The notes below the pieces were generated by a model that saw only the letters and a list, made by a program, of their open reading frames with translations, did no database searches and had not been told where the DNA came from. 57,965 nucleotides of DNA from assembly GCA_015488485.1 (NCBI GenBank), contig WFNR01000150.1, positions 1 to 57,965 on the forward strand. Direction: 5' to 3'. This stretch comes from Cyclobacteriaceae bacterium. Its GTDB lineage: Bacteria > Bacteroidota > Bacteroidia > Cytophagales > Cyclobacteriaceae. A program made the position numbers and the translations under genes. The stretch's first letter is position 1, and every line of letters begins with the position of its first letter. This document shows, in pieces, positions 1 to 57,965 of this stretch.

Positions 1-651
1 AACCTCAACCTGTCTTACAGTTGGTGGCTCAACGGCCTGGAGTTGCCCGATATCACCTCACAAATACAAAGCACCACAGCCGGCCAGTTTGTGGTAATCG
101 TAACCGACAACGGGCCGGGGCAATGCAGCCGGTCCGATACGTTGGATGTGGTAAAAGCTCCGGTAACGCCCACTACCCTCTCCAGTTCGGTGGTCTTTTG
201 CCCCGATGAAGGCGATATCACCCTGGATGCCGGCCCTGATTTTGTAAGCTACGCCTGGAATACCGGAGACAACACCCGCACCATTTCGGTAAACCAGGGC
301 GGGGTATATGTAGTCAATGCTACCAATAATTTCAACTGCGTAACCACCGACCAGAGCGAAGTGCTGGAAGACTGCATCCCCAAAGTATATGGCCCCACGG
401 CTTTTAAACCGGGTGGTCTGAACAGCGAATTTTACCTGTTTACTCAATATGTCGATACCTTCGAAATATTCATTTACAACCGCTGGGGCAAGCTGGTCTT
501 TTACTCCAACGACCTCAATTTCCGTTGGGATGGCACCTTCAATGGTGAGCCCCTGCCGGCCGACCAGTACACCTGGCGGGTGCTCTATACCAGTTCCTTC
601 CGCGACCGTGGCACGCTGGAGAAATACGGTGGTGTGATGCTACTGCGATGA
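1..651 (+). CDS. Secreted protein with C-terminal CHU_C/gliding-motility sorting domain (5' partial)
   Basis: The reading frame is open from the first base of the window to a TGA at 649-651, so the gene starts upstream and only its last 216 codons are seen. The N-terminal part looks like Ig/PKD-like beta repeats, with phrases such as DAGPDFVSYAWNTGDNT. The last ~95 residues start near IPKVYGPTAFKP, continue through IYNRWGKLVF and WDGTFNGEPLPADQYTW, and end at GGVMLLR. This is the typical CHU_C (type B) sorting domain of Bacteroidota, which sends proteins through the type IX secretion system to the cell surface. The domain call is firm; the role of the full protein cannot be told from this end. 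Confidence 0.85.
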   Translation, partial: NLNLSYSWWLNGLELPDITSQIQSTTAGQFVVIVTDNGPGQCSRSDTLDVVKAPVTPTTLSSSVVFCPDEGDITLDAGPDFVSYAWNTGDNTRTISVNQGGVYVVNATNNFNCVTTDQSEVLEDCIPKVYGPTAFKPGGLNSEFYLFTQYVDTFEIFIYNRWGKLVFYSNDLNFRWDGTFNGEPLPADQYTWRVLYTSSFRDRGTLEKYGGVMLLR

Positions 652-714
652 TAAAGGCCGGGGCATAATGCCATAACCGGAAATAAGCCTTTTCTTTGCG
701 GCAAAACGGTAGCT

Positions 715-1707
715 ATGCTTCGAATATCAATAATCCTTTTGCTGTTTGCCTTACCAGGCTACGCCAGCCAGCCAGCCGACACCATACCGGGCGATTATAT
801 CAACAGGCCTGAGGTAAAGGCTTTTATTGATAAGCTGGTTGATGAACAGGGCTTTGAGCGGGATTTTTTGGAGGCATTGTTTTATAATGTCAAGCAAAAC
901 AGTAAAATACTAGCTAAGGTAAACGCCCCGGCCGAAGGCATTTCCTGGCAGCGTTATCGCAAAATCTTTATTACCCCGGAGCGCATCCGGGCCGGGGTGG
1001 CGTTTTGGCAGCAGCACGACAGCCTGATAAACACCATAAGCCGGCAATACGGCATAGCCCCCGAATACCTGGTGGCCATTGCCGGGGTAGAAACCTATTA
1101 CGGCCGTCATACCGGCAGCTATCCGGTGCTGCAAAGCCTTACAACACTGGCTTTTGACTTCCCGAAGCGGGGGCGCTTTTATAAAAAAGAGCTGGTGGAG
1201 TTTTTGCTGCTTTGCCGTGAAGAACATTTGTCTCCGCTAAAGCTGCACGGCTCCTATGCCGGAGCTATGGGCATACCGCAGTTTATCGCCAGCAGCTACC
1301 GGTTTTATGCTGTGGACCAGGATGGCGATAAAGTACGCGACCTCTGGCAAGTGGCCGATGCCCTGGGCAGCATTGCCAATTACTTTAAGCAACACGGCTG
1401 GCAAAGCGGCATGCCAGTAGCCATAAAGGCACAAACAACCGGTAGCGGCTACCTGAACATGGCCGACACCGTGGCCCGCAAACCACGCTATACCCTGGCC
1501 CAACTGCAGGCAGCAGGCGTCCGGCCGCAAGGTGATTTTGAAGCAGGCAAAGTGGTGCTGGTGCAAATGAATGGCAAAACCACCCCTGAGTACTGGATAG
1601 GAAGCCGGAATTTTTATGTGATTACGCGCTACAACCACAGCCCCAAATATGCCCTGGCGGTGCATCAACTGGCCCAGGCGATAATGGCCGGGCGCCAAAA
1701 ACCCTAA
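715..1707 (+). CDS. mltB: Lytic murein transglycosylase, MltB family
   Basis: 330 aa with an N-terminal signal peptide (hydrophobic residues 4-15, cleavage near GYAS). The family trims peptidoglycan in the periplasm by non-hydrolytic cleavage of MurNAc-GlcNAc bonds. The SLT_2/MltB hallmarks are present. The catalytic Glu is expected at residue 126 in GVETYYGRHTG. It is followed by FPKRGRFYKKEL and by the AGAMGIPQFIASSYRFYAVDQDGD block, with the DxDGD Ca-site-like loop. No lipobox cysteine follows the signal peptide, so it is probably soluble rather than a lipoprotein. The ATG at 715 fits the signal peptide. It is a single gene, 63 bp after the sorting-domain gene. Confidence 0.9.
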   Translation: MLRISIILLLFALPGYASQPADTIPGDYINRPEVKAFIDKLVDEQGFERDFLEALFYNVKQNSKILAKVNAPAEGISWQRYRKIFITPERIRAGVAFWQQHDSLINTISRQYGIAPEYLVAIAGVETYYGRHTGSYPVLQSLTTLAFDFPKRGRFYKKELVEFLLLCREEHLSPLKLHGSYAGAMGIPQFIASSYRFYAVDQDGDKVRDLWQVADALGSIANYFKQHGWQSGMPVAIKAQTTGSGYLNMADTVARKPRYTLAQLQAAGVRPQGDFEAGKVVLVQMNGKTTPEYWIGSRNFYVITRYNHSPKYALAVHQLAQAIMAGRQKP

Positions 1708-1761
1708 AACAACCGGTGAGTTTTTCCTGATCTGGTTTTTTATGCCTAATTTGGGCTGTCC

Positions 1762-3873
1762 ATGCGAAAACTCTTTGTTATACTATCGCTGATAAGTGCC
1801 GCTCTGCTGGCCTATACCATTTATGACTACCATCAATATGCAGCCTACCGGCTTAACAAGGCTATTATCACCGGTGAACAAACTGTTTCGGAGGTAAAAA
1901 ACCACCTGGATTCTATCTTTACCGATGGCAAGATACTAGCCGATAGTCTGGCTCAACAGGTAGCCAGGGAAGATTTCGAGCTAAAGGAATTATCCGGCTT
2001 ATTATCGCAACAAGCACAACTACACCCTTATCTGATGGGCATAACAGTGGCTTATGAGCCTTATGCGGCCGACTCCGGCCAGGCCCGCTATAGTCTGTTT
2101 TACAATAAAAAAATTGACAAATTCTTTCGAATAGAAGACCGGTACGATTACCGGGATACCTCGCTGGTTACGGCCAGGTGGTACACCGAGGCTATCAAAA
2201 GCGGGAAGCCTTACCTCACCGAACCCTATTTTGCCTGGGTAGCCAATGAACTGGTTACTGACTACTCGCGGCCATTCTTCAGGCAGGTTGACGGCCAAAA
2301 AAATTTAATTGGGGTAGTTACCCTTACATTATCGCTGGACCAGTTTACCGAGTTGGTTAACACCTTCGTAAAAGGCCACTCGGGTTATGTTTATCTTATC
2401 GACCAGGAAGGAGATTTTATCACTCACCCCAACCGCCAAAATATTCTGAAACACAACGTATTTGAGGTAATACATGATGATTCCTATGCCAAAGAGATGC
2501 AAAAAGCCTTGCATACACAGCATGGGCATTTTCGCTATACCAGCCATTATACAGGGGTGCCGTCCATCCTCTTTTATGAGACCACCCGCTATACCAATTG
2601 GAAAATTGCCGCGGTGTATAGCTATATCGATTTGGTGGGCAGTCCCAAAGAGCTTGAGCGTAAAATTGTAAATATAAGCATGGCAGGGTCCTTGCTGTTC
2701 TTGTTCCTGCTCATCTTATTCGGGCGACTCTACAAGCCCAATACCGTTCGGTTGTGGCGTTTGTCTATACTCATCACGCTACTATTCGTCCTGAATATCG
2801 CCCTTTTCTGGTTGTTGCATCTTGATCTGGACTATTCGGAACAATTGGAGAATCGTACCCGTGTGTATAGTATAAATGCCTTGAATAGTTATATCCACAA
2901 AAGAGATTACGAACAACGACAACTGGGCAGAAGCAGATTTTTGAAAGTGCCTACCGGAATTTTTATAGATGAACTTTTTGTAACTGATTCGTACAACATG
3001 AGTCTAAGTGGCAAAATATGGCAAAAATGGCCGGTCAGCCACGACCTGAAAGACAACACCGGTTTCCAATTTCCGCAGGCCTCTCCTGTAGGTCGTTCAG
3101 TGCATGTTGAGCTGATCTCCAAAGACCTGATCGACAGTGCTACCTGGCTCTATACCTGGAAGTTCAACACCACCTTACGCATCTTTTTCGACTATAACCG
3201 CTACCCCCTCGACCAGCATTATATCGACATCAAGATTGTGTATCCCGATATCACCGATAATATTTTACTGGTACCCGATTTTGACAGCTATAAGGTATTG
3301 AATCCTTCCTCCAGGCCGGGGATGAACGACAACATCTTTCTGCCACGCTTTCGGATTATCGGCTCCTACTTTTCTTTTTCTTCTTCCGACCTGAAAAGTT
3401 ATTTTGGCCAAAAACTGGAAAAAGTCAACCCCGAGTACAACACACTTGAGTACAATATCGTCATCAAACGCAGGTTTGTTACTCCGTTCATCTCATTTGT
3501 AATTCCATTTATTATCGGGGCATCTATCATTTTCTTCTTGCTTTATAGCCTGAATAAGAACAAAGGAGACAATGATATTTCAGGGGTAACCGTAATGGGG
3601 GTGGTACAAGGAATGGCAGCCTTGTTTTTCAGTATGTTGCTGGCGCATATTACCATTCGCAACAAGATACCCACCCCACATATCACTTACCTCGAAGCCT
3701 TTTATTTTGTCATTTATATCATGATTATCCTGCTCATTTTGGTGGTAGTAATGTATGCCAGATCAGATCGTTATAAATTGTTGAATTATCAGAACAACCT
3801 ACTGGTAAAAGTGATATATTGGCCGCTGCTTATTGGCTTGTTGTATATTATTACCCTAATTAAATTTTATTGA
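1762..3873 (+). CDS. Predicted Cache-domain / pentameric ligand-gated ion channel (pLGIC) fusion
   Basis: 703 aa. Residues ~5-24 are a membrane anchor. Residues ~30-295 look like a double Cache (dCache_1) sensor, with ARWYTEAIKSGKPYLTEPY at 138-156 and an IGVVTLTLSLDQF strand near 183-195. Two helices follow at ~304-323 and ~331-352. Residues ~355-570 resemble the beta-sandwich extracellular domain of Cys-loop/Pro-loop receptors, including YPLDQH at 481-486, the position of the conserved FPxDxQ Pro-loop. The end has four helices: M1 ~571-594 after a KRR pre-M1 stretch, M2 ~606-631, M3 ~642-666 and M4 ~681-702, with short loops. The topology puts both sensor domains in the periplasm. The Cache call is motif based. 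The channel call rests on the Pro-loop plus the M1-M4 pattern. Ligand and ion selectivity cannot be read. An alternative is an undefined Cache-containing membrane receptor. The next gene starts 1 bp after the stop. Confidence 0.72.
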   Translation: MRKLFVILSLISAALLAYTIYDYHQYAAYRLNKAIITGEQTVSEVKNHLDSIFTDGKILADSLAQQVAREDFELKELSGLLSQQAQLHPYLMGITVAYEPYAADSGQARYSLFYNKKIDKFFRIEDRYDYRDTSLVTARWYTEAIKSGKPYLTEPYFAWVANELVTDYSRPFFRQVDGQKNLIGVVTLTLSLDQFTELVNTFVKGHSGYVYLIDQEGDFITHPNRQNILKHNVFEVIHDDSYAKEMQKALHTQHGHFRYTSHYTGVPSILFYETTRYTNWKIAAVYSYIDLVGSPKELERKIVNISMAGSLLFLFLLILFGRLYKPNTVRLWRLSILITLLFVLNIALFWLLHLDLDYSEQLENRTRVYSINALNSYIHKRDYEQRQLGRSRFLKVPTGIFIDELFVTDSYNMSLSGKIWQKWPVSHDLKDNTGFQFPQASPVGRSVHVELISKDLIDSATWLYTWKFNTTLRIFFDYNRYPLDQHYIDIKIVYPDITDNILLVPDFDSYKVLNPSSRPGMNDNIFLPRFRIIGSYFSFSSSDLKSYFGQKLEKVNPEYNTLEYNIVIKRRFVTPFISFVIPFIIGASIIFFLLYSLNKNKGDNDISGVTVMGVVQGMAALFFSMLLAHITIRNKIPTPHITYLEAFYFVIYIMIILLILVVVMYARSDRYKLLNYQNNLLVKVIYWPLLIGLLYIITLIKFY

Positions 3874-3874
3874 C

Positions 3875-4216
3875 ATGAAAAAACTGATTTTGGCAATTCT
3901 GCTATTGGCTGCACTCCCGGCTTTTTCGCAAGACAAGCCCCTGAAAGCCCGTATCACCGTGGTGGATGAAAACGATAATATCGTGCCGGGCGCCACCGTT
4001 ACCCTATTCAAAACCCACGAGGATTACAAAAAAGAAACCAACCCCGTAATAAGTGCGGTTACCAATGAAAAAGGTTTTGTGGAATTTAAAAACCTGCAGG
4101 AATTGTCTTATTTTGTACTGGTGGAAAAGGGTGAACGTAACAATCACGGGGGGCATAACCACATTCCCAAGCTACGCACCAAAGGCAAAAACCGCTTCGT
4201 AATTCAGATTGACTGA
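3875..4216 (+). CDS. Small secreted Ig-like/carboxypeptidase-regulatory-like domain protein
   Basis: 113 aa with a clear signal peptide (MKKLILAILLLAALPAFSQ). The mature part starts KARITVVDENDNIVPGATVTLFKT and continues TNEKGFVEFKNL. This is the pattern of a CarboxypepD_reg/SpaA-like beta sandwich of the kind used for binding or scaffolding at the cell surface. The C-terminal third has a basic, His-rich stretch (ERNNHGGHNH). The ATG lies one base after the channel stop codon, and its own stop overlaps the next ATG, so it is almost surely co-transcribed with the channel. A periplasmic partner of the channel is an inference from position only; no enzymatic motif is seen. Confidence 0.7.
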   Translation: MKKLILAILLLAALPAFSQDKPLKARITVVDENDNIVPGATVTLFKTHEDYKKETNPVISAVTNEKGFVEFKNLQELSYFVLVEKGERNNHGGHNHIPKLRTKGKNRFVIQID

Positions 4217-5271
4217 TGGCAAACATTTTTATCTACGGTGCCTACGGCTATACCGGCAAGCTGGTGGTGGAGGTAGCGCTAGCACGCGGGCTTAAGCCGC
4301 TGCTGGGTGGCCGCCACAAAGGCAAGCTGCAAAAGCTGGCCGGCCAGCACAACCTACCCTACCGGGTGCTGCAGGTAGATGACCGGCCCGGGTGGGAGCA
4401 GGTGTTAGCCAACACCGACCTGGTTTTAAATTGTGCCGGGCCGTTTGAGCTTACTGTACACCATATTGTGCCGCTGTGCCTGCAGCAAGGGGTGCACTAC
4501 CTCGATATCACCGGTGAGATAGCTGTTTTTTCCTATATCGCTACCCTTGATGAGCAGGCCCGCGACCGCCAGGTAACCCTGATGCCGGGCGTAGGGTTTG
4601 ACATAGTGCCTACCGACTGCCTCGCTGCTATGCTCAAGGAGAAGCTGCCTGACGGCCACAGCCTGCAACTGGCCTTCCAGGGCAACTCGGGTATCTCGCG
4701 CGGTACGGCCTTGTCGATGATACGCAAGTACCACGAGGGCGGGCTTATCAGAAAAGACGGGGAGCTGGTACGGGTGCCAATTGCTTATGAAGTGAAGAAA
4801 ATTACCTTTGGCGGTCGCCAGCGCCTGTGTGTGACCATACCCTGGGGCGATGTGTTTACGGCTTATTATACCACCGGCATCCCCAACATCAGGGTATATA
4901 CCGGGGTGTCCCCCAAAATGCTTAAGCAACTGTTGGCCTTCAAGAAGCTAAGCTGGGCGGCCCGCACTGCCGTAATGCAATGGCTTATGCAGCGCCTTAT
5001 CCGCCAAACAGTAAAGGGCCCCTCGCCCAAGCAACGCCAGCAAAATGTAACCTGGCTCTGGGGGCAAATCAAAAACAAAAAAGGCCGGCAGGTAACCCTG
5101 GAAATGCAAACGATGGAATCGTACCAGCTTACCGCCCATACCGCCATAGAGGCCGCCATTCGGGTACTGGATGGCCAGGCGCAGCCGGGCTTTATCACTC
5201 CGGCAGCCGCTTTTGGCGCTTATTTTATCAGGCAGTTCGACAAAACACAAATCAAGGAAATACATGAGTGA
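4216..5271 (+). CDS. Saccharopine dehydrogenase-like NAD(P)-binding oxidoreductase
   Basis: 351 aa. It starts with a Rossmann nucleotide-binding motif (IFIYGAYGYTGKLVVEVALARG), then ALARGLKPLLGGR and LVLNCAGPF, and later YLDITGE and MPGVGFDIVPTDC. This is the pattern of the saccharopine-dehydrogenase-like / trans-acting enoyl reductase family. The substrate is unknown; in other organisms such proteins reduce lipid or small-molecule intermediates. The ATG at 4216 shares one base with the stop of the preceding gene, and the gene overlaps the following thioesterase by 8 bp, so it sits in the same operon. With an acyl-CoA thioesterase next door, a lipid-related substrate is possible but unproven. 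Confidence 0.8.
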   Translation: MANIFIYGAYGYTGKLVVEVALARGLKPLLGGRHKGKLQKLAGQHNLPYRVLQVDDRPGWEQVLANTDLVLNCAGPFELTVHHIVPLCLQQGVHYLDITGEIAVFSYIATLDEQARDRQVTLMPGVGFDIVPTDCLAAMLKEKLPDGHSLQLAFQGNSGISRGTALSMIRKYHEGGLIRKDGELVRVPIAYEVKKITFGGRQRLCVTIPWGDVFTAYYTTGIPNIRVYTGVSPKMLKQLLAFKKLSWAARTAVMQWLMQRLIRQTVKGPSPKQRQQNVTWLWGQIKNKKGRQVTLEMQTMESYQLTAHTAIEAAIRVLDGQAQPGFITPAAAFGAYFIRQFDKTQIKEIHE

Positions 5272-5668
5272 GTTCAAATTTACCATGCCCATCCAGCCGC
5301 GCTATGCGGATTTCGATATACTGGGGCATCTGAATAACGCCACCTACCTCACTTATTTTGAGGTGGCTCGCCTGCATTATTTTTATGCCATCGGTTGGCA
5401 GCTAAAGGATGTAAGCAACGTGGTGGCCCGTATGGAGGTTGACTTTCTGGCCCCTGTATTGCCACAAACGGAAATAACTTGTTCGATTAAAACTACCGAA
5501 CTAGGTGGCAAAAGCTTTAAAATGGCCTACCAGTTGCAATCGGCCGATGGCGCTACAGTGTTTAGCCGCGGCCAGTCGGTGCAAGTATGCATTGACCGGG
5601 CTACGGGCAAAGCCGTACCACTACCTGACCATATTCGCAAACTGATCACCACTTATGAAGGGCTATGA
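5264..5668 (+). CDS. Acyl-CoA thioesterase, 4HBT hotdog family
   Basis: 134 aa from the ATG at 5264. An upstream extension of the frame overlaps the previous gene and does not look like protein of this family. PRYADFDILGHLNNATYLTYFE near residues 12-33 carries the Asp-hotdog motif DxxxHxNN (Asp18, His22), the catalytic region of 4-hydroxybenzoyl-CoA thioesterase-like (YbgC/FadM) enzymes. The length is normal for the family. It hydrolyses an acyl-CoA of unknown chain. It overlaps the gene before by 8 bp and the gene after by 4 bp (ATGA), showing translational coupling in the 1762-7110 operon. Confidence 0.87.
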   Translation: MSEFKFTMPIQPRYADFDILGHLNNATYLTYFEVARLHYFYAIGWQLKDVSNVVARMEVDFLAPVLPQTEITCSIKTTELGGKSFKMAYQLQSADGATVFSRGQSVQVCIDRATGKAVPLPDHIRKLITTYEGL

Positions 5669-7110
5669 GTGTTTTCAGTAAAAAAGACCTCCAGCTACTG
5701 GCAAGTAAAAATATTTCTCCGGCCGAGGGCATCAGACAACTCACCCTGCTGGAGACCGGAGTAAGACCCATCGACCTGCATGCTCCGGCTACACCGGGCA
5801 AGGGTATTCTGACGCTCACCAAAGAACAAGAAGAAAAATATATCCATCTCTTTGAGCAGGCCCTGCCCACAACTCCGATGGTGCGCTTTGTGCCGGCCTC
5901 GGGCGCAGCCAGCCGCATGTTCAAGGCTTTTTATCAATACCGCGATTCCGGTGTGGAAAATGAAGAGATCAGGGTATTTAAAGAAAATTACCAAAAGCTA
6001 CCCTTTTACGAGCAGATTATATGCCAGCCGGCAGATTTCCGCTGCTCGCTAAACAAGATGCTCGATGAATCGGGGCTGCCGCAACTGCCCAAGGCGCTGA
6101 TACCCTTTCATCGCTACTCATCCGGCAGCCGCACAGCCTTTAGCGAACACCTGGTGGAAAGTGGCAAGATCACCGCACAGCATGACACGCGGTTGCACTT
6201 TACCGTCTCACCAAACCACCAGGCTGCCTTCGAAGAAGAAGCCCGCCAGGCAAGCCGGCAATTGGGTGGTGCTTATCAAATATCTTTCAGCCACCAGTCA
6301 CCGGCAACCGATACCCTGGCCATAGACCTGGAGGACCGTGTGGTACGTAATGAAAATGGGGAGCTACTGTTGCGTCCCGGTGGTCACGGCTCGCTGTTGA
6401 CCAACCTGAACCAATTGCAGGAGGAAATTATTTTTATCAAAAACATCGACAACATTCAACCGGAACACCGGCAGGTACAGGTGGTTTACTACAAAAAAGT
6501 ATTGGGCGGACTGCTGCTCAGCATCCGCAAAAAAGTACACAACTGGCTGCGCCAACTGGAAATAGGGCGGGCCGATCTGCAGCGCCTGCGACACACCTAC
6601 AGCCGGGAGTGGCAACTGTGGCTACCCGATGACTTTGCCAGTTGGCCGGCCGGTGAGCAGGAAACCTGGTTTTTTGAACACCTGAACCGGCCGATTCGTA
6701 TTTGCGGCATGGTGGCCAATCAGGGCGAACCGGGAGGTGGCCCCTATTGGGTGAAAGAGGACGGAGAGATTTCTCTGCAAATTGTCGAAGCCTCGCAATT
6801 CGATAAGCAAAACCAGCAGCAGGTAGCGCTGATTAAGCAGGCCACCCACTTCAATCCCGTGGATATCGTGGGCACCATCTATTCCTACCGCGGACAAAAG
6901 TTCGACCTCAGCCAGTTTGCCAATCCGGCTACGGCTTTTATCAGCGAAAAATCAGTAGGTGGCAAAACCATCAAGGTGCTGGAGCACCCCGGCCTGTGGA
7001 ATGGTGGCATGGCCTACTGGCTGACAGTATTTGTAGAGGTGCCGCTGGCCACTTTCGCCCCGGTCAAGACTATTACCGATCTGCTTAAACCGGCTCATCA
7101 GCCGGAATAA
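5665..7110 (+). CDS. DUF4301 family protein
   Basis: 481 aa, cytoplasmic by composition, with no signal peptide or membrane segment. RFVPASGAASRMFKAFYQY near residues 74-92 resembles the glycine-rich nucleotide-binding start of nucleotidyltransferases and is the signature I associate with DUF4301, a family found mainly in Bacteroidota. Further conserved-looking blocks are PFHRYSSGSRTAFSEHLVE, LRPGGHGSLLTNLNQL, and the GEPGGGPYWVKEDGEISLQIVEASQ stretch. Its biochemical role is unknown; a nucleotidyltransferase-like fold is an inference. The start codon overlaps the thioesterase stop (ATGA), making it the last gene of the operon led by the channel gene. Confidence 0.75.
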   Translation: MSVFSKKDLQLLASKNISPAEGIRQLTLLETGVRPIDLHAPATPGKGILTLTKEQEEKYIHLFEQALPTTPMVRFVPASGAASRMFKAFYQYRDSGVENEEIRVFKENYQKLPFYEQIICQPADFRCSLNKMLDESGLPQLPKALIPFHRYSSGSRTAFSEHLVESGKITAQHDTRLHFTVSPNHQAAFEEEARQASRQLGGAYQISFSHQSPATDTLAIDLEDRVVRNENGELLLRPGGHGSLLTNLNQLQEEIIFIKNIDNIQPEHRQVQVVYYKKVLGGLLLSIRKKVHNWLRQLEIGRADLQRLRHTYSREWQLWLPDDFASWPAGEQETWFFEHLNRPIRICGMVANQGEPGGGPYWVKEDGEISLQIVEASQFDKQNQQQVALIKQATHFNPVDIVGTIYSYRGQKFDLSQFANPATAFISEKSVGGKTIKVLEHPGLWNGGMAYWLTVFVEVPLATFAPVKTITDLLKPAHQPE

Positions 7111-7133
7111 AAAATGATTATTATCTTTAAAGC

Positions 7134-8297
7134 ATGATAAGGCGCTTGCTTTTTGTTTGTACCACCACCCTGCTGCTGTCAGTTAGCAATTTTGCTGCCG
7201 GGCAGTTTCTTACCCTTAACTCAAAAGACAGCCTCAACAACAAACCCAAGCGGATGTTTTATACCACCGCCTGGATCAAGCTCAGCGCCATCTGGGATTA
7301 TATGGGCATTGACAATACTTCTTCGATGAACCCCATCTATATACCCACAGACGGCCGGCCGCCCGACTCACATTTTACCATGGATATGTATCAGTCGCGC
7401 CTGAAATTTGCCAGCGCCTTTCAAACCAAAAAATTCGGTGAGATTTTCGGCTATGTAGAAACCGATTTTTACGGCAATGGCGGAGGTGGTATGCGGCTCA
7501 GGCATGCTTATATTCGTTTCAAAAATTTCCGTATCGGCCGCACCTAGTCGGTGTTTACTGATGAAGAGTCCTGGCCCAATATTACCGACTTCGATGGGCC
7601 GGCTACCGGTGTATGGGTGCTGCATGCTCAGCTTGCTTATTTTATCAGAGCATCCAAAACAACGGATATTGTTTTTTCAATCGAAACCCCCTTATCCGAC
7701 TACAGCCGCTATTTGCAGCTCGACTCTACCTTACAAAATGCTTCACCCTCATATCCTGACCTGCACGGCCATATAGAAAAACGCTGGCATGGCGGACATG
7801 TACAATTAGCAGCGGTGTACCGGTTTATCGAATACAAAGTCAACAACGAGAAGCGCATTATTCCGGGTTACGGTTTCAATATAGCCGCCAGCCAAACCAT
7901 CGTCCAACGTGATTTGCTGATCGGACAGATATTGCTGGGCAAAGGCATCTCACGTTATATGGTTTCCTTTGGCGGCTCGGGCTGGGATGCCATCCCCGAC
8001 CTGCAAGGCAACTTGAACGCCCTGCCGGTAGCAGGCGGTTTTTTGAGCTATCAGCACTATTGGGGAAAGTCCGAATTTAGCTCCACTATTGTAGGCGGGT
8101 ATGCCAATGTGGATAACCCTTTCGACAACCCGGCTGTTACCTTATTCAATGGCTTTTACGGCAGCCTGAATGTTTATTGGAACCCCCTGGGCCCGCTTAA
8201 TTTTGCTATTGAAGGCATTTACGGTACACGTTATGATGAATTTGACCGGTTTGGTGACAATCTGCGCCTGGTAATGGTATTTGAATATGCCTTTTAA
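7134..8297 (+). pseudogene. DcaP-like trimeric outer-membrane porin, interrupted by an in-frame TAG
   Basis: The frame is open from ATG 7134 to the stop at 8295-8297 except for a TAG at 7545-7547 (codon 138). The 137 residues before it include a signal peptide and the strand pattern KFASAFQTKKFGEIFGYVETDFYG, then GGMRLRHAYIRFKNFRIGRT. The 249 codons after it continue SVFTDEESWPNITDFDGPATG and end in the aromatic FEYAF typical of outer-membrane barrels. Relatives read GxTWSxFxD at this point, so TAG most simply replaces a tryptophan TGG (one G-to-A change). The protein would be a substrate-specific porin. It is broken as written, or this base is a sequencing error. No frameshift is needed. Confidence 0.82.
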
Positions 8298-8351
8298 ACA
8301 AAATTAGCCGCTTTTGGCTTATCTTGCATGGCAAATAATTGACTTACGCCT

Positions 8352-9830
8352 ATGTCCAGATATATTCTTGCCCTCGACCAGGGTACCACCAGCTCCAGGG
8401 CTATTCTGTACAATGAGCAGGCCCAACCCGTTCAGGTAGCCCAGCAGGAATTCCAGCAGTATTTTCCACAGCCCGGCTGGGTGGAGCACGATGCCGAAGA
8501 AATATGGCAGTCGCAAAAGCAGGTGATGCTGGAAGCCATTGCTACCCTGCCTGCCGGTAGCGAGCTGGCCGGTATCGGTATCACCAACCAGCGCGAAACC
8601 ACCGTAATCTGGCACCGCCAGAGTGGCCTGCCCATACACCCGGCCATCGTATGGCAAGACCGCAGAACAGCCACCTATTGCGAAGAACTGAAGGCGGCCG
8701 GCCACTACGAACTGATTAACAGCAAAACCGGCCTGCTGCCCGATGCTTATTTTTCGGCCACCAAGATCAAATGGCTGCTCGACAATGTAGCAGGCGCCAG
8801 GGAGCAGGCCGCCAATGGCGAACTGGCCTTTGGCACTATTGATAGCTGGCTGGTGTGGAACCTGACCGGTGGCAAGTTGCATATAACCGATGTGAGCAAC
8901 GCCAGCCGCACCATGCTCTTCAACATCTATACCCTGGAGTGGGACAGCGAATTGCTGGCACTTTTCGATATCCCAACCTCTTTGCTGCCTGAAGTAAAAC
9001 CTTCCAGCCAGCTCTATGGCCACACCACTTTGTCCGAAGCACCCGGTATAGCCCTGGCCGGTATAGCGGGCGACCAGCAGGCCGCCCTGTTCGGCCAGCT
9101 ATGCTGGCAGCCAGGCATGGCCAAATGCACCTATGGCACCGGCTGTTTTCTGGTGCTGAATACCGGCAATCAGGCAGTGCAGTCGGCTCATCAGTTGCTG
9201 ACCACCATCGGCTGGCAGATAGGCGATGAGGTGCAGTATGCCCTGGAGGGTAGCGTTTTCGTAGGCGGGGCCGTAGTGCAGTGGCTGCGTGACGGCCTGC
9301 AATTGATTGGCAGTGCGGCTGAGACCGAGGCCCTGGCCGCCTCCGTGCCCGATAGTGACGGGGTGGTATTCGTGCCCGCCCTCACCGGCCTGGGGGCCCC
9401 CTACTGGGACCCGGATGCCCGGGGCAGTATCTTCGGCATTACCCGCGGCACCACCAAAGCCCACCTCACACGGGCCGCACTCGATAGCATTGCTCACCAG
9501 GTAGATGACCTGCTGGTAACCATGGCCAAAGACATGGGGCAGCCAGTGCAGGAATTGCGCGTGGATGGAGGCGCCACCGCCAATAACCTGCTCATGCAGA
9601 TACAGGCCGATATCTCGGATGTACCGGTATGCCGGCCGCAAAACCTGGAGACCACCGCCCTGGGTGCGGCCTTCCTGGCAGGTCTGGCTACAGGCGTGTG
9701 GAGTAAGGACACCTTGACAGACTATTGGCAGGAAGACCGCACATTTACAGCCACAACCGATGCGGCTGCCCGGGAAGTCCAGCGAGCACGCTGGCACAAA
9801 GCTGTGGAGAGAAGCAAAAAATGGGTATAA
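8352..9830 (+). CDS. glpK: Glycerol kinase
   Basis: 492 aa, full length for the family. It phosphorylates glycerol to glycerol-3-phosphate in the cytosol, trapping glycerol brought in by GlpF. FGGY-kinase motifs are clear: [15 protein letters not shown] at residues 7-21, [17 protein letters not shown], the [14 protein letters not shown] and [16 protein letters not shown] blocks, and [17 protein letters not shown] near the C-terminus. It is first of three genes glpK-glpD-glpF, all on the plus strand with 3- and 40-bp gaps. No GlpR-type regulator is next to it. Confidence 0.96.
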
Positions 9831-9833
9831 CCG

Positions 9834-11405
9834 ATGAAACGACAGCGAACCATTGCAACCCTGGAACAAGACCCCAACCAAATCTGGGATGTGGTAATTA
9901 TTGGCGGGGGCGCTACCGGCCTGGGAGCAGGCGTAGATGCCGCCTCCCGCGGTTATAAAACCCTGGTGCTCGAACAACACGACTTTGCCAAGGGCACCTC
10001 CTCACGCAGCACCAAGCTGGTGCATGGCGGGGTACGCTACCTGGCGCAAGGCGATATCGCCCTGGTACTGGAAGCCCTGCAGGAACGCGGTCTGCTGATG
10101 CACAACGCCCCCCATCTGGTGAAAAACCAGCAGTTTCTGATACCCAACTATGAATGGTGGGGTGGCCCTTTTTATACGGTGGGCCTTAAAGTCTATGATA
10201 TGATGGCCGGCAAGCTGGGGCTGGGGCCCTCGGTACACATAGACAAAGAAACCACCATGCAAAAGATACCCAACCTGCAGGAAGAAGGCCTGCGGGGCGG
10301 GGTGATCTACCATGACGGCCAGTTTGATGACGCCCGCCTGGCCATTAACCTGGCACAGACCATCACCGACAACCGCGGCTATGTGCTCAACTATGCCCGC
10401 GTAACCGGCTTGCTGAAAGATGAGCAAGGAATGATCAGTGGGGTTACGGCCACCGATCTGGAAAGTGGCAAAACTTATCAAATCAGAGCCCGAGCGGTAA
10501 TCAATGCCACCGGGGTATTTGTAGATAACATCAATCGCCTCGACAATCCGCAGGCCAGACCGCTGGTAGTACCCAGCCAGGGCGTGCACCTGGTGCTCGA
10601 CCGCCATTTTCTGGCCAGCGATTATGCCATCATGATTCCCAAAACCAGCGATGGACGTGTGCTCTTTGCCGTGCCCTGGCATGGCAAGGTGGTGGTAGGC
10701 ACTACCGATACCGAAATGCCCACTCCTACCCTGGAGCCAAGGGCGCTGCCCGAAGAAATTGATTTTATCCTGGAAAACGCCCGGCAGTATCTCGACCACG
10801 CCCCTACCCGTGCCGACATAAAAAGTGTCTTTGCCGGCCTCCGCCCTCTGGCAGCCCCGCAGGATGAGAAAGAAGAAACCAAAGAAATATCGCGTAATCA
10901 TAAGATCATCGTAGCCGATAGCGGCCTGATCACCATCATCGGTGGCAAATGGACCACCTACAGGCAAATGGGGGAAGACCTGATAAACAAAGCCATGCTG
11001 ATCGGTGGACTGCCCGACAAGGAGTGCGTAACCAGGCATATGCCCATTCATGGCTATGTAAAAAATGTCAACCGGCAGGATCATCTTTATGTATATGGGG
11101 CCGATATTCCCAAGCTGCAAAACCTGATTGAGAAAGAGCCGGCACTGGGCGAGCCCCTGGATGAGCGCCTGCCTTACCTGAAAGCCGAGGTGGTATGGGC
11201 GGTTCGCGAAGAAATGGCCCGCACCGTAGAAGATGTGCTGGCCCGCAGAACCCGCGCCCTGCTGCTTGATGTCCGCGCCAGTATGGCCATGGCACCCGAG
11301 ACCGCCCGGCTGATGGCGCGCGAGCTGGGTCATAACAAGGCCTGGCAGAAAAGAGAAGTGGCAGCTTTTACCAGCCTGGCAAGCGGCTATCTGGTGGACT
11401 CGTAA
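9834..11405 (+). CDS. glpD: Glycerol-3-phosphate dehydrogenase (FAD, aerobic type)
   Basis: 523 aa. It oxidises glycerol-3-phosphate to dihydroxyacetone phosphate and passes electrons to the quinone pool at the inner face of the membrane. The FAD-binding start VVIIGGGATGLGAGVDAASRG lies at ~20-40, followed by the substrate-loop signature GTSSRSTKLVHGGVRYLAQG. Further family blocks are HDGQFDDARLAINLAQT, FAVPWHGKVVVGTTDTE and GLITIIGGKWTTYRQMGEDL. The ATG at 9834 is 3 bp after the glpK stop, so the two are co-transcribed. The quinone used is presumably menaquinone, whose genes lie later in the window. Confidence 0.95.
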   Translation: MKRQRTIATLEQDPNQIWDVVIIGGGATGLGAGVDAASRGYKTLVLEQHDFAKGTSSRSTKLVHGGVRYLAQGDIALVLEALQERGLLMHNAPHLVKNQQFLIPNYEWWGGPFYTVGLKVYDMMAGKLGLGPSVHIDKETTMQKIPNLQEEGLRGGVIYHDGQFDDARLAINLAQTITDNRGYVLNYARVTGLLKDEQGMISGVTATDLESGKTYQIRARAVINATGVFVDNINRLDNPQARPLVVPSQGVHLVLDRHFLASDYAIMIPKTSDGRVLFAVPWHGKVVVGTTDTEMPTPTLEPRALPEEIDFILENARQYLDHAPTRADIKSVFAGLRPLAAPQDEKEETKEISRNHKIIVADSGLITIIGGKWTTYRQMGEDLINKAMLIGGLPDKECVTRHMPIHGYVKNVNRQDHLYVYGADIPKLQNLIEKEPALGEPLDERLPYLKAEVVWAVREEMARTVEDVLARRTRALLLDVRASMAMAPETARLMARELGHNKAWQKREVAAFTSLASGYLVDS

Positions 11406-11445
11406 TTTTTCTTATTTTTAGCAATTCGAAACAGACATACTGATT

Positions 11446-12186
11446 ATGCATCCTTATCTGGCTGAATTTCTGGGTACCATGCTGTTGCTCCTGATGGGCG
11501 TAGGGGTGGTGGCCAATGTGAGTTTCAAAGAGAGCTTCGCCTACGGTGGCGGCTGGGTGGTCATTTCATTCGGCTGGGGCCTGGGCGTGTTTATCGGGGT
11601 AGTGGTGGCCGGCCCGTACAGTGGGGCGCATATCAACCCGGCTGTAACCATAGGCCTGGCGCTGGCAGGCAAATTTGCCTGGAGCGAGGTAACCCCTTAT
11701 ATCCTGGCCCAGTTGGGCGGGGCGGCCACCGGTGCCTGGCTGGCCTGGTTTCACTTTTCCGATATGTACAACCGGTGCGAGGATGCCGACTCCATTCGCG
11801 GTACCTTCTGTACCGGCCCGGCCATAAAGAACCTACCTAAAAATCTGGCTAGTGAAATCATCGGCACTTTCGTATTGATGCTGGTGGTCTTGTTTATTGC
11901 CGGAGCCAGCTTTTCCACCGAAGCCCTTCCCGATGCCAAAATAGGGCTGGGCTCGTTGGGCGCCCTGCCCGTAGCCCTACTGGTAGTGGGCATAGGCATG
12001 AGCCTGGGTGGTACTACCGGCTACGCCATCAACCCCGCTCGCGACCTGGCCCCTCGCCTGGTGCATGCCCTGGTACCCATCAAGCGCAAGGGCGCCAGCA
12101 ACTGGTGGTATGCCTGGGTGCCGGTGGCAGGCCCGCTGCTGGGCAGCGCCCTGGCGGCCGGTGTTTATTTATTCGTGAGCCAATAG
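11446..12186 (+). CDS. glpF: Glycerol uptake facilitator (aquaglyceroporin)
   Basis: 246 aa, six membrane helices plus two half-helices. Both NPA boxes are seen: AHINPAVTIG (Asn64-Pro65-Ala66) and GYAINPARDLAPR (Asn196-Pro-Ala-Arg-Asp200). The second has the NPARD form with Asp that marks glycerol channels rather than pure water channels. It lets glycerol cross the inner membrane by facilitated diffusion. It lies 40 bp after glpD and most likely belongs to the same transcript. Confidence 0.94.
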   Translation: MHPYLAEFLGTMLLLLMGVGVVANVSFKESFAYGGGWVVISFGWGLGVFIGVVVAGPYSGAHINPAVTIGLALAGKFAWSEVTPYILAQLGGAATGAWLAWFHFSDMYNRCEDADSIRGTFCTGPAIKNLPKNLASEIIGTFVLMLVVLFIAGASFSTEALPDAKIGLGSLGALPVALLVVGIGMSLGGTTGYAINPARDLAPRLVHALVPIKRKGASNWWYAWVPVAGPLLGSALAAGVYLFVSQ

Positions 12187-12324
12187 CTCTGAACCTGCCC
12201 CTACCCACGTCCCGTTTGCCTACCGCTTATAAAATTATAGCCGCTCCGGCAAGATAGTGCTGTCGCAGGTAAATGCTAATAGTTATTTTGGTAGCATTGA
12301 TATGCGAACCAACTTCTTGGAAAA

Positions 12325-15300
12325 ATGAAAAAAATAAACCTGCTACCCATGGCTGTGCTGCTTGCTACAGCCCTGCTGATGACAGCCCCTGCCCGGGCCC
12401 AGCGTAAGAAAAAAAACAAAAAGACTACACCTACCGTGCATTATGACAGCAAGCTATATGACGGCATGGTGTGGCGCAATATCGGCCCCTTCCGCGGGGG
12501 GCGCTCGGCAGCCGTAACCGGTGTACCCGGCAAGCCCAATCTATACTACATGGGCTCTACCGGTGGCGGTGTGTGGCGCACCACCGATGGCGGTCAGACC
12601 TGGGAGAATATCTCTGACGGCTTTTTTGGCGGCTCTATCGGTGCGGTAGCCGTAAGCGAGTACGACAACAACGTGATCTACGTAGGCGGTGGCGAAGTAA
12701 CCGTGCGCGGCAATGTATCGGCCGGGGATGGTATATGGAAGTCGGAAGATGCCGGCCAGACCTGGAAGCACATGGGGTTGCCCAACTCACGGCATATCCC
12801 GCGCATACGCATTCACCCCAAAAATCCTGATCTGGTTTATGCAGCCGTACTGGGTGATCTTTTTAAGTCGTCTGACGAACGAGGTGTATATCGCAGCCGG
12901 GACGGGGGCCGTACCTGGGAGCGTATTCTGTTTGCCAATGCCGATGCCGGGGCGGTTGACCTGATCCTCGACCCCAACAACCCTCGTATCATTTATGCCA
13001 GCACCTGGCGGGTGCGTAGGACTCCCTACAGCCTGTCGAGCGGTGGCGAGGGCTCGGCCCTGTGGAAAAGCACCGATGGCGGTGACACCTGGAAAAATAT
13101 TACCGCCAACCCCGGATTACCGGGAGGCACCATCGGTATTATCGGCATTGCCGTATCACCGGTCAACTCACAGCGGGTATGGGTTATCCTGGAAAATGAA
13201 AACGGTGGTGTATTCCGCTCCGATGACGGGGGCAAGACCTGGAAAAAGACCAACAGCGAGCGTAAGCTGCGGCAGCGCGCCTGGTATTACTCGCGCATCT
13301 ATGCCGATACGCAGGATGAAGATGTAGTGTATGTGATGAATGTACGCTACCACCGCTCCAAAGACGGGGGCAAGACTTTCGAAACCTTTAGTGCACCGCA
13401 TGGCGACCACCACGACCTGTGGATAGCCCCGGAAGACAACCAGCGCATGATCATCGCAGATGACGGTGGCGCCCAGATAAGCTTTGACGGAGGTGAAAAC
13501 TGGACTACCTATTACAACCAGCCTACCGCCCAGTTTTACCGCGTTACCACCGACAATCACTTCCCCTATCGCATCCTGGGTGCCCAGCAGGATAACTCTA
13601 CGGTACGCATACTGCACCGCAGCACCAGCGGCAGCGGTATTACCGAGCGCGATTGGGAGCCTTCGGCTGGAGGTGAGAGCGCCCACCTGGCTGTCGATCC
13701 GCTAAACCCGGAGATCGTTTATGGGGGCAGCTATGATGGCTTCCTGTCGCGGGTAGACCATGAGAACCAGCAGATGCGGCTGATAGACGTATGGCCCGAC
13801 AACCCGATGGGGCATGGCGCGGAAGACCTGAAGTATCGTTTTCAGTGGAATTTCCCTATTTTCTTCTCCCCGCACGACCCGCATAAGCTTTACACTACTT
13901 CCAATTATGTACATGTAACCACCAATGAGGGGCAATCGTGGGAGATTATCAGCCCCGACCTCACCCGCAACGACCCCAGCACGCTGGGACCCAGCGGTGG
14001 ACCCATCACCAAAGACAATACGGGCGTAGAATACTATGGCACTATCTTCGCTGCCTTTGAGTCACCCCATGAGGCCGGAGTGATCTGGACGGGCTCCGAT
14101 GACGGCCTGGTGCACATTACCCGCGATGGTGGCAAGAGCTGGCAAAATGTAACACCGGCCGGCATGCCCGAGTGGATGCTGATCAACAGCATGGAGCCCG
14201 ACCCCTTCAACCCGGGTGGCTGCTACCTGGCCGGCACGCGCTACAAAATGGGCGATTACAAGCCCTACCTGTATAAAACCAGCGACTACGGCAAAACCTG
14301 GAAAAGGATTGACAGCGGCATCCCTGAAGGGTATTTTACCCGTGTGGTGCGGGCCGACCCCAAACGTCAGGGCCTGCTTTATGCCGGCACCGAGAAAGGT
14401 ATGTTTATCTCTTTTGATGATGGCGCCAGCTGGCAGCCGTTCCAGCTCAACTTGCCTATCGTACCGATTACCGATTTGACCATAAAAAATGACAACCTGA
14501 TAGCCGCCACCCAGGGGCGCGCCTTCTGGATAATCGATGACCTGACGCCTCTACACCAGCTTAACGACCAGGTGGCCAACAGCGACTATTACCTGTTTAA
14601 ACCGATGCCCAGCTACCGCCTTCAGGGTGCCGGGCGTGGACGGCCGTCCAAAACAGCCGGAGAGAACCACCCCGGTGGTGTAATGGTACATTTCTACCTG
14701 AAAAAGGCTTCCGACTCAAGTGATGTGAAGCTGGAATTCCTCGAAAATGACGGCACGCTGATAAGGGCATACAGCACCGCAGCCAAAAAGAAAAACGAGA
14801 AGCTGAAGGTAAAAGAGGGCTTCAACCGGTTTGTATGGAATATGCGCTACCCCGATGCCGAAAGCTTTGACGGGCTGATAATGTGGTGGGCCAGCGTAAC
14901 CGGCCCGTTGGCCAAACCGGGCAGCTACAAAGTACGCCTGACGGTAGAAGGGCAATCGATGGAGATGCCCTTTGAGATACTGCCCGATCCGCGTGCCAGC
15001 GCCACCCCGGCCGACTATGCCGCCCAGTTCGACTTCCTAATCAAAGTGCGTGACAAGCTGAGCGAAACGCACCGCGCTATCAAGCAGATAAGGGAAGTAC
15101 GACAGCAGATCAACCAGGTAAAGGAAACCATCAAAGGCCGGGAAGAGTATAAGCCCATAGCCGAAGAGGCCGGCCAGGTACTGGATGAAATGAAAGCCAT
15201 AGAGGAAACCCTGTACCAGACCAAAAACCGCAGCGGTCAGGATCCGCTCAACTTCCCCATCCGCCTGAACAACAAGCTGGCACACCTGTCGAGCCAGGTG

Positions 15301-15486
15301 GGAGTAGGCAACTACCCGCCTACTACACAGGCCGAGGCCGTACGCCAGGAAGTAACGCAGGCTATTGATAAGGAGCTGCAAAAGCTGGATAAAATAATGA
15401 CGCAGGATATACCGGCCCTGAACCGTAAGATTAAAGAGGCCGGGATTGACTTTATCAGCGTAAAACAGGCTGATGAGGTGAACTAA
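12325..15486 (+). CDS. Large secreted BNR/VPS10-like beta-propeller protein
   Basis: 1053 aa with a signal peptide (about 26 residues, cleavage near ARAQ) followed by a lysine-rich stretch. Many Asp-box/BNR repeats (SxDxGxTW type) are visible: TTDGGQTWENIS, SEDAGQTWKHM, SRDGGRTWERI, STDGGDTWKNIT, SDDGGKTWKKT, TRDGGKSWQNVT and TSDYGKTWKRI. This gives two sortilin/sialidase-like beta propellers over residues ~45-750, then a C-terminal beta region and a coiled, Gln/Glu/Lys-rich segment (~900-1040). Such proteins are annotated as VPS10-domain or glycosyl-hydrolase-like proteins; enzymatic activity cannot be assumed. It is a stand-alone gene followed by a terminator. Confidence 0.85.
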   Translation: MKKINLLPMAVLLATALLMTAPARAQRKKKNKKTTPTVHYDSKLYDGMVWRNIGPFRGGRSAAVTGVPGKPNLYYMGSTGGGVWRTTDGGQTWENISDGFFGGSIGAVAVSEYDNNVIYVGGGEVTVRGNVSAGDGIWKSEDAGQTWKHMGLPNSRHIPRIRIHPKNPDLVYAAVLGDLFKSSDERGVYRSRDGGRTWERILFANADAGAVDLILDPNNPRIIYASTWRVRRTPYSLSSGGEGSALWKSTDGGDTWKNITANPGLPGGTIGIIGIAVSPVNSQRVWVILENENGGVFRSDDGGKTWKKTNSERKLRQRAWYYSRIYADTQDEDVVYVMNVRYHRSKDGGKTFETFSAPHGDHHDLWIAPEDNQRMIIADDGGAQISFDGGENWTTYYNQPTAQFYRVTTDNHFPYRILGAQQDNSTVRILHRSTSGSGITERDWEPSAGGESAHLAVDPLNPEIVYGGSYDGFLSRVDHENQQMRLIDVWPDNPMGHGAEDLKYRFQWNFPIFFSPHDPHKLYTTSNYVHVTTNEGQSWEIISPDLTRNDPSTLGPSGGPITKDNTGVEYYGTIFAAFESPHEAGVIWTGSDDGLVHITRDGGKSWQNVTPAGMPEWMLINSMEPDPFNPGGCYLAGTRYKMGDYKPYLYKTSDYGKTWKRIDSGIPEGYFTRVVRADPKRQGLLYAGTEKGMFISFDDGASWQPFQLNLPIVPITDLTIKNDNLIAATQGRAFWIIDDLTPLHQLNDQVANSDYYLFKPMPSYRLQGAGRGRPSKTAGENHPGGVMVHFYLKKASDSSDVKLEFLENDGTLIRAYSTAAKKKNEKLKVKEGFNRFVWNMRYPDAESFDGLIMWWASVTGPLAKPGSYKVRLTVEGQSMEMPFEILPDPRASATPADYAAQFDFLIKVRDKLSETHRAIKQIREVRQQINQVKETIKGREEYKPIAEEAGQVLDEMKAIEETLYQTKNRSGQDPLNFPIRLNNKLAHLSSQVGVGNYPPTTQAEAVRQEVTQAIDKELQKLDKIMTQDIPALNRKIKEAGIDFISVKQADEVN

Positions 15487-15504
15487 TCGTAGGTATTCTT
15501 GTGA

Positions 15505-15540
15505 TAACAAACTCCGGTCAGCTACGGCCGGGGTTTGTTA
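15505..15540 (+). terminator. Hairpin terminator after the BNR protein gene
   Basis: The two 13-nt arms (TAACAAACTCCGG and CCGGGGTTTGTTA) pair with one G-T wobble around a 10-nt loop, 18 bp after the stop codon. The right arm itself is T-rich (GTTTGTTATAT), serving as a weak U-tract. It probably ends the 12325-15486 transcript. Confidence 0.7.
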
Positions 15541-15562
15541 TATATGCAAACCTCGACTCCGC

Positions 15563-15892
15563 TCAGGTGTCATATGAGGTGTCAGGTGATTTTTTACTTT
15601 GAAGTGGTTGAGCGAAGTCGTTATCAGACAGTGGTTGAGCAGAAACACTATCTGACGGTGGTTGAGCGGAGCTGAAACCACCTTCATAATTCTCATGACT
15701 ACTCTTATTTTTACACTTCGCCAACTCAGGCAACAATTCTGGTGTCCCGTTTATCAATGCTTGCTTTTTCTTCCGACCCCATCCCTGCACTTGTTTTTCA
15801 CGATAAAAAGCTTCATCTATTCTTGGGTATTCTTCGTAATATACCAACTGCACGGGCAATCGCTTTTTAGTGTGGTTGGTGCCTTTGCCATT
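15563..15892 (-). pseudogene. GIY-YIG nuclease family remnant (N-terminal half lost)
   Basis: On the minus strand a frame reads NGKGTNHTKKR LPVQLVYYEE YPRIDEAFYREK QVQGWGRKKKQALINGT and then ELLPELAKCKN. This matches the C-terminal half of UPF0213-like GIY-YIG proteins in Bacteroidota. The part that should hold the GIY and YIG strands and the catalytic Arg is missing: upstream of ~15892 the similarity stops and a stop codon lies nearby, next to the end of hepT. After AKCKN the frame runs through the 27-bp repeats, giving a non-native tail. It is a fragment, probably cut when the MntA/HepT pair arrived or during later decay. Confidence 0.7.
15604..15679. repeat. Three tandem 27-bp units starting GTGGTTGAGC
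   Basis: The words starting GTGGTTGAGC at 15604, 15631 and 15658 are spaced exactly 27 bp apart, and the parts between are similar (TTATCAGACA / CTATCTGACG). An inverted relative (CTCGACTCCGCTCAGG) lies at 15552-15567. The core resembles the GGTTGAGCGGAGTCGAAACC word that I recall as a dispersed repeat in Bacteroidota genomes. On the minus strand the repeats are read as the Ser/Ala/Gln-Pro-Leu tail of the GIY-YIG remnant. Confidence 0.75.
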
Positions 15893-15922
15893 TAAATCCA
15901 GTACAATGGTGTTTCGTCCACA

Positions 15923-16296
15923 CTATGTACTTTTGTTATCCTTTTGTGCTTTTTCTTTCTTTATGATATCTAATAAATCAACCCTGTTTTGAGGAAGGTT
16001 TTTCTTAGCAATTTCCCAAATCATTTCATAGTCAATGCCAAAATACACATGTGCGATCAGATTCCTAAGCGCATACATTTTACGCCAGGGAATTTCCGGA
16101 TATTTTTGCTGAATATCGGCTGGAATATTTTTGCCGCTTCTCGAAGAATTTCAAAGTTTCGTATTATCGCATCAACAACAATATAAGTTTGCTTAAACTT
16201 TGAGAAGTCAAGCCCTGTCAAATACTCTTCAATCCTATCAATTGCCTGAAGCATATCTTCCAGATACAAAATGTAATCTCTTTTAACAGGACTCAT
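15923..16296 (-). pseudogene. hepT: HepT-like ribonuclease toxin, frameshifted in a poly-A tract
   Basis: The first frame starts at 16296 and reads SPVKRDYILYLEDMLQAIDR, then VVDAIIRNFEILREAAK, as HepT/DUF86 proteins do. It then loses similarity after a run of five A (minus strand GGCAAAAATATTCC) near 16140. With one more A the frame continues NIPADIQQKYPEIPWRKM, YALRNLIAHVYFGIDYEMI and ends at TAG 15923-15925, the normal HepT length. The RNase motif Rx4HxY (RNLIAHVY) is in this second half. As written the product is a 79-residue stub without the active site. A single-base deletion or a sequencing error in the homopolymer explains it. HepT is normally kept inactive by MntA, which is encoded just upstream with a 4-bp overlap. 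Confidence 0.8.
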
Positions 16297-16583
16297 ACAT
16301 ACTTAACGTTATCCAAAATAATTTGTCGTAATTGTTCCTTAAGAGCTTTTTCTGTAACCAAGTCCACTTTAAGTTTCAGTTCGTTCTCAAGAAATTCCTG
16401 AAGATCAAAAAATTCCCATCCAAGTGGTTTTTTTAATGAAACCAAAATATCAATATCCGAGTCTTTATGTTGTTCATTCCGGGCATATGAACCGAAATAA
16501 CCGATTTTTTCAACATAATATTTCCTGTTTAAAACCGGTTTAAGTTCTTTTAATTTATTCTCGATAGCACTAGCAGTTTTCAT
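16293..16583 (-). CDS. mntA: MntA-like antitoxin nucleotidyltransferase
   Basis: 96 aa, the minimal nucleotidyltransferase fold. The motif GS-x10-DxD is exact: Gly31-Ser32, then Asp43 and Asp45 in DSDIDILV. Proteins of this kind transfer AMP to the tyrosine of the Rx4HxY motif in HepT and so silence that toxic RNase. The stop overlaps the hepT start (ATGA), the usual order for this system. A TAGATTTG promoter element lies only 4 bp upstream of the start codon. The antitoxin is intact although its toxin partner is frameshifted. The region is AT-rich compared with its neighbours, which suggests transfer. Confidence 0.85.
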   Translation of the reverse strand: MKTASAIENKLKELKPVLNRKYYVEKIGYFGSYARNEQHKDSDIDILVSLKKPLGWEFFDLQEFLENELKLKVDLVTEKALKEQLRQIILDNVKYV

Positions 16584-16587
16584 ATAC

Positions 16588-16595
16588 CAAATCTA
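16588..16595 (-). promoter_or_regulatory. Candidate -7 element of the mntA-hepT promoter
   Basis: TAGATTTG on the minus strand matches the Bacteroidota -7 consensus TAnnTTTG exactly. It ends 4 bp before the mntA ATG, so a transcript starting about 7 nt downstream would be leaderless or nearly so. No clear -33 TTTG is seen at the usual distance. Confidence 0.4.
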
Positions 16596-16788
16596 CTCAA
16601 TTTTTATTTTAAGCAGTAAGCACTCCCTTTTACTATAGCCCTTGCATGGTTTGTTAGCTTAATTTTGTTCTTGCTTAATCTAAAATTTGTCTTCATATTC
16701 CCAGTAAGATAAACCTATAAATAATACCGCTCCTTTCATTTTTAATTGGCAACCAAATTTTCTGGCCATCTCTGGCACTCAGCGCACC

Positions 16789-18441
16789 CTACTCGACCCG
16801 ATACACCTGCTTGCCGCCTACCCAGGTAGCCAACACCTTTACCTGCCTGATCTGCGCAGGCGGTATGGTCAGCAGGTTGTGGTCCAGCATTACCATATCG
16901 GCCAGCTTGCCGGCTTGCAGCGAGCCTTTCAGGTCTTCCTCAAAAGAAGCGTAGGCGGCATTGAGGGTATAGCCGTAGAGGGCTTGCTCCACGGTGATTT
17001 TCTGCTCCGGCACCCAGCCTTGCGGGTGGCGGCCATCGAGGGTTTGCCGGGTAACGGCCGCATAGATGCCCAGCAGGGGCACCGGTGGCGCCACAAACCA
17101 GTCGGAGCCCAGCGCCAGGCGGGCGTGTGCTTCCAACAGGCTTTTAAAGGCATAGGTGGTGCGGGCACGCCCGTGGCCGATCACCTGTTCGGCCCAGCGG
17201 CCGTCATCAATAGCATGGTAGGGCTGCATCACCGGTATTACCTCCAGTTGGGCAAAGCGCGGTATATCGGCCGGCAGCAGATGCTGGGCGTGCTCTATCC
17301 TGAACCTGCGATCGCGCGGGCCGTTTTCGCGGGCCACCTGCTCGTAGATATCGAGCAGCACATGGTTGGCGCTGTCGCCAATGGCATGCACCCCCACCTG
17401 CAGGCCGGCCCGATCGGCCCCCTTGATCCATTTATACAGCGAGTCGGCCGGATTGACAAAGTAGCCGTGCTGGCCCGGTGCATCGCGGTAGGCATCGAAA
17501 AAAGCAGCCGTATGCGAGCCCAGCGAGCCATCTACAAAGCCTTTGAGTCCACCCCTGCGCAGCCATTCGTCACCGCGGCCTGCCGTATCTATTTTAGCCT
17601 GTAGGGCCTGCCAGCGCGACAAGGGCGTAAACGAATAAATACGGGTAATGAGCTCGCCCCGGGCGTGCAGGCGCTCAAACACCTGCTGGTCGCCAAAGCC
17701 GTTCATATCATGTACCGAGGTAACCCCTTGGGCCGCCACATAGTGCATGGCCGCCCGGGCAAAGTCCTCTTCTTGTTCGGGGGTGTAGGGCGACAGCTTG
17801 GTCAACTGACGATAGTAGGCCTCCTCCTTTAAAATACCGGTCAGCCGGCCGTTCGCCTGCAGCAATTCACCATCGGGTATCACCGTTTGCTCATCCAGCC
17901 CCAGCAACTGCAGGGCCAGCGTGTTGGCCAGGGCCATGTGGCCGTCCAGCCGGTTGAGTAGCACCGGATGGTCGCCCGTTACCGAGTCAATCCACTGACG
18001 CTGCGGTAGCTCGCCACCCCAGCGCTGATGATCCCAATCGCCCCCGGTTATCCAGGTGCCGGGCGGCTGGCTACGGGCATAGGCAGCAATACGGGCTATG
18101 AAATCGTTGCGGCTGTCGGCCTCACGCAACTGTACCGAGCGCAGATTTTGGCCACCGGTAATAAAATGCACATGTGTATCGATAAAACCGGGCACAATAA
18201 AGCGCCCTCCGGCATCAATCACTTCGGTGCTGTCGCCAATAAAAGGGCTCACCACATAGCTTTTGCCTACGGCCAGCAGGCGACCGTCTTTCACAGCCAG
18301 GGCCTCAGCCTGCGGATTGGCGCTGTCGGCCGTCCAGATTACCGCATTGCGTATCACCAGGTCGGCCTGCGGGTGCTCATCGGCACAGGCAAACAGCCCG
18401 GCTGCCAGAGCTACTATAAGGTAAAAAGATAGTTTTTGCAT
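16789..18441 (-). CDS. Amidohydrolase lipoprotein, YtcJ-like (amidohydrolase family 3)
   Basis: 550 aa from the ATG at 18441; longer upstream frames lack a signal. The start has a lipoprotein signal (MQKLSFYLIVALAAGLFAC, Cys19), so the enzyme is tethered in the periplasm or outer membrane. Metal-site motifs include GFIDTHVHFITGG (His90, His92), GVHAIGDSANHVLL, FRIEHAQHLLPAD and LALGSDWFVAPPVPLLGIY. YtcJ-like proteins are metal-dependent hydrolases of amide or similar bonds; the true substrate is not predictable. It is a single gene, followed downstream by the degraded TA islet and preceded by the lrp gene on the same strand. Confidence 0.88.
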   Translation of the reverse strand: MQKLSFYLIVALAAGLFACADEHPQADLVIRNAVIWTADSANPQAEALAVKDGRLLAVGKSYVVSPFIGDSTEVIDAGGRFIVPGFIDTHVHFITGGQNLRSVQLREADSRNDFIARIAAYARSQPPGTWITGGDWDHQRWGGELPQRQWIDSVTGDHPVLLNRLDGHMALANTLALQLLGLDEQTVIPDGELLQANGRLTGILKEEAYYRQLTKLSPYTPEQEEDFARAAMHYVAAQGVTSVHDMNGFGDQQVFERLHARGELITRIYSFTPLSRWQALQAKIDTAGRGDEWLRRGGLKGFVDGSLGSHTAAFFDAYRDAPGQHGYFVNPADSLYKWIKGADRAGLQVGVHAIGDSANHVLLDIYEQVARENGPRDRRFRIEHAQHLLPADIPRFAQLEVIPVMQPYHAIDDGRWAEQVIGHGRARTTYAFKSLLEAHARLALGSDWFVAPPVPLLGIYAAVTRQTLDGRHPQGWVPEQKITVEQALYGYTLNAAYASFEEDLKGSLQAGKLADMVMLDHNLLTIPPAQIRQVKVLATWVGGKQVYRVE

Positions 18442-18509
18442 CGTTGCTTTTTTACGAAGATAAGCATTGTGGCTGAATGCAGCTAAAATGCCCCTATGCG
18501 GCCCAAACA

Positions 18510-18971
18510 CTACACCGGCAGGGCGGTAGAATATTTGTTGCTGCTCAGCACAAACGAGCTTTGCACGCGGGCTATATTGGTATCGACCGAGAGCTTGGTA
18601 AGCAAAAAATGCTGGTAGGCCTCCATATCGCGCAGGCGCGCCTTGAGCAGGAAATCGAAATTGCCGGCAATATGATAGCACTCGGTTATTTCCGGGTATG
18701 ATTTTATCTTGTTAATAAATTTCTCGAGGTGCGAACGACCATGATTTTTCAGCGAAATGGAAATAAAGACCGTCAGGCTGCAGCCCACCTTTTTAGCATC
18801 GACCAACGCCACATATTTATCAATAACACCCTGTTGCTCGAGCTTCTTGATACGCTCATACACCGGTGTAGGCGTTAGCCCCAGGCGGTTGGCCAGGGCG
18901 GCCATAGTTATTTTACCATCCTCTTGCAAAATCTGTAAAATCTGCTTATCGGTAGCATCAATCTTAATCAT
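18510..18971 (-). CDS. Lrp/AsnC family transcriptional regulator
   Basis: 153 aa. An N-terminal winged helix-turn-helix (residues ~5-60, DKQILQILQEDGKITMAALANRLGLTPTPVYERIKKLEQ) is followed by a RAM ligand-binding domain with IAGNFDFLLKARLRDMEAYQHFL. Proteins of this family bind amino acids and control amino-acid metabolism, often from a divergent position. Here it faces an amino-acid dehydrogenase across a 154-bp AT-rich gap that holds a perfect palindrome, a likely operator. Control of the dehydrogenase and possibly the homogentisate genes behind it is inferred from this arrangement. Confidence 0.93.
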   Translation of the reverse strand: MIKIDATDKQILQILQEDGKITMAALANRLGLTPTPVYERIKKLEQQGVIDKYVALVDAKKVGCSLTVFISISLKNHGRSHLEKFINKIKSYPEITECYHIAGNFDFLLKARLRDMEAYQHFLLTKLSVDTNIARVQSSFVLSSNKYSTALPV

Positions 18972-18980
18972 AATATTATT

Positions 18981-19001
18981 CTAATTTATTGGCTAAATTA
19001 G
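18981..19001. promoter_or_regulatory. Palindromic candidate Lrp operator
   Basis: CTAATTTA-TTGGC-TAAATTAG is a perfect 8-bp inverted repeat with a 5-bp spacer, 10 bp upstream of the lrp-like gene start. Size and AT-rich symmetry fit a dimeric Lrp/AsnC site. Its place just in front of the regulator gene suggests autoregulation together with control of the divergent dehydrogenase. Confidence 0.5.
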
Positions 19002-19105
19002 TATATGATTAGCTTTTTATATTACATTTAAAACTATTTTTAGATAATTTACCTATTTTTTATTTCTTTTTAAGAATAATAAACTTTCATGGCTTCGCCT
19101 TTTCA

Positions 19106-19113
19106 TAGCTTTG
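19106..19113 (+). promoter_or_regulatory. Candidate -7 element for the amino-acid dehydrogenase gene
   Basis: TAGCTTTG matches TAnnTTTG and ends 12 bp before the ATG at 19126, giving only a very short leader. No convincing TTTG lies at the -33 position, so activation by the divergent Lrp-type regulator is possible. Confidence 0.4.
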
Positions 19114-19125
19114 TAGGGCTATACT

Positions 19126-20358
19126 ATGGAGATACTCGATTTACTTAAGAAATTTGAAGAAAAGAGCCCCGAAATCGTCTTTGAATGGCACGATTCGGAG
19201 AGCGAAGCCCGCGGCTGGGTGGTAATCAACTCTTTGCGTGGCGGGGCAGCCGGGGGTGGTACGCGTATGCGCCAGGGCCTTAACCGCCATGAGGTGGAGT
19301 CGCTGGCCAAGACCATGGAAGTAAAATTCACCATTTCCGGTCCGCAGATCGGGGGCGCCAAGAGCGGCATTGACTTCGACCCGCACGATCCGCGCAAGGG
19401 CGAAGTACTCAGGCGCTGGTTCAAGGCCGTGATACCGCTGCTTAAAAACTACTACGGCACCGGTGGTGATATGCATGTGGATGAGATAGCCGAAGTGATA
19501 CCCTATACCGAAGAGTACGGCCTGTGGCATCCGCAGGAGGGCGTGGTAAACGGCCATCTGGGCTCCTCCGACAACCAAAAAATTAAAGTAATCGGACAGT
19601 TGCGGGCCGGAGTGGCCAAGATTGTGGAAGACCCGCAGTACACCCCGGCCAGCAACCGTAAGTTTACTGTGGCTGACCTGATTACCGGCTACGGGGTGGC
19701 CATGTCGCTGCTGCACTATTATGATATCTGGGGTGGTAAGATTGCCGGCAAGCGGGCCATCATTCAGGGCTGGGGCAACGTGGGGGCGGCTGCCGGCTAC
19801 TACCTGGCCCAGGCCGGGGTGCAACTGGTAGCGGTGATGGACGGCCACGGAGGGGTGATTGAACCGCAGGGTATGGACCTGGCCCGAGTAACCGAGCTGC
19901 TGCTGAACCGCGATGGACACCGCCTGCACGATGCCAAGCTTATTCCTTTTGAAGAGGCGCGTGAGCAGCTCTGGCAGGCCGGTGCTGAAATATTTGTGCC
20001 GGCAGCCGGCAGCCGCCTGGTAAGCCGCCAGAATATGGACACCTTGCTGGCCAACGGCCTGGAGGTGATAGCCAGTGGCGCCAACGTGCCTTTTGATGAT
20101 GAAGAAATCTTTTTCGGCCCTACCCTGCGCTATGCCGATGAGTCGGTGGCAGTGATACCCGATTTTATTGCCAATTGCGGCATGGCACGGGTATTTGCCT
20201 ACCTGATGCAGGAAAATGCCGAGCTCAGCGACCAGGCTATTTTTGCCGATACCTCGGCCACCATCCGCCAGGCACTGGAAAAAGTGCATGCCGTAAACCA
20301 AGCCAGCACCGGTATTACCGGCAAGGCCCTGGAACTGGCCATCGGCAAGCTGTTGTAA
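19126..20358 (+). CDS. Glu/Leu/Phe/Val dehydrogenase family protein
   Basis: 410 aa. It carries out NAD(P)-dependent oxidative deamination of an amino acid to a 2-oxo acid. Family motifs are GAAGGGTRMRQG, the substrate and catalytic region GPQIGGAKSGIDFDPHDP (conserved Lys in GAKSGI), GTGGDMHVDEIAEV, and the Rossmann loop AIIQGWGNVGAAAGYYLAQAG. The motif block resembles leucine/phenylalanine dehydrogenases as much as glutamate dehydrogenase, so substrate is open. Its place right in front of hmgA-hpd-fahA and opposite an Lrp regulator suggests it feeds 4-hydroxyphenylpyruvate or phenylpyruvate into that pathway (inference). Confidence 0.88.
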   Translation: MEILDLLKKFEEKSPEIVFEWHDSESEARGWVVINSLRGGAAGGGTRMRQGLNRHEVESLAKTMEVKFTISGPQIGGAKSGIDFDPHDPRKGEVLRRWFKAVIPLLKNYYGTGGDMHVDEIAEVIPYTEEYGLWHPQEGVVNGHLGSSDNQKIKVIGQLRAGVAKIVEDPQYTPASNRKFTVADLITGYGVAMSLLHYYDIWGGKIAGKRAIIQGWGNVGAAAGYYLAQAGVQLVAVMDGHGGVIEPQGMDLARVTELLLNRDGHRLHDAKLIPFEEAREQLWQAGAEIFVPAAGSRLVSRQNMDTLLANGLEVIASGANVPFDDEEIFFGPTLRYADESVAVIPDFIANCGMARVFAYLMQENAELSDQAIFADTSATIRQALEKVHAVNQASTGITGKALELAIGKLL

Positions 20359-20363
20359 TACAG

Positions 20364-20394
20364 TTGAGTTTATGCGAAAAATAATGTAAATTGA
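20364..20394 (+). promoter_or_regulatory. Possible promoter of hmgA-hpd-fahA
   Basis: TTG at 20364-20366, a 20-bp spacer and TAAATTGA at 20387-20394 approximate the -33/-7 Bacteroidota promoter (two mismatches in the -7 box). It lies 21 bp before the hmgA start, in the 57-bp gap after the dehydrogenase gene. The operon could equally be read through from upstream. Confidence 0.35.
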
Positions 20395-20415
20395 CCCAAT
20401 CAAACCGATACAACC

Positions 20416-21570
20416 ATGCCATTCTACCAAAAACGCGGCATCATACCGCAAAAACGACATACGGTTTTTGAAAATCCGCAGGGCGGCCTCTACCAGGAAG
20501 AGCTCTTCGGCACCGAAGGCTTTGCCGGGGTATCCTCGCTGCTCTATCATGTGCACCCGCCCACTCAGGTGGCCGAAATGGGCGAGGCCTACTCCGTAGC
20601 GCCAGAGATCGCCATTGAGCACAACCTCAAAGCCCTGAGCTTTAAAGGCTTTGACCTGCCGGCCAGTGACGACTACCTGGAAAGCAAGACTACCTTGTTT
20701 GTCAACAACGACCTGCACATAGGCCTGGCAGCCCCGCGGCAGTCCACCACCGATTATTTTGTCAAAAATGCCGATGCCGATGAAATTATCTTTATCCACC
20801 GGGGCAGCGGCACCTTCAAATCGTCCTTCGGCAGTATTCCTTTCCGCTATGGCGACTACCTGGTTGTGCCACGCGGCACTATCTATCAGTTGGAATTTGA
20901 CGATAGCGACAACCGCCTGCTGTTTATCGAGTCGTTCAGCCCGGTGCAAACACCCCGGAAATACCGCAACAACTACGGGCAGTTGCTGGAGCACGCCCCC
21001 TTTTGCGAGCGCGATATCCGCACCCCCCAAGACCTGCAAACCCATGACGAGCAGGGCGCGTTCCGCATCATGATCAAGAAGCAGGGCTACATGTACCCTT
21101 ATACCTACCAAAACCACCCGTTCGACCTGGTGGGCTGGGACGGTTACAATTACCCATACGCCATTAGTATCTTCGATTTTGAGCCGATTACCGGGCGTAT
21201 CCACCAGCCGCCACCGGTACACCAGCAGTTCGAAGGTCACAACTTCGTGGTGTGCTCGTTCGTGCCGCGCCTGTACGATTATCACCCCAAGGCCATTCCG
21301 GCACCGTATCATCACAGCAATATCGACTCGGACGAACTGCTGTACTATGTAGATGGCGACTTTATGAGCCGCAACAATATTGAGAAAGGGCAGATTACCC
21401 TGCACCCGGGTGGTATCCCGCACGGCCCGCACCCGGGCGCCATTGAGCGCAGCATAGGCAAAAAGGCTACCGAAGAACTGGCCGTGATGATTGACCCGTT
21501 CAGGCCGGTAAAAATTACCAAACAGGCACTGGCCCTGGAAGTAAAAGACTATTATAAATCCTGGTTATAA
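20416..21570 (+). CDS. hmgA: Homogentisate 1,2-dioxygenase
   Basis: 384 aa. It opens the ring of homogentisate with O2 to give maleylacetoacetate. Seen: an N-terminal cupin part with LLYHVHPPTQV and DEIIFIHRGSGTF, and the C-terminal iron site region PYHHSNIDSDELLYYVDGDF followed by LHPGGIPHGPHPGAIE, which holds the His/Glu/His ligands. It is shorter than the ~430-440 aa of human and Pseudomonas enzymes but in line with the compact form common in Bacteroidota. First gene of a tight run with hpd (17-bp gap) and fahA (18-bp gap). Confidence 0.93.
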   Translation: MPFYQKRGIIPQKRHTVFENPQGGLYQEELFGTEGFAGVSSLLYHVHPPTQVAEMGEAYSVAPEIAIEHNLKALSFKGFDLPASDDYLESKTTLFVNNDLHIGLAAPRQSTTDYFVKNADADEIIFIHRGSGTFKSSFGSIPFRYGDYLVVPRGTIYQLEFDDSDNRLLFIESFSPVQTPRKYRNNYGQLLEHAPFCERDIRTPQDLQTHDEQGAFRIMIKKQGYMYPYTYQNHPFDLVGWDGYNYPYAISIFDFEPITGRIHQPPPVHQQFEGHNFVVCSFVPRLYDYHPKAIPAPYHHSNIDSDELLYYVDGDFMSRNNIEKGQITLHPGGIPHGPHPGAIERSIGKKATEELAVMIDPFRPVKITKQALALEVKDYYKSWL

Positions 21571-21587
21571 ATAAAAAAACAACAGCC

Positions 21588-22739
21588 ATGGCAGAACTGA
21601 AAAATATTGAAAATTATGAGTATGGCCTGGAGAAGATCTTTCCCGAAGCGGAAGACTTCCTCCCCATCAACGGCACCGATTATGTAGAGCTTTATGTGGG
21701 TAACGCCAAGCAGGCAGCCCATTATTACAAAACGGCTTTCGGTTTTCAGTCGCATGCTTATGCCGGTCTGGAGACAGGTGTTAAAGACCGGGCTTCGTAT
21801 GTGCTGAAGCAGGACAAGATCACCCTGGTGCTGACCTCGCCCTACGATGGCGACAACGACATCGCCCGCCACATCCTGAAGCATGGTGACGGGGTAAAGG
21901 TGATAGCCCTGTGGGTGGATGACGCCACCTATTCGTTCAACGAAACCGTAAAGCGGGGCGCCAAACCCTTTATGGAACCTACTGTAGAGGAAGACGAGCA
22001 CGGCCGTGTGGTACGCTCGGGCATCCATACCTATGGCGATACGGTACATATTTTTGTTGAGCGCAAAGATTACCGGGGCACTTTCCTGCCGGGGTATCAG
22101 CCCTGGAAGTCGGATTACAGCCCATCACCGGTGGGGCTGCGCTATATCGACCACATGGTGGGCAATGTAGGTTGGGGCGAAATGAACACCTGGGCCGAGT
22201 TTTATGCCAAAGTAATGGGCTTTGCCAATCTGGTGACCTTCGATGACAAAGACATCTCTACCGAATACACAGCCCTGATGAGCAAGGTAATGACCAACGG
22301 TAACGGCCGCATCAAATTCCCGATCAACGAGCCGGCCAAGGGCCGTAAGAAATCGCAGATTGAAGAGTACCTCGATTTTTACAAGGGCCCTGGCTGCCAG
22401 CATATTGCCGTAGCCACCAACAACATCATCGAAACGGTAAGCGCCATGCGCCAGCGCGGTATTGAGTTTCTCTATGTGCCGGGCACCTATTACGATACCG
22501 TGCTCGACCGGGTAGGCGAAATAGATGAAGACCTGCTGCAGCTCAAAGAGCTGGGCATACTGGTCGACCGGGACGATGAGGGCTACCTGCTGCAGATTTT
22601 TACCAAACCGGTAACCGACCGGCCGACCTTGTTTTTCGAGATTATCCAGCGCAAAGGAGCGCAGTCGTTCGGCAAGGGTAATTTCAAGGCCTTGTTTGAA
22701 TCGATAGAAGCCGAGCAAGCGCGCAGGGGTACACTGTAA
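21588..22739 (+). CDS. hpd: 4-hydroxyphenylpyruvate dioxygenase
   Basis: 383 aa, usual size. It converts 4-hydroxyphenylpyruvate to homogentisate. Two vicinal-oxygen-chelate halves are seen. In the C-terminal half the iron ligands are expected at His189 (YIDHMVGNV), the His in GPGCQHIAVATNNI and the Glu in TLFFEIIQRKG. The glycine- and Phe-rich end (GAQSFGKGNFKALFESIE) is the typical C-terminal gate helix. It supplies the substrate for hmgA, which is encoded just upstream. Confidence 0.96.
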   Translation: MAELKNIENYEYGLEKIFPEAEDFLPINGTDYVELYVGNAKQAAHYYKTAFGFQSHAYAGLETGVKDRASYVLKQDKITLVLTSPYDGDNDIARHILKHGDGVKVIALWVDDATYSFNETVKRGAKPFMEPTVEEDEHGRVVRSGIHTYGDTVHIFVERKDYRGTFLPGYQPWKSDYSPSPVGLRYIDHMVGNVGWGEMNTWAEFYAKVMGFANLVTFDDKDISTEYTALMSKVMTNGNGRIKFPINEPAKGRKKSQIEEYLDFYKGPGCQHIAVATNNIIETVSAMRQRGIEFLYVPGTYYDTVLDRVGEIDEDLLQLKELGILVDRDDEGYLLQIFTKPVTDRPTLFFEIIQRKGAQSFGKGNFKALFESIEAEQARRGTL

Positions 22740-22757
22740 TTTTTTAAAAGATAAAAT

Positions 22758-24017
22758 ATGAAGCGACTCAAATCATGGCTGCCGGTAGCGGCCACAGCAG
22801 ATTTCAGTATCTATAACTTTCCGTTTGGTATCGGCCGTAAGCCGGACGGCACCACCGGAGCCCTGAGCGCCCTGGGCGACTATGCCATCGACCTGCACTA
22901 CCTGCAGCAAAAGGGCTATTTCAATGGCATTGACTTGCCCAACGGCATATTTGACCGCCCGGTGTTGAATGATTTTATTGCGTTGGGCAAGCAGATCACA
23001 GGTGCCGTACGCCAGCGGCTCATCGAATTGTTTAGTGAGGACAACAGCGAGCTGCGCGACCAAAGCGAGCATCGCCAGGGCTGCCTGCTGCCCTTGAGCG
23101 ATATTGACATGCAAATGCCGGTGCACGTGCCCAACTACACCGATTTTTATTCCAGTATAGAGCATGCCACCAATGTGGGCACTATGTTTCGCGACCCCAA
23201 CAACGCCCTGTTGCCCAACTGGCGCCACCTGCCGGTGGGCTATCACGGCCGCGCCAGCTCTATTGTGCCCTCGGGAGTAGCCATCAAGCGCCCCCAGGGG
23301 CAAACCAAGGCCCCCGATGCCGAGTTCCCCACCTTCGGGCCTAGTAAACGCCTCGATTTCGAGCTGGAAATGGCCTTTGTTACCGGCAAGGAAAATACCC
23401 TTGGGCAACCCGTGAGTACGGCTGAGGCCGAAGACTATATTTTCGGCTTTGTGCTGTTTAACGACTGGTCGGCACGCGACATCCAGGTGTGGGAGTATGT
23501 GCCGCTGGGCCCTTTTCTGGCCAAGAACTTCGCTTCTTCCATTTCGCCCTGGATTGTGACCCTGGAGGCGCTGGAGCCCTTCCGTGTGGCGGGGCCACAG
23601 CAAGAGCCGCAGGTGCTACCCTACCTGCAGTACGAAGGGCTGCGTAACTTTGACATCCACCTGGAGGTAGGCATACAGCCGGCCGGCAGTGAAGAAAAAG
23701 TGGTGTCGCGCTCCAACTTCAAGTACATGTACTGGAACATCTGCCAGCAACTGGCGCACCACACGGTAAACGGCTGTAACCTGCAGGTAGGTGATATGTA
23801 TGCTTCCGGCACCATCAGCGGCCCCACGCCCGACAGTTACGGCTCTATGCTGGAGCTGGCCTGGAAAGGCACCAAACCCATTGCCATGCCCGATGGTAGC
23901 AGCCGCACCTTTATCGAAGACGGTGACACGGTTATCATGCGCGGCTATGCCCAAAAGGAAGATATACGGGTAGGATTTGGCGAAGTACGCACTACGGTGC
24001 TGCCGGCTGATGCATAG
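22758..24017 (+). CDS. fahA: Fumarylacetoacetase
   Basis: 419 aa. It hydrolyses fumarylacetoacetate to fumarate and acetoacetate, the last step of tyrosine breakdown. Typical blocks are NFPFGIG at the start, DFYSSIEHATNVGTMFRD, PVGYHGRASSIVPSG (the catalytic His lies here), LDFELEMAFVTG, NDWSARDIQVWEYVPLGPF and ASGTISGPTPDSYGSMLEL. No maleylacetoacetate isomerase is seen in the window, so it is encoded elsewhere or not needed. Third gene of the hmgA-hpd-fahA run. Confidence 0.96.
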   Translation: MKRLKSWLPVAATADFSIYNFPFGIGRKPDGTTGALSALGDYAIDLHYLQQKGYFNGIDLPNGIFDRPVLNDFIALGKQITGAVRQRLIELFSEDNSELRDQSEHRQGCLLPLSDIDMQMPVHVPNYTDFYSSIEHATNVGTMFRDPNNALLPNWRHLPVGYHGRASSIVPSGVAIKRPQGQTKAPDAEFPTFGPSKRLDFELEMAFVTGKENTLGQPVSTAEAEDYIFGFVLFNDWSARDIQVWEYVPLGPFLAKNFASSISPWIVTLEALEPFRVAGPQQEPQVLPYLQYEGLRNFDIHLEVGIQPAGSEEKVVSRSNFKYMYWNICQQLAHHTVNGCNLQVGDMYASGTISGPTPDSYGSMLELAWKGTKPIAMPDGSSRTFIEDGDTVIMRGYAQKEDIRVGFGEVRTTVLPADA

Positions 24018-24067
24018 ACCCGCGGCTTGCAAATGGCTACCGATTATTTTATTTTTCCGAAAAAAAG

Positions 24068-24532
24068 ATGACACACAACCGAGTACCCGTTTGGCTTACT
24101 GATTTTATCACCAAATACCTGGTGCCTCTTGAGCTAGTGTTTACCCTGGCTGCTTTAATTGGCTATTTTATAAAGCTTGCCGAAGCCGAATACGGCTCGC
24201 TGATCTTTGGCCTGGGACTGACAATGCTGGCAATCGTCTATTTTCTGGCCGGTTTTGCTCCGGCTTCCGATGACAACCTTGTAAAATCTATATTTGTCAA
24301 GACATTCTATCTGGGTATGTCCGTAACCGTAGTTGGCATATACTTTAGTGGCTCACAACTGCCGGGGAGCAGTGTAATGCTGAATATAGGTCTGGTTACT
24401 ACCGTCATCACCATGTTGCTTATCGTGATTACCTCCATTAAAGACTGGGACATAACAGTTACCAGGTTGATTATACGCGGTATTACCGTCATTCTTTTGG
24501 CTGTACTGATAATCCTAAATCAGCAACCCTGA
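24068..24532 (+). CDS. Small integral membrane protein, unknown
   Basis: 154 aa with about five hydrophobic helices (residues ~18-36, 43-63, 74-93, 100-122, 130-150) and short charged loops. There is no signal peptide and no motif I recognise. It is 50 bp after fahA, and its stop is 1 bp before the flavin-reductase-like gene, with which it is probably co-transcribed. I do not assign a function. Confidence 0.65.
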   Translation: MTHNRVPVWLTDFITKYLVPLELVFTLAALIGYFIKLAEAEYGSLIFGLGLTMLAIVYFLAGFAPASDDNLVKSIFVKTFYLGMSVTVVGIYFSGSQLPGSSVMLNIGLVTTVITMLLIVITSIKDWDITVTRLIIRGITVILLAVLIILNQQP

Positions 24533-24533
24533 T

Positions 24534-25400
24534 ATGCAGACCATTAAACCCGAAGAACTTGCTACTCCGCAACTGCATGGCATCCTGCTGGGCGCCATCA
24601 CACCAAGACCCATTGCCTTTGTAAGCACCGTCAGCCGCCAGGGGGAGGTTAATCTGAGCCCTTTTAGCTTTTTCAATGTTTTCAGCGCCAATCCGCCCGT
24701 ACTTATCTTTTCACCGGCCCGCAGGGTGCAGGGCAACACCACTAAGCATACCCTCGACAACGTGCTGGAGGTACCGGAGGCCTGTGTAAGTGTGGTAAAC
24801 TATGATATGGTGCAACAGGTATCGCTGGCCAGCACCGAATACCCGCGCGGGGTAAACGAATTTGTGAAGGCCGGTTTTAACCAGGCACCTGCCGAACGGG
24901 TGGCCCCTCCCTATGTAGCCGAGTCTCCGGTGTCGTTTGAGTGCAAGGTGCTGGAAGTAAAAGCGCTGGGTCAGGAAGGTGGTGCCGGCAACCTGGTGAT
25001 CTGCGAGGTGGTACTTATTCATCTTAACAACAACATACTGGATGAAGACGGCAAGATAGACCCCCGCAAGCTGGATGCCGTAGGGCGCCTGGGCGCCAAC
25101 TGGTACTGCCGGGTGCAGGAGCCGCATATCTTTGAGGTGGCCAAGCCATTGAAAAAACTTGGCATAGGTATCGATCGCCTGCCGCAGACCATCAGGCAGA
25201 GCCACGTACTCACCGGCAACGACCTGGCCCTGCTGGCCAATGTAGAGGCCATACCCACAGCAGCACAACTGGCACAAACACTTAGCGATGAAGAACGCAG
25301 GGAACTGGCAAGCATGGATGAGACAAAGCGCCACCGGTGGGCACAAAAAGAGTTGCAAGCCGGACAGACAGAACGGGCCTGGGCGGTGCTTGTTGCCTGA
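24534..25400 (+). CDS. Flavin reductase-like (FMN-binding split barrel) protein
   Basis: 288 aa. The N-terminal ~200 residues carry the flavin-reductase-like pattern GAITPRPIAFVSTVSRQGEVN, LSPFSFFNVFSANPPVLIFSP and HTLDNVLE, where FMN binds. DIM6/NTAB-type proteins of this kind reduce or carry flavin for aromatic-ring chemistry in some pathways. The last ~60 residues are an added alpha-helical tail with many Glu/Arg. Position after the homogentisate genes hints at a link to aromatic catabolism, but this is not shown. The ATG is 1 bp after the stop of the membrane protein gene. Confidence 0.85.
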   Translation: MQTIKPEELATPQLHGILLGAITPRPIAFVSTVSRQGEVNLSPFSFFNVFSANPPVLIFSPARRVQGNTTKHTLDNVLEVPEACVSVVNYDMVQQVSLASTEYPRGVNEFVKAGFNQAPAERVAPPYVAESPVSFECKVLEVKALGQEGGAGNLVICEVVLIHLNNNILDEDGKIDPRKLDAVGRLGANWYCRVQEPHIFEVAKPLKKLGIGIDRLPQTIRQSHVLTGNDLALLANVEAIPTAAQLAQTLSDEERRELASMDETKRHRWAQKELQAGQTERAWAVLVA

Positions 25401-25461
25401 ATTATAAAATGGCCTGACCTGAATTGAAATTTTTCGTATATTGCAATAAAGGAGAAATGCT

Positions 25462-25674
25462 ATGAGTACGCAGGAATTAATCAGCGCCATCCTAAAACTA
25501 CCTGTTTCCGAACGTAGATGGGTAATCGAGCAAGCAATTCATTCATGGGAAAAAGATGCTAAACAAGCTGAAATTAAAAAAGCGGCCGACACATTAGTGG
25601 CAGAATACCAAAAAAACAAAGAGCTGACAGCCTTTACAGCTCTTGATTTTGAAAAATTTTATGAAGCAAAATGA
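25462..25674 (+). CDS. Antitoxin-like small protein, partner of the MazF-like gene
   Basis: 70 aa, mostly helical: an N-terminal TQELISAILKLPVSERRWVIEQAI helix pair as in addiction-module antitoxin components, then a charged Lys/Glu/Asp-rich tail that would wrap the toxin. A strong Shine-Dalgarno (AAAGGAG) precedes the ATG. The stop overlaps the start of the MazF-like frame by 14 bp, the usual antitoxin-first order. It is AT-rich relative to its surroundings. Confidence 0.7.
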   Translation: MSTQELISAILKLPVSERRWVIEQAIHSWEKDAKQAEIKKAADTLVAEYQKNKELTAFTALDFEKFYEAK

Positions 25675-26006
25675 GATTTGGTTGATAAATCTAGACCCTA
25701 CTATTGGAGCTGAAATTCGTAAAACCAGACCAGCAATAATTGTTAATGATGATGCTTTAGGAAAATTGCCTCTTAAAGTCATAGTCCCCTTAACTGACTG
25801 GAAGGATCATTACCAGATAGCCCCCTGGATGATAAAAATTGAACCGGATGGTAAAAACAGGCTTAACAAAACATCTGCGGCCGATTGTTTCCAGGTTAGG
25901 TCTGTATCAAGAGCAAGATTCGTTAAAAAAATCGGTAGTATCTGAAGAAATATCGATGAATATTAAACAGGGGTTGGCAGTCGTATTATCTATTTACACC
26001 CTTTAA
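25661..26006 (+). pseudogene. MazF/PemK-like mRNA interferase with frameshifted C-terminus
   Basis: From the ATG at 25661 the frame reads NEIWLINLDPTIGAEIRKTRPAIIVN, then TSAADCFQVRSVSRARFVKKIG, the MazF/PemK core with its RPAIIV strand, and stops at TGA 25943-25945 after 94 residues. The usual last helix is present in another frame: SEEISMNIKQGLAVVLSIYTL up to TAA 26004-26006. A small indel near 25935-25942 (for example loss of TC from TCTCT) would explain it. The core RNase fold may still form, so toxicity of the short form cannot be excluded. A sequencing error is also possible. Confidence 0.72.
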
Positions 26007-26046
26007 AAAAAACCGATAAGCCGGCCGACCGTACAATCAATATACC

Positions 26047-26676
26047 ATGCTTGGAATGCCTATTACATTGCTGCTTTTTATTTGGTCTGTTTCATTGGTA
26101 GCCCAGCCGGTAAAAAATTATTACGACAACGGCCAGCTCAGAGAGAGCGGTTTGCTGGAAAATGGCCGTAAAAACGGGCGCTGGGACTTCTACTACCCCG
26201 ATGGCACCCGCCAGGCCACCGAATATTACCTCAACGACACGCTGCACGGCCCGGTTACCTACTACGATTTTGACGGCAACCTGAGCGGCCAGGAAAACTG
26301 GGTGCACGGCATGCTGCAGGATTCGGCCTACTACTACCACCCCAATGGCAACCTTGAGAAAAAAGGCCTGTACAAAAACGGTCTCTACGAAGGCATTTGG
26401 CAGTTCTACTACCCCAACGGCCGCTTGCGCAAGGTGGTGGGCTACCACCAGGGCGAACCCCACGGTATCTGGCGCTACTATACCGATAAGGGCCTGCTAC
26501 TCCAGGAAGGCCAATATGCCCACGGCAAGGAAACGGGCGAATGGAAGTTTTACAACAAAAAAGGCCGGCTACTCTATGTGGGCTCCTACGACAACGGCCA
26601 GCGCGTGGGCGAATGGTATATAGTGGATAAGCGCGGCAGAAAAAAGCCTGTGGATTACTCCGGTTGGAACAACTGA
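26047..26676 (+). CDS. YwqK/MORN-repeat protein, secreted
   Basis: 209 aa with a signal peptide (about 21 residues, ending SLVAQ). The rest is a run of about seven MORN-type repeats of the form YYxNGxLxxxGxYxxGxxxGxWxFY: YYDNGQLRESGLLENGRKNG, YYHPNGNLEKKGLYKNGLYE, FYYPNGRLRKVVGYHQGEP, YTDKGLLLQEGQYAHGKET, FYNKKGRLLYVGSYDNGQ. Such proteins are often auto-annotated as 'YwqK family antitoxin', but no toxin partner is encoded here, and a periplasmic or surface binding role fits better. It is convergent with the next gene, whose stop lies 29 bp beyond. Confidence 0.82.
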   Translation: MLGMPITLLLFIWSVSLVAQPVKNYYDNGQLRESGLLENGRKNGRWDFYYPDGTRQATEYYLNDTLHGPVTYYDFDGNLSGQENWVHGMLQDSAYYYHPNGNLEKKGLYKNGLYEGIWQFYYPNGRLRKVVGYHQGEPHGIWRYYTDKGLLLQEGQYAHGKETGEWKFYNKKGRLLYVGSYDNGQRVGEWYIVDKRGRKKPVDYSGWNN

Positions 26677-26704
26677 GGCGGAAGATTTTTGCAAATTTTC
26701 CGGG

Positions 26705-28162
26705 TTAGAATTCGCTTTGGATATTAAAAAACAAGCCGCTCTCCCCGATTGAATTGAATGAATATTCCAGGCGAATTACCACATCGTACATCGTAACGAA
26801 ATCAAGACCTACTCCCCCACCATATATCAACTTATCGGCCAGTAGCTGGTTGCCTTCGTAGTTGTAGGTATTTTTGGCATAGCCCACGTCAAAATAGGTC
26901 TTCAGATAGAGGGCATAGGGCACGTAGCGGAACTGCTCCATAGGAAATTTCTCCCAGCGGGTACTGCCCGACCACACTACTTTTTTAAGGGAGGTTTTAT
27001 TGGCAAAATAATACTGGCCGTGAATCACGTAGAGCTCATAGCCCCTGATCACATCATTGCGGAAACCCAGCCCCTTTACCATTGAATAGGGCTGATTATC
27101 AGGTCCACTCAAATAGAGGGATGAGTAATTTGACACGAAAAAACCCTTGGGTAATTTGACATAGCGGGCATAGCTGGCCTGAAAACGGGTAATATCTACA
27201 TCGTCAAACACCCCCAGACCCAGTTTTTCGATCGAAGCCTCCATTTTAAAACCGCTAAGCGGATAAGCCACAATATCGCGTTTATCGTAGCTGAAGCGGT
27301 ACTTGAGTGAGATATACTGCTGGCGGTTGCCGGCAATACCCAGGTAGTTGGGGTTAAGGGCTATTATGGTATCGGCAATCCAACTGTTGCTATAGCGCGC
27401 CTCCAGAAAATGGCGAACATAGAATGAATTGCGCCTGATATAATCGAAGCCGGTATAAAAGTTGGTTTTCAACAGGTTTTCAGAATCAAAAAATATACGC
27501 TTGTTCTCCACATTATTATAATGCAAATTGGTGTATTCTATATACTTAGCAAACAGGCTCAAACCATTCTGCTGGCTACGATCAATGTAAGGAAATTCAT
27601 ATTCCACTTCAAACCTGCGGGAATAGCCGAACTGGGCAGTGAGGGTCATGCGCTCGTTCATACCACGCATATTAAAATGGTACAGACTCAGCCCATAGAT
27701 TATGCGGCTCAGATCGGCATTTTGATTAACCCACCAGTCGTTGAAGTTACGGTCTATAATATCAATAAGTGGTATGGGAAAAAGGTACCAACGCTCCTCT
27801 ACCTTCACCACGATATCTACTTTGTCGTAGGCAAGCTCCAGTATGGCTACTTCTACCGTATTAAAAAGTTTGGTGTTGTAAATCTTATCCCGGTCGGTTT
27901 GCAACACCAACTCAAGGGTTTCGTAGGGGTACATTTTCCCTTTCGTCACCGAGAGCTCCCGCAAAATAATTTTATCCTTGGTTTTCTTGTTGCCGGTAAT
28001 GAAAATATTATCAATCAGCACCATCCGGGTATCAGCCGCTAACGAATCGGTCGTAGCCAGTGCCACGGTGTCCTGCTGCGCCCATACGGGTTGCCAGCCA
28101 GCCAGCAAACAGATGGCAAGTATTGCTATGCGAAACGAAGAACAAAAACTCTGAAAACCCAT
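26705..28162 (-). CDS. BamA/TamA (Omp85)-like outer-membrane protein with one POTRA domain
   Basis: 485 aa with a signal peptide (cleavage near PVWAQ). A single POTRA-like domain at ~45-125 (IDNIFITGNKKTKDKIILRE, YPYETLELVLQTDRDKIYNTKLFNTV) is followed by a ~16-strand barrel pattern with alternating aromatics. The barrel includes YGGGVGLDFVTMYDVVIRLEYSFN near the end, as in the D15/Omp85 C-terminus. Canonical BamA has five POTRAs, so this is a short paralog of a type common in Bacteroidota, with a role in outer-membrane protein or lipid traffic that remains unclear. It is on the same strand as the DUF2490 gene, 70 bp downstream of it. Confidence 0.83.
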   Translation of the reverse strand: MGFQSFCSSFRIAILAICLLAGWQPVWAQQDTVALATTDSLAADTRMVLIDNIFITGNKKTKDKIILRELSVTKGKMYPYETLELVLQTDRDKIYNTKLFNTVEVAILELAYDKVDIVVKVEERWYLFPIPLIDIIDRNFNDWWVNQNADLSRIIYGLSLYHFNMRGMNERMTLTAQFGYSRRFEVEYEFPYIDRSQQNGLSLFAKYIEYTNLHYNNVENKRIFFDSENLLKTNFYTGFDYIRRNSFYVRHFLEARYSNSWIADTIIALNPNYLGIAGNRQQYISLKYRFSYDKRDIVAYPLSGFKMEASIEKLGLGVFDDVDITRFQASYARYVKLPKGFFVSNYSSLYLSGPDNQPYSMVKGLGFRNDVIRGYELYVIHGQYYFANKTSLKKVVWSGSTRWEKFPMEQFRYVPYALYLKTYFDVGYAKNTYNYEGNQLLADKLIYGGGVGLDFVTMYDVVIRLEYSFNSIGESGLFFNIQSEF

Positions 28163-28232
28163 ACGCCACTACCCGCAGGCAGTATTATAAAGCAACAAAG
28201 GTAATAAGCCTGCCCGCATATCGCCAGCTTGC

Positions 28233-28922
28233 TCAAAATTTATAAAACAAGCGGAAACGCAACACATCTATGTCAGGGATAAACAACTGCAGGGTCTCGT
28301 TTAGGTAGATAATCATATACTGCACCTCTAACCGCCAAGATTCGTTGATATGGTTACCCAGAGCAAAAATAAGTCTGTTATGATCAAACAATACCGGTAA
28401 ATCGCGGTTGTTTATATCGCGCAACACTTCAAAGCGCAATGCCCCATAAAAAGGCGACCGTTTCAATCCCAAATTAAAATCGGGACTCCGCAGGCCGATT
28501 CGGTAACGAAACCGGTGTGCGAAACGCTGAAAACTGTTGCCGTTGCTAAAATACCAACGCTGGTCAAGGCCCGCTCTATGGTCCACATGCAGCCAGCTTA
28601 ACTTCGGCCAGTACACATTCACATACTCATAAGTACGCCATTCCAGCAGTTCATAACTCCCCGGCTGCCAGGTATCGAAATTGGCTCCCCCCACTTGCAA
28701 GCGCCACCACTCCACCGGCTGGTACCCGACAACCGGCCGTATATAAGCCGTTTGCCAGCCTGAAGCCGGCAAGATACGATAGCCGAAATCTCCTCCTATT
28801 TGCCATTTGTCGTTTAGGTGACCCGTAACAGTCATATCGCTCCACACCTCAAAGTCCCTGGCCTGTGCCAGTGCAAGTATAGGCAGGATAAAAAATAGGC
28901 AATAGACAAAAATCGATTTCAT
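28233..28922 (-). CDS. DUF2490 outer-membrane-like protein
   Basis: 229 aa with a signal peptide (cleavage near ALAQA). The body has alternating aromatic strands (DFEVWSDMTVTGHLNDKWQIGGDFGYRI, QRWYFSNGNSFQRFAHRFRYRIG) and ends in FRLFYKF, as an outer-membrane beta barrel would. This is the pattern of DUF2490, frequent in Bacteroidota and of unknown function. It is divergent from nothing and stands 110 bp from the tRNA mosaic. Confidence 0.8.
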   Translation of the reverse strand: MKSIFVYCLFFILPILALAQARDFEVWSDMTVTGHLNDKWQIGGDFGYRILPASGWQTAYIRPVVGYQPVEWWRLQVGGANFDTWQPGSYELLEWRTYEYVNVYWPKLSWLHVDHRAGLDQRWYFSNGNSFQRFAHRFRYRIGLRSPDFNLGLKRSPFYGALRFEVLRDINNRDLPVLFDHNRLIFALGNHINESWRLEVQYMIIYLNETLQLFIPDIDVLRFRLFYKF

Positions 28923-29032
28923 AACACTTAACCCTGCAAAGAAAAGCAGTTTACTCCTTTTGCACTTATTGAAGTGAACAGTTTAGCCATAACCAAGTAG
29001 CAACCGGTATGGTTCCCGTATTGTTTATTTAA

Positions 29033-29095
29033 GGTGAAAAACCTGGTGTCCTGTCATTTTAATTGGCAAAATTATCCGAAAATTCTGCGATACAT
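29033..29095 (-). pseudogene. Joined remnants: GIY-YIG gene 3' tail and tRNA-Glu anticodon piece
   Basis: On the minus strand, ~29095-29054 is similar (about 70% by eye over ~45 nt) to the 3' end of the intact GIY-YIG gene and the bases just after it. It is followed directly by GGACACCAGGTTTTTC, the anticodon-arm part of tRNA-Glu with one change. The join is at the same tRNA position as the junction at 29240/29241, so this is an older copy of the same arrangement. Confidence 0.65.
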
Positions 29096-29100
29096 TCATA

Positions 29101-29129
29101 AAAAAAGCCCTGAACAAAAGTTCAAGGCT
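29101..29129 (-). terminator. Rho-independent terminator, copy 1 of tRNA-Glu terminator
   Basis: Read on the minus strand: AGCCTTGAAC-TTTT-GTTCAGGGCT followed by a T-run. It stands 11 bp downstream of the broken tRNA-Glu copy 29141-29240 and is a close copy of the terminator at 29521-29549. Confidence 0.85.
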
Positions 29130-29140
29130 TTCTGTTTTCG

Positions 29141-29240
29141 TAGCCCGTAGGGGAATCCCTGCCGGTCGCAGGGCGGGAACCCCTGTCGCAGGATGCCACC
29201 CTGTGGGTGGTCACCCGGTAGGGTGAAAAACCTGGCGTCC
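29141..29240 (-). pseudogene. Broken tRNA-Glu copy (3' part) with two hairpin insertions
   Basis: Compared with the intact tRNA at 29561-29632, this copy holds the acceptor 3' strand, T arm, variable region and anticodon arm, and ends at GGACGCC. It lacks the D arm and acceptor 5' strand. It has a ~19-nt insertion in the T arm (29158-29176, hairpin CCCTGC/GCAGGG) and a 30-nt insertion in the anticodon loop (29196-29225, two hairpins). It cannot make a working tRNA. At 29240/29241 it is joined to bases following the GIY-YIG gene. Confidence 0.8.
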
Positions 29241-29260
29241 AGACACTTCAAATGATAAAA

Positions 29261-29506
29261 CTAACTGAAAATTCTTCGATAAAGTTGCTCTTTGGCAAAA
29301 CTGTTCTTTTTCAGTTCTATCTTACGCTTGCGAGCCAAAGTTTTGGTGGAATAAGCCTCATAATAGACCAGTTCCATTGGCAACTTATGCTTGATTGATT
29401 TTGTTTTACCCTGGTTATGCTCTTTCAGTCTTTGAACTATGTCACCTGTGCTACCAATATAGGTGGTACCATCCTTTAGACTTTTCAATACATATACAAA
29501 GTACAT
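29261..29506 (-). CDS. Small GIY-YIG nuclease family protein
   Basis: 81 aa, close to full length for single-domain UPF0213/YhbQ-like GIY-YIG proteins. The start MYFVYVLKSLKDGTTYIGSTGDIVQRLKEHN carries the GIY-equivalent VYV (4-6), YIG (16-18), and the likely catalytic Arg26. LVYYEAYSTKTLARKRKIELKK follows, with Glu64 as candidate metal ligand. Isolated GIY-YIG domains act as structure- or site-specific DNA nucleases in several mobile systems, while many chromosomal ones have no known role. It lies between two tRNA-Glu copies with their terminators, and fragments of the same gene lie at both sides. Confidence 0.85.
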   Translation of the reverse strand: MYFVYVLKSLKDGTTYIGSTGDIVQRLKEHNQGKTKSIKHKLPMELVYYEAYSTKTLARKRKIELKKNSFAKEQLYRRIFS

Positions 29507-29520
29507 GAAGACAAATTAAC

Positions 29521-29549
29521 AAAAAAGCCCTGAACATAAGTCCAAGGCT
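29521..29549 (-). terminator. Rho-independent terminator of the intact tRNA-Glu
   Basis: On the minus strand: AGCCTTGGAC-TTAT-GTTCAGGGCT followed by TTTTTT (two mismatches in the stem), 11 bp downstream of the tRNA. It would also separate the tRNA transcript from the GIY-YIG gene behind it. Confidence 0.8.
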
Positions 29550-29560
29550 TGCTGTTTTCG

Positions 29561-29632
29561 TAGCCCGTAGGGGAATCGAACCCCTGTTACCAGGATGAAA
29601 ACCTGGCGTCCTAACCCCTAGACGAACGGGCC
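29561..29632 (-). tRNA. tRNA-Glu (anticodon TTC)
   Basis: 72 nt on the minus strand with a full cloverleaf. The acceptor is GGCCCGT pairing with ACGGGCT (G-T at position 1-72), with discriminator A. The anticodon arm is CCAGG-TTTTCAT-CCTGG with TTC at 34-36, and the T arm is AGGGG-TTCGATT-CCCCT. CCA is not encoded. This is the only intact copy in a block of duplicated pieces. The promoter at 29811-29841 lies beyond a broken copy, so the tRNA would be made from a longer precursor. Confidence 0.96.
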
Positions 29633-29650
29633 ATAAGCAATTTATTTTCG

Positions 29651-29771
29651 CACAGTCGCTCTTTTGCTAAACTGTTACCAGGATGCCACCCTGCGGGTGG
29701 TCACCCGTTAGGGTGAAAAACCTGGCGTCCCACCCTCACGGGTGGCAAGCGAACCCCTAGACGAACGGGCC
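29651..29771 (-). pseudogene. Broken tRNA-Glu copy (5' part) with two hairpin insertions, fused to a GIY-YIG fragment
   Basis: From 29771 down the minus strand reads the tRNA-Glu acceptor 5' strand and D arm, then a ~21-nt insertion (29731-29751, hairpin CCACCC/GGGTGG). The anticodon 5' half follows, then a 30-nt insertion in the anticodon loop (29686-29715), then CATCCTGGTAACAG. At the shared word AACAG it switches to a piece similar to the GIY-YIG gene 3' region (TTTAGCAAAAGAGCGACTG, 29672-29651). T arm and acceptor 3' strand are absent. It complements the broken copy at 29141-29240, as if one insertion-bearing tRNA had been split in two. Confidence 0.78.
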
Positions 29772-29810
29772 ATTTTCTTTTTCTCCTCGACCGCTTGCCG
29801 AAAAGTGTTG

Positions 29811-29841
29811 CAAATATAGCGGTTGGATTTATTTTGCCAAA
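29811..29841 (-). promoter_or_regulatory. Canonical Bacteroidota promoter of the tRNA-Glu locus
   Basis: On the minus strand TTTG, a 19-bp spacer and TATATTTG match the -33/-7 consensus (TTTG, N19, TAnnTTTG) without mismatch. Transcription would start near 29804, about 33 nt before the first base of the broken 5' copy, and run on to the intact tRNA-Glu. Confidence 0.75.
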
Positions 29842-29916
29842 CCGGGTAAAGAATATTTTATTTTTTTACTCTACAGAACCGCTCCCCCATGTCAGCAAGA
29901 CTTTCCTGCGGTTTTA

Positions 29917-30958
<1,042 letters not shown>

Positions 30959-30977
30959 ATCTTGTCTTTATAAAAAC

Positions 30978-31012
30978 AAAAAAGCTGCTATCAACTGATG
31001 GCAGCTTTTTTT
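30978..31012. terminator. Bidirectional terminator between gapA and yebC
   Basis: An A6 run, the 9-bp stem GCTGCTATC / GATGGCAGC (one G-T) with loop AACT, then a T7 run. It can stop transcription in both directions, matching the convergent gapA (plus) and yebC (minus). Confidence 0.9.
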
Positions 31013-31032
31013 ATTCCCTAAGCATTATACTT

Positions 31033-31779
31033 CTATTCCAACGTCTGCAATTGTTCGTCTTTAGCTTCAATATTATGAAAAACTTTCTGCACATCATCGT
31101 CATCTTCCAGCGCCTCGATGCAGCGCATGGCTTTCTGAAATTCCTCATCACTTAAGCTGACGGTGGTTGTGGGAATGCGCATCAATTCGGCATTCTCCGG
31201 CTCCAGGCCCAGCTCTTCCATCTTCTTCTGCATCTTACCAAAATCTTCCATGGCGCAGGTAATGGTCATCACCCCGTCCTCTACCTCTACATCCTCAGCC
31301 CCGGCATCTATTAGCTCCAGCGTCAGTTCATCCTCATCACGGTCTTCCGGTAGCTGCAGGGTAAATACCCCTTTACGCTCAAACAGGTATTCTACCGAAC
31401 CGTTGGTACCCAGCGCTCCGCCATATTTTGAAAAAATAGCGCGTACAGAAGCCACCGTGCGGTTCAGGTTGTCGGTGGTGCACTCTACAAATACCGCCAC
31501 GCCATGCGGAGCGTAGCCTTCGTAAGTAACCTCATGATAATCGGCCGAATCGGCACCAGTAGCCTTTTTGATAGCCCGCTCTATGTTGTCCTTAGGCATA
31601 TTTTGCCCCTTGGCATTTTGTATGGCCAGCCGCAGGCGCGGATTGGCCTCCGGATCGGGACCGCCCAGTTTGGCTGCTACCGATATTTCTTTTATCAGTT
31701 TGGTAAATATCTTGCCTCTTTTGGCATCGTTGGCACCTTTTTTACGCTTGATGGTACTCCATTTACTATGGCCACTCAT
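31033..31779 (-). CDS. yebC: YebC/PmpR family DNA-binding regulatory protein
   Basis: 248 aa, normal length. The start SGHSKWSTIKRKKGANDAKRGKIFTKLIKEI and the AIQNAKGQNMPKDNIERAIKKATG stretch are diagnostic. The C-terminal half holds the acidic DEDELTLELIDAGAEDVEVEDG region. Family members act as transcription regulators, and recent work links YebC-type proteins to ribosomes stalled at proline runs; which applies here is open. A TATTTTTG -7 element precedes the gene. Confidence 0.95.
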   Translation of the reverse strand: MSGHSKWSTIKRKKGANDAKRGKIFTKLIKEISVAAKLGGPDPEANPRLRLAIQNAKGQNMPKDNIERAIKKATGADSADYHEVTYEGYAPHGVAVFVECTTDNLNRTVASVRAIFSKYGGALGTNGSVEYLFERKGVFTLQLPEDRDEDELTLELIDAGAEDVEVEDGVMTITCAMEDFGKMQKKMEELGLEPENAELMRIPTTTVSLSDEEFQKAMRCIEALEDDDDVQKVFHNIEAKDEQLQTLE

Positions 31780-31806
31780 TTCAACAGATTTTTAGGTTTA
31801 GCTTGT

Positions 31807-31814
31807 CAAAAATA
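31807..31814 (-). promoter_or_regulatory. Candidate -7 element for yebC
   Basis: TATTTTTG on the minus strand fits TAnnTTTG and lies 27 bp upstream of the yebC ATG, giving a leader of about 20 nt. No clear -33 word is seen. Confidence 0.35.
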
Positions 31815-31823
31815 AAAGCAATT

Positions 31824-32693
31824 TTACTTTCGGACTATATTTTCTGTGCGGTTCTTATACCAAACGTTCAAAATAACCGCCACTACAATGATGATAATGC
31901 CCAATGCCGAACGCAGGTTATAAGTTTCGTCAAACAATACCCAGCCAAAGAAAATAGCGAAAACAATACCGATATATTGTATGGAAGAAATCTTGGATAG
32001 CGTATCGGACTGATAGGCTTTGGTAAGAAAATACTGGGCAAATTGGGTAGCCACGCCTACCCCGATAAGCATAGCCAGCTCAAACCAGGTAGGTGTAAGC
32101 CAGTGGCTAAGCAAATAAACACCGGTAATCGGGATGGTGACCAATGGAAAATAAAAAATAATGACCAACGGATGTTCAGTGCTACGTAATTTGCGAATAC
32201 TATTATAGGCCAGGCCGGCCGACATGGCCCCACACACACCGAGCAGCACCTGTTGCCAGGTTATGCGCGGGTCGAAACCCTGAATAGCCACCACACCGGC
32301 AAAAGCCATAGCGAAAAACAGCCATTGCAGCGGTTTTACCCGCTCGTGTAGGATAAAGATGCCCAACAACGAAGTGAACACCGGTGATAAATACTGAATA
32401 GCGACAGCCGATCCCAGCGGCATCATTTTAATGGTAGCAAAGAAAAACAGCAGTCCGGCCGAACCGGCCAGCCCCCTGATAATCAACCATTTTTTATTAT
32501 TACCCCAGATGGGCACATGCTGTTTTTTGAGAATGGCATAGCTCATAACCAGCGATACCACCGACCTGAAAAACACAATCTCTACCGCCCCGATACGCGG
32601 TATGTACTTGATAAGCACATTCATCAGGGCAAAAAACATGGTGGCCAGCACCATGTACAGCACCCCTCTGTTTTTAGGGTTTGATGCGGCCAT
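31824..32693 (-). CDS. EamA/DMT-superfamily transporter
   Basis: 289 aa with ten hydrophobic helices in two EamA repeats (start VLYMVLATMFFALMNVLIKYIP; second half from AMSAGLAYNSIRKLR). Drug/metabolite transporters of this type export small metabolites across the inner membrane; the substrate is not predictable. The start overlaps the end of the ABC ATPase gene by 20 bp on the same strand, so the two are probably one transcript although their functions look unrelated. Confidence 0.88.
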   Translation of the reverse strand: MAASNPKNRGVLYMVLATMFFALMNVLIKYIPRIGAVEIVFFRSVVSLVMSYAILKKQHVPIWGNNKKWLIIRGLAGSAGLLFFFATIKMMPLGSAVAIQYLSPVFTSLLGIFILHERVKPLQWLFFAMAFAGVVAIQGFDPRITWQQVLLGVCGAMSAGLAYNSIRKLRSTEHPLVIIFYFPLVTIPITGVYLLSHWLTPTWFELAMLIGVGVATQFAQYFLTKAYQSDTLSKISSIQYIGIVFAIFFGWVLFDETYNLRSALGIIIIVVAVILNVWYKNRTENIVRK

Positions 32694-33354
32694 CTTCGAT
32701 AGTCAGCTTGCGGTCGGCCATAGCCGCCAGAGCCGGATTGTGGGTTACGATTACGAAGCCGGTGCCAAGCTCCTGCCGCAAATCAAAAAACAACTTGTGC
32801 AGCTCTTCGGCATTGTGCGAATCGAGGTTGCCGCTGGGCTCATCGGCAAACACCAGGGCCGGATTGTTGACCAGGGCGCGGGCCACAGCCGTACGCTGCT
32901 GCTCACCACCTGACAGTTGCGATGGCTTATGATTGAGCCGTTCTTCCAGACCCAGCATAGCCAGCAACTCACGGGCACGGGCTTCTACTTCCTTATCGGG
33001 TCGTTTGCCAATGTAACCGGGAATACACACATTTTCCAGGGCCGTAAACTCCGGCAGCAGATTGTGAAACTGAAACACAAAGCCGATACGCCTGTTGCGA
33101 AAATAAGCCAGCTCCCTGGCCGGTAGTTTACTTATTGTCTTACCCTCCATTTCCACCTTACCCTTATCGGGCCGGTCGAGGGTGCCCAAAATATGCAGCA
33201 AAGTGCTCTTGCCAGCCCCTGAGGCGCCCACCACCGATACGATTTCGGCCTCGTTCACCGTCAGGTCAATGCCTTTCAGCACATCTACATCGCCATAAGA
33301 TTTATGGATGCCGGTAGCCTGTAATAGCGGGTGGTCGCTCATGGGGTCAAACAT
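32674..33354 (-). CDS. LolD-like ABC transporter ATP-binding protein
   Basis: 226 aa. Walker A GASGAGKST, signature LSGGEQQRTAVARAL and Walker B LVFADEPSGNLD are complete, with the YFRNRRIGFVFQFHNLLPEFTALENVCIP Q-loop region of the LolD/MacB group. Such ATPases drive lipoprotein release or export with FtsX-type permeases, which are not in this window. An alternative start at 33342 (MSDHPLLQ) is four codons shorter and looks equally good. It is followed, with overlap, by the DMT transporter gene. Confidence 0.9.
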   Translation of the reverse strand: MFDPMSDHPLLQATGIHKSYGDVDVLKGIDLTVNEAEIVSVVGASGAGKSTLLHILGTLDRPDKGKVEMEGKTISKLPARELAYFRNRRIGFVFQFHNLLPEFTALENVCIPGYIGKRPDKEVEARARELLAMLGLEERLNHKPSQLSGGEQQRTAVARALVNNPALVFADEPSGNLDSHNAEELHKLFFDLRQELGTGFVIVTHNPALAAMADRKLTIEDGRIKP

Positions 33355-33371
33355 AAGAAATGTTGCTGCAA

Positions 33372-33731
33372 TATGGTTGTTTTAACCATAAAAATAAGTC
33401 CGTACCCTGGGGTCATTACCCTGGTACCCCTTGCGATTTAAACTCCACCATGTATTTGACCGGGAATTGCCATTAGAAAATCTAATGACAATTGACGAAT
33501 TGAAAATCAACAAGTTATACACCTAATCGTATTACCCAAAAAGGATTTTCAATTGTCACGGTTAACCGTGACAAGTTATTGGTAAACAATAACTTCGTCA
33601 GCTCATGGCGATACTGCCAGAGCATGACAAGCTTCGCTTCGTCATGCCCGAAGGGTGCCAATGCATCCAGATCGCCAGCATCTGGGCAAAATTGTCAATT
33701 TGACAATTTTGGGTTGAATAATCAAGCCAAA
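33372..33731. repeat. Chain of about a dozen inverted repeats in the LolD-sucC gap
   Basis: The 438-bp gap between the divergent genes has no credible gene but a row of near-contiguous hairpins. These are 33372-33390 (7-bp stem), 33402-33427, 33465-33493 (13-bp stem, one mismatch), 33498-33508 with 33544-33554 (11 bp, long loop), and 33553-33574 (perfect 22-bp palindrome TTGTCACGGTTAACCGTGAC+AA). They continue with 33573-33595 (9-bp stem), 33601-33623, 33622-33647 (11 bp with a bulge), 33657-33688, 33687-33711 (12-bp arms, 1-bp centre) and 33707-33731. Neighbouring units share arm bases. None is followed by a T-run, so they are not terminators. Function unknown. Confidence 0.8.
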
Positions 33732-33744
33732 CTGAGTACCTTCG
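33714..33744 (+). promoter_or_regulatory. Possible sucC promoter
   Basis: TTG at 33714-33716, 20-bp spacer, TACCTTCG at 33737-33744 (one mismatch to TAnnTTTG). Expected start near 33751 with a ~42-nt leader to the sucC ATG. It overlaps the last inverted repeat of the chain, so the chain lies upstream of, not inside, the sucC leader. Confidence 0.4.
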
Positions 33745-33792
33745 CAACAGCAATTTTACACGGCAAATTATCATAAACAGAAAGCATTTATT

Positions 33793-34983
33793 ATGAATAT
33801 TCACGAATATCAGGCCAAAGACATCCTGGCCGGCTTTGGAGTAAGAATACAGCGTGGCCATGTAGCCAGCACCGTAGAAGAGGCCGTAGAGGCTGCCAAA
33901 AAACTGCATGAAGAAACCGGCACCGAATGGTATGTAATAAAAGCCCAGATACATGCCGGAGGGCGTGGCAAAGGTGGCGGGGTGAAGCTGGCCAAAAGCC
34001 TGGACGAGGTGCCGCAAGTGGCCGGCAATATATTGGGTATGCAACTGGTAACCCACCAGACCGGCCCCGAGGGCAAAAAAGTAAATAAGGTGTTGATTGC
34101 CGAAGACGTGTATTACCCGGGTGCTTCCGAGCCCAAAGAGTATTATCTGAGCATCCTGCTTGACCGTGGTCGTGAATGCAACGTGATTATGGCTTCTACC
34201 GAAGGCGGCATGGATATAGAAACGGTGGCGGCCGAAACACCGGAGAAGATAATCAAAGAATGGATAGACCCGCGCGTGGGCCTGCAGCCGTTCCAGGCGC
34301 GCAAAGTGGCCTTCGCCCTTGGCCTGCGTGGCGAGGCTTTCAAGGAAATGGTAAAATTCATTTTCAGCCTGTATAAAGCCTACGTAGCTACCGATTCATC
34401 CTTATTCGAAATCAACCCGGTGCTGAAGACCTCTGATGATAAGATACTGGCAGTAGATGCCAAGGTAAACCTGGATGACAACGCCCTGTTTCGCCATAAA
34501 GACCTGCAGGAACTACGCGACCTGAGCGAGGAAGACCCGCTGGAACTGGAAGCCTCAGAAAAAGGACTCAACTATGTACGCCTCGATGGCAACGTGGGCT
34601 GTATGGTAAACGGGGCCGGACTGGCTATGGCCACCATGGATATCATCAAACTGTACGGTGGCGAGCCGGCCAATTTCCTGGATGTGGGCGGTACGGCCAA
34701 TGCCGAAACCGTAGAAGCCGGCTTCCGCATTATCCTGAAAGAAGAAAATGTCAAGGCTATTCTGATCAATATTTTCGGAGGCATCGTACGCTGCGACCGG
34801 GTAGCGCAGGGTGTGGTGGATGCCTATAAGAAGGTAGGAGATATTGATATTCCGATTATCGTGCGCCTGCAAGGTACCAATGCCGAAGAAGGCGCCCGCA
34901 TTATCGAAGAATCGGGCTTGCAAGTAACTTCGGCCATTAGCTTGCGCGAAGCTGCTGAGAAAGTGCAGGCTGCCGTAGCCTGA
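33793..34983 (+). CDS. sucC: Succinate-CoA ligase (ADP/GDP-forming) beta subunit
   Basis: 396 aa. It makes ATP or GTP from succinyl-CoA in the TCA cycle together with SucD, whose gene is not in the window. The start [16 protein letters not shown], the ATP-grasp stretch [27 protein letters not shown] and the C-terminal [16 protein letters not shown] and [11 protein letters not shown] blocks are typical. It stands alone between the palindrome chain and tRNA-Arg. Confidence 0.97.
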
Positions 34984-35000
34984 TTTTTGCCGGTAAAAGA

Positions 35001-35032
35001 TTGCGCAGCAGTGGCTAAATCTTTTACCTTTG
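35001..35032 (+). promoter_or_regulatory. Probable tRNA-Arg promoter
   Basis: TACCTTTG at 35025-35032 matches the -7 consensus exactly. A TTG at 35001-35003 sits 21 bp upstream. The -7 box ends 12 bp before the first base of the tRNA. Confidence 0.5.
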
Positions 35033-35044
35033 CAACCCCGAAAA

Positions 35045-35118
35045 GCACCCGTAGTTCAATTGGATAGAATGTCGGATTTCGGCTCCGAAGGTTGAGGGTT
35101 CGAGTCCTTCCGGGTGCA
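35045..35118 (+). tRNA. tRNA-Arg (anticodon TCG)
   Basis: 74 nt. The acceptor GCACCCG pairs fully with CGGGTGC, with discriminator A. The anticodon arm TCGGA-TTTCGGC-TCCGA has TCG at 34-36 (reads CGA/CGN). The T arm is GAGGG-TTCGAGT-CCTTC. CCA is not encoded. It is preceded by a -7 box and followed by a hairpin terminator. Confidence 0.96.
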
Positions 35119-35120
35119 CA

Positions 35121-35152
35121 AAAAAACCTGTCCGTAAAAGGCAGGTTTTTTT
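35121..35152 (+). terminator. Terminator after tRNA-Arg
   Basis: A6 run, CCTGTCC-GTAAAA-GGCAGG stem (one internal mismatch) and T7 run. The flanking A-run means it can also act for the convergent minus-strand gene at 35171. Confidence 0.85.
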
Positions 35153-35170
35153 GTTGCCGGACAATGGCGG

Positions 35171-36316
35171 CTACTCAACCGCGATGCTCCCCAAACGCAC
35201 CTGCGGCAGCTCCGAGTCGGTAAAGGCATAAATCAGCCGCCCATGCCAAATTGCCGTACGGCCGAAGCCCGAGCCCCTGTCGGTGCTCATAGGGGCCAGC
35301 TCATGGGTGCGCACTTGGTTACCGTCATGGTCGTACACAGCCAGTATGAGCACTCCGTTATCCGCCTTGCTTTTCAGGTAAGTCAAATAAATCCGCTGCT
35401 CGTCCATCTGCACATCCACACGCCCCAGCACCCCAACCGAGTCAACTACCACGGCTTCTTGCGGTACTTGCTCACCGGTTATGATTTTTAGTTTCACCCG
35501 TCCTTTGCCTCCGGCACCGGTAAACCAGGCCACCGCCACCCGGTTGCCATAGGTGGCAGCCCGCGGACCATTGACCGGACAACCACGTATCTGCCAGTTG
35601 TCGGCATGCAGCAACTGCGGCTCGCTCCAGGCACCCTCCACAAAGCGGGCGAAATAAATATCCCTGATTTCATCGGATGTACGGTTGCGATAGAAGACCC
35701 AGGGCTGCCCGTTTACCAAAACCATGTGTGTCTGGCAGCAATCGCAGGTGGTGCTATCTACTTCAAATGATTGCTGCACCCTGCCAGTGGCATCCACTAT
35801 GGCCGAGCGGATGGTCATAAAACCACCGGCAGGCGCATAGCGCCCATCCAACCAGCTTACCATAAAGCCCTGCTCATACGGCACACCCGATACAAAACCA
35901 TGCTCGGCCTGCACGGTATCCTGGTGCAACCTGGCCGGTTCACGCCAGGAAGCACCGCCATCGGCAGAGAATGTGTACATGATATTGTAGTAATAGCTTT
36001 TCGGCCCGTCTTTGGCCAGGAAATAGGTAAACATTTTGTCGCCATTTACCAGCACACTGGGAAAATCGGCCCAATTGACAAACCAATCGCTACCCTTTGC
36101 CACTACCAGCGGCTTTTGCCAGTTATCTGACAGGCGGGCTATTTTAAGCTCATAACCATCCTCTGCCTTCTCCTGCCACGACAGCAACAGGTCGTTGCCC
36201 GCTACAGCCAGTGCAGGTTGGCCGCTGCCGGTGGCTACCGGAGGCGGTGGTAAAGTGTGGTCCGGGGCGCTGCAGGCCAGCGCCAGCAACAGTATGATAA
36301 ACGGTAAATATCTCAT
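35171..36316 (-). CDS. Sialidase-fold (beta-propeller) lipoprotein with CxCC motif
   Basis: 381 aa lipoprotein (lipobox LALAC, Cys15). The body has Asp-box-like elements (SADGGASWREPARL, FVEGAWSEPQ) and ends as a six-bladed sialidase-like propeller; no full sialidase active site is evident. A cysteine cluster TTCDCCQTHMV (Cys191, 193, 194) plus GCPVNGP (Cys246) stands out in a periplasmic protein. The ATG overlaps the stop of a TlpA-like thioredoxin gene (ATGA), so the pair is translated together. A redox- or metal-linked role is inferred from cysteines and neighbour; the substrate is unknown. Confidence 0.8.
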   Translation of the reverse strand: MRYLPFIILLLALACSAPDHTLPPPPVATGSGQPALAVAGNDLLLSWQEKAEDGYELKIARLSDNWQKPLVVAKGSDWFVNWADFPSVLVNGDKMFTYFLAKDGPKSYYYNIMYTFSADGGASWREPARLHQDTVQAEHGFVSGVPYEQGFMVSWLDGRYAPAGGFMTIRSAIVDATGRVQQSFEVDSTTCDCCQTHMVLVNGQPWVFYRNRTSDEIRDIYFARFVEGAWSEPQLLHADNWQIRGCPVNGPRAATYGNRVAVAWFTGAGGKGRVKLKIITGEQVPQEAVVVDSVGVLGRVDVQMDEQRIYLTYLKSKADNGVLILAVYDHDGNQVRTHELAPMSTDRGSGFGRTAIWHGRLIYAFTDSELPQVRLGSIAVE

Positions 36317-36828
36317 GGGGTGGTATATAGACGTAGTTTATTCAACATTTCTTCACTACCCCAGTCGCGGGCGCCTACCTCATTGTACACAATGTTGCCC
36401 TGTTTATCAATAATCATGGTAGTAGGCAGAGCGGTGATTTCCAGATCGAAAACAGGAACAGCCAAATGGACAAACCGGAAACTATAGGAGTGCTTTTCAG
36501 CAAAACTGCGAATCTTCTCTATATCCTCATCCGAAGCAGCCAAAAACAGGAAGCCCTCCTGGCTCATAATTTTTGCCGCCTTGTCAATATCAGGAAACTC
36601 CGCCAGGCATGGCCGGCACCAGGTGGCCCAGAAGTTAAGAAAAATCGGCTTGCCACGATACTGGCTCAGGTCCAATGGCTTACCGTCCAGGTCAGTTAGT
36701 TTGATACGCTCCTCCAGGCGAGCCGGTAATTCTTTCTCTTGCTTTTGCTCTTCTTGCTTTTTGCCTGTGCTACAGCCCCAGGTGAGCAGCAACAGCAATC
36801 CTGACAATAATAAAATGTGTTTCATCAT
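36313..36828 (-). CDS. TlpA-family thiol-disulfide oxidoreductase lipoprotein
   Basis: 171 aa. Lipoprotein signal with Cys19 (LLLLLTWGC), a short Lys/Glu/Gln linker, then a thioredoxin fold (residues ~40-170) with active site WCRPC (Cys71, Cys74) and the cis-Pro region ITALPTTMIIDKQG. It reduces or exchanges disulfides outside the cytoplasm. Overlap by 4 bp with the cysteine-cluster lipoprotein that follows suggests that protein as a partner (inference). Confidence 0.92.
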   Translation of the reverse strand: MMKHILLLSGLLLLLTWGCSTGKKQEEQKQEKELPARLEERIKLTDLDGKPLDLSQYRGKPIFLNFWATWCRPCLAEFPDIDKAAKIMSQEGFLFLAASDEDIEKIRSFAEKHSYSFRFVHLAVPVFDLEITALPTTMIIDKQGNIVYNEVGARDWGSEEMLNKLRLYTTP

Positions 36829-36882
36829 GGCTGCAAAATAAGTATTTTTCGCAAGCCACAGAAGTACGACTAAACACGAGGG

Positions 36883-37500
36883 TTAATTTTTACCTAAGTG
36901 GTGCGTAGAGTTGGCCAGAAACAGGCCGAAATGTCCATTGTAATAATTAAGAATATACAGCCCCAGGTTTGAATGCCCGAAGCGATCCATGGATGACAAG
37001 GGCAACCCCAGCAACTGGCACAAAAAGATACGAATAGCCCGGCCGTGCATGCAAATCAATACCGTGTCATCCTGCGAATTGATAATCTTCTCTATCACCG
37101 GCCGCTGGCGCAGAGCCACATCTTCCGGGCTTTCACCTCCTTCGATTTTTACATTAGTCTTACCACGGTTCCATTGCTCTACCAGCGATCTGAAATAAGC
37201 ATTGCGCCCCGGGTTGGCTTCCTGCCCCTCATGGTGGCCCCAGCTAATCTCATCAAGGCCCTCATGTACTTCAAAAGGAATACCCATATCCAGAAAGCCC
37301 TGTACCGACTCGCGAGTGCGCTGCAGGGTAGACACATACACCCTGTCGAAGGGTACATCTTTGTAGGCCTCGAAAAACAAAGCCGCCTGCTTACGCCCTG
37401 CCTCATTGAGCGAAGCATCTATACCCCTGCCTTGTACAATCCCCAACTCATTGTAGTTGGTCTGGCCGTGCCTTACAATATAGATTTTTTTGGAAGTCAA
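36883..37500 (-). CDS. Histidine phosphatase (phosphoglycerate-mutase-like) family protein
   Basis: 205 aa from a TTG at 37500 (TSKKIYIVRHGQTNYNELG). A longer frame to 37620 would overlap the divergent thioesterase gene and run across a TACATTTG promoter element at 37528-37535. The catalytic RHG is at 10-12, with a second His in VLICMHGRAIR and a Glu in LDEISWGHHEG. It removes phosphate from an unknown small molecule. It is divergent from the menaquinone genes. Confidence 0.87.
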   Translation of the reverse strand: MTSKKIYIVRHGQTNYNELGIVQGRGIDASLNEAGRKQAALFFEAYKDVPFDRVYVSTLQRTRESVQGFLDMGIPFEVHEGLDEISWGHHEGQEANPGRNAYFRSLVEQWNRGKTNVKIEGGESPEDVALRQRPVIEKIINSQDDTVLICMHGRAIRIFLCQLLGLPLSSMDRFGHSNLGLYILNYYNGHFGLFLANSTHHLGKN

Positions 37501-37527
37501 TTTCTGAATACTTTTGGGTTCAATACT

Positions 37528-37535
37528 CAAATGTA
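37528..37535 (-). promoter_or_regulatory. Candidate -7 element for the histidine phosphatase gene
   Basis: TACATTTG on the minus strand matches TAnnTTTG; expected start near 37521, some 20 nt before the proposed TTG codon. It supports the shorter reading of the gene. Confidence 0.4.
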
Positions 37536-37546
37536 GCCGATTTGCC

Positions 37547-37966
37547 TTGATAAATACGAAAGTAAGCCTCGAAGAGTTAAATAAAATGGGTAAAAACACC
37601 ATGGTGGAGCACCTGGGCATTGTTTTTACCGATATTCAGGAAGACAGCCTTACGGCCACCATGCCGGTGGACAAGCGTACCCTGCAACCCTACGGGCTGC
37701 TGCACGGTGGTGCATCGGTGGCGCTGGCCGAGACGCTGGGCTCGGTAGCCGCTCATTTATCCGTAGATAGCGACCGCTACCTGACCGTAGGCCTGGAGAT
37801 AAACGCCAACCATATAAAAAGTGCCCGCAGCGGCATCGTAACCGGTACCGCACGGCCAATACATATAGGCCGCAGCACGCATGTGTGGAGTATAGATATA
37901 GTAAACGAGGAGGGTCAACTGGTATGCACCAGCCGCATTACCATGGCCATAATTGCGAAAAAATAA
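37547..37966 (+). CDS. Hotdog-fold thioesterase, candidate DHNA-CoA thioesterase (MenI-like)
   Basis: 139 aa if it starts at the TTG at 37547 (INTKVSLEELNKMGKNTMVEHLGI); an ATG at 37586 would remove residues that look conserved in relatives. The PaaI/EntH-type motif QPYGLLHGGASVALAETLGS holds the catalytic Glu62 after HGG. The stop overlaps the menF ATG by one base, so it is the first gene of the menF-menD-menB run. This makes hydrolysis of 1,4-dihydroxy-2-naphthoyl-CoA, the step after MenB, a reasonable role. Start codon uncertain. Confidence 0.82.
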   Translation: MINTKVSLEELNKMGKNTMVEHLGIVFTDIQEDSLTATMPVDKRTLQPYGLLHGGASVALAETLGSVAAHLSVDSDRYLTVGLEINANHIKSARSGIVTGTARPIHIGRSTHVWSIDIVNEEGQLVCTSRITMAIIAKK

Positions 37967-39144
37967 TGGCGGCAGAACAAATACAGGAAACAGCCGCCTG
38001 GCTGCAAGCCCAAAAGCCCGAGAAGCTGGTAAACCTGCTGGCGGCCAGAGCAACGGCCCGGCAGTGGTCTTTGGCTTTTTACCGGTTGCCCGGGCAAAAG
38101 GGGTTTCGGTTTGTAGCGGCACCTGCCTTGACCTCCCTTTCGCACGAAGCCGATTTGAATGAACTACCGGCCGGTTTTCTGATAGGCAGCTATGAAGGCA
38201 AGCAATATTTTCTCGAACAGGTAGTCGGCTATGAACAGCCTACGGCCAGCCTTACCGATGGCTCCAATAGCGCTTTTTTTGATTCGCTAAATGAGGAAAA
38301 ACCCACCTGGCAGCCCTACACCCTGCCTGACGACAACCCGTCAACCACCAGGGATGAGTATATAAACTATGTACAACATAGTATCGACACCATCAACCAA
38401 ACGGAGCTTATCAAAACAGTGCCATCACGTATTAAGCGGGTGACATTACCGGCCGATTTTGAGCCGGGCACTACCTTCATCCGGCTGTGCGAGGCCTATC
38501 CCAATGCTTTTGTGTCGCTGCTCTCAAGTCCGCAAACCGGTACCTGGCTGGGTGCTACCCCCGAAAGCCTGATAGAAGTTGATGAAGCGGGCATTTTCAC
38601 TACCATGGCACTGGCAGGCACCCAGCCCTACGATGGCAGCGCTGCTCTGCACACCCTGCCGTGGACGCAAAAAGAAATAGAAGAGCAGGCGATGGTAGGC
38701 CGCTATATTATCAACCGCTTTAAAGAAATCCGCCTGCGCGAATTTGTAGAGACCGGCCCGCGTACCGTACAGGCCGGCAATATGGCGCATCTGTGCACTA
38801 CTTTCACTGTTGATACCCGTGCTACCCACTTCCCTGACCTGGGTGTGGTCATGCTACGCCTGCTGCACCCTACCTCGGCTGTCTGCGGCATGCCCAAAGA
38901 ACCGGCCCGCCAGCTACTCAAAGAGATGGAGAAACACCAACGAAAACTGTACTCCGGTTATCTGGGGCCGCACAATATGCCTGATGGTAGCCATATTTTT
39001 GTAAATTTACGTTGCATGGAGGTGCTAAATGGAGAAGCCCTGCTCTATGCCGGAGCCGGGGTTACAGCCTATTCGGTGCCGGATGAAGAATGGCAGGAGA
39101 CCGAGCTGAAATGCAATACTTTGTTGAACATTATTAATAGCTGA
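37966..39144 (+). CDS. menF: Isochorismate synthase
   Basis: 392 aa from the ATG at 37966. It converts chorismate to isochorismate, the first committed step to menaquinone. The chorismate-binding C-terminal domain is clear: GTWLGATPESLIEVDE, FTTMALAGTQPY, VQAGNMAHLCTTF, LLHPTSAVCGMPKEPA and HIFVNLRCMEVL. The N-terminal ~130 residues are more variable, as usual. It overlaps the thioesterase gene by one base, and menD starts 1 bp after its stop. Confidence 0.93.
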   Translation: MAAEQIQETAAWLQAQKPEKLVNLLAARATARQWSLAFYRLPGQKGFRFVAAPALTSLSHEADLNELPAGFLIGSYEGKQYFLEQVVGYEQPTASLTDGSNSAFFDSLNEEKPTWQPYTLPDDNPSTTRDEYINYVQHSIDTINQTELIKTVPSRIKRVTLPADFEPGTTFIRLCEAYPNAFVSLLSSPQTGTWLGATPESLIEVDEAGIFTTMALAGTQPYDGSAALHTLPWTQKEIEEQAMVGRYIINRFKEIRLREFVETGPRTVQAGNMAHLCTTFTVDTRATHFPDLGVVMLRLLHPTSAVCGMPKEPARQLLKEMEKHQRKLYSGYLGPHNMPDGSHIFVNLRCMEVLNGEALLYAGAGVTAYSVPDEEWQETELKCNTLLNIINS

Positions 39145-39145
39145 T

Positions 39146-40846
39146 TTGGACTACAGGGTAGTTTACAACATAGCCGAAATATGTGCGGCACATAATGTAG
39201 GGGATGCCGTGCTGTCGCCCGGTTCGCGCAATGCCCCTCTTACCTATTCCTTCGTCAGGCATGCGCAAATCAAAACCTACTCCATCACCGATGAGCGCTC
39301 GGCCGCCTTTATTGCCCTCGGTATGGCCCAGCGTAGCGGCCGGCCGGTAGCCCTGGCCTGCACCTCCGGTACGGCTGCTTATAACTACGCCCCGGCCGTA
39401 GCTGAGGCCTTTTTTCAGCACCTGCCGCTACTCATCTTCACAGCCGACCGCCCACCGGAGTGGATCGACCAGCAAGACGGCCAGACCATCCACCAGTCAA
39501 ACCTGTATGGCAGCCATGTAAAAGGTTTCTTCGCCTGCCCGGTAGATACCAGCCACCCCGATGCGGTCTGGCATTTCGAACGGCTGATCAACGAAGCACT
39601 GCTGCTGGCTACCAGCGGCCAGCCCGGACCGGTACACATCAATATCCCTTTTCGCGAGCCCTTTTATCCGCCAGACAATGAGCCTCCCGTGCGGGCACCG
39701 AAGATCATCAACCGGCTGAATCACCAACAAACCCTGACTGAAAGAGCCTGGGTGCAACTGGTGGATGAATGGCGTACCCATAAGAATAGGCTGATCGTGG
39801 GCGGACAGGGATTTTTGCCCGTGGCCGACCTGGAAATGCTGGATGAATTTGCCGGCCACAAAAACCTGCCGCTGATAGGTGACGTGCTATCGAACCTGCA
39901 CGGTATGCGCAACAACCAAAACCTGGCCGATTTGTTTTTGGCCACTATCCCCGCCAAACTAAAGAAAGAATTACAACCCGACCTGCTAATCACCTTTGGG
40001 GAGTCTATTATATCCAAAAATCTGAAACTGTTTTTGCGGCAATACCCGCCCAAAGTACATTGGCATATTCAGCCGGCAGGTTACAGCCCCGATACCTACC
40101 GCTCTCTAACCACCATCGTGCCGGCCACCCTGAGCAGTGTAATACAAAGCCTGCGCGATATAGTGGGTAAAGGCAATGTAGCCTACCTGAACAAGTGGCG
40201 TAAGTTGCAAGAGCAAACCAAAAAATACCTGCGGAGCTATAGCGGCAAGCAACCGTTTAACGAAATGAGCGCCCTGCACGCCATCTTCGACAACCTGCCG
40301 CTGGCATGCGACATCCATCTGGCCAACAGCATGCCGGTACGCTGGGCCAATACTTACGGCTTTGATCATACGCGGCAGCAGGTCACATTTTTTGCCAACC
40401 GCGGCACCAGCGGCATTGATGGCTGTACTTCCACTGCCCTGGGCGCAGCCCTGAAAGCAGAAAAAACCACCCTGCTGATAACCGGTGATATGGCCTTCTT
40501 TTATGATCGCAATGCTTTCTGGCACAAATATGTACCGTGCCACCTGCGCATCATCGTGCTTAATAATGGAGGAGGCGGTATTTTTGATATTATTGACGGG
40601 CCATCCAAACAACCCGAGCACGAGGAGTATTTCCTTACCAACCAACCGCTATCGGCCAAACAAGTGGCAGCGGAATTCGGCCTTAAGTATTATCATTGTG
40701 GTTCAGTTGCCGGCCTCAGTCGCGGTCTCGATCGCTTCTGGGTGCGCGACAACCAGGCCAAGATACTGGAAATAAATACCGACATTAAAACCAATACTAA
40801 AATCTTTCAAAAACTTAACCGGGAATTAAAAAAGTTATGGAACTAA
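39146..40846 (+). CDS. menD: SEPHCHC synthase (MenD)
   Basis: 566 aa, ThDP-dependent enzyme joining isochorismate and 2-oxoglutarate. It starts with TTG ([17 protein letters not shown]), the only in-frame choice that keeps the conserved start and [10 protein letters not shown]. Further blocks are the [17 protein letters not shown] Glu-activation region, [17 protein letters not shown], the central [18 protein letters not shown] and the ThDP-site [13 protein letters not shown] to NNGGGGIF. The menB ATG lies 10 bp before its stop. Confidence 0.95.
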
Positions 40847-41661
40847 AATACGACTGGCAACCAATCAGAGAATTCGAAGAAATCCTGTTTCACCAATTTG
40901 AAGGCATAGCCCGCATCAGCATCAACCGGCCGCACGTGCACAATGCCTTTACTCCCAAAACCGTGCAGGAGATGATAGAGGCGATGAACTACTGCCGTGA
41001 GAGCACCGACATCAGGGTGATTGTTTTTACCGGTGAAGGTGGCAAGGCCTTTTGCAGCGGTGGCGACCAAAGCGTACGCGGCCATGGCGGTTATGTAGGC
41101 AGCGACCAGGTGCCGCGCCTCAACGTGCTCGACCTGCAAAAGATGATCCGCTCCATACCCAAGCCGGTCATTGCAGCCGTAGCCGGCTGGGCCATAGGTG
41201 GCGGCCATGTGCTGCACGTAGTATGCGATCTGACCATCGCTGCCGACAATGCCCGCTTCGGGCAGACAGGCCCCAAGGTGGGTAGTTTTGACGGGGGCTT
41301 TGGCGCTTCTTATCTGGCACGCATTGTGGGGCAGAAAAAAGCCCGCGAAATCTGGTACCTGTGCGACCAGTACGATGCCGAGGAGGCCGAGAAAATGGGC
41401 CTGGTAAACAAGGTAGTGCCACTTGACAAGCTGGAAGAAACCTATGTGGAGTGGGCCCGCAAAATGAAAAAGAAAAGCCCGATTGCCCTGCGTATGCTCA
41501 AGAGCGCTTTTAATGCCGAGCTTGACGGGCAGGCCGGTATTCAGGAGCTGGCCGGCAACGCCACCCTGCTCTATTACCTGATCGATGAATCCAAAGAAGG
41601 CAAGAATGCCTTTCTGGAGAAGCGTGAGCCGGATTGGGATAAGTACCCTAAGTTTCCGTAA
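40837..41661 (+). CDS. menB: 1,4-dihydroxy-2-naphthoyl-CoA synthase
   Basis: 274 aa crotonase-fold enzyme closing the second ring from o-succinylbenzoyl-CoA. MenB-specific segments include [33 protein letters not shown], the oxyanion region [23 protein letters not shown] and the [29 protein letters not shown] block with the catalytic Asp/Gly stretch. Overlaps menD by 10 bp. The next men gene, menE, is separated from it by a 1.5-kb foreign-looking gene on the other strand. Confidence 0.96.
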
Positions 41662-41690
41662 GAGATCGGTAGTTTACATAGTACCACAAT

Positions 41691-43199
41691 TTATGGTTTA
41701 CTGATGAGGTATGTTTTAGCCCCATCTGTTATATAAGTATCGAGTTGCTCATACTCTGACAACTTTTCTTCCAGATATTGTATACCCTGAGGTGGATTCA
41801 TATGCGAAAAAATTATCCATATACGGCCATGTATATTTTCAAACTGATTAACAAATTTTTTGAAATTATCACCTGAAGAAACTCCTATAATTATCTCATC
41901 AGAATCATCAAAGTACATTTCTCTATAAAATTTAAATGGAGCCATGCTGCCCGAATAGACATAAACAATATCATCGTCCTTTTTATTTTTTGAGATATAA
42001 GCCAACACAGGCTTAATATCCTCTTTCATAATTGGATGGATAAAATAGTGCTTAGTACGTAATACAGAAAAACCCAAAAAAAGCCCGGACAGTAAAATAA
42101 AAGTAAAAGTCTTATAATTGCTTCTTGTTATTTGTGATATAAATACCAGACCTTCGATAATAAAAATCAAGAATAACGGAACCAAATACAAAACTAGCCT
42201 GTCGGAAAAAGGATACAACTTAAGTGCTGATAGTAACAAATGCATTAATATAGGCACTAATAATATGAGAATCTGGCGTTTTTGCTTTTGTACACCAACT
42301 CCAATTATACCAACTATAAAAAGAAAAAGAGCCGGTATGGTCATTTCATAATAACTAATTGTATTGCGAAATATACTATCAAAAGACTTCTGCAACCATA
42401 TTAAACTATCACTAAACTTTAATGGCATAAAACCATGTGCCCAATAGGCTTGCATACCTGCAGTATGAGGATGATTTTTTATGAAATAAATATAATATAA
42501 TAGGAAACTGGATGACCATAGCAAAAGGCCTGCAAGAAAATAAGAAAAACTTTTTAGATTTGATCTTTTTACAATTGAAATACCTTCAACCAATGTCAAT
42601 GCAACAAGTACTATAATCACAACATTGGAAAACCAAATAAGTACTGCACCGACTATCCCGAAAAATAAACTGCCGGAATTATTACTCTTATTTCTGATAT
42701 GTACAAAATAAAAATAAAAAAGTACCAAACCTGCACATAAATCAAGCATATACTGCTTTAATTCAGAGGCAAAATAGGTCATGGAAATGGGTACCAAAAA
42801 AGCGAAAGTAGTCAATATTGCCTCAACTTTCTTTTTCGTCAAATTCTCAACTAGTTTAAATAAAAAAAATGTAGCCATCAAAGAGCATAAAAAGGGCACG
42901 AGGCGTAAGGCAAGCTCATTAACTCCAAAAATATTTGACATAAGTTTTTCTATATATAAAAAACCTATAGGTACAACCTGCGAATAATCAAGGGGTTGGA
43001 GCAATTGCATATAATCCCGGTCCTTGATATTGTTGGCCAGAAATGCTTCATCTAACCAAAATGACCTATTTGCCAAATACTGCCGGCCTCGAATGGCTAT
43101 ACTTAACAACATCAGGATTGATAAGTAAATATTGGATGAAACACCGTTTATTTTATCAAGCAAATACTTATCAGAAAAAAAATAAATGAGCTTTTTCAT
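41691..43199 (-). CDS. Membrane glycosyltransferase (GT39/ArnT-like), AT-rich insert
   Basis: 502 aa from the ATG at 43199 (a TTG at 43208 is also possible). About ten or more hydrophobic helices. An N-terminal RSFWLDEAFLANNI resembles the first-loop acidic motif of PMT/ArnT-type lipid-linked sugar transferases, and a soluble-looking C-terminal end begins near ISKNKKDDDIVYVYSG. Base composition is far more AT-rich than menB and menE on either side, and codons differ (many AAA, ATA, TTA), so recent gain is likely. It would move a sugar from a polyprenyl carrier to an unknown acceptor outside the cytoplasm. Confidence 0.78.
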   Translation of the reverse strand: MKKLIYFFSDKYLLDKINGVSSNIYLSILMLLSIAIRGRQYLANRSFWLDEAFLANNIKDRDYMQLLQPLDYSQVVPIGFLYIEKLMSNIFGVNELALRLVPFLCSLMATFFLFKLVENLTKKKVEAILTTFAFLVPISMTYFASELKQYMLDLCAGLVLFYFYFVHIRNKSNNSGSLFFGIVGAVLIWFSNVVIIVLVALTLVEGISIVKRSNLKSFSYFLAGLLLWSSSFLLYYIYFIKNHPHTAGMQAYWAHGFMPLKFSDSLIWLQKSFDSIFRNTISYYEMTIPALFLFIVGIIGVGVQKQKRQILILLVPILMHLLLSALKLYPFSDRLVLYLVPLFLIFIIEGLVFISQITRSNYKTFTFILLSGLFLGFSVLRTKHYFIHPIMKEDIKPVLAYISKNKKDDDIVYVYSGSMAPFKFYREMYFDDSDEIIIGVSSGDNFKKFVNQFENIHGRIWIIFSHMNPPQGIQYLEEKLSEYEQLDTYITDGAKTYLISKP

Positions 43200-43276
43200 A
43201 GCAATCAATACTAAAAAATATTCTATGAAACAGCAAACATTATCTAAGTTTGAGTTTAAAACAAGTATAAATACTA

Positions 43277-44359
43277 ATGACAGGTCACCATAATCTTTTT
43301 CTTAATGGCAGGGAGATATCCTTTGCCGATATCCGCTCAGGATCAGCAGATGGTGACACACCCTTTGAAAAGGCCACCCTGGCCTTTTGCCGGCAGTGGC
43401 TGAACGGTGAGGAGATTTTTACTATCAAAACTTCCGGCTCTACCGGTAAGCCCAAAAGCATCACAGTAAGCCGCAGTCAAATGCAGGCCAGCGCCCGGCA
43501 GACCATCCGTTTTTTCAACATCTCCCAACACGATACGTTGCTGGTATGCCTGTCCACTGCTTACATAGCCGGCATGATGATGCTGGTGCGGGCCTTTGAA
43601 GCCGGTGCGCGCATCGTAGCGGTAGAGCCGGCCGGTAATCCCTTTGCCGGCTGCCGGCAGGTAGTGGATTTTGTAGCCTTGGTACCCCTGCAGCTACAAC
43701 AGGTACTGGCCGATAGCACTACCCGCCAAAAGCTGCAGGCATGCCGCACAGCAATAGTGGGGGGCGCTCCCCTCACCCCACAGCTTGAGCAGCAGCTACA
43801 AGGCTTCCCCACCCCGGTCTACGCCACCTTCGGCATGACCGAAACACTCACACACTTTGCCGTGCGCGCCCTCTCGCCCACCCCAGAAGCCGACTACCAG
43901 GTGCTCGACCAGGTAACAATAGGTCTGGATGCCCGCGGCTGCCTGACAGTGAAGAGCCCGGCTACCGGACAGCAAACCATCGTTACCAACGATCTGGCAG
44001 TGATTACCGCCCCCGGGCGCTTTCGCTGGCTGGGGCGCTACGATCATGTTATTAATAGCGGTGGTATTAAACTACAAACAGAAGAACTGGAACAACAGGT
44101 AGCCCATCTGTGGCAACAGACCGGGCGTCAGGAGCGCTTCTTCATTACCGCCCTGCCTGACCCAAAGCTAGGACAAAAAGTGGCGTTGGTGGTGGAAACG
44201 TCTGCCTCTGCGCAAACTTTTCAGTCCTTGCCCTGGGACGATTATTTCGATAAGTATGCCAGGCCAAGAGAAATACTGGCGGTAGCGCATTTTGCCGAAA
44301 CACCCACCGGCAAAATCGACCGGCCAGCTACCCTGCAGCAGCTATCAGATAGTCATTGA
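43277..44359 (+). CDS. menE: o-Succinylbenzoate-CoA ligase
   Basis: 360 aa, a short ANL-superfamily ligase as usual for Bacteroidota MenE. The P-loop-like FTIKTSGSTGKPKSITVSRSQ is at ~50-70, then YATFGMTETLTHFAVR and LGRYDHVINSGGIKLQTEELE, ending with the lysine region AETPTGKIDRPATL. It activates o-succinylbenzoate with CoA for MenB. Its 3' end overlaps the convergent hemN by 15 bp. menC is not seen in the window. Confidence 0.93.
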   Translation: MTGHHNLFLNGREISFADIRSGSADGDTPFEKATLAFCRQWLNGEEIFTIKTSGSTGKPKSITVSRSQMQASARQTIRFFNISQHDTLLVCLSTAYIAGMMMLVRAFEAGARIVAVEPAGNPFAGCRQVVDFVALVPLQLQQVLADSTTRQKLQACRTAIVGGAPLTPQLEQQLQGFPTPVYATFGMTETLTHFAVRALSPTPEADYQVLDQVTIGLDARGCLTVKSPATGQQTIVTNDLAVITAPGRFRWLGRYDHVINSGGIKLQTEELEQQVAHLWQQTGRQERFFITALPDPKLGQKVALVVETSASAQTFQSLPWDDYFDKYARPREILAVAHFAETPTGKIDRPATLQQLSDSH

Positions 44360-45709
44360 AAAGATACGCGTAGCGGGTTTGTGGCGCCACAGCCGCAGAT
44401 CAAAAGCCATACAGATATTACGCACAAACATGCGGCCGTCTGCGGTTACCCGCAAGGCCCGATCGTCCAGCTCCACCAGCCCATCTTCCTGCATTTCGGT
44501 CAGGCGCTCCAGCACCTGCGGTATTTCATTGAACTGCATGGCCGGATCAGCCCATGAGGTACGGAAGCGGCACATGATGTTCAAAATATGTCTGCGAATA
44601 ACCAGGTCTTCGAGAGTAAGCCTGTGTCCTCTGAACAGCGGCCATTCACCCCGCTCTATCGCTGCCAGATAATCTTCGGTTTTTTTCTCATTTTGGGCAA
44701 AAGCATACCACGAATCACTAATGGACGAAGCCCCCAAACCAATCATCAGCCGGGTAGTACCGGCCGTATAACCCATAAAATTACGATGCAGGGTACCGGT
44801 TTGCATGGCCGTAAACAGGCTGTCGCTTGGCAAGGCAAAATGATCCATGCCGATTTCTTCATAGCCGTGTTTGAAAAACAACTCTTTACCCAACTCATAC
44901 AAATAGCGTTTTTCCTTGTCTTTGGGCAGGTCGTTTTCGTCAAAGCCTCGCTGCCCCACCCCTTTTATCCAGGGCACATGGGCATAGCTGTAATAGGCAA
45001 TACGATCGGGCATCAGGCGTATGGTGTTTTCAATTGTCTGGCGAATACTTTTTTCATTTTGAAAAGGCAGGCCAAACACCAGGTCGTGGCTTACCGAATT
45101 ATAACCTATCTGGCGCGACAGGTTGGTAACCCGAGCTACCGCCTCAAAGGGTTGCAGGCGGTTGATGGCTCGCTGCACCACCGGATCATAATCCTGAATA
45201 CCGAAGCTGTTGCGCCTGAAGCCCAAATCATACAAGGTTTTCAGGTGTGCTTCGGTAGTGTTGTTGGGATGCCCCTCAAAGCTAAAGGTATAATCTGCAG
45301 TACGATCAGCGTCAAGCAGCAGCTCCCCGATAAGCCGGGCAAGCTGCTCAGGAGCAAAAAAGGTCGGAGTGCCGCCACCCAGGTGGATTTCCTTTATGCG
45401 TGGCCGTTCGGCAAACAGTTGCCGATACATCTGCCATTCCCGTAGCACAGCATCAATATATGGCGCCTCTACTTCATGACGTTTGGTAATGTGCTTGTGG
45501 CAGGCGCAAAAAGTACACAGGCTTTCACAATAAGGCAAATGTATGTAAAGGCTGATGCCTTCATTTGCGTTGCTTTCGGCAAAAGCCCTCTTTACGGTTT
45601 CCTGCCAATCGGGTAAGGTAATACCCTCCTCATCCCAATACGGCACGGTGGGGTAACTGGTATAACGCGGGCCGGGAATATTGTATTTCTGTATCAGGTC
45701 GTTTCTCAT
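44345..45709 (-). CDS. hemN: Oxygen-independent coproporphyrinogen III oxidase
   Basis: 454 aa from the ATG at 45709. Radical-SAM enzyme; the cluster cysteines are C61, C65 and C68 in YIHLPYCESLCTFCACHKH. GGGTPTFFAPEQLARLI and the HemN-typical NSFGIQDYDPVVQRAINRLQP follow, and the full C-terminal HemN domain is present, which separates it from HemW. It turns coproporphyrinogen III into protoporphyrinogen IX without oxygen. Last gene of the minus-strand heme run; its start overlaps the hemE stop by 4 bp. Confidence 0.95.
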   Translation of the reverse strand: MRNDLIQKYNIPGPRYTSYPTVPYWDEEGITLPDWQETVKRAFAESNANEGISLYIHLPYCESLCTFCACHKHITKRHEVEAPYIDAVLREWQMYRQLFAERPRIKEIHLGGGTPTFFAPEQLARLIGELLLDADRTADYTFSFEGHPNNTTEAHLKTLYDLGFRRNSFGIQDYDPVVQRAINRLQPFEAVARVTNLSRQIGYNSVSHDLVFGLPFQNEKSIRQTIENTIRLMPDRIAYYSYAHVPWIKGVGQRGFDENDLPKDKEKRYLYELGKELFFKHGYEEIGMDHFALPSDSLFTAMQTGTLHRNFMGYTAGTTRLMIGLGASSISDSWYAFAQNEKKTEDYLAAIERGEWPLFRGHRLTLEDLVIRRHILNIMCRFRTSWADPAMQFNEIPQVLERLTEMQEDGLVELDDRALRVTADGRMFVRNICMAFDLRLWRHKPATRIFSMTI

Positions 45710-46746
45710 GACTTGGCAGTATATTGCTTTACAAACTCCGCCAGGCACTGCACATTTTCTACCGGAGTGCCCGGCAAAATACCATGTCCCAGGTTAAAAA
45801 TATGCCCCGGGCGACCATTTACGGCATCCAGAATCCTACGGGCCTTGGTAGCCAATACTTCCCAGGGAGCAAACAAAGCGGTAGGGTCCAGGTTGCCCTG
45901 TACGGCCACCTCGAAGTTCAGCTCTTGCCAGGTGGTCATCAAGTCGGTCTTCCAGTCTATCCCCACTACATCTGCCCCCAGCTCCTTAAAAGTCGTATTC
46001 AAATGAGCAGCATTAATGCCAAACAAAATCAGCGGTACCTCAGCATGCCGGCCCTTGACAAGGCCTATCATTTTTTGCATATGCGGATAAACATACTCGC
46101 GATAGTCATCCAGATCGAGGATACCTATCCAGCTATCGAATATCTGTACGGCCATTGCTCCGTTATCTATCTGAAAAACAAGATATTCACCCATAGTTGT
46201 AGCCAGCTTATCCAGCAACTTATGCCAGGTGGCGGGGTTATTGTACATCAGGCTTTTCAGGCGGGTATAGCTCTTGGAAGGGCCACCTTCAATCATATAG
46301 CTGACCAGGGTAAATGGTCCGCCCACAAAGCCGATACAAGGTATGGATAGTTCCTGCCGCAACATCTGCAGCGCCCGACCGGTAAAAGCCAACTCTTCTG
46401 CCACCTCAATTGTCCGCAAGCTGTCCACATCGGTCTGGCTGCGTACCGGATTATGAATTAGTGGCCCGTAGCCGGCTTTGTATTCAAAACTGATGCCCAT
46501 AGGCCCCAGCGGTATCAGGATATCGGAAAAAATAATAGCTGCATCTATGTCAAACTGCTGTACCGGCAACAGGGTTACCTCTACACATACTTCGGGGATG
46601 GTGCTTATTTCCTGAATGGAATACTTTTCCTTTATTTTTTGATACTCGGGCTGGTATCGCCCGGCCTGGCGCATAAACCATACTGGTGTGTGATCAACGG
46701 GTTGCTGCCGGCAGGCTTTTAAAAAGGTGTCGTTAAAGGCCGTCAT
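45706..46746 (-). CDS. hemE: Uroporphyrinogen decarboxylase
   Basis: 346 aa. It decarboxylates the four acetates of uroporphyrinogen III. The start has PVWFMRQAGRYQPEYQKIKEKY, the substrate-binding signature, followed by FSDILIPLGPMG, GFVGGPFTLVSYMIEGG and FNLGHGILPGTPVENV. It overlaps hemL by one base and hemN by four. Confidence 0.97.
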   Translation of the reverse strand: MTAFNDTFLKACRQQPVDHTPVWFMRQAGRYQPEYQKIKEKYSIQEISTIPEVCVEVTLLPVQQFDIDAAIIFSDILIPLGPMGISFEYKAGYGPLIHNPVRSQTDVDSLRTIEVAEELAFTGRALQMLRQELSIPCIGFVGGPFTLVSYMIEGGPSKSYTRLKSLMYNNPATWHKLLDKLATTMGEYLVFQIDNGAMAVQIFDSWIGILDLDDYREYVYPHMQKMIGLVKGRHAEVPLILFGINAAHLNTTFKELGADVVGIDWKTDLMTTWQELNFEVAVQGNLDPTALFAPWEVLATKARRILDAVNGRPGHIFNLGHGILPGTPVENVQCLAEFVKQYTAKS

Positions 46747-48041
46747 TATTTTGTCAGGTTTAGGATGGCACGATAGGTTTTCTCCTGCAAACCGGCAAAC
46801 AGCTCATCATCCAGGGCCGTTGACAAGAACCAGGCCTCAAACTGCGAGGGCGGCAGAAATACGCCCTGGTGAATCATTTGCCAGAAAAAAGTTGCGTATC
46901 GTTCCCTATCGCTGGTTTGGGCAGTGGCGAAATCCACTACCTTTTCTGCCGCAAAAAACGGGCTGATCATCGACCCGAAGGCGTTGACCGTAACTGCCAC
47001 CCCGGCCTTGCCGGCTGCCTGCTCAATGGTGTCTTTCAGGGCTGCTGTGCGCTCGGCAAACTTTTTGTACGGGTTCTGTCGCTGTAGTTCGCTTAGCGTG
47101 GCCAGGCCGGCCGCCATGGCCACCGGGTTTCCCGACAAGGTGCCTGCCTGATACACCGGCCCCAGGGGCGCAACCAGATCCATAATGTCCAAGCGCGCCC
47201 CATAAGCGCCTACCGGAAAGCCTCCCCCGATTACCTTGCCGAGACAAACAATATCCGGCTGCAGGCCTACCAACTCATACGCCCCTCCGAATTGCGCCCG
47301 GAAGCCGGTCATCACCTCATCAGCGATGATGAGCGTTTCGTGCTCCCTGGCCAGCTTATGCAGTGCTGCAATGAAATCTTCCGTAGGGGGCACCACACCC
47401 ATGTTGCCGGCCACCGGCTCCAGGATGATTGCCGCCACGTCATCATGCTGAGTCAACAGGCGGGCTACCGAATCGGCATCGTTGTAATTGGCTACCAGCG
47501 TATTGCTAACGGCCGCCTGTGGTACACCCCGGCTTCCCGGCAGGCTTAGTGTGGCCAGCCCCGAGCCGGCAGCCACCAGCAGGGCATCCATATGACCGTG
47601 ATAACAGCCGGCAAATTTGATAATCTTATCCTTGCCGGTATAGGCGCGTGCCAGGCGGATAGCGCTGAGCACCGCCTCGGTACCGGAGTTGACAAACCGC
47701 ACCTTATCGATTGGCGCAAAGGCCGCCACGATCATTTCCGCCAGGGCTATCTCTCCTTCAGCAGTAGCGCCATAGCTAAAGCCTCTGGCCACCGCCTGCT
47801 CTACCGCTTGCAGCACGGCCGGATGACCGTGGCCAAGAATCATCGGCCCGTATGAAAGCACCAGGTCCAGATAATCGTTACCATCCACATCGGTAATCCA
47901 GGCACCCCGGGCCCGTTCGATAAAAAGCGGCTGCCCGCCTACCGAAGCAAAGGCGCGCACCGGGCTGTTGACTCCGCCCACCAATACCTGCTGTGCCCGC
48001 TCCAGGGCTGCTGCCGAACGGGTAAATTCTTTTTTACTCAT
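46746..48041 (-). CDS. hemL: Glutamate-1-semialdehyde 2,1-aminomutase
   Basis: 431 aa PLP enzyme making 5-aminolevulinate from glutamate-1-semialdehyde. [47 protein letters not shown] and the PLP lysine Lys269 in [16 protein letters not shown] are seen. It overlaps hemB by 8 bp and hemE by one base. With hemA it shows that the C5 route, not ALA synthase, is used. Confidence 0.97.
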
Positions 48042-49011
48042 ATTGTGTCTTAGTTAATATTTCGGCTGCCTCCAGGGCAAAATAGGTGATGATGATGTCC
48101 GCTCCGGCCCTTTTGATCGACAGCAGTAGTTCCATCATTACTTTCTCCCCGTCAATCCAGCCATTGGCGGCAGCCGCTTTTATCATGGCATACTCCCCAC
48201 TCACATTGTAGGCCGCTATGGGCTTGTTGAAAATATCCTTGATCGACTTCACTACATCCAAATAGGTAATGGCCGGCTTTACCATCAGAATATCGGCTCC
48301 TTCCAGGTCGTCATACTCCGCTTCCAGCAATCCCTCCCGGCTGTTGGCCGGATCCATCTGGTAGGTCTTACGGTCACCAAACGAGGGGGCCGAATCAGCC
48401 GCCTCCCTGAACGGGCCGTAGAATGAAGAAGCATATTTTACCGAATAGGCCATGACCGGCAGATTGGCATAGCCGTTGGCATCGAGCGCCTCGCGAATAG
48501 CGGCAACGGTACCATCCATCATGCCGGAGGGCGCCACCATATCGGCCCCGGCTGCAGCATGCGAGAGCACCTGCTTCTGGATATTGCCCAGCGTGGCATC
48601 GTTGTCCACATACTCATCTACCAGCACCCCGCAGTGACCGTGCGAGGTGTATTCGCAAAAGCATACATCGGTAATGACGGTAACCTGCGGGTAGTTTTTC
48701 TTAATAAAACGAATGGCTTGTTGGATGATACCGGCCTCATTCCAGGTTTCACTGCCTGTATCATCCTTATGAGCCGGTATGCCAAAAAGGAGTACAGCCG
48801 GCACCCGGGCCGCCACTACCCTATCCATTATTTCCGGCAACCGATCTACCGAATAGCGATGCACACCCGGCATGGAAGTCACCGGCTGGACAATATCCTG
48901 CCCTTCTTCAATAAAAAGCGGGTAAACAAAATCATTTACCGACAATGTCGTTTCACGCACCAGCCTACGCAGGCTGGCGCTATTTCTCAACCTTCTCGTT
49001 CTGTTCATCAT
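48034..49011 (-). CDS. hemB: Delta-aminolevulinic acid dehydratase (porphobilinogen synthase)
   Basis: 325 aa from the ATG at 49011 (a TTG at 49029 would add six residues without family likeness). It condenses two 5-aminolevulinates. The zinc-type site [14 protein letters not shown] has Cys117, Cys119 and Cys127, so it belongs to the Zn-dependent class. Schiff-base lysines are in [19 protein letters not shown] and [13 protein letters not shown]. The 5' end overlaps hemD by about 32 bp. Confidence 0.95.
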
Positions 49012-49717
49012 ACATGTTGATATCTGCAATTAATATAGAAAGCAATTCATCCAATGCCGGCCGGGGCGCTGTTTTTACCTGCACAAAATACTTGCGGGCT
49101 TCTTTGGCCGTAGTCGGCCCCAGACAATAAGCAGTTATCTGGCGATTGTTGTAGCCGTTTATATATCCCTGTATCCCTGAGGGACTAAAAAACAATACAC
49201 GGTCAAAATCTTCTTGCAAATGATGCGGTAGAATATGTGTGTCATACACCACTTTTTCGGTTACGGCAACATTGTTTTTTGCCAAAACAGCAAACAACTC
49301 ATCTCTGCGAAGGTTACCGGTAAAGGCTACCAACTCTGCAGGCTGACGGTCCGCAATAATATGCGCCAGGGCTGCAGCCCCGCTTGCCGTAACTGCCACC
49401 CGTACTCCTCGCCCGGTGAGGAGGTCAGCGGTTTTTTGGCCTACACAATAGGCTTCGGTGATTTTGCCGAAATCAAAATTATTCCTCTGCAGGGCGCTAA
49501 CCGCTGCGGTACTGGTAAAGACCGCCCGGATGCTTTCTGCGGGTTGCCAGTTGAAGGAGCGTGCCTGCTTGGTGATAAAAGCCACTTGCTTCAATGCGAC
49601 CCCCTGCCTTTTTAGCCTATCCACTGCGGTTGCAGGCAATATTTTGGTGCTCAGCACCTTGGGCAGTGGGGTATCGGATTTATTCGCACTCTTATATTCC
49701 GGCCGGTTGTTCATCAT
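48980..49717 (-). CDS. hemD: Uroporphyrinogen-III synthase
   Basis: 245 aa. The family is poorly conserved, but two Rossmann-like halves with [46 protein letters not shown] and [11 protein letters not shown] fit HemD well. Position between hemC and hemB supports it. It closes hydroxymethylbilane with inversion of ring D. Start overlaps the hemC stop by 4 bp; its end overlaps hemB. Confidence 0.88.
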
Positions 49718-50637
49718 TGACTTTCCTGATTATGCCGTATCGTATCGATTATTTGCGCACCTCCCTGCGCCAGTACCTCTTCAGCCAATACACGACCCAG
49801 GTCATTGGCAAAAGGGCGCTCCGTGCTTACCACCGCCTTGTCGGTACCATCCATGCTAAACACCCCGCCTTGAAAGACAATATTGCTACCCACCTGCCTG
49901 GCCAGCGCCCCAATAGGTGAAGTGCAGCCACCTTCGAGGGTACGCATAAACTGACGCTCTATTTGCACCATTTTTTCGGTATATTCATCGTTCAGCACTT
50001 CTCTGACCTGCTGTAGAATGCGCATATCCGTACTACGGGCAGCTACCATGATGGCGCCCTGTCCCGGGGCCGGCAGCATCCAGTCGAGTTCCCAGTAGCG
50101 ATTGTAGGGCAACAAACCCAGGCGCTCGAGCCCGGCCCGGGCAAAAATCGCCCCCTGCCAGTCCGACTCATCGAGCTTACGCAGCCGGGTAGGCACATTG
50201 CCACGTAAGCCCACTACCCGGTGATGCGGGTATTTCGACAGCCACTGGGCCTTGCGCCTGATACTACCGGTAGCAATGGTGCAAGCAGCCGTAATATCGG
50301 GTACCTCGCCTTCCGGCAATACCAGCACATCGCCATGATGGCCACGGGGCAGAATGGCCAGTTGGGCAATTCCCTCTGCCAGCATGGTGGGCACATCTTT
50401 TAATGAATGCACGGCCAGATCCACCTCATCGTGCAACAAGGCCTCATCCAGCCTGCGGGTAAAAACACCAATGCCCCCCAGGGCATGCAGGGGTGTATGA
50501 CGGTCCTGGTCACCTGCCGATTCCAGTTTTACAAGCTCACAGGTATAGCCGGCTACAGCCAGCTTTTCTTTCACCTTTTCAGCCTGCCAAAGCGCCAGGC
50601 GGCTACTTCTGGTGCCTATTCTGAGCGCTTTTTTCAT
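49714..50637 (-). CDS. hemC: Hydroxymethylbilane synthase (porphobilinogen deaminase)
   Basis: 307 aa. LRIGTRSSRLALWQAEKV at the start, VDLAVHSLKDVPT, GLRGNVPTRLRKLDE, and the cofactor cysteine Cys238 in LEGGCTSPIGALA, which holds the dipyrromethane primer. It links four porphobilinogens. Overlaps hemA and hemD by 4 bp each. Confidence 0.97.
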   Translation of the reverse strand: MKKALRIGTRSSRLALWQAEKVKEKLAVAGYTCELVKLESAGDQDRHTPLHALGGIGVFTRRLDEALLHDEVDLAVHSLKDVPTMLAEGIAQLAILPRGHHGDVLVLPEGEVPDITAACTIATGSIRRKAQWLSKYPHHRVVGLRGNVPTRLRKLDESDWQGAIFARAGLERLGLLPYNRYWELDWMLPAPGQGAIMVAARSTDMRILQQVREVLNDEYTEKMVQIERQFMRTLEGGCTSPIGALARQVGSNIVFQGGVFSMDGTDKAVVSTERPFANDLGRVLAEEVLAQGGAQIIDTIRHNQESQ

Positions 50638-51884
50638 TTGCTGTTTTCTTTGTCAAATACCCGGTAAATGAGCTCTACCGTTTGGCTGGCATGTGGATTA
50701 TCCGGCTTCATATGGCGGGCAAACTGGCGTACAATCTTGTGTACCAGACTAGTGGTAACCTTATCGAGGTCGGCATTGCAGGGCGTGCCGTTGCGCTTGG
50801 CATAAGACGCCAGCTCGCGTGCCTTTATATCTTCCAGTGCCTCCTTGAGGGTGTTAATGGCCGGGGCAAACTTTCTGTTGCCAAGCCAGTCGTAAAATTC
50901 GCTCTTCACTTCTTCAATCACTTTTTCTGCCTTGGGTACCTCCTGCTCACGCTGTACCAGCGTAGCATCGGTAATCTGCGATAGCTCATCAATATTTACC
51001 ACTGTCACAGCCGGCATTTGCTTCACCCCGGGCGCCACATTGCCCGGCACCGATAGGTCCAGAATGGTCAGCTTGTGGCCGGCCGGTATATGCCTTTCGG
51101 TAAGGGTAGGCCTGGCTGCACCCGTAGCTACAATTACAATATCGCTTTTGCTAAGCTTTTCTGTTATCTCCTCCGGCCGGCAGGCCTCTACCCCTGCCGG
51201 GGCCCCGGCCAGCAAAGGAGCCAGTTTGTCCTGCGAGCGATTGGCTATGATAACCCGGCCGGGGCGGGCATATTCAAGCAAATGTTTATAGGTGTTTTTA
51301 CCTATCTCACCCAAACCGAAAAGCAGTACGGTTTTGTCTGTCAGTTGCCCATAGCGCTGCAACAAATACTGCACGGCCGCATACGATACCGAAGTAGTGC
51401 CCGAGCTCAGGCGCGTTTCGTTTTTAACCCGCTTGCTGGCCTGCATCAAAAAGCTAAACAGCTTGTCCAGGTGCGTATTGATACCCCCTAACGATTTGCT
51501 AAGCTGAAAAGCCTGCTTGAGTTGCCCTACAATTTCATAATCACCCAGTATCTGGCTTTCCAGACCGGCTGTCAATCTGAATAAATGTTCTACCGCTTCA
51601 GAAGATTTATAAACATAGGCCACCTCGGCAAACTCTTTGACCGTACCACGGTGCCAGAAAGCGCTTAACAATTCTATTAATTTAAAAGGGTGCTCAGCAA
51701 AACCGATAATCTCGGTACGGTTGCAGGTAGATACCACTACCACGCCTTCCATACCGCGCCTGACGGCTTCCTTTATCAGATCTCGCTGGTTGTCAGGCGA
51801 TATGCTAAACAACCCCCTGGTAGCCGCATCCGCCTTTTTATAGCTAATGCCTACTACATAAAAACGCTCACTAATTGTCCTCAT
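50634..51884 (-). CDS. hemA: Glutamyl-tRNA reductase
   Basis: 416 aa. It reduces glutamyl-tRNA(Glu) to glutamate-1-semialdehyde with NADPH. Catalytic Cys54 in VVVSTCNRTEIIGF, LESQILGDYEIVGQLKQAF, the NADPH loop LLFGLGEIGKNTYKHL and ATGAARPTL are present. First gene of the seven-gene run hemA-C-D-B-L-E-N. Its substrate is the charged form of the tRNA-Glu that is duplicated and broken at 29 kb; that link is noted only as coincidence. Confidence 0.97.
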   Translation of the reverse strand: MRTISERFYVVGISYKKADAATRGLFSISPDNQRDLIKEAVRRGMEGVVVVSTCNRTEIIGFAEHPFKLIELLSAFWHRGTVKEFAEVAYVYKSSEAVEHLFRLTAGLESQILGDYEIVGQLKQAFQLSKSLGGINTHLDKLFSFLMQASKRVKNETRLSSGTTSVSYAAVQYLLQRYGQLTDKTVLLFGLGEIGKNTYKHLLEYARPGRVIIANRSQDKLAPLLAGAPAGVEACRPEEITEKLSKSDIVIVATGAARPTLTERHIPAGHKLTILDLSVPGNVAPGVKQMPAVTVVNIDELSQITDATLVQREQEVPKAEKVIEEVKSEFYDWLGNRKFAPAINTLKEALEDIKARELASYAKRNGTPCNADLDKVTTSLVHKIVRQFARHMKPDNPHASQTVELIYRVFDKENSK

Positions 51885-52003
51885 CGCAAATAAATGGCGT
51901 AAAGATGAGGTTAAACATTAAAAAAAAATGACCCTGTCGGTTTTAAAAATGTCCCTATCCGTATTATTTAAAATACCACTGTCTCTGAGCCACTTACCGG
52001 GGT

Positions 52004-52011
52004 TATTTTTG
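52004..52011 (+). promoter_or_regulatory. Candidate -7 element for hemH-hemG
   Basis: TATTTTTG matches TAnnTTTG and ends 23 bp before the hemH ATG. It sits in the 150-bp divergent gap between hemA and hemH. No good -33 word is seen. Confidence 0.4.
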
Positions 52012-52034
52012 TTGCCAGGCAAAAAAACCGGACT

Positions 52035-53057
52035 ATGCAAAAGGCAGTATTATTGGTCAACCTGGGCTCACCGCAACAACCCACCAAACGTGCGGTTGGA
52101 CGTTATCTGCAGGAATTTCTCATGGACCCGCATGTGATGGACCTGCCTTATTTGCTCAGGTTTTTTCTGGTAAATATCATGATTGTGCCCAGGCGAAGGG
52201 TGGCTTCGGCAGCTTTGTATAAAAAAATCTGGACGGAAGCAGGCTCACCATTGATTGTCAATACCGAGAGACTGGCAGCCAGGCTGCAGGCACGGCTCCC
52301 CTGGTCGGTATATATAGGTATGCGCTATGGCCAGCCCTCCATTAAATCGGCCATGCAAAAAATGCAGCAGCAAGGGGTACGCAAACTATATGTTGTACCG
52401 CTTTATCCGCAATATGCCATGTCAACTACCCTGACCGTAAACCGGGAAGTAGCTAAACAGGCCAAAAGGTGGCTGCCGGCTACCGAGCTGATTACCGCCC
52501 CCGCCTTTTATCAAGATCGGGGCTACCAACAGGCGCTGGCTGCCAGTATCAAACGACAGTTGGCGGGTGTTGAGTTCGACCATCTGTTATTTTCTTACCA
52601 CGGCATACCGGAGAGACACCTGATAAAAACCGACCCTACCGGTAGCCATTGCTTGTCGGTAAATGATTGCTGCCAGCAACCACCTGCAGAGGTGGCAGCC
52701 GTATGCTATCGCCACCAATGCATGGCAACCACCCGACTGGCAGCCGAGAGGTTGCAGCTACCCCCAGAAAAGTATTCTATCGCCTATCAATCACGCCTGG
52801 GAAAAGACCCATGGCTGCAGCCCTACACCAGCGATGCCATAGCGCAACTGGCTGCCAAAGGGGTAAAAAGACTGGCGGTAGTAACACCTGCTTTTGTAAG
52901 CGATTGCCTGGAAACCATTGAAGAGATAGGTATGGAAGCCCGCGAAGAATTTTTAAAGGCCGGAGGAATGGAGTTTACCCGCCTGGACTGCCTCAATGAT
53001 GACGAAGCCTGGGCTGATACGCTGGCAGACTGGAGCAAAAAAGCCCTGGCAACATGA
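52035..53057 (+). CDS. hemH: Ferrochelatase
   Basis: 340 aa. It inserts Fe2+ into protoporphyrin IX. AVLLVNLGSPQQPT at the start, YVVPLYPQYAMSTTLTV, the metal-site His189 in LLFSYHGIPERHL, YQSRLGKDPWLQPYT and PAFVSDCLETIEEIG are all diagnostic. No C-terminal 2Fe-2S cysteines. Divergent from hemA and overlapping hemG by 4 bp. Confidence 0.97.
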   Translation: MQKAVLLVNLGSPQQPTKRAVGRYLQEFLMDPHVMDLPYLLRFFLVNIMIVPRRRVASAALYKKIWTEAGSPLIVNTERLAARLQARLPWSVYIGMRYGQPSIKSAMQKMQQQGVRKLYVVPLYPQYAMSTTLTVNREVAKQAKRWLPATELITAPAFYQDRGYQQALAASIKRQLAGVEFDHLLFSYHGIPERHLIKTDPTGSHCLSVNDCCQQPPAEVAAVCYRHQCMATTRLAAERLQLPPEKYSIAYQSRLGKDPWLQPYTSDAIAQLAAKGVKRLAVVTPAFVSDCLETIEEIGMEAREEFLKAGGMEFTRLDCLNDDEAWADTLADWSKKALAT

Positions 53058-54388
53058 AATCATCGGTTGACATACTGATTCTGGGTGCCGGCATATCGGG
53101 CCTCACAGCTGCCCATTATCTGCAACAACGGGGGGCAGACTTGCTGGTGGTGGAGGAGGCCGCCAGACCCGGAGGGGTAATCCAAACCCGGACAAAAGGT
53201 GCATACCGCTATGAGGCAGGGCCCAATGCCATCATGATGAACGACAGTGTATGGGTGCTCATCAATGAACTTGGACTGCAGGATGAATTGCAAACAGCCC
53301 CCGACTTAAGCCAGAACCGCTATCTCTACTTCAAAGGCAAATTGCGTCTGCTTAAGCCCGGCCCGGGTTTGCTGACCAGTGGTCTGCTGCCTCCATCGGC
53401 CTTGCTGGCATTTTTGCGTGAGCCTTTTGTAAAAGCCAGCAACAAAGAAGATGAAAGTATTGCCGACTTTTTTCTGCGCAGACTCAACCGGCCTGTTCTT
53501 GATAACCTGATTAACCCAATGGTAGCGGGTATCTATGCCGGAGACCCGGCCATGCTAAGCTTGCGCTCTACTTTTAAAAAATTGTATGCCATGGAGCAGG
53601 AGCACGGCTCCCTGATAAAAGCCGCTCTGCGCAAGAAAAAAGGGCCGGTTCCCAAACGTGAACTGGCATCCTTTACCGGAGGCTTGCATACCCTAATAGA
53701 CAAAATGAGTAAAAATTTGGGCCAATGCTTGCAGTTGAATGCGCGGGTAATAAAAATTGATAAGCAGCAGGAGCATTACCACGTGCAGGTAAATACAGAT
53801 GGTGCTAGCCATACAATTCGGTGCAAAAAAATCATCTCCACCCTGCCGGCTGCGGTTGCGGCCAAAGTGTTGCCTGCAATTGGGCCTGCCGTTGCCAGCC
53901 AGCTTAACGACCTGTACTACGGCCCCATGCTGTTGTTATACCTGGCGTACAATAAACAGCATCTGGGCTTCAGCCCCGATGGTTTCGGTTTTCTTATTCC
54001 GCAAAAAGAACAGATGCCCTTCCTGGGCGCTATCTGGAATTCTGCACTTTTCCCCGGCAGGGCCCCGCACCAGGAATTGTTTAGTACTGTCTTTGTGGGT
54101 GGTGCCAACCGGCCCGAAGTTGTTACCTATGGTGAGCAGGAGATAGCGGCCATTGAGCAGCAATACCGCCAAGTGATGACTATTGGCAGTAAGCCGGTGT
54201 TTATCGATTCACACCTGCAGCCCAGGGCAATTCCGCAATTTCCGGTGGGTTATCACCGGCTGATGGAGGCACTGGATGAGTTTGAACGACAAAATCCCGG
54301 TATCTATATCTCCGGCAATTGGCGCAGCGGGGTAGCCATTGGCGATTGCATAGACTATAATAAACGGCTGGTAGTGGAGCGCTTATAA
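53054..54388 (+). CDS. hemG: Protoporphyrinogen oxidase (FAD, HemY/PPOX type)
   Basis: 444 aa. FAD-binding start VDILILGAGISGLTAAHYLQQRGADLLVVEE followed by PGGVIQTRTKGAYRYEAGPNAI. Further blocks are LDNLINPMVAGIYAGDPAMLS and the C-terminal ISGNWRSGVAIGDCIDYN where FAD is closed. It oxidises protoporphyrinogen IX to protoporphyrin IX, giving the substrate for HemH. This is the oxygen-dependent fold (often called hemY or hemG), although the upstream HemN step is oxygen-independent. Second gene of the hemH-hemG pair. Confidence 0.93.
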   Translation: MKSSVDILILGAGISGLTAAHYLQQRGADLLVVEEAARPGGVIQTRTKGAYRYEAGPNAIMMNDSVWVLINELGLQDELQTAPDLSQNRYLYFKGKLRLLKPGPGLLTSGLLPPSALLAFLREPFVKASNKEDESIADFFLRRLNRPVLDNLINPMVAGIYAGDPAMLSLRSTFKKLYAMEQEHGSLIKAALRKKKGPVPKRELASFTGGLHTLIDKMSKNLGQCLQLNARVIKIDKQQEHYHVQVNTDGASHTIRCKKIISTLPAAVAAKVLPAIGPAVASQLNDLYYGPMLLLYLAYNKQHLGFSPDGFGFLIPQKEQMPFLGAIWNSALFPGRAPHQELFSTVFVGGANRPEVVTYGEQEIAAIEQQYRQVMTIGSKPVFIDSHLQPRAIPQFPVGYHRLMEALDEFERQNPGIYISGNWRSGVAIGDCIDYNKRLVVERL

Positions 54389-54485
54389 AAAAACAGCCGG
54401 CACAGCCAGCTCTTTGGTGGAAGTCCTTTCCGTAACTTCCGTGGCGACACCCAACTTATTGCTATCAGTGCCGCTTCTCACTTGG

Positions 54486-54507
54486 CGGCAGCTTTTGCTG
54501 CCGTTTT
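54486..54507 (+). terminator. Terminator downstream of hemH-hemG
   Basis: CGGCAGC-TTTT-GCTGCCG, a perfect 7-bp stem, followed by TTTT. It lies 98 bp after the hemG stop. The rest of the 54389-54572 gap shows no gene. Confidence 0.75.
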
Positions 54508-54572
54508 CTGCTACAAAAGTAAGACAGCCCGACCTGGGGCAGATGAATTTCGTGTTATCAAAATATTATCCT

Positions 54573-55226
54573 TTAGCGATCCGGATAGGCGCAAAAGTCC
54601 ATCACACAGTTGAATTGATATTTGGCATGCGGGGCAATGGCTACTCCGATGTGCGTTACCTGTGGGTCGAGAATGTTTTTGCGGTGTCCCAGGCTGGGCA
54701 CATCTTCATCTAGCAGCAACTGCCCGACAATTTTGGCCGGCTGCCGGTAGCCATAGCTGCAGTTTTCAGTAATGCGCTGCCAGCGCTTGATATAGCCGGT
54801 AAGCCGCTCTGCCATGTCCTGTCCATTGGTAGAAGTGTGGCCTATACGCCCCGATTGGCCCATATCGCGGGCATGATAGGCAGCCGCCCGGTAGAGTTTC
54901 TTGTCGGGCAATAATACCGGCAATCCTTGCACTTGTTGCAGGTCAAGGTATAACGAGCGAACATACTCATTGTCCGGGTTTTTCATTTCTTCTACAGGCA
55001 TCTGCCGGTAGTCCTGGTAAAAGGTATACAAATAGCGCAGGCCGTCCATACGCGCCAGGTTCACCAGCTTAATCACTTCTTTTTCCCCGGCAGTCAGATA
55101 ATCGGCCTCACGGGCCGTATCGGCCAGTTGCAGCTCAGCGGCTGTCCAGCCCGGGCCGCCCTGCTGCCAGCCCATCAGCATACCTATCCACAACAGGGTG
55201 ATTGTCTTATGTATGATCTGTCGCAT
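54573..55226 (-). CDS. CAP (SCP/PR-1-like) domain protein, secreted
   Basis: 217 aa with an N-terminal hydrophobic signal (HKTITLLWIGMLMGW). The CAP pattern is visible: KEVIKLVNLARMDGLRYL, YRAAAYHARDMGQSGRIGHTSTNGQDMAERL (His/Ser cavity residues), ENCSYG, and VGQLLLDEDVPSLGHRKNILDPQVTHIGVAI, ending FNCVMDFCAYP. Function of bacterial CAP proteins is mostly unknown; lipid or small-molecule binding is suggested for some. It follows the hydroxyacid dehydrogenase gene on the same strand by 16 bp. Confidence 0.88.
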   Translation of the reverse strand: MRQIIHKTITLLWIGMLMGWQQGGPGWTAAELQLADTAREADYLTAGEKEVIKLVNLARMDGLRYLYTFYQDYRQMPVEEMKNPDNEYVRSLYLDLQQVQGLPVLLPDKKLYRAAAYHARDMGQSGRIGHTSTNGQDMAERLTGYIKRWQRITENCSYGYRQPAKIVGQLLLDEDVPSLGHRKNILDPQVTHIGVAIAPHAKYQFNCVMDFCAYPDR

Positions 55227-55242
55227 TATTCTTCAAATCCTG

Positions 55243-56175
55243 TCAGTAACCGCGCTGCCGGTCAACCGTATGTAGCAAGGGCTGTCCCTTTTGCAGGCGG
55301 TAGTAGTTGTCGATAATTTGCGGGGCCACGCGCTCAGGTTGGGTAATACTGGCCACGTGCGGGGTAATAATAATCGACTCGCGTTCCCAAAATGGATGGT
55401 CATTGGGCAGTGGCTCCTCACAAAATACATCCAGGCAGGCGCCCGTCAGCTTACCGCTATCCAAGGCAGTAAGTAAGTCTTTTTCTACCAGGTGAGCACC
55501 ACGGGCTGCGTTGATCAGGTAGGCGCCATCGGGGAGCATGGCAAACAGCTCGTTGCTGAGGATACCCCTGGTTTGCTCAGTCAGAGGCAGCAGGTTGATC
55601 AGGATATGCGTGTCTTGCAGAAAAGCCGGTAGTTGCTCATCACCGGCAAAGGTTTGAATATGGGGCCACGACTTGGGTGTACGCGACCAGCCCCTTACCT
55701 TGAAACCCAATTGATGCAATACCTCTGCCGCGTGGATACCCAGTACGCCCAGCCCCATAATGCCCACCGTCAGGTCATCGGTGCGCTTGTACATCCTGGG
55801 GCGCCAGTGGCGCTGCTGCTGGGCGCGCAGATAGGTATAAAAATCGCGCGCATAGGCAATAACCTGCCCGGCCAGATACAGGCCCATGTCACGGGTAAGC
55901 TGCTCATCCACCACGCGCGTGATGCTCACGTTTTCAGGAACCGGTCCGGCCCGGAAGATATGATCGACCCCGGCCCCGGCCGAAGCAATGCATTGCAAAT
56001 TGGAAAAGCGGCTGAATACCCCTGCCGGTGGCCGCCAGACAAGCAAAAACGTAACTTTTTCAGGAGACGCTATATCCGGAAAAGCTGCTATAGGTAGCTC
56101 CGGAGCCGCCTGGCGCAAAGCCTGCAACCACTTTTTTTTAAACAAATCGTGATTTATGATAACAGCAAATGACAT
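55243..56175 (-). CDS. D-2-hydroxyacid dehydrogenase, GhrA-like (glyoxylate/hydroxypyruvate reductase)
   Basis: 310 aa from the ATG at 56175 (SFAVIINHDLFKK); the 23 extra residues of the longer frame do not fit the family. NAD(P) loop VGIMGLGVLGIHAAEVLHQLGFKV, the Arg of NAARGAHLVEKDLL and the His of ITPHVASITQPERVAP are present. Within the superfamily, the missing long N-terminal domain and the SAGAGVDHI block resemble GhrA. It reduces glyoxylate or hydroxypyruvate, or a related 2-oxo acid. Confidence 0.88.
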   Translation of the reverse strand: MSFAVIINHDLFKKKWLQALRQAAPELPIAAFPDIASPEKVTFLLVWRPPAGVFSRFSNLQCIASAGAGVDHIFRAGPVPENVSITRVVDEQLTRDMGLYLAGQVIAYARDFYTYLRAQQQRHWRPRMYKRTDDLTVGIMGLGVLGIHAAEVLHQLGFKVRGWSRTPKSWPHIQTFAGDEQLPAFLQDTHILINLLPLTEQTRGILSNELFAMLPDGAYLINAARGAHLVEKDLLTALDSGKLTGACLDVFCEEPLPNDHPFWERESIIITPHVASITQPERVAPQIIDNYYRLQKGQPLLHTVDRQRGY

Positions 56176-56347
56176 CCCTCTGTTCTTTGTATCAAAGTTC
56201 GTGCTTTTACGTAATAATTGTACTACCACCCATAACATAAGCAACGCACATAGGGGCAGGTAAGTTTAAGTCAGGGAATTTTTTTTGGTAGCGACAGTAG
56301 CCATAGTGGTGTTGCAGCGCCTCGGTTAAAACATTAATTTTGCCGCC

Positions 56348-57523
56348 ATGAAACTGATAGAAGTTACTACGCCCGCCCACGACCGACAGTTTCTGCAGGT
56401 GCATGTCGATATCAACCGCCACGACCCCAACTGGATCAGGCCACTGGATAATGATATCAGACAAATATTTGATCCCGGCAAAAACCCGCTTTTCCGCCAG
56501 GGGAAGGTAATACGCTGGCTGCTGCAGGATGATACCGGCAGGTATATAGGTCGTATTGCTGCCTTTACCAATAAAAAATACACCAACAAGGGCGATGACA
56601 TACCGGTGGGCGGCATAGGTTTCTTCGATTGTATCGACAACCAGGAAGCCGCCAACAAGCTATTTGACCGGGCCAAGGACTGGCTGCAGGAAAAGGGCAT
56701 GCAGGCCATGGACGGCCCGATAAATTTTGGGGAGCGCAACAACTGGTGGGGCTTGTTGATCAAAGGCTTTAAGCCGCCCGTGTACGGCATGAACTACAAC
56801 CAGCCTTATTATCAGAAATTATTTGAAAATTACGGCTTTCAGATTTTTTACAATCAGCTCTGTTTTTACCTGCCCATTGAGCAAGGCAATCCACGCCAAC
56901 TGCAAGCCAGGGGCTATGACGTGCACAAGCGCTTTGCCGCCAAAAAGCACTACCACGTAAAGACCATCGAGAAAAAAAACCTGCGCCAGTATGCCCGCGA
57001 TTTTATGGAAATCTACAACAAGGCCTGGGCCAAACACGAAGGCGGCAAGACCATCAGCGAAGCCAAGGCCTGGAAGATTTTCAAGCAGATGAAGTCGATT
57101 ATAAAAAAATATACCAGTTGGATAGCCTATTACAAGGAGATGCCCATCGCCATGTGGATCAACATCCCCGATATCAACCAGATCTTCCGGCATTTTAACG
57201 GCCAGCTCAACTGGTGGAACAAGCTGCGCTTCCTTTACTACATGAAGACCAACCACATTACCCAACTGGTGGGTATCGTGTATGGCATTGTGCCGGAGTA
57301 TCAAGGTACCGGGGTGGACTACTTTATGCTGGTGGAGGCCGAAAAAGACCTGAAGGGCCATACCCGTTTTACCGACCTGGAAATGCAATGGATTGGCGAT
57401 TTCAACCCCAAAATGCTGGGCGTGATTGAGTTTCTGGGCGCTACCGAAGACAGACGCCTGGCCACCTACCGCTATCTGTTCGATCGTAACAAGGAGTTCA
57501 AGCGCCACCCCATGCTGAACTAA
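56348..57523 (+). CDS. GNAT-like hypothetical protein (YghO-type)
   Basis: 391 aa, soluble. DPNWIRPLDNDIRQIFDPGKNPLFR and GRYIGRIAAFTNKKYTN, then VGGIGFFDCIDNQEAANKLF, look like the acyl-CoA-binding half of a GNAT fold. MDGPINFGERNNWWGLLIKGF and a second region YGIVPEYQGTGVDYFMLVEA (resembling the Q/RxxGxG/A acetyl-CoA loop) suggest a double GNAT. Relatives are annotated as N-acetyltransferase-like without known substrate. The last codons (RHPMLN) and the sequence after them recur at the end of the window. Confidence 0.78.
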   Translation: MKLIEVTTPAHDRQFLQVHVDINRHDPNWIRPLDNDIRQIFDPGKNPLFRQGKVIRWLLQDDTGRYIGRIAAFTNKKYTNKGDDIPVGGIGFFDCIDNQEAANKLFDRAKDWLQEKGMQAMDGPINFGERNNWWGLLIKGFKPPVYGMNYNQPYYQKLFENYGFQIFYNQLCFYLPIEQGNPRQLQARGYDVHKRFAAKKHYHVKTIEKKNLRQYARDFMEIYNKAWAKHEGGKTISEAKAWKIFKQMKSIIKKYTSWIAYYKEMPIAMWINIPDINQIFRHFNGQLNWWNKLRFLYYMKTNHITQLVGIVYGIVPEYQGTGVDYFMLVEAEKDLKGHTRFTDLEMQWIGDFNPKMLGVIEFLGATEDRRLATYRYLFDRNKEFKRHPMLN

Positions 57524-57965
57524 CCCGGATAATTAAGGATTTGCTCCTGGCAGCGTCTCTGTAAGGACGCTGATTAAGAATAAGGCCACCAGCTATTCGT
57601 TTTTGGATATTATGACGCTTGCGGGCATGGGTAGAGCTTTGCGTTAACGATAATAGGAAATATTTACGGGGATTGCAAATTTTTGTAGAGAATCATCAGC
57701 GGCCTGGCGGAGACGTTGATGGGGAATGCGGCCTTGTGGCGATATTCCTCAGTGTCCCTGAGGAGACACTGAGGGGGAAAAGTAGGTCTCACACGCTGTG
57801 GTACGCAAACAGGCAGTTTCTATACCTGACGGCCTGGCTCCTTTGCTCGCCAGCCTGTGCCGCCCGTCCTACAAGGACGTTGGAAAGTGCTAAGTTATCC
57901 TGCAGAGACGATGGTGGAGAGTGAAGCGCCATCCCATGCTGAACTAAGCCGGATAATTAAGGATT
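57500..57965. repeat. 42-bp direct repeat of the GNAT-like gene's 3' end (57500-57541 and 57924-57965)
   Basis: The sequence covering the last seven codons, the stop and 18 bp beyond (starting AAGCGCCA, then CCCATGCTGAACTAA and CCGGATAATTAAGGATT) recurs at the very end of the window with two mismatches. The copies are 424 bp apart and the second may continue past the window edge. Such a repeat of a gene's 3' end is what site-specific integration or a local duplication would leave. Confidence 0.85.
57543..57923. other. Non-coding segment with three hairpins, between the direct repeats
   Basis: I see no credible gene in these 381 bp. Three perfect inverted repeats stand out: CAGCGTC/GACGCTG at 57551-57572, CCTCAGTGTC/GACACTGAGG at 57747-57774 (10-bp stem, 8-nt loop) and CGTCC/GGACG at 57865-57879. 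The three have related words (GTCC or GTCT ... GGACG or GAGACAC). The only open frame (57619-57924) has no start signal and no protein-like composition. Confidence 0.6.

Follow-up and report, generated by a model that had tools for sequence, protein, structure and literature searches.

Small tRNA–terminator–GIY-YIG cassettes in bacterial tRNA genes: a candidate family of homing-type elements with a decayed tandem member at a tRNA-Glu locus

The window, as we call the whole 57,965-nt stretch of DNA analysed here, carries on its minus strand a promoter, an intact tRNA-Glu gene, a terminator-like hairpin and a small GIY-YIG nuclease gene, set among partial tRNA-Glu copies and the tails of further nuclease genes. 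All pieces that the original prediction had read at this locus were recovered in the claimed order and at the claimed positions, using the sequence itself, ARAGORN, Rfam and Pfam:

29,810–29,841, minus strand: promoter of the tRNA-Glu locus, with what we take to be a TATATTTGC-type −7 box (sequence)
29,672–29,771, minus strand: copy 1, the 5′ part of a tRNA-Glu with hairpins in the D loop and the anticodon loop
29,730–29,745, minus strand: D-loop hairpin of copy 1
29,686–29,716, minus strand: anticodon-loop hairpin pair of copy 1, two adjacent hairpins (29,716–29,701 and 29,700–29,686)
29,639–29,676, minus strand: tail (38 nt) of the first GIY-YIG gene, joined to copy 1 at a common AACAG
29,560–29,632, minus strand: intact tRNA-Glu(TTC) (ARAGORN; Rfam RF00005, 61.9 bits)
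29,521–29,550, minus strand: inner terminator-like hairpin (sequence)
29,261–29,506, minus strand: GIY-YIG nuclease gene, 81 aa (Pfam PF01541, 54.3 bits)
29,140–29,240, minus strand: copy 3, the 3′ part of a tRNA-Glu with hairpins in the anticodon loop and the T loop
29,196–29,226, minus strand: anticodon-loop hairpin pair of copy 3, two adjacent hairpins (29,226–29,211 and 29,210–29,196)
29,157–29,173, minus strand: T-loop hairpin of copy 3
29,100–29,130, minus strand: outer terminator-like hairpin
29,054–29,089, minus strand: tail of the third GIY-YIG gene (the second tail in the locus)
29,030–29,051, minus strand: copy 4, a short tRNA-Glu piece

A near-identical promoter precedes an intact tRNA-Glu in a genome of the same genus (G001). 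The first GIY-YIG tail contains 23 nt that match the last part of the intact nuclease gene at 87%, and the junction with copy 1 at the common AACAG looks like a deletion via short homology. The inner terminator-like hairpin is part of a 57-nt repeat that is 95% identical to the outer copy. The outer tRNA pieces had been described as complementary halves of one gene; they proved instead to be overlapping copies, positions 29,730–29,679 and 29,240–29,189 holding the same 52 nt at 96% identity, the double anticodon-loop hairpin included. The second GIY-YIG tail and copy 4 also repeat the junction between gene end and tRNA (63 nt, 79%). Since the outer pieces share 52 nt and the junction is repeated over 63 nt, the locus is a decayed tandem array of tRNA–terminator–GIY-YIG units of which one keeps an intact tRNA. 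An insertion is not contradicted by this overlap between the outer copies: the same overlap flanks the cassette on both sides in other genera and corresponds to a short direct repeat on the two sides of the cassette. A group I intron in the window tRNA was also rejected, as Rfam at the gathering score returned only two tRNAs in the window.

An AlphaFold2 model of the window protein reached a mean pLDDT of 92.3 and resembled UPF0213 BH0048 in a fold comparison (E 6e-4), with the SLX1 nuclease domain as a weaker match (E 0.006, a weak E-value). Profile and fold together place UPF0213 nearest, followed by SLX1 among solved structures. The gene had been called intact, but its residue 62 is a Lys where the other 28 of the 29 aligned sequences have Glu. 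This Glu is presumably the metal-binding residue of the GIY-YIG fold. Its replacement makes the window nuclease probably inactive.

The window's genome holds nine GIY-YIG matches, six of which are small genes (one of them cut by a contig end). Three of the six adjoin tRNA genes, namely those for Glu, Leu and Val, and each of these three loci has additional hairpin-bearing tRNA pieces. Among the matches listed in 39 genomes, the window's own included, we examined 92 small GIY-YIG matches, leaving out frames near 600 aa and of 430–500 aa. Forty of the 92 matches listed lay within 300 bp of a tRNA called by ARAGORN, all on the same strand, and such tRNA-linked genes occurred in 18 of the 23 genomes with small matches among those listed. 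The tRNA was upstream in 34 of the 40 linked matches on this list (38–60 bp before the match in 23 of them) and downstream in 8, two matches having a tRNA on both sides. A tRNA or tRNA piece was present ≤330 bp upstream or ≤300 bp downstream of 53 of the 92 listed matches. By contrast, none of 11 control genes for UvrC or long GIY-YIG proteins was within 330 bp of a tRNA, and none of the 24 proteins in another clade of small GIY-YIG proteins was tRNA-linked, one of them having a tRNA-Arg at a distance of 433 bp. The predicted enrichment of small GIY-YIG genes next to tRNA genes is therefore borne out, and it is strong (40/92 among the matches listed, against 0/11 and 0/24). Nor do the relatives show only simple tandem tRNA duplication; nuclease genes and broken tRNA copies recur in them.

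The other clade was delimited in a tree of 73 proteins from the 92 matches listed, after removal of proteins below 65 aa, of two odd sequences and of repeats within a given genome and isotype; its columns are few, and many of its forks are open. A split with SH-aLRT support of 99 separates the 24 proteins, none of them tRNA-linked, from 49, of which 39 are linked. Ten of these 49 rows carry no tRNA label, one being a tandem copy and two lying at contig ends. When tRNA isotype was mapped onto the linked proteins, 19 changes were needed, compared with 25–31 in 300 shuffles. Isotype groups spanned genera (four for Asp, five for Met, three each for Ser and Pro), and Met, Asp, Val, Pro, Ser, Leu, Thr, Asn and His all occurred at two or more places in it. 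GIY-YIG genes are thus associated with tRNA genes with a preference for isotype, and nuclease relatedness follows the isotype more than expected by chance, though the clustering is partial. As for the window's genome, its Leu-linked nuclease has a Leu-linked partner from another genus (support 94), its Val-linked nuclease sits among proteins of mixed isotype (Val, Thr, Met, Leu), and the Glu-linked protein of the window stands apart from the other Glu-linked protein.

A larger set was obtained by scanning with five Met-linked proteins, from which 79 loci of 427 relatives were kept. Three Niabella loci among the 79 represent one locus; the Met nuclease tree takes one of them, and the other counts include all three. 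Most of the set belongs to Bacteroidota, with further loci from Ignavibacteriota, Balneolota and Cloacimonadota, one from Rhodothermota and one from a KSB1 record. A tRNA lies ≤400 bp upstream in 60 of the 79 loci (56 Met, 3 Asn from Cloacimonadota and 1 unassigned), and in 51 of these 60 the nuclease gene is also followed by a tRNA piece. In 13 of the 79 loci, the nuclease stop codon falls within D-loop-like sequence (TAGAGCG or TAGCTCG). In the Met nuclease tree, genus rank required 20 changes (minimum 19), and class rank, which was mixed, 26 (minimum 7, shuffled mean 42.6). That genera stay together speaks for steady inheritance, with no visible transfer between genera. Before their stop, 76 of 77 nuclease frames in the Met set cover half or more of the columns retained in the alignment.

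In 53 of the 79 loci, the piece behind the nuclease reads from the anticodon-loop bases TC(A/T)TA into TCCGCC, a loop of a few bases and GGCGGA, or a variant of this hairpin, followed by C and the T arm. The arms change in pairs, from C-G to T-A, with one G-T pair, and the loops are variable: position 5 is C-G in 47 loci and T-A in 6, and position 6 is C-G in 46, T-A in 6 and A-G in 1. Positions 1–3 are partly fixed by the search expression, and positions 4–6 are free. Requiring exact 7-nt flanks on both sides, we found 91 of 623 hairpins near tRNAs to be embedded collinearly in the cognate tRNA, at 55 of the 79 loci. None of the 623 was embedded in the reversed, complementary-strand or shuffled tRNA, so the embedding is not due to chance. 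In 72 of the 91, tRNA position 37 is the last of the left flank and 48 the first of the right one, and the hairpins replacing positions 38–47 in this way were 70 in Met and 2 in Asn, distributed over 46 of the 79 loci. A hairpin of the same type at the same tRNA position was seen in Bacteroidota, Balneolota, Rhodothermota and Cloacimonadota.

Other isotypes had other junctions. In His and Pro, the hairpin replaces positions 27–43, the whole anticodon arm (flanks at 26 and 44), and in one Val positions 28–42; in all three, the anticodon arm gives way to the hairpin and the surrounding sequence is kept. The remaining cases concern T-loop or D-arm positions. Five Ignavibacteriota loci have a tRNA-Met behind the nuclease, four of them with a hairpin instead of positions 22–32, on the other side of the anticodon. 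Hairpins of different isotypes differ in sequence, in length and in the tRNA arm concerned, and the same is true even of congeners compared at a single locus. There is, in sum, a preferred junction in the tRNA genes, mostly in or next to the anticodon arm. The strict Met hairpin form is uncommon in the phylum: its pattern matched 7 of 395 genomes, a lower bound because it misses variants and all other isotypes, and by eye the matches in G205 and G072 were not hairpins. One tRNA called as 'selenocysteine' is a hairpin-bearing tRNA-Met.

How these pieces are arranged was counted in the 58 Met loci whose nuclease is preceded, within 450 bp, by an intact tRNA-Met. A hairpin copy was found behind the nuclease in 48 and before the intact tRNA in 21, on both sides in 14 and on neither in 3. 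The arrangement first seen in the window, an intact tRNA and a nuclease between broken tRNA copies, therefore recurs at 14 of the 58 loci, but 34 have the downstream copy only, so that the split tRNA is not universal. Copies before the intact tRNA run from position 1 to 37, through the hairpin, and from 48 to about 58, followed by a leader and then the intact tRNA; at L118, L155, L161 and L173, several of them stand in tandem. Inspected by eye, most copies behind the nuclease have no 5′ acceptor strand and hence cannot fold as tRNAs. Tandem nuclease units were present in several genomes. At L313, the stretch from the promoter to the last tRNA copy contains only three ATG frames of ≥70 aa, all of them GIY-YIG genes and none an integrase. 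Among 17 loci viewed by eye, the terminators of the two copies differed in L103, L117, L118 and L146 and agreed in L120, L128 and L149.

Empty and occupied forms of a single site were found in congeners. Beside a START-like gene (named by eye) of Mucilaginibacter, one and the same promoter precedes different arrangements: in G414 and G136 a lone, plain tRNA-Met, and in G398 two hairpin copies, an intact tRNA and three nuclease units. Two hairpin copies were present in G249, where the contig stops ahead of any nuclease, and G296 has no tRNA at that place. The intact tRNA-Met of the occupied G398 is identical to that of the empty G414 and G136, from which it follows that the presumed target survives insertion and that the carrier is not immune by sequence. 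Around era, a same-strand tRNA was upstream in 3 of 30 loci, and few empty tRNA-Met sites came from this neighbourhood.

For the window locus itself, we inspected 20 of the 29 relatives with a GAPDH locus, and GAPDH has a tRNA-Glu as its neighbour in 11 of these 20. Read by eye over about 420 bp downstream, single tRNA genes without remnants were present in L253, L255, L256, L260 and L262, an intact tRNA with a decayed 3′ remnant in L250 (same genus) and L254, and two tRNAs in L267–L269. Over these approximately 420 bp, nuclease units were seen only in G007 (L264), in the opposite orientation to GAPDH. The relatives are thus mixed at this locus. Between the window's genome and a congener, the His, Val and Leu loci differ in nuclease presence and in hairpins, so the hairpins do not just travel with a single element. 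Nucleases come and go, and arrays without one stay behind.

We propose that these loci represent a family of small tRNA–terminator–GIY-YIG cassettes of a homing type that occupy tRNA genes, the window holding a decayed tandem member, and give this reading an even chance of being right. The nuclease would cut an unoccupied tRNA gene at a preferred place, in or next to the anticodon arm, and repair by recombination, with the 5′ and 3′ parts of the tRNA as homology arms, would copy the cassette in. The resident tRNA would thereby become one or two partial copies of the kind observed, with a hairpin in place of the presumed cut region. The complete tRNA, which follows the resident promoter, would be read from it and keep the cell alive, and the direct repeats would let units multiply into the arrays seen or lose their nuclease. 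In the window, the nuclease has probably become inactive through its Glu-to-Lys change, and the array is in decay.

As far as sequence tells, the cassette would work like a homing endonuclease gene. The original suggestion of a homing logic that restores its target is consistent with the empty and occupied alleles and with the intact tRNA that accompanies the nuclease, but it does not explain why this intact tRNA keeps the presumed target. Simple homing is also at odds with Met nucleases that follow their genera. A classical homing endonuclease gene destroys its target on insertion; here the site is lost only from the outer partial copies, and since the inner tRNA retains it, we do not file the cassette as an ordinary homing endonuclease gene. 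An extension of the proposal is more tentative, possible rather than probable: the cassettes would form a new class of bacterial selfish element, with a GIY-YIG protein of about 80 aa and an isotype preference per clade, which holds the only working tRNA, exchanges the resident anticodon arm for a DNA hairpin on both of its sides and uses this hairpin as its recognition or immunity signal, in a natural cut-and-rescue process found across Bacteroidota and neighbouring phyla. The hairpin may be a scar, may mark immunity or may serve the nuclease itself as a binding site, and the last of these would gain weight if the activity were structure-specific like that of SLX1.

This leads to an alternative that we consider unlikely, in which an SLX1-like nuclease recognises the hairpins, as single-stranded or cruciform DNA, rather than the plain tRNA gene. 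Cuts at the hairpins would free a unit, and its tRNA-matching ends would drive insertion and amplification. Recognition of hairpins would explain why the intact tRNA is spared, and the complementary arms in 53 loci, with their paired changes, single G-T pair and varying loops, fit such a role, as does the position of SLX1 as the closest solved relative after UPF0213, by profile and by a fold match of weak E-value. The variation of hairpin sequence, length and tRNA arm between isotypes and between congeners at one locus argues against it, and the Met hairpin is not dispersed in a REP-like manner, TCCGCCNGCNGGCGGA being present in 6 of 39 genomes with 1–8 sites each.

Improbable, in our view, is passive decay, that is, that GIY-YIG genes lie beside tRNA genes for other reasons and that tandem duplication and palindromes pile up in useless copies. 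Decayed units and nuclease-less arrays do occur in the window and in congener loci, and the palindrome of the Leu remnant (query 1474–1522) matches other places in the window's genome. Decay alone, however, sits poorly with one hairpin type at one tRNA position across four phyla, with nucleases that cluster by isotype (19 changes against 25–31 shuffled) and with the 76 of 77 Met-set frames that fill at least half of the kept columns. Least probable of all, and by our estimate hardly to be expected, is a type III toxin–antitoxin-style pair with the hairpin-bearing tRNA repeats as decoy or antitoxin RNAs for a toxic nuclease, which would suit the layout of tandem RNA-gene repeats, intact tRNA, terminator and nuclease at L118, L155, L161 and L173 and the His, Pro and Val hairpins that swap the anticodon arm with its context kept, but is opposed by the excess of copies behind the nuclease (48 loci) over copies before the tRNA (21), the 5′ acceptor strand that the former mostly lack (by eye), the avoidance of G-U pairs in hairpin changes and the known character of GIY-YIG as a DNA nuclease fold.

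Set beside known systems, the homing-type cassettes appear closest to mORFs by architecture and, by protein and target, to SegB, a protein larger than the cassette nucleases. mORFs of fungal mitochondria, such as those of Glomus atp9 (GIY-YIG) and Allomyces atp6, are endonuclease ORFs inside a host gene that bring a replacement gene end and displace the native end downstream, according to the accessible part of PMC3630166. Their proposed movement follows the course suggested here for the cassettes, a cut followed by insertion through repair. The likeness lies in a complete gene, a nuclease and a displaced end copy, seen here as the hairpin-bearing copy behind the nuclease in 48 of 58 Met loci. 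In contrast, mORFs concern protein genes in mitochondria, and the same part of that source describes no tRNA, no arrays and no hairpins in the displaced copy; it supports a foreign origin of the inserted end, whereas the terminators at the Met loci partly differ and partly agree. SegB is a free-standing phage GIY-YIG homing endonuclease beside tRNA genes that cuts in them and is required for tandem amplification of a tRNA segment (PMC13096335, in the part accessible). It thus resembles the cassettes in having a GIY-YIG nuclease beside tRNA genes and tandem growth, but belongs to a phage system for which the accessible part of that paper reports no isotype preference, split tRNA or hairpin copies.

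The compact fold of the cassette nuclease is shared with UPF0213 and small stand-alone GIY-YIG proteins (PDB 1zg2, 1ywl) and with SLX1. The tRNA-linked clade is nevertheless separate from the other small GIY-YIG proteins (SH-aLRT 99), of which 0 of 24 are linked. Integrative elements with tyrosine recombinases target tRNA genes, regenerate the tRNA and leave a tRNA fragment. The cassettes share with such islands the tRNA target, the complete tRNA and the leftover fragment, but consist of units of about 0.4 kb with one nuclease gene, without an integrase (L313) and with a site in the anticodon arm that bears hairpins. REP/RAYT systems have small palindromes around a nuclease gene; the Met palindrome, in contrast, is not dispersed, and the adjoining gene is a GIY-YIG gene. 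A genome-wide REP-like repeat was ruled out for the Met palindrome only (6/39 genomes, 1–8 sites), and the Leu palindrome recurs at other places of the window's genome.

A phage or plasmid source was also set aside. A tblastn search with one Met-linked protein against 50,697 phage records gave no match at E 1e-5, a plasmid search gave one weak match (42% identity over 75% of the query), and no IMG/VR contig had the exact Met hairpin pattern. In the literature searched, mostly open-access and excluding preprints, we found no account of tRNA-linked GIY-YIG cassettes in bacterial chromosomes; this scope included term checks in PMC1564403 (GIY-YIG superfamily), PMC9897764 (tRNA fragments) and PMC10448857 (phage nuclease genes). 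There is a fair chance that the hairpin system makes the cassettes a class of their own.

If the homing-type reading is true, the tRNA genes of a large phylum host a minimal mobile element with one gene of about 80 codons. Such an element would live by holding an essential gene and would be a natural counterpart of the cleave-and-rescue drives that have been engineered. It would account for the tRNA fragments of these genomes, for their tandem tRNA arrays and for odd tRNA calls such as 'selenocysteine'. It would also provide a large natural set of mini-nucleases with preferences for tRNA genes, and the coexistence of a nuclease with an intact copy of its own target would become testable.

Hairpins and palindromes also marked tRNA copies elsewhere in the genome from which the window derives. 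On contig C40, an intact tRNA-His (locus L281) was followed by at least two remnant units that lacked a nuclease, each of ∼106 bp and with hairpins in the T arm. The locus on contig C75 (L002) held two tRNA-Leu genes, one on each side of the nuclease. The one preceding the nuclease had a double palindrome near its 3′ end; the one following it was plain, and its upstream region was a copy. On contig C17, the small GIY-YIG gene at the contig start (L007) was cut by the contig end; 3′ of it lay hairpins and a stretch that on manual inspection resembled a tRNA T arm.

Two further small GIY-YIG genes of this genome, L001 on contig C102 and L003 on contig C21, had no adjoining tRNA gene. Both were adjoined by arrays of short repeats, with units resembling either CTTCGAGAACCT or TTCTCGAAG.

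The window itself contained a second GIY-YIG piece:

15764-15889, minus strand, truncated GIY-YIG piece (E-value 6.5e-4, under the Pfam cut-off)

This piece was preceded by a small gene pair, which by eye we take to resemble a nucleotidyltransferase and a HEPN-type partner, the latter apparently frameshifted.

Hairpins or palindromes in tRNA or tRNA-like sequences were also present in related genomes. In a 1-kb region of genome G017 (L182), TCCGCC..GGCGGA palindromes linked tRNA-like pieces. In genome G019 (L086), ARAGORN called a tRNA-SeC ∼40 bp upstream of a GIY-YIG gene, with further copies upstream of it at a spacing of mostly 103 bp. Judged by its sequence, this putative tRNA-SeC reads as a tRNA-Met in which the 3′ side of the anticodon stem is replaced by a hairpin.
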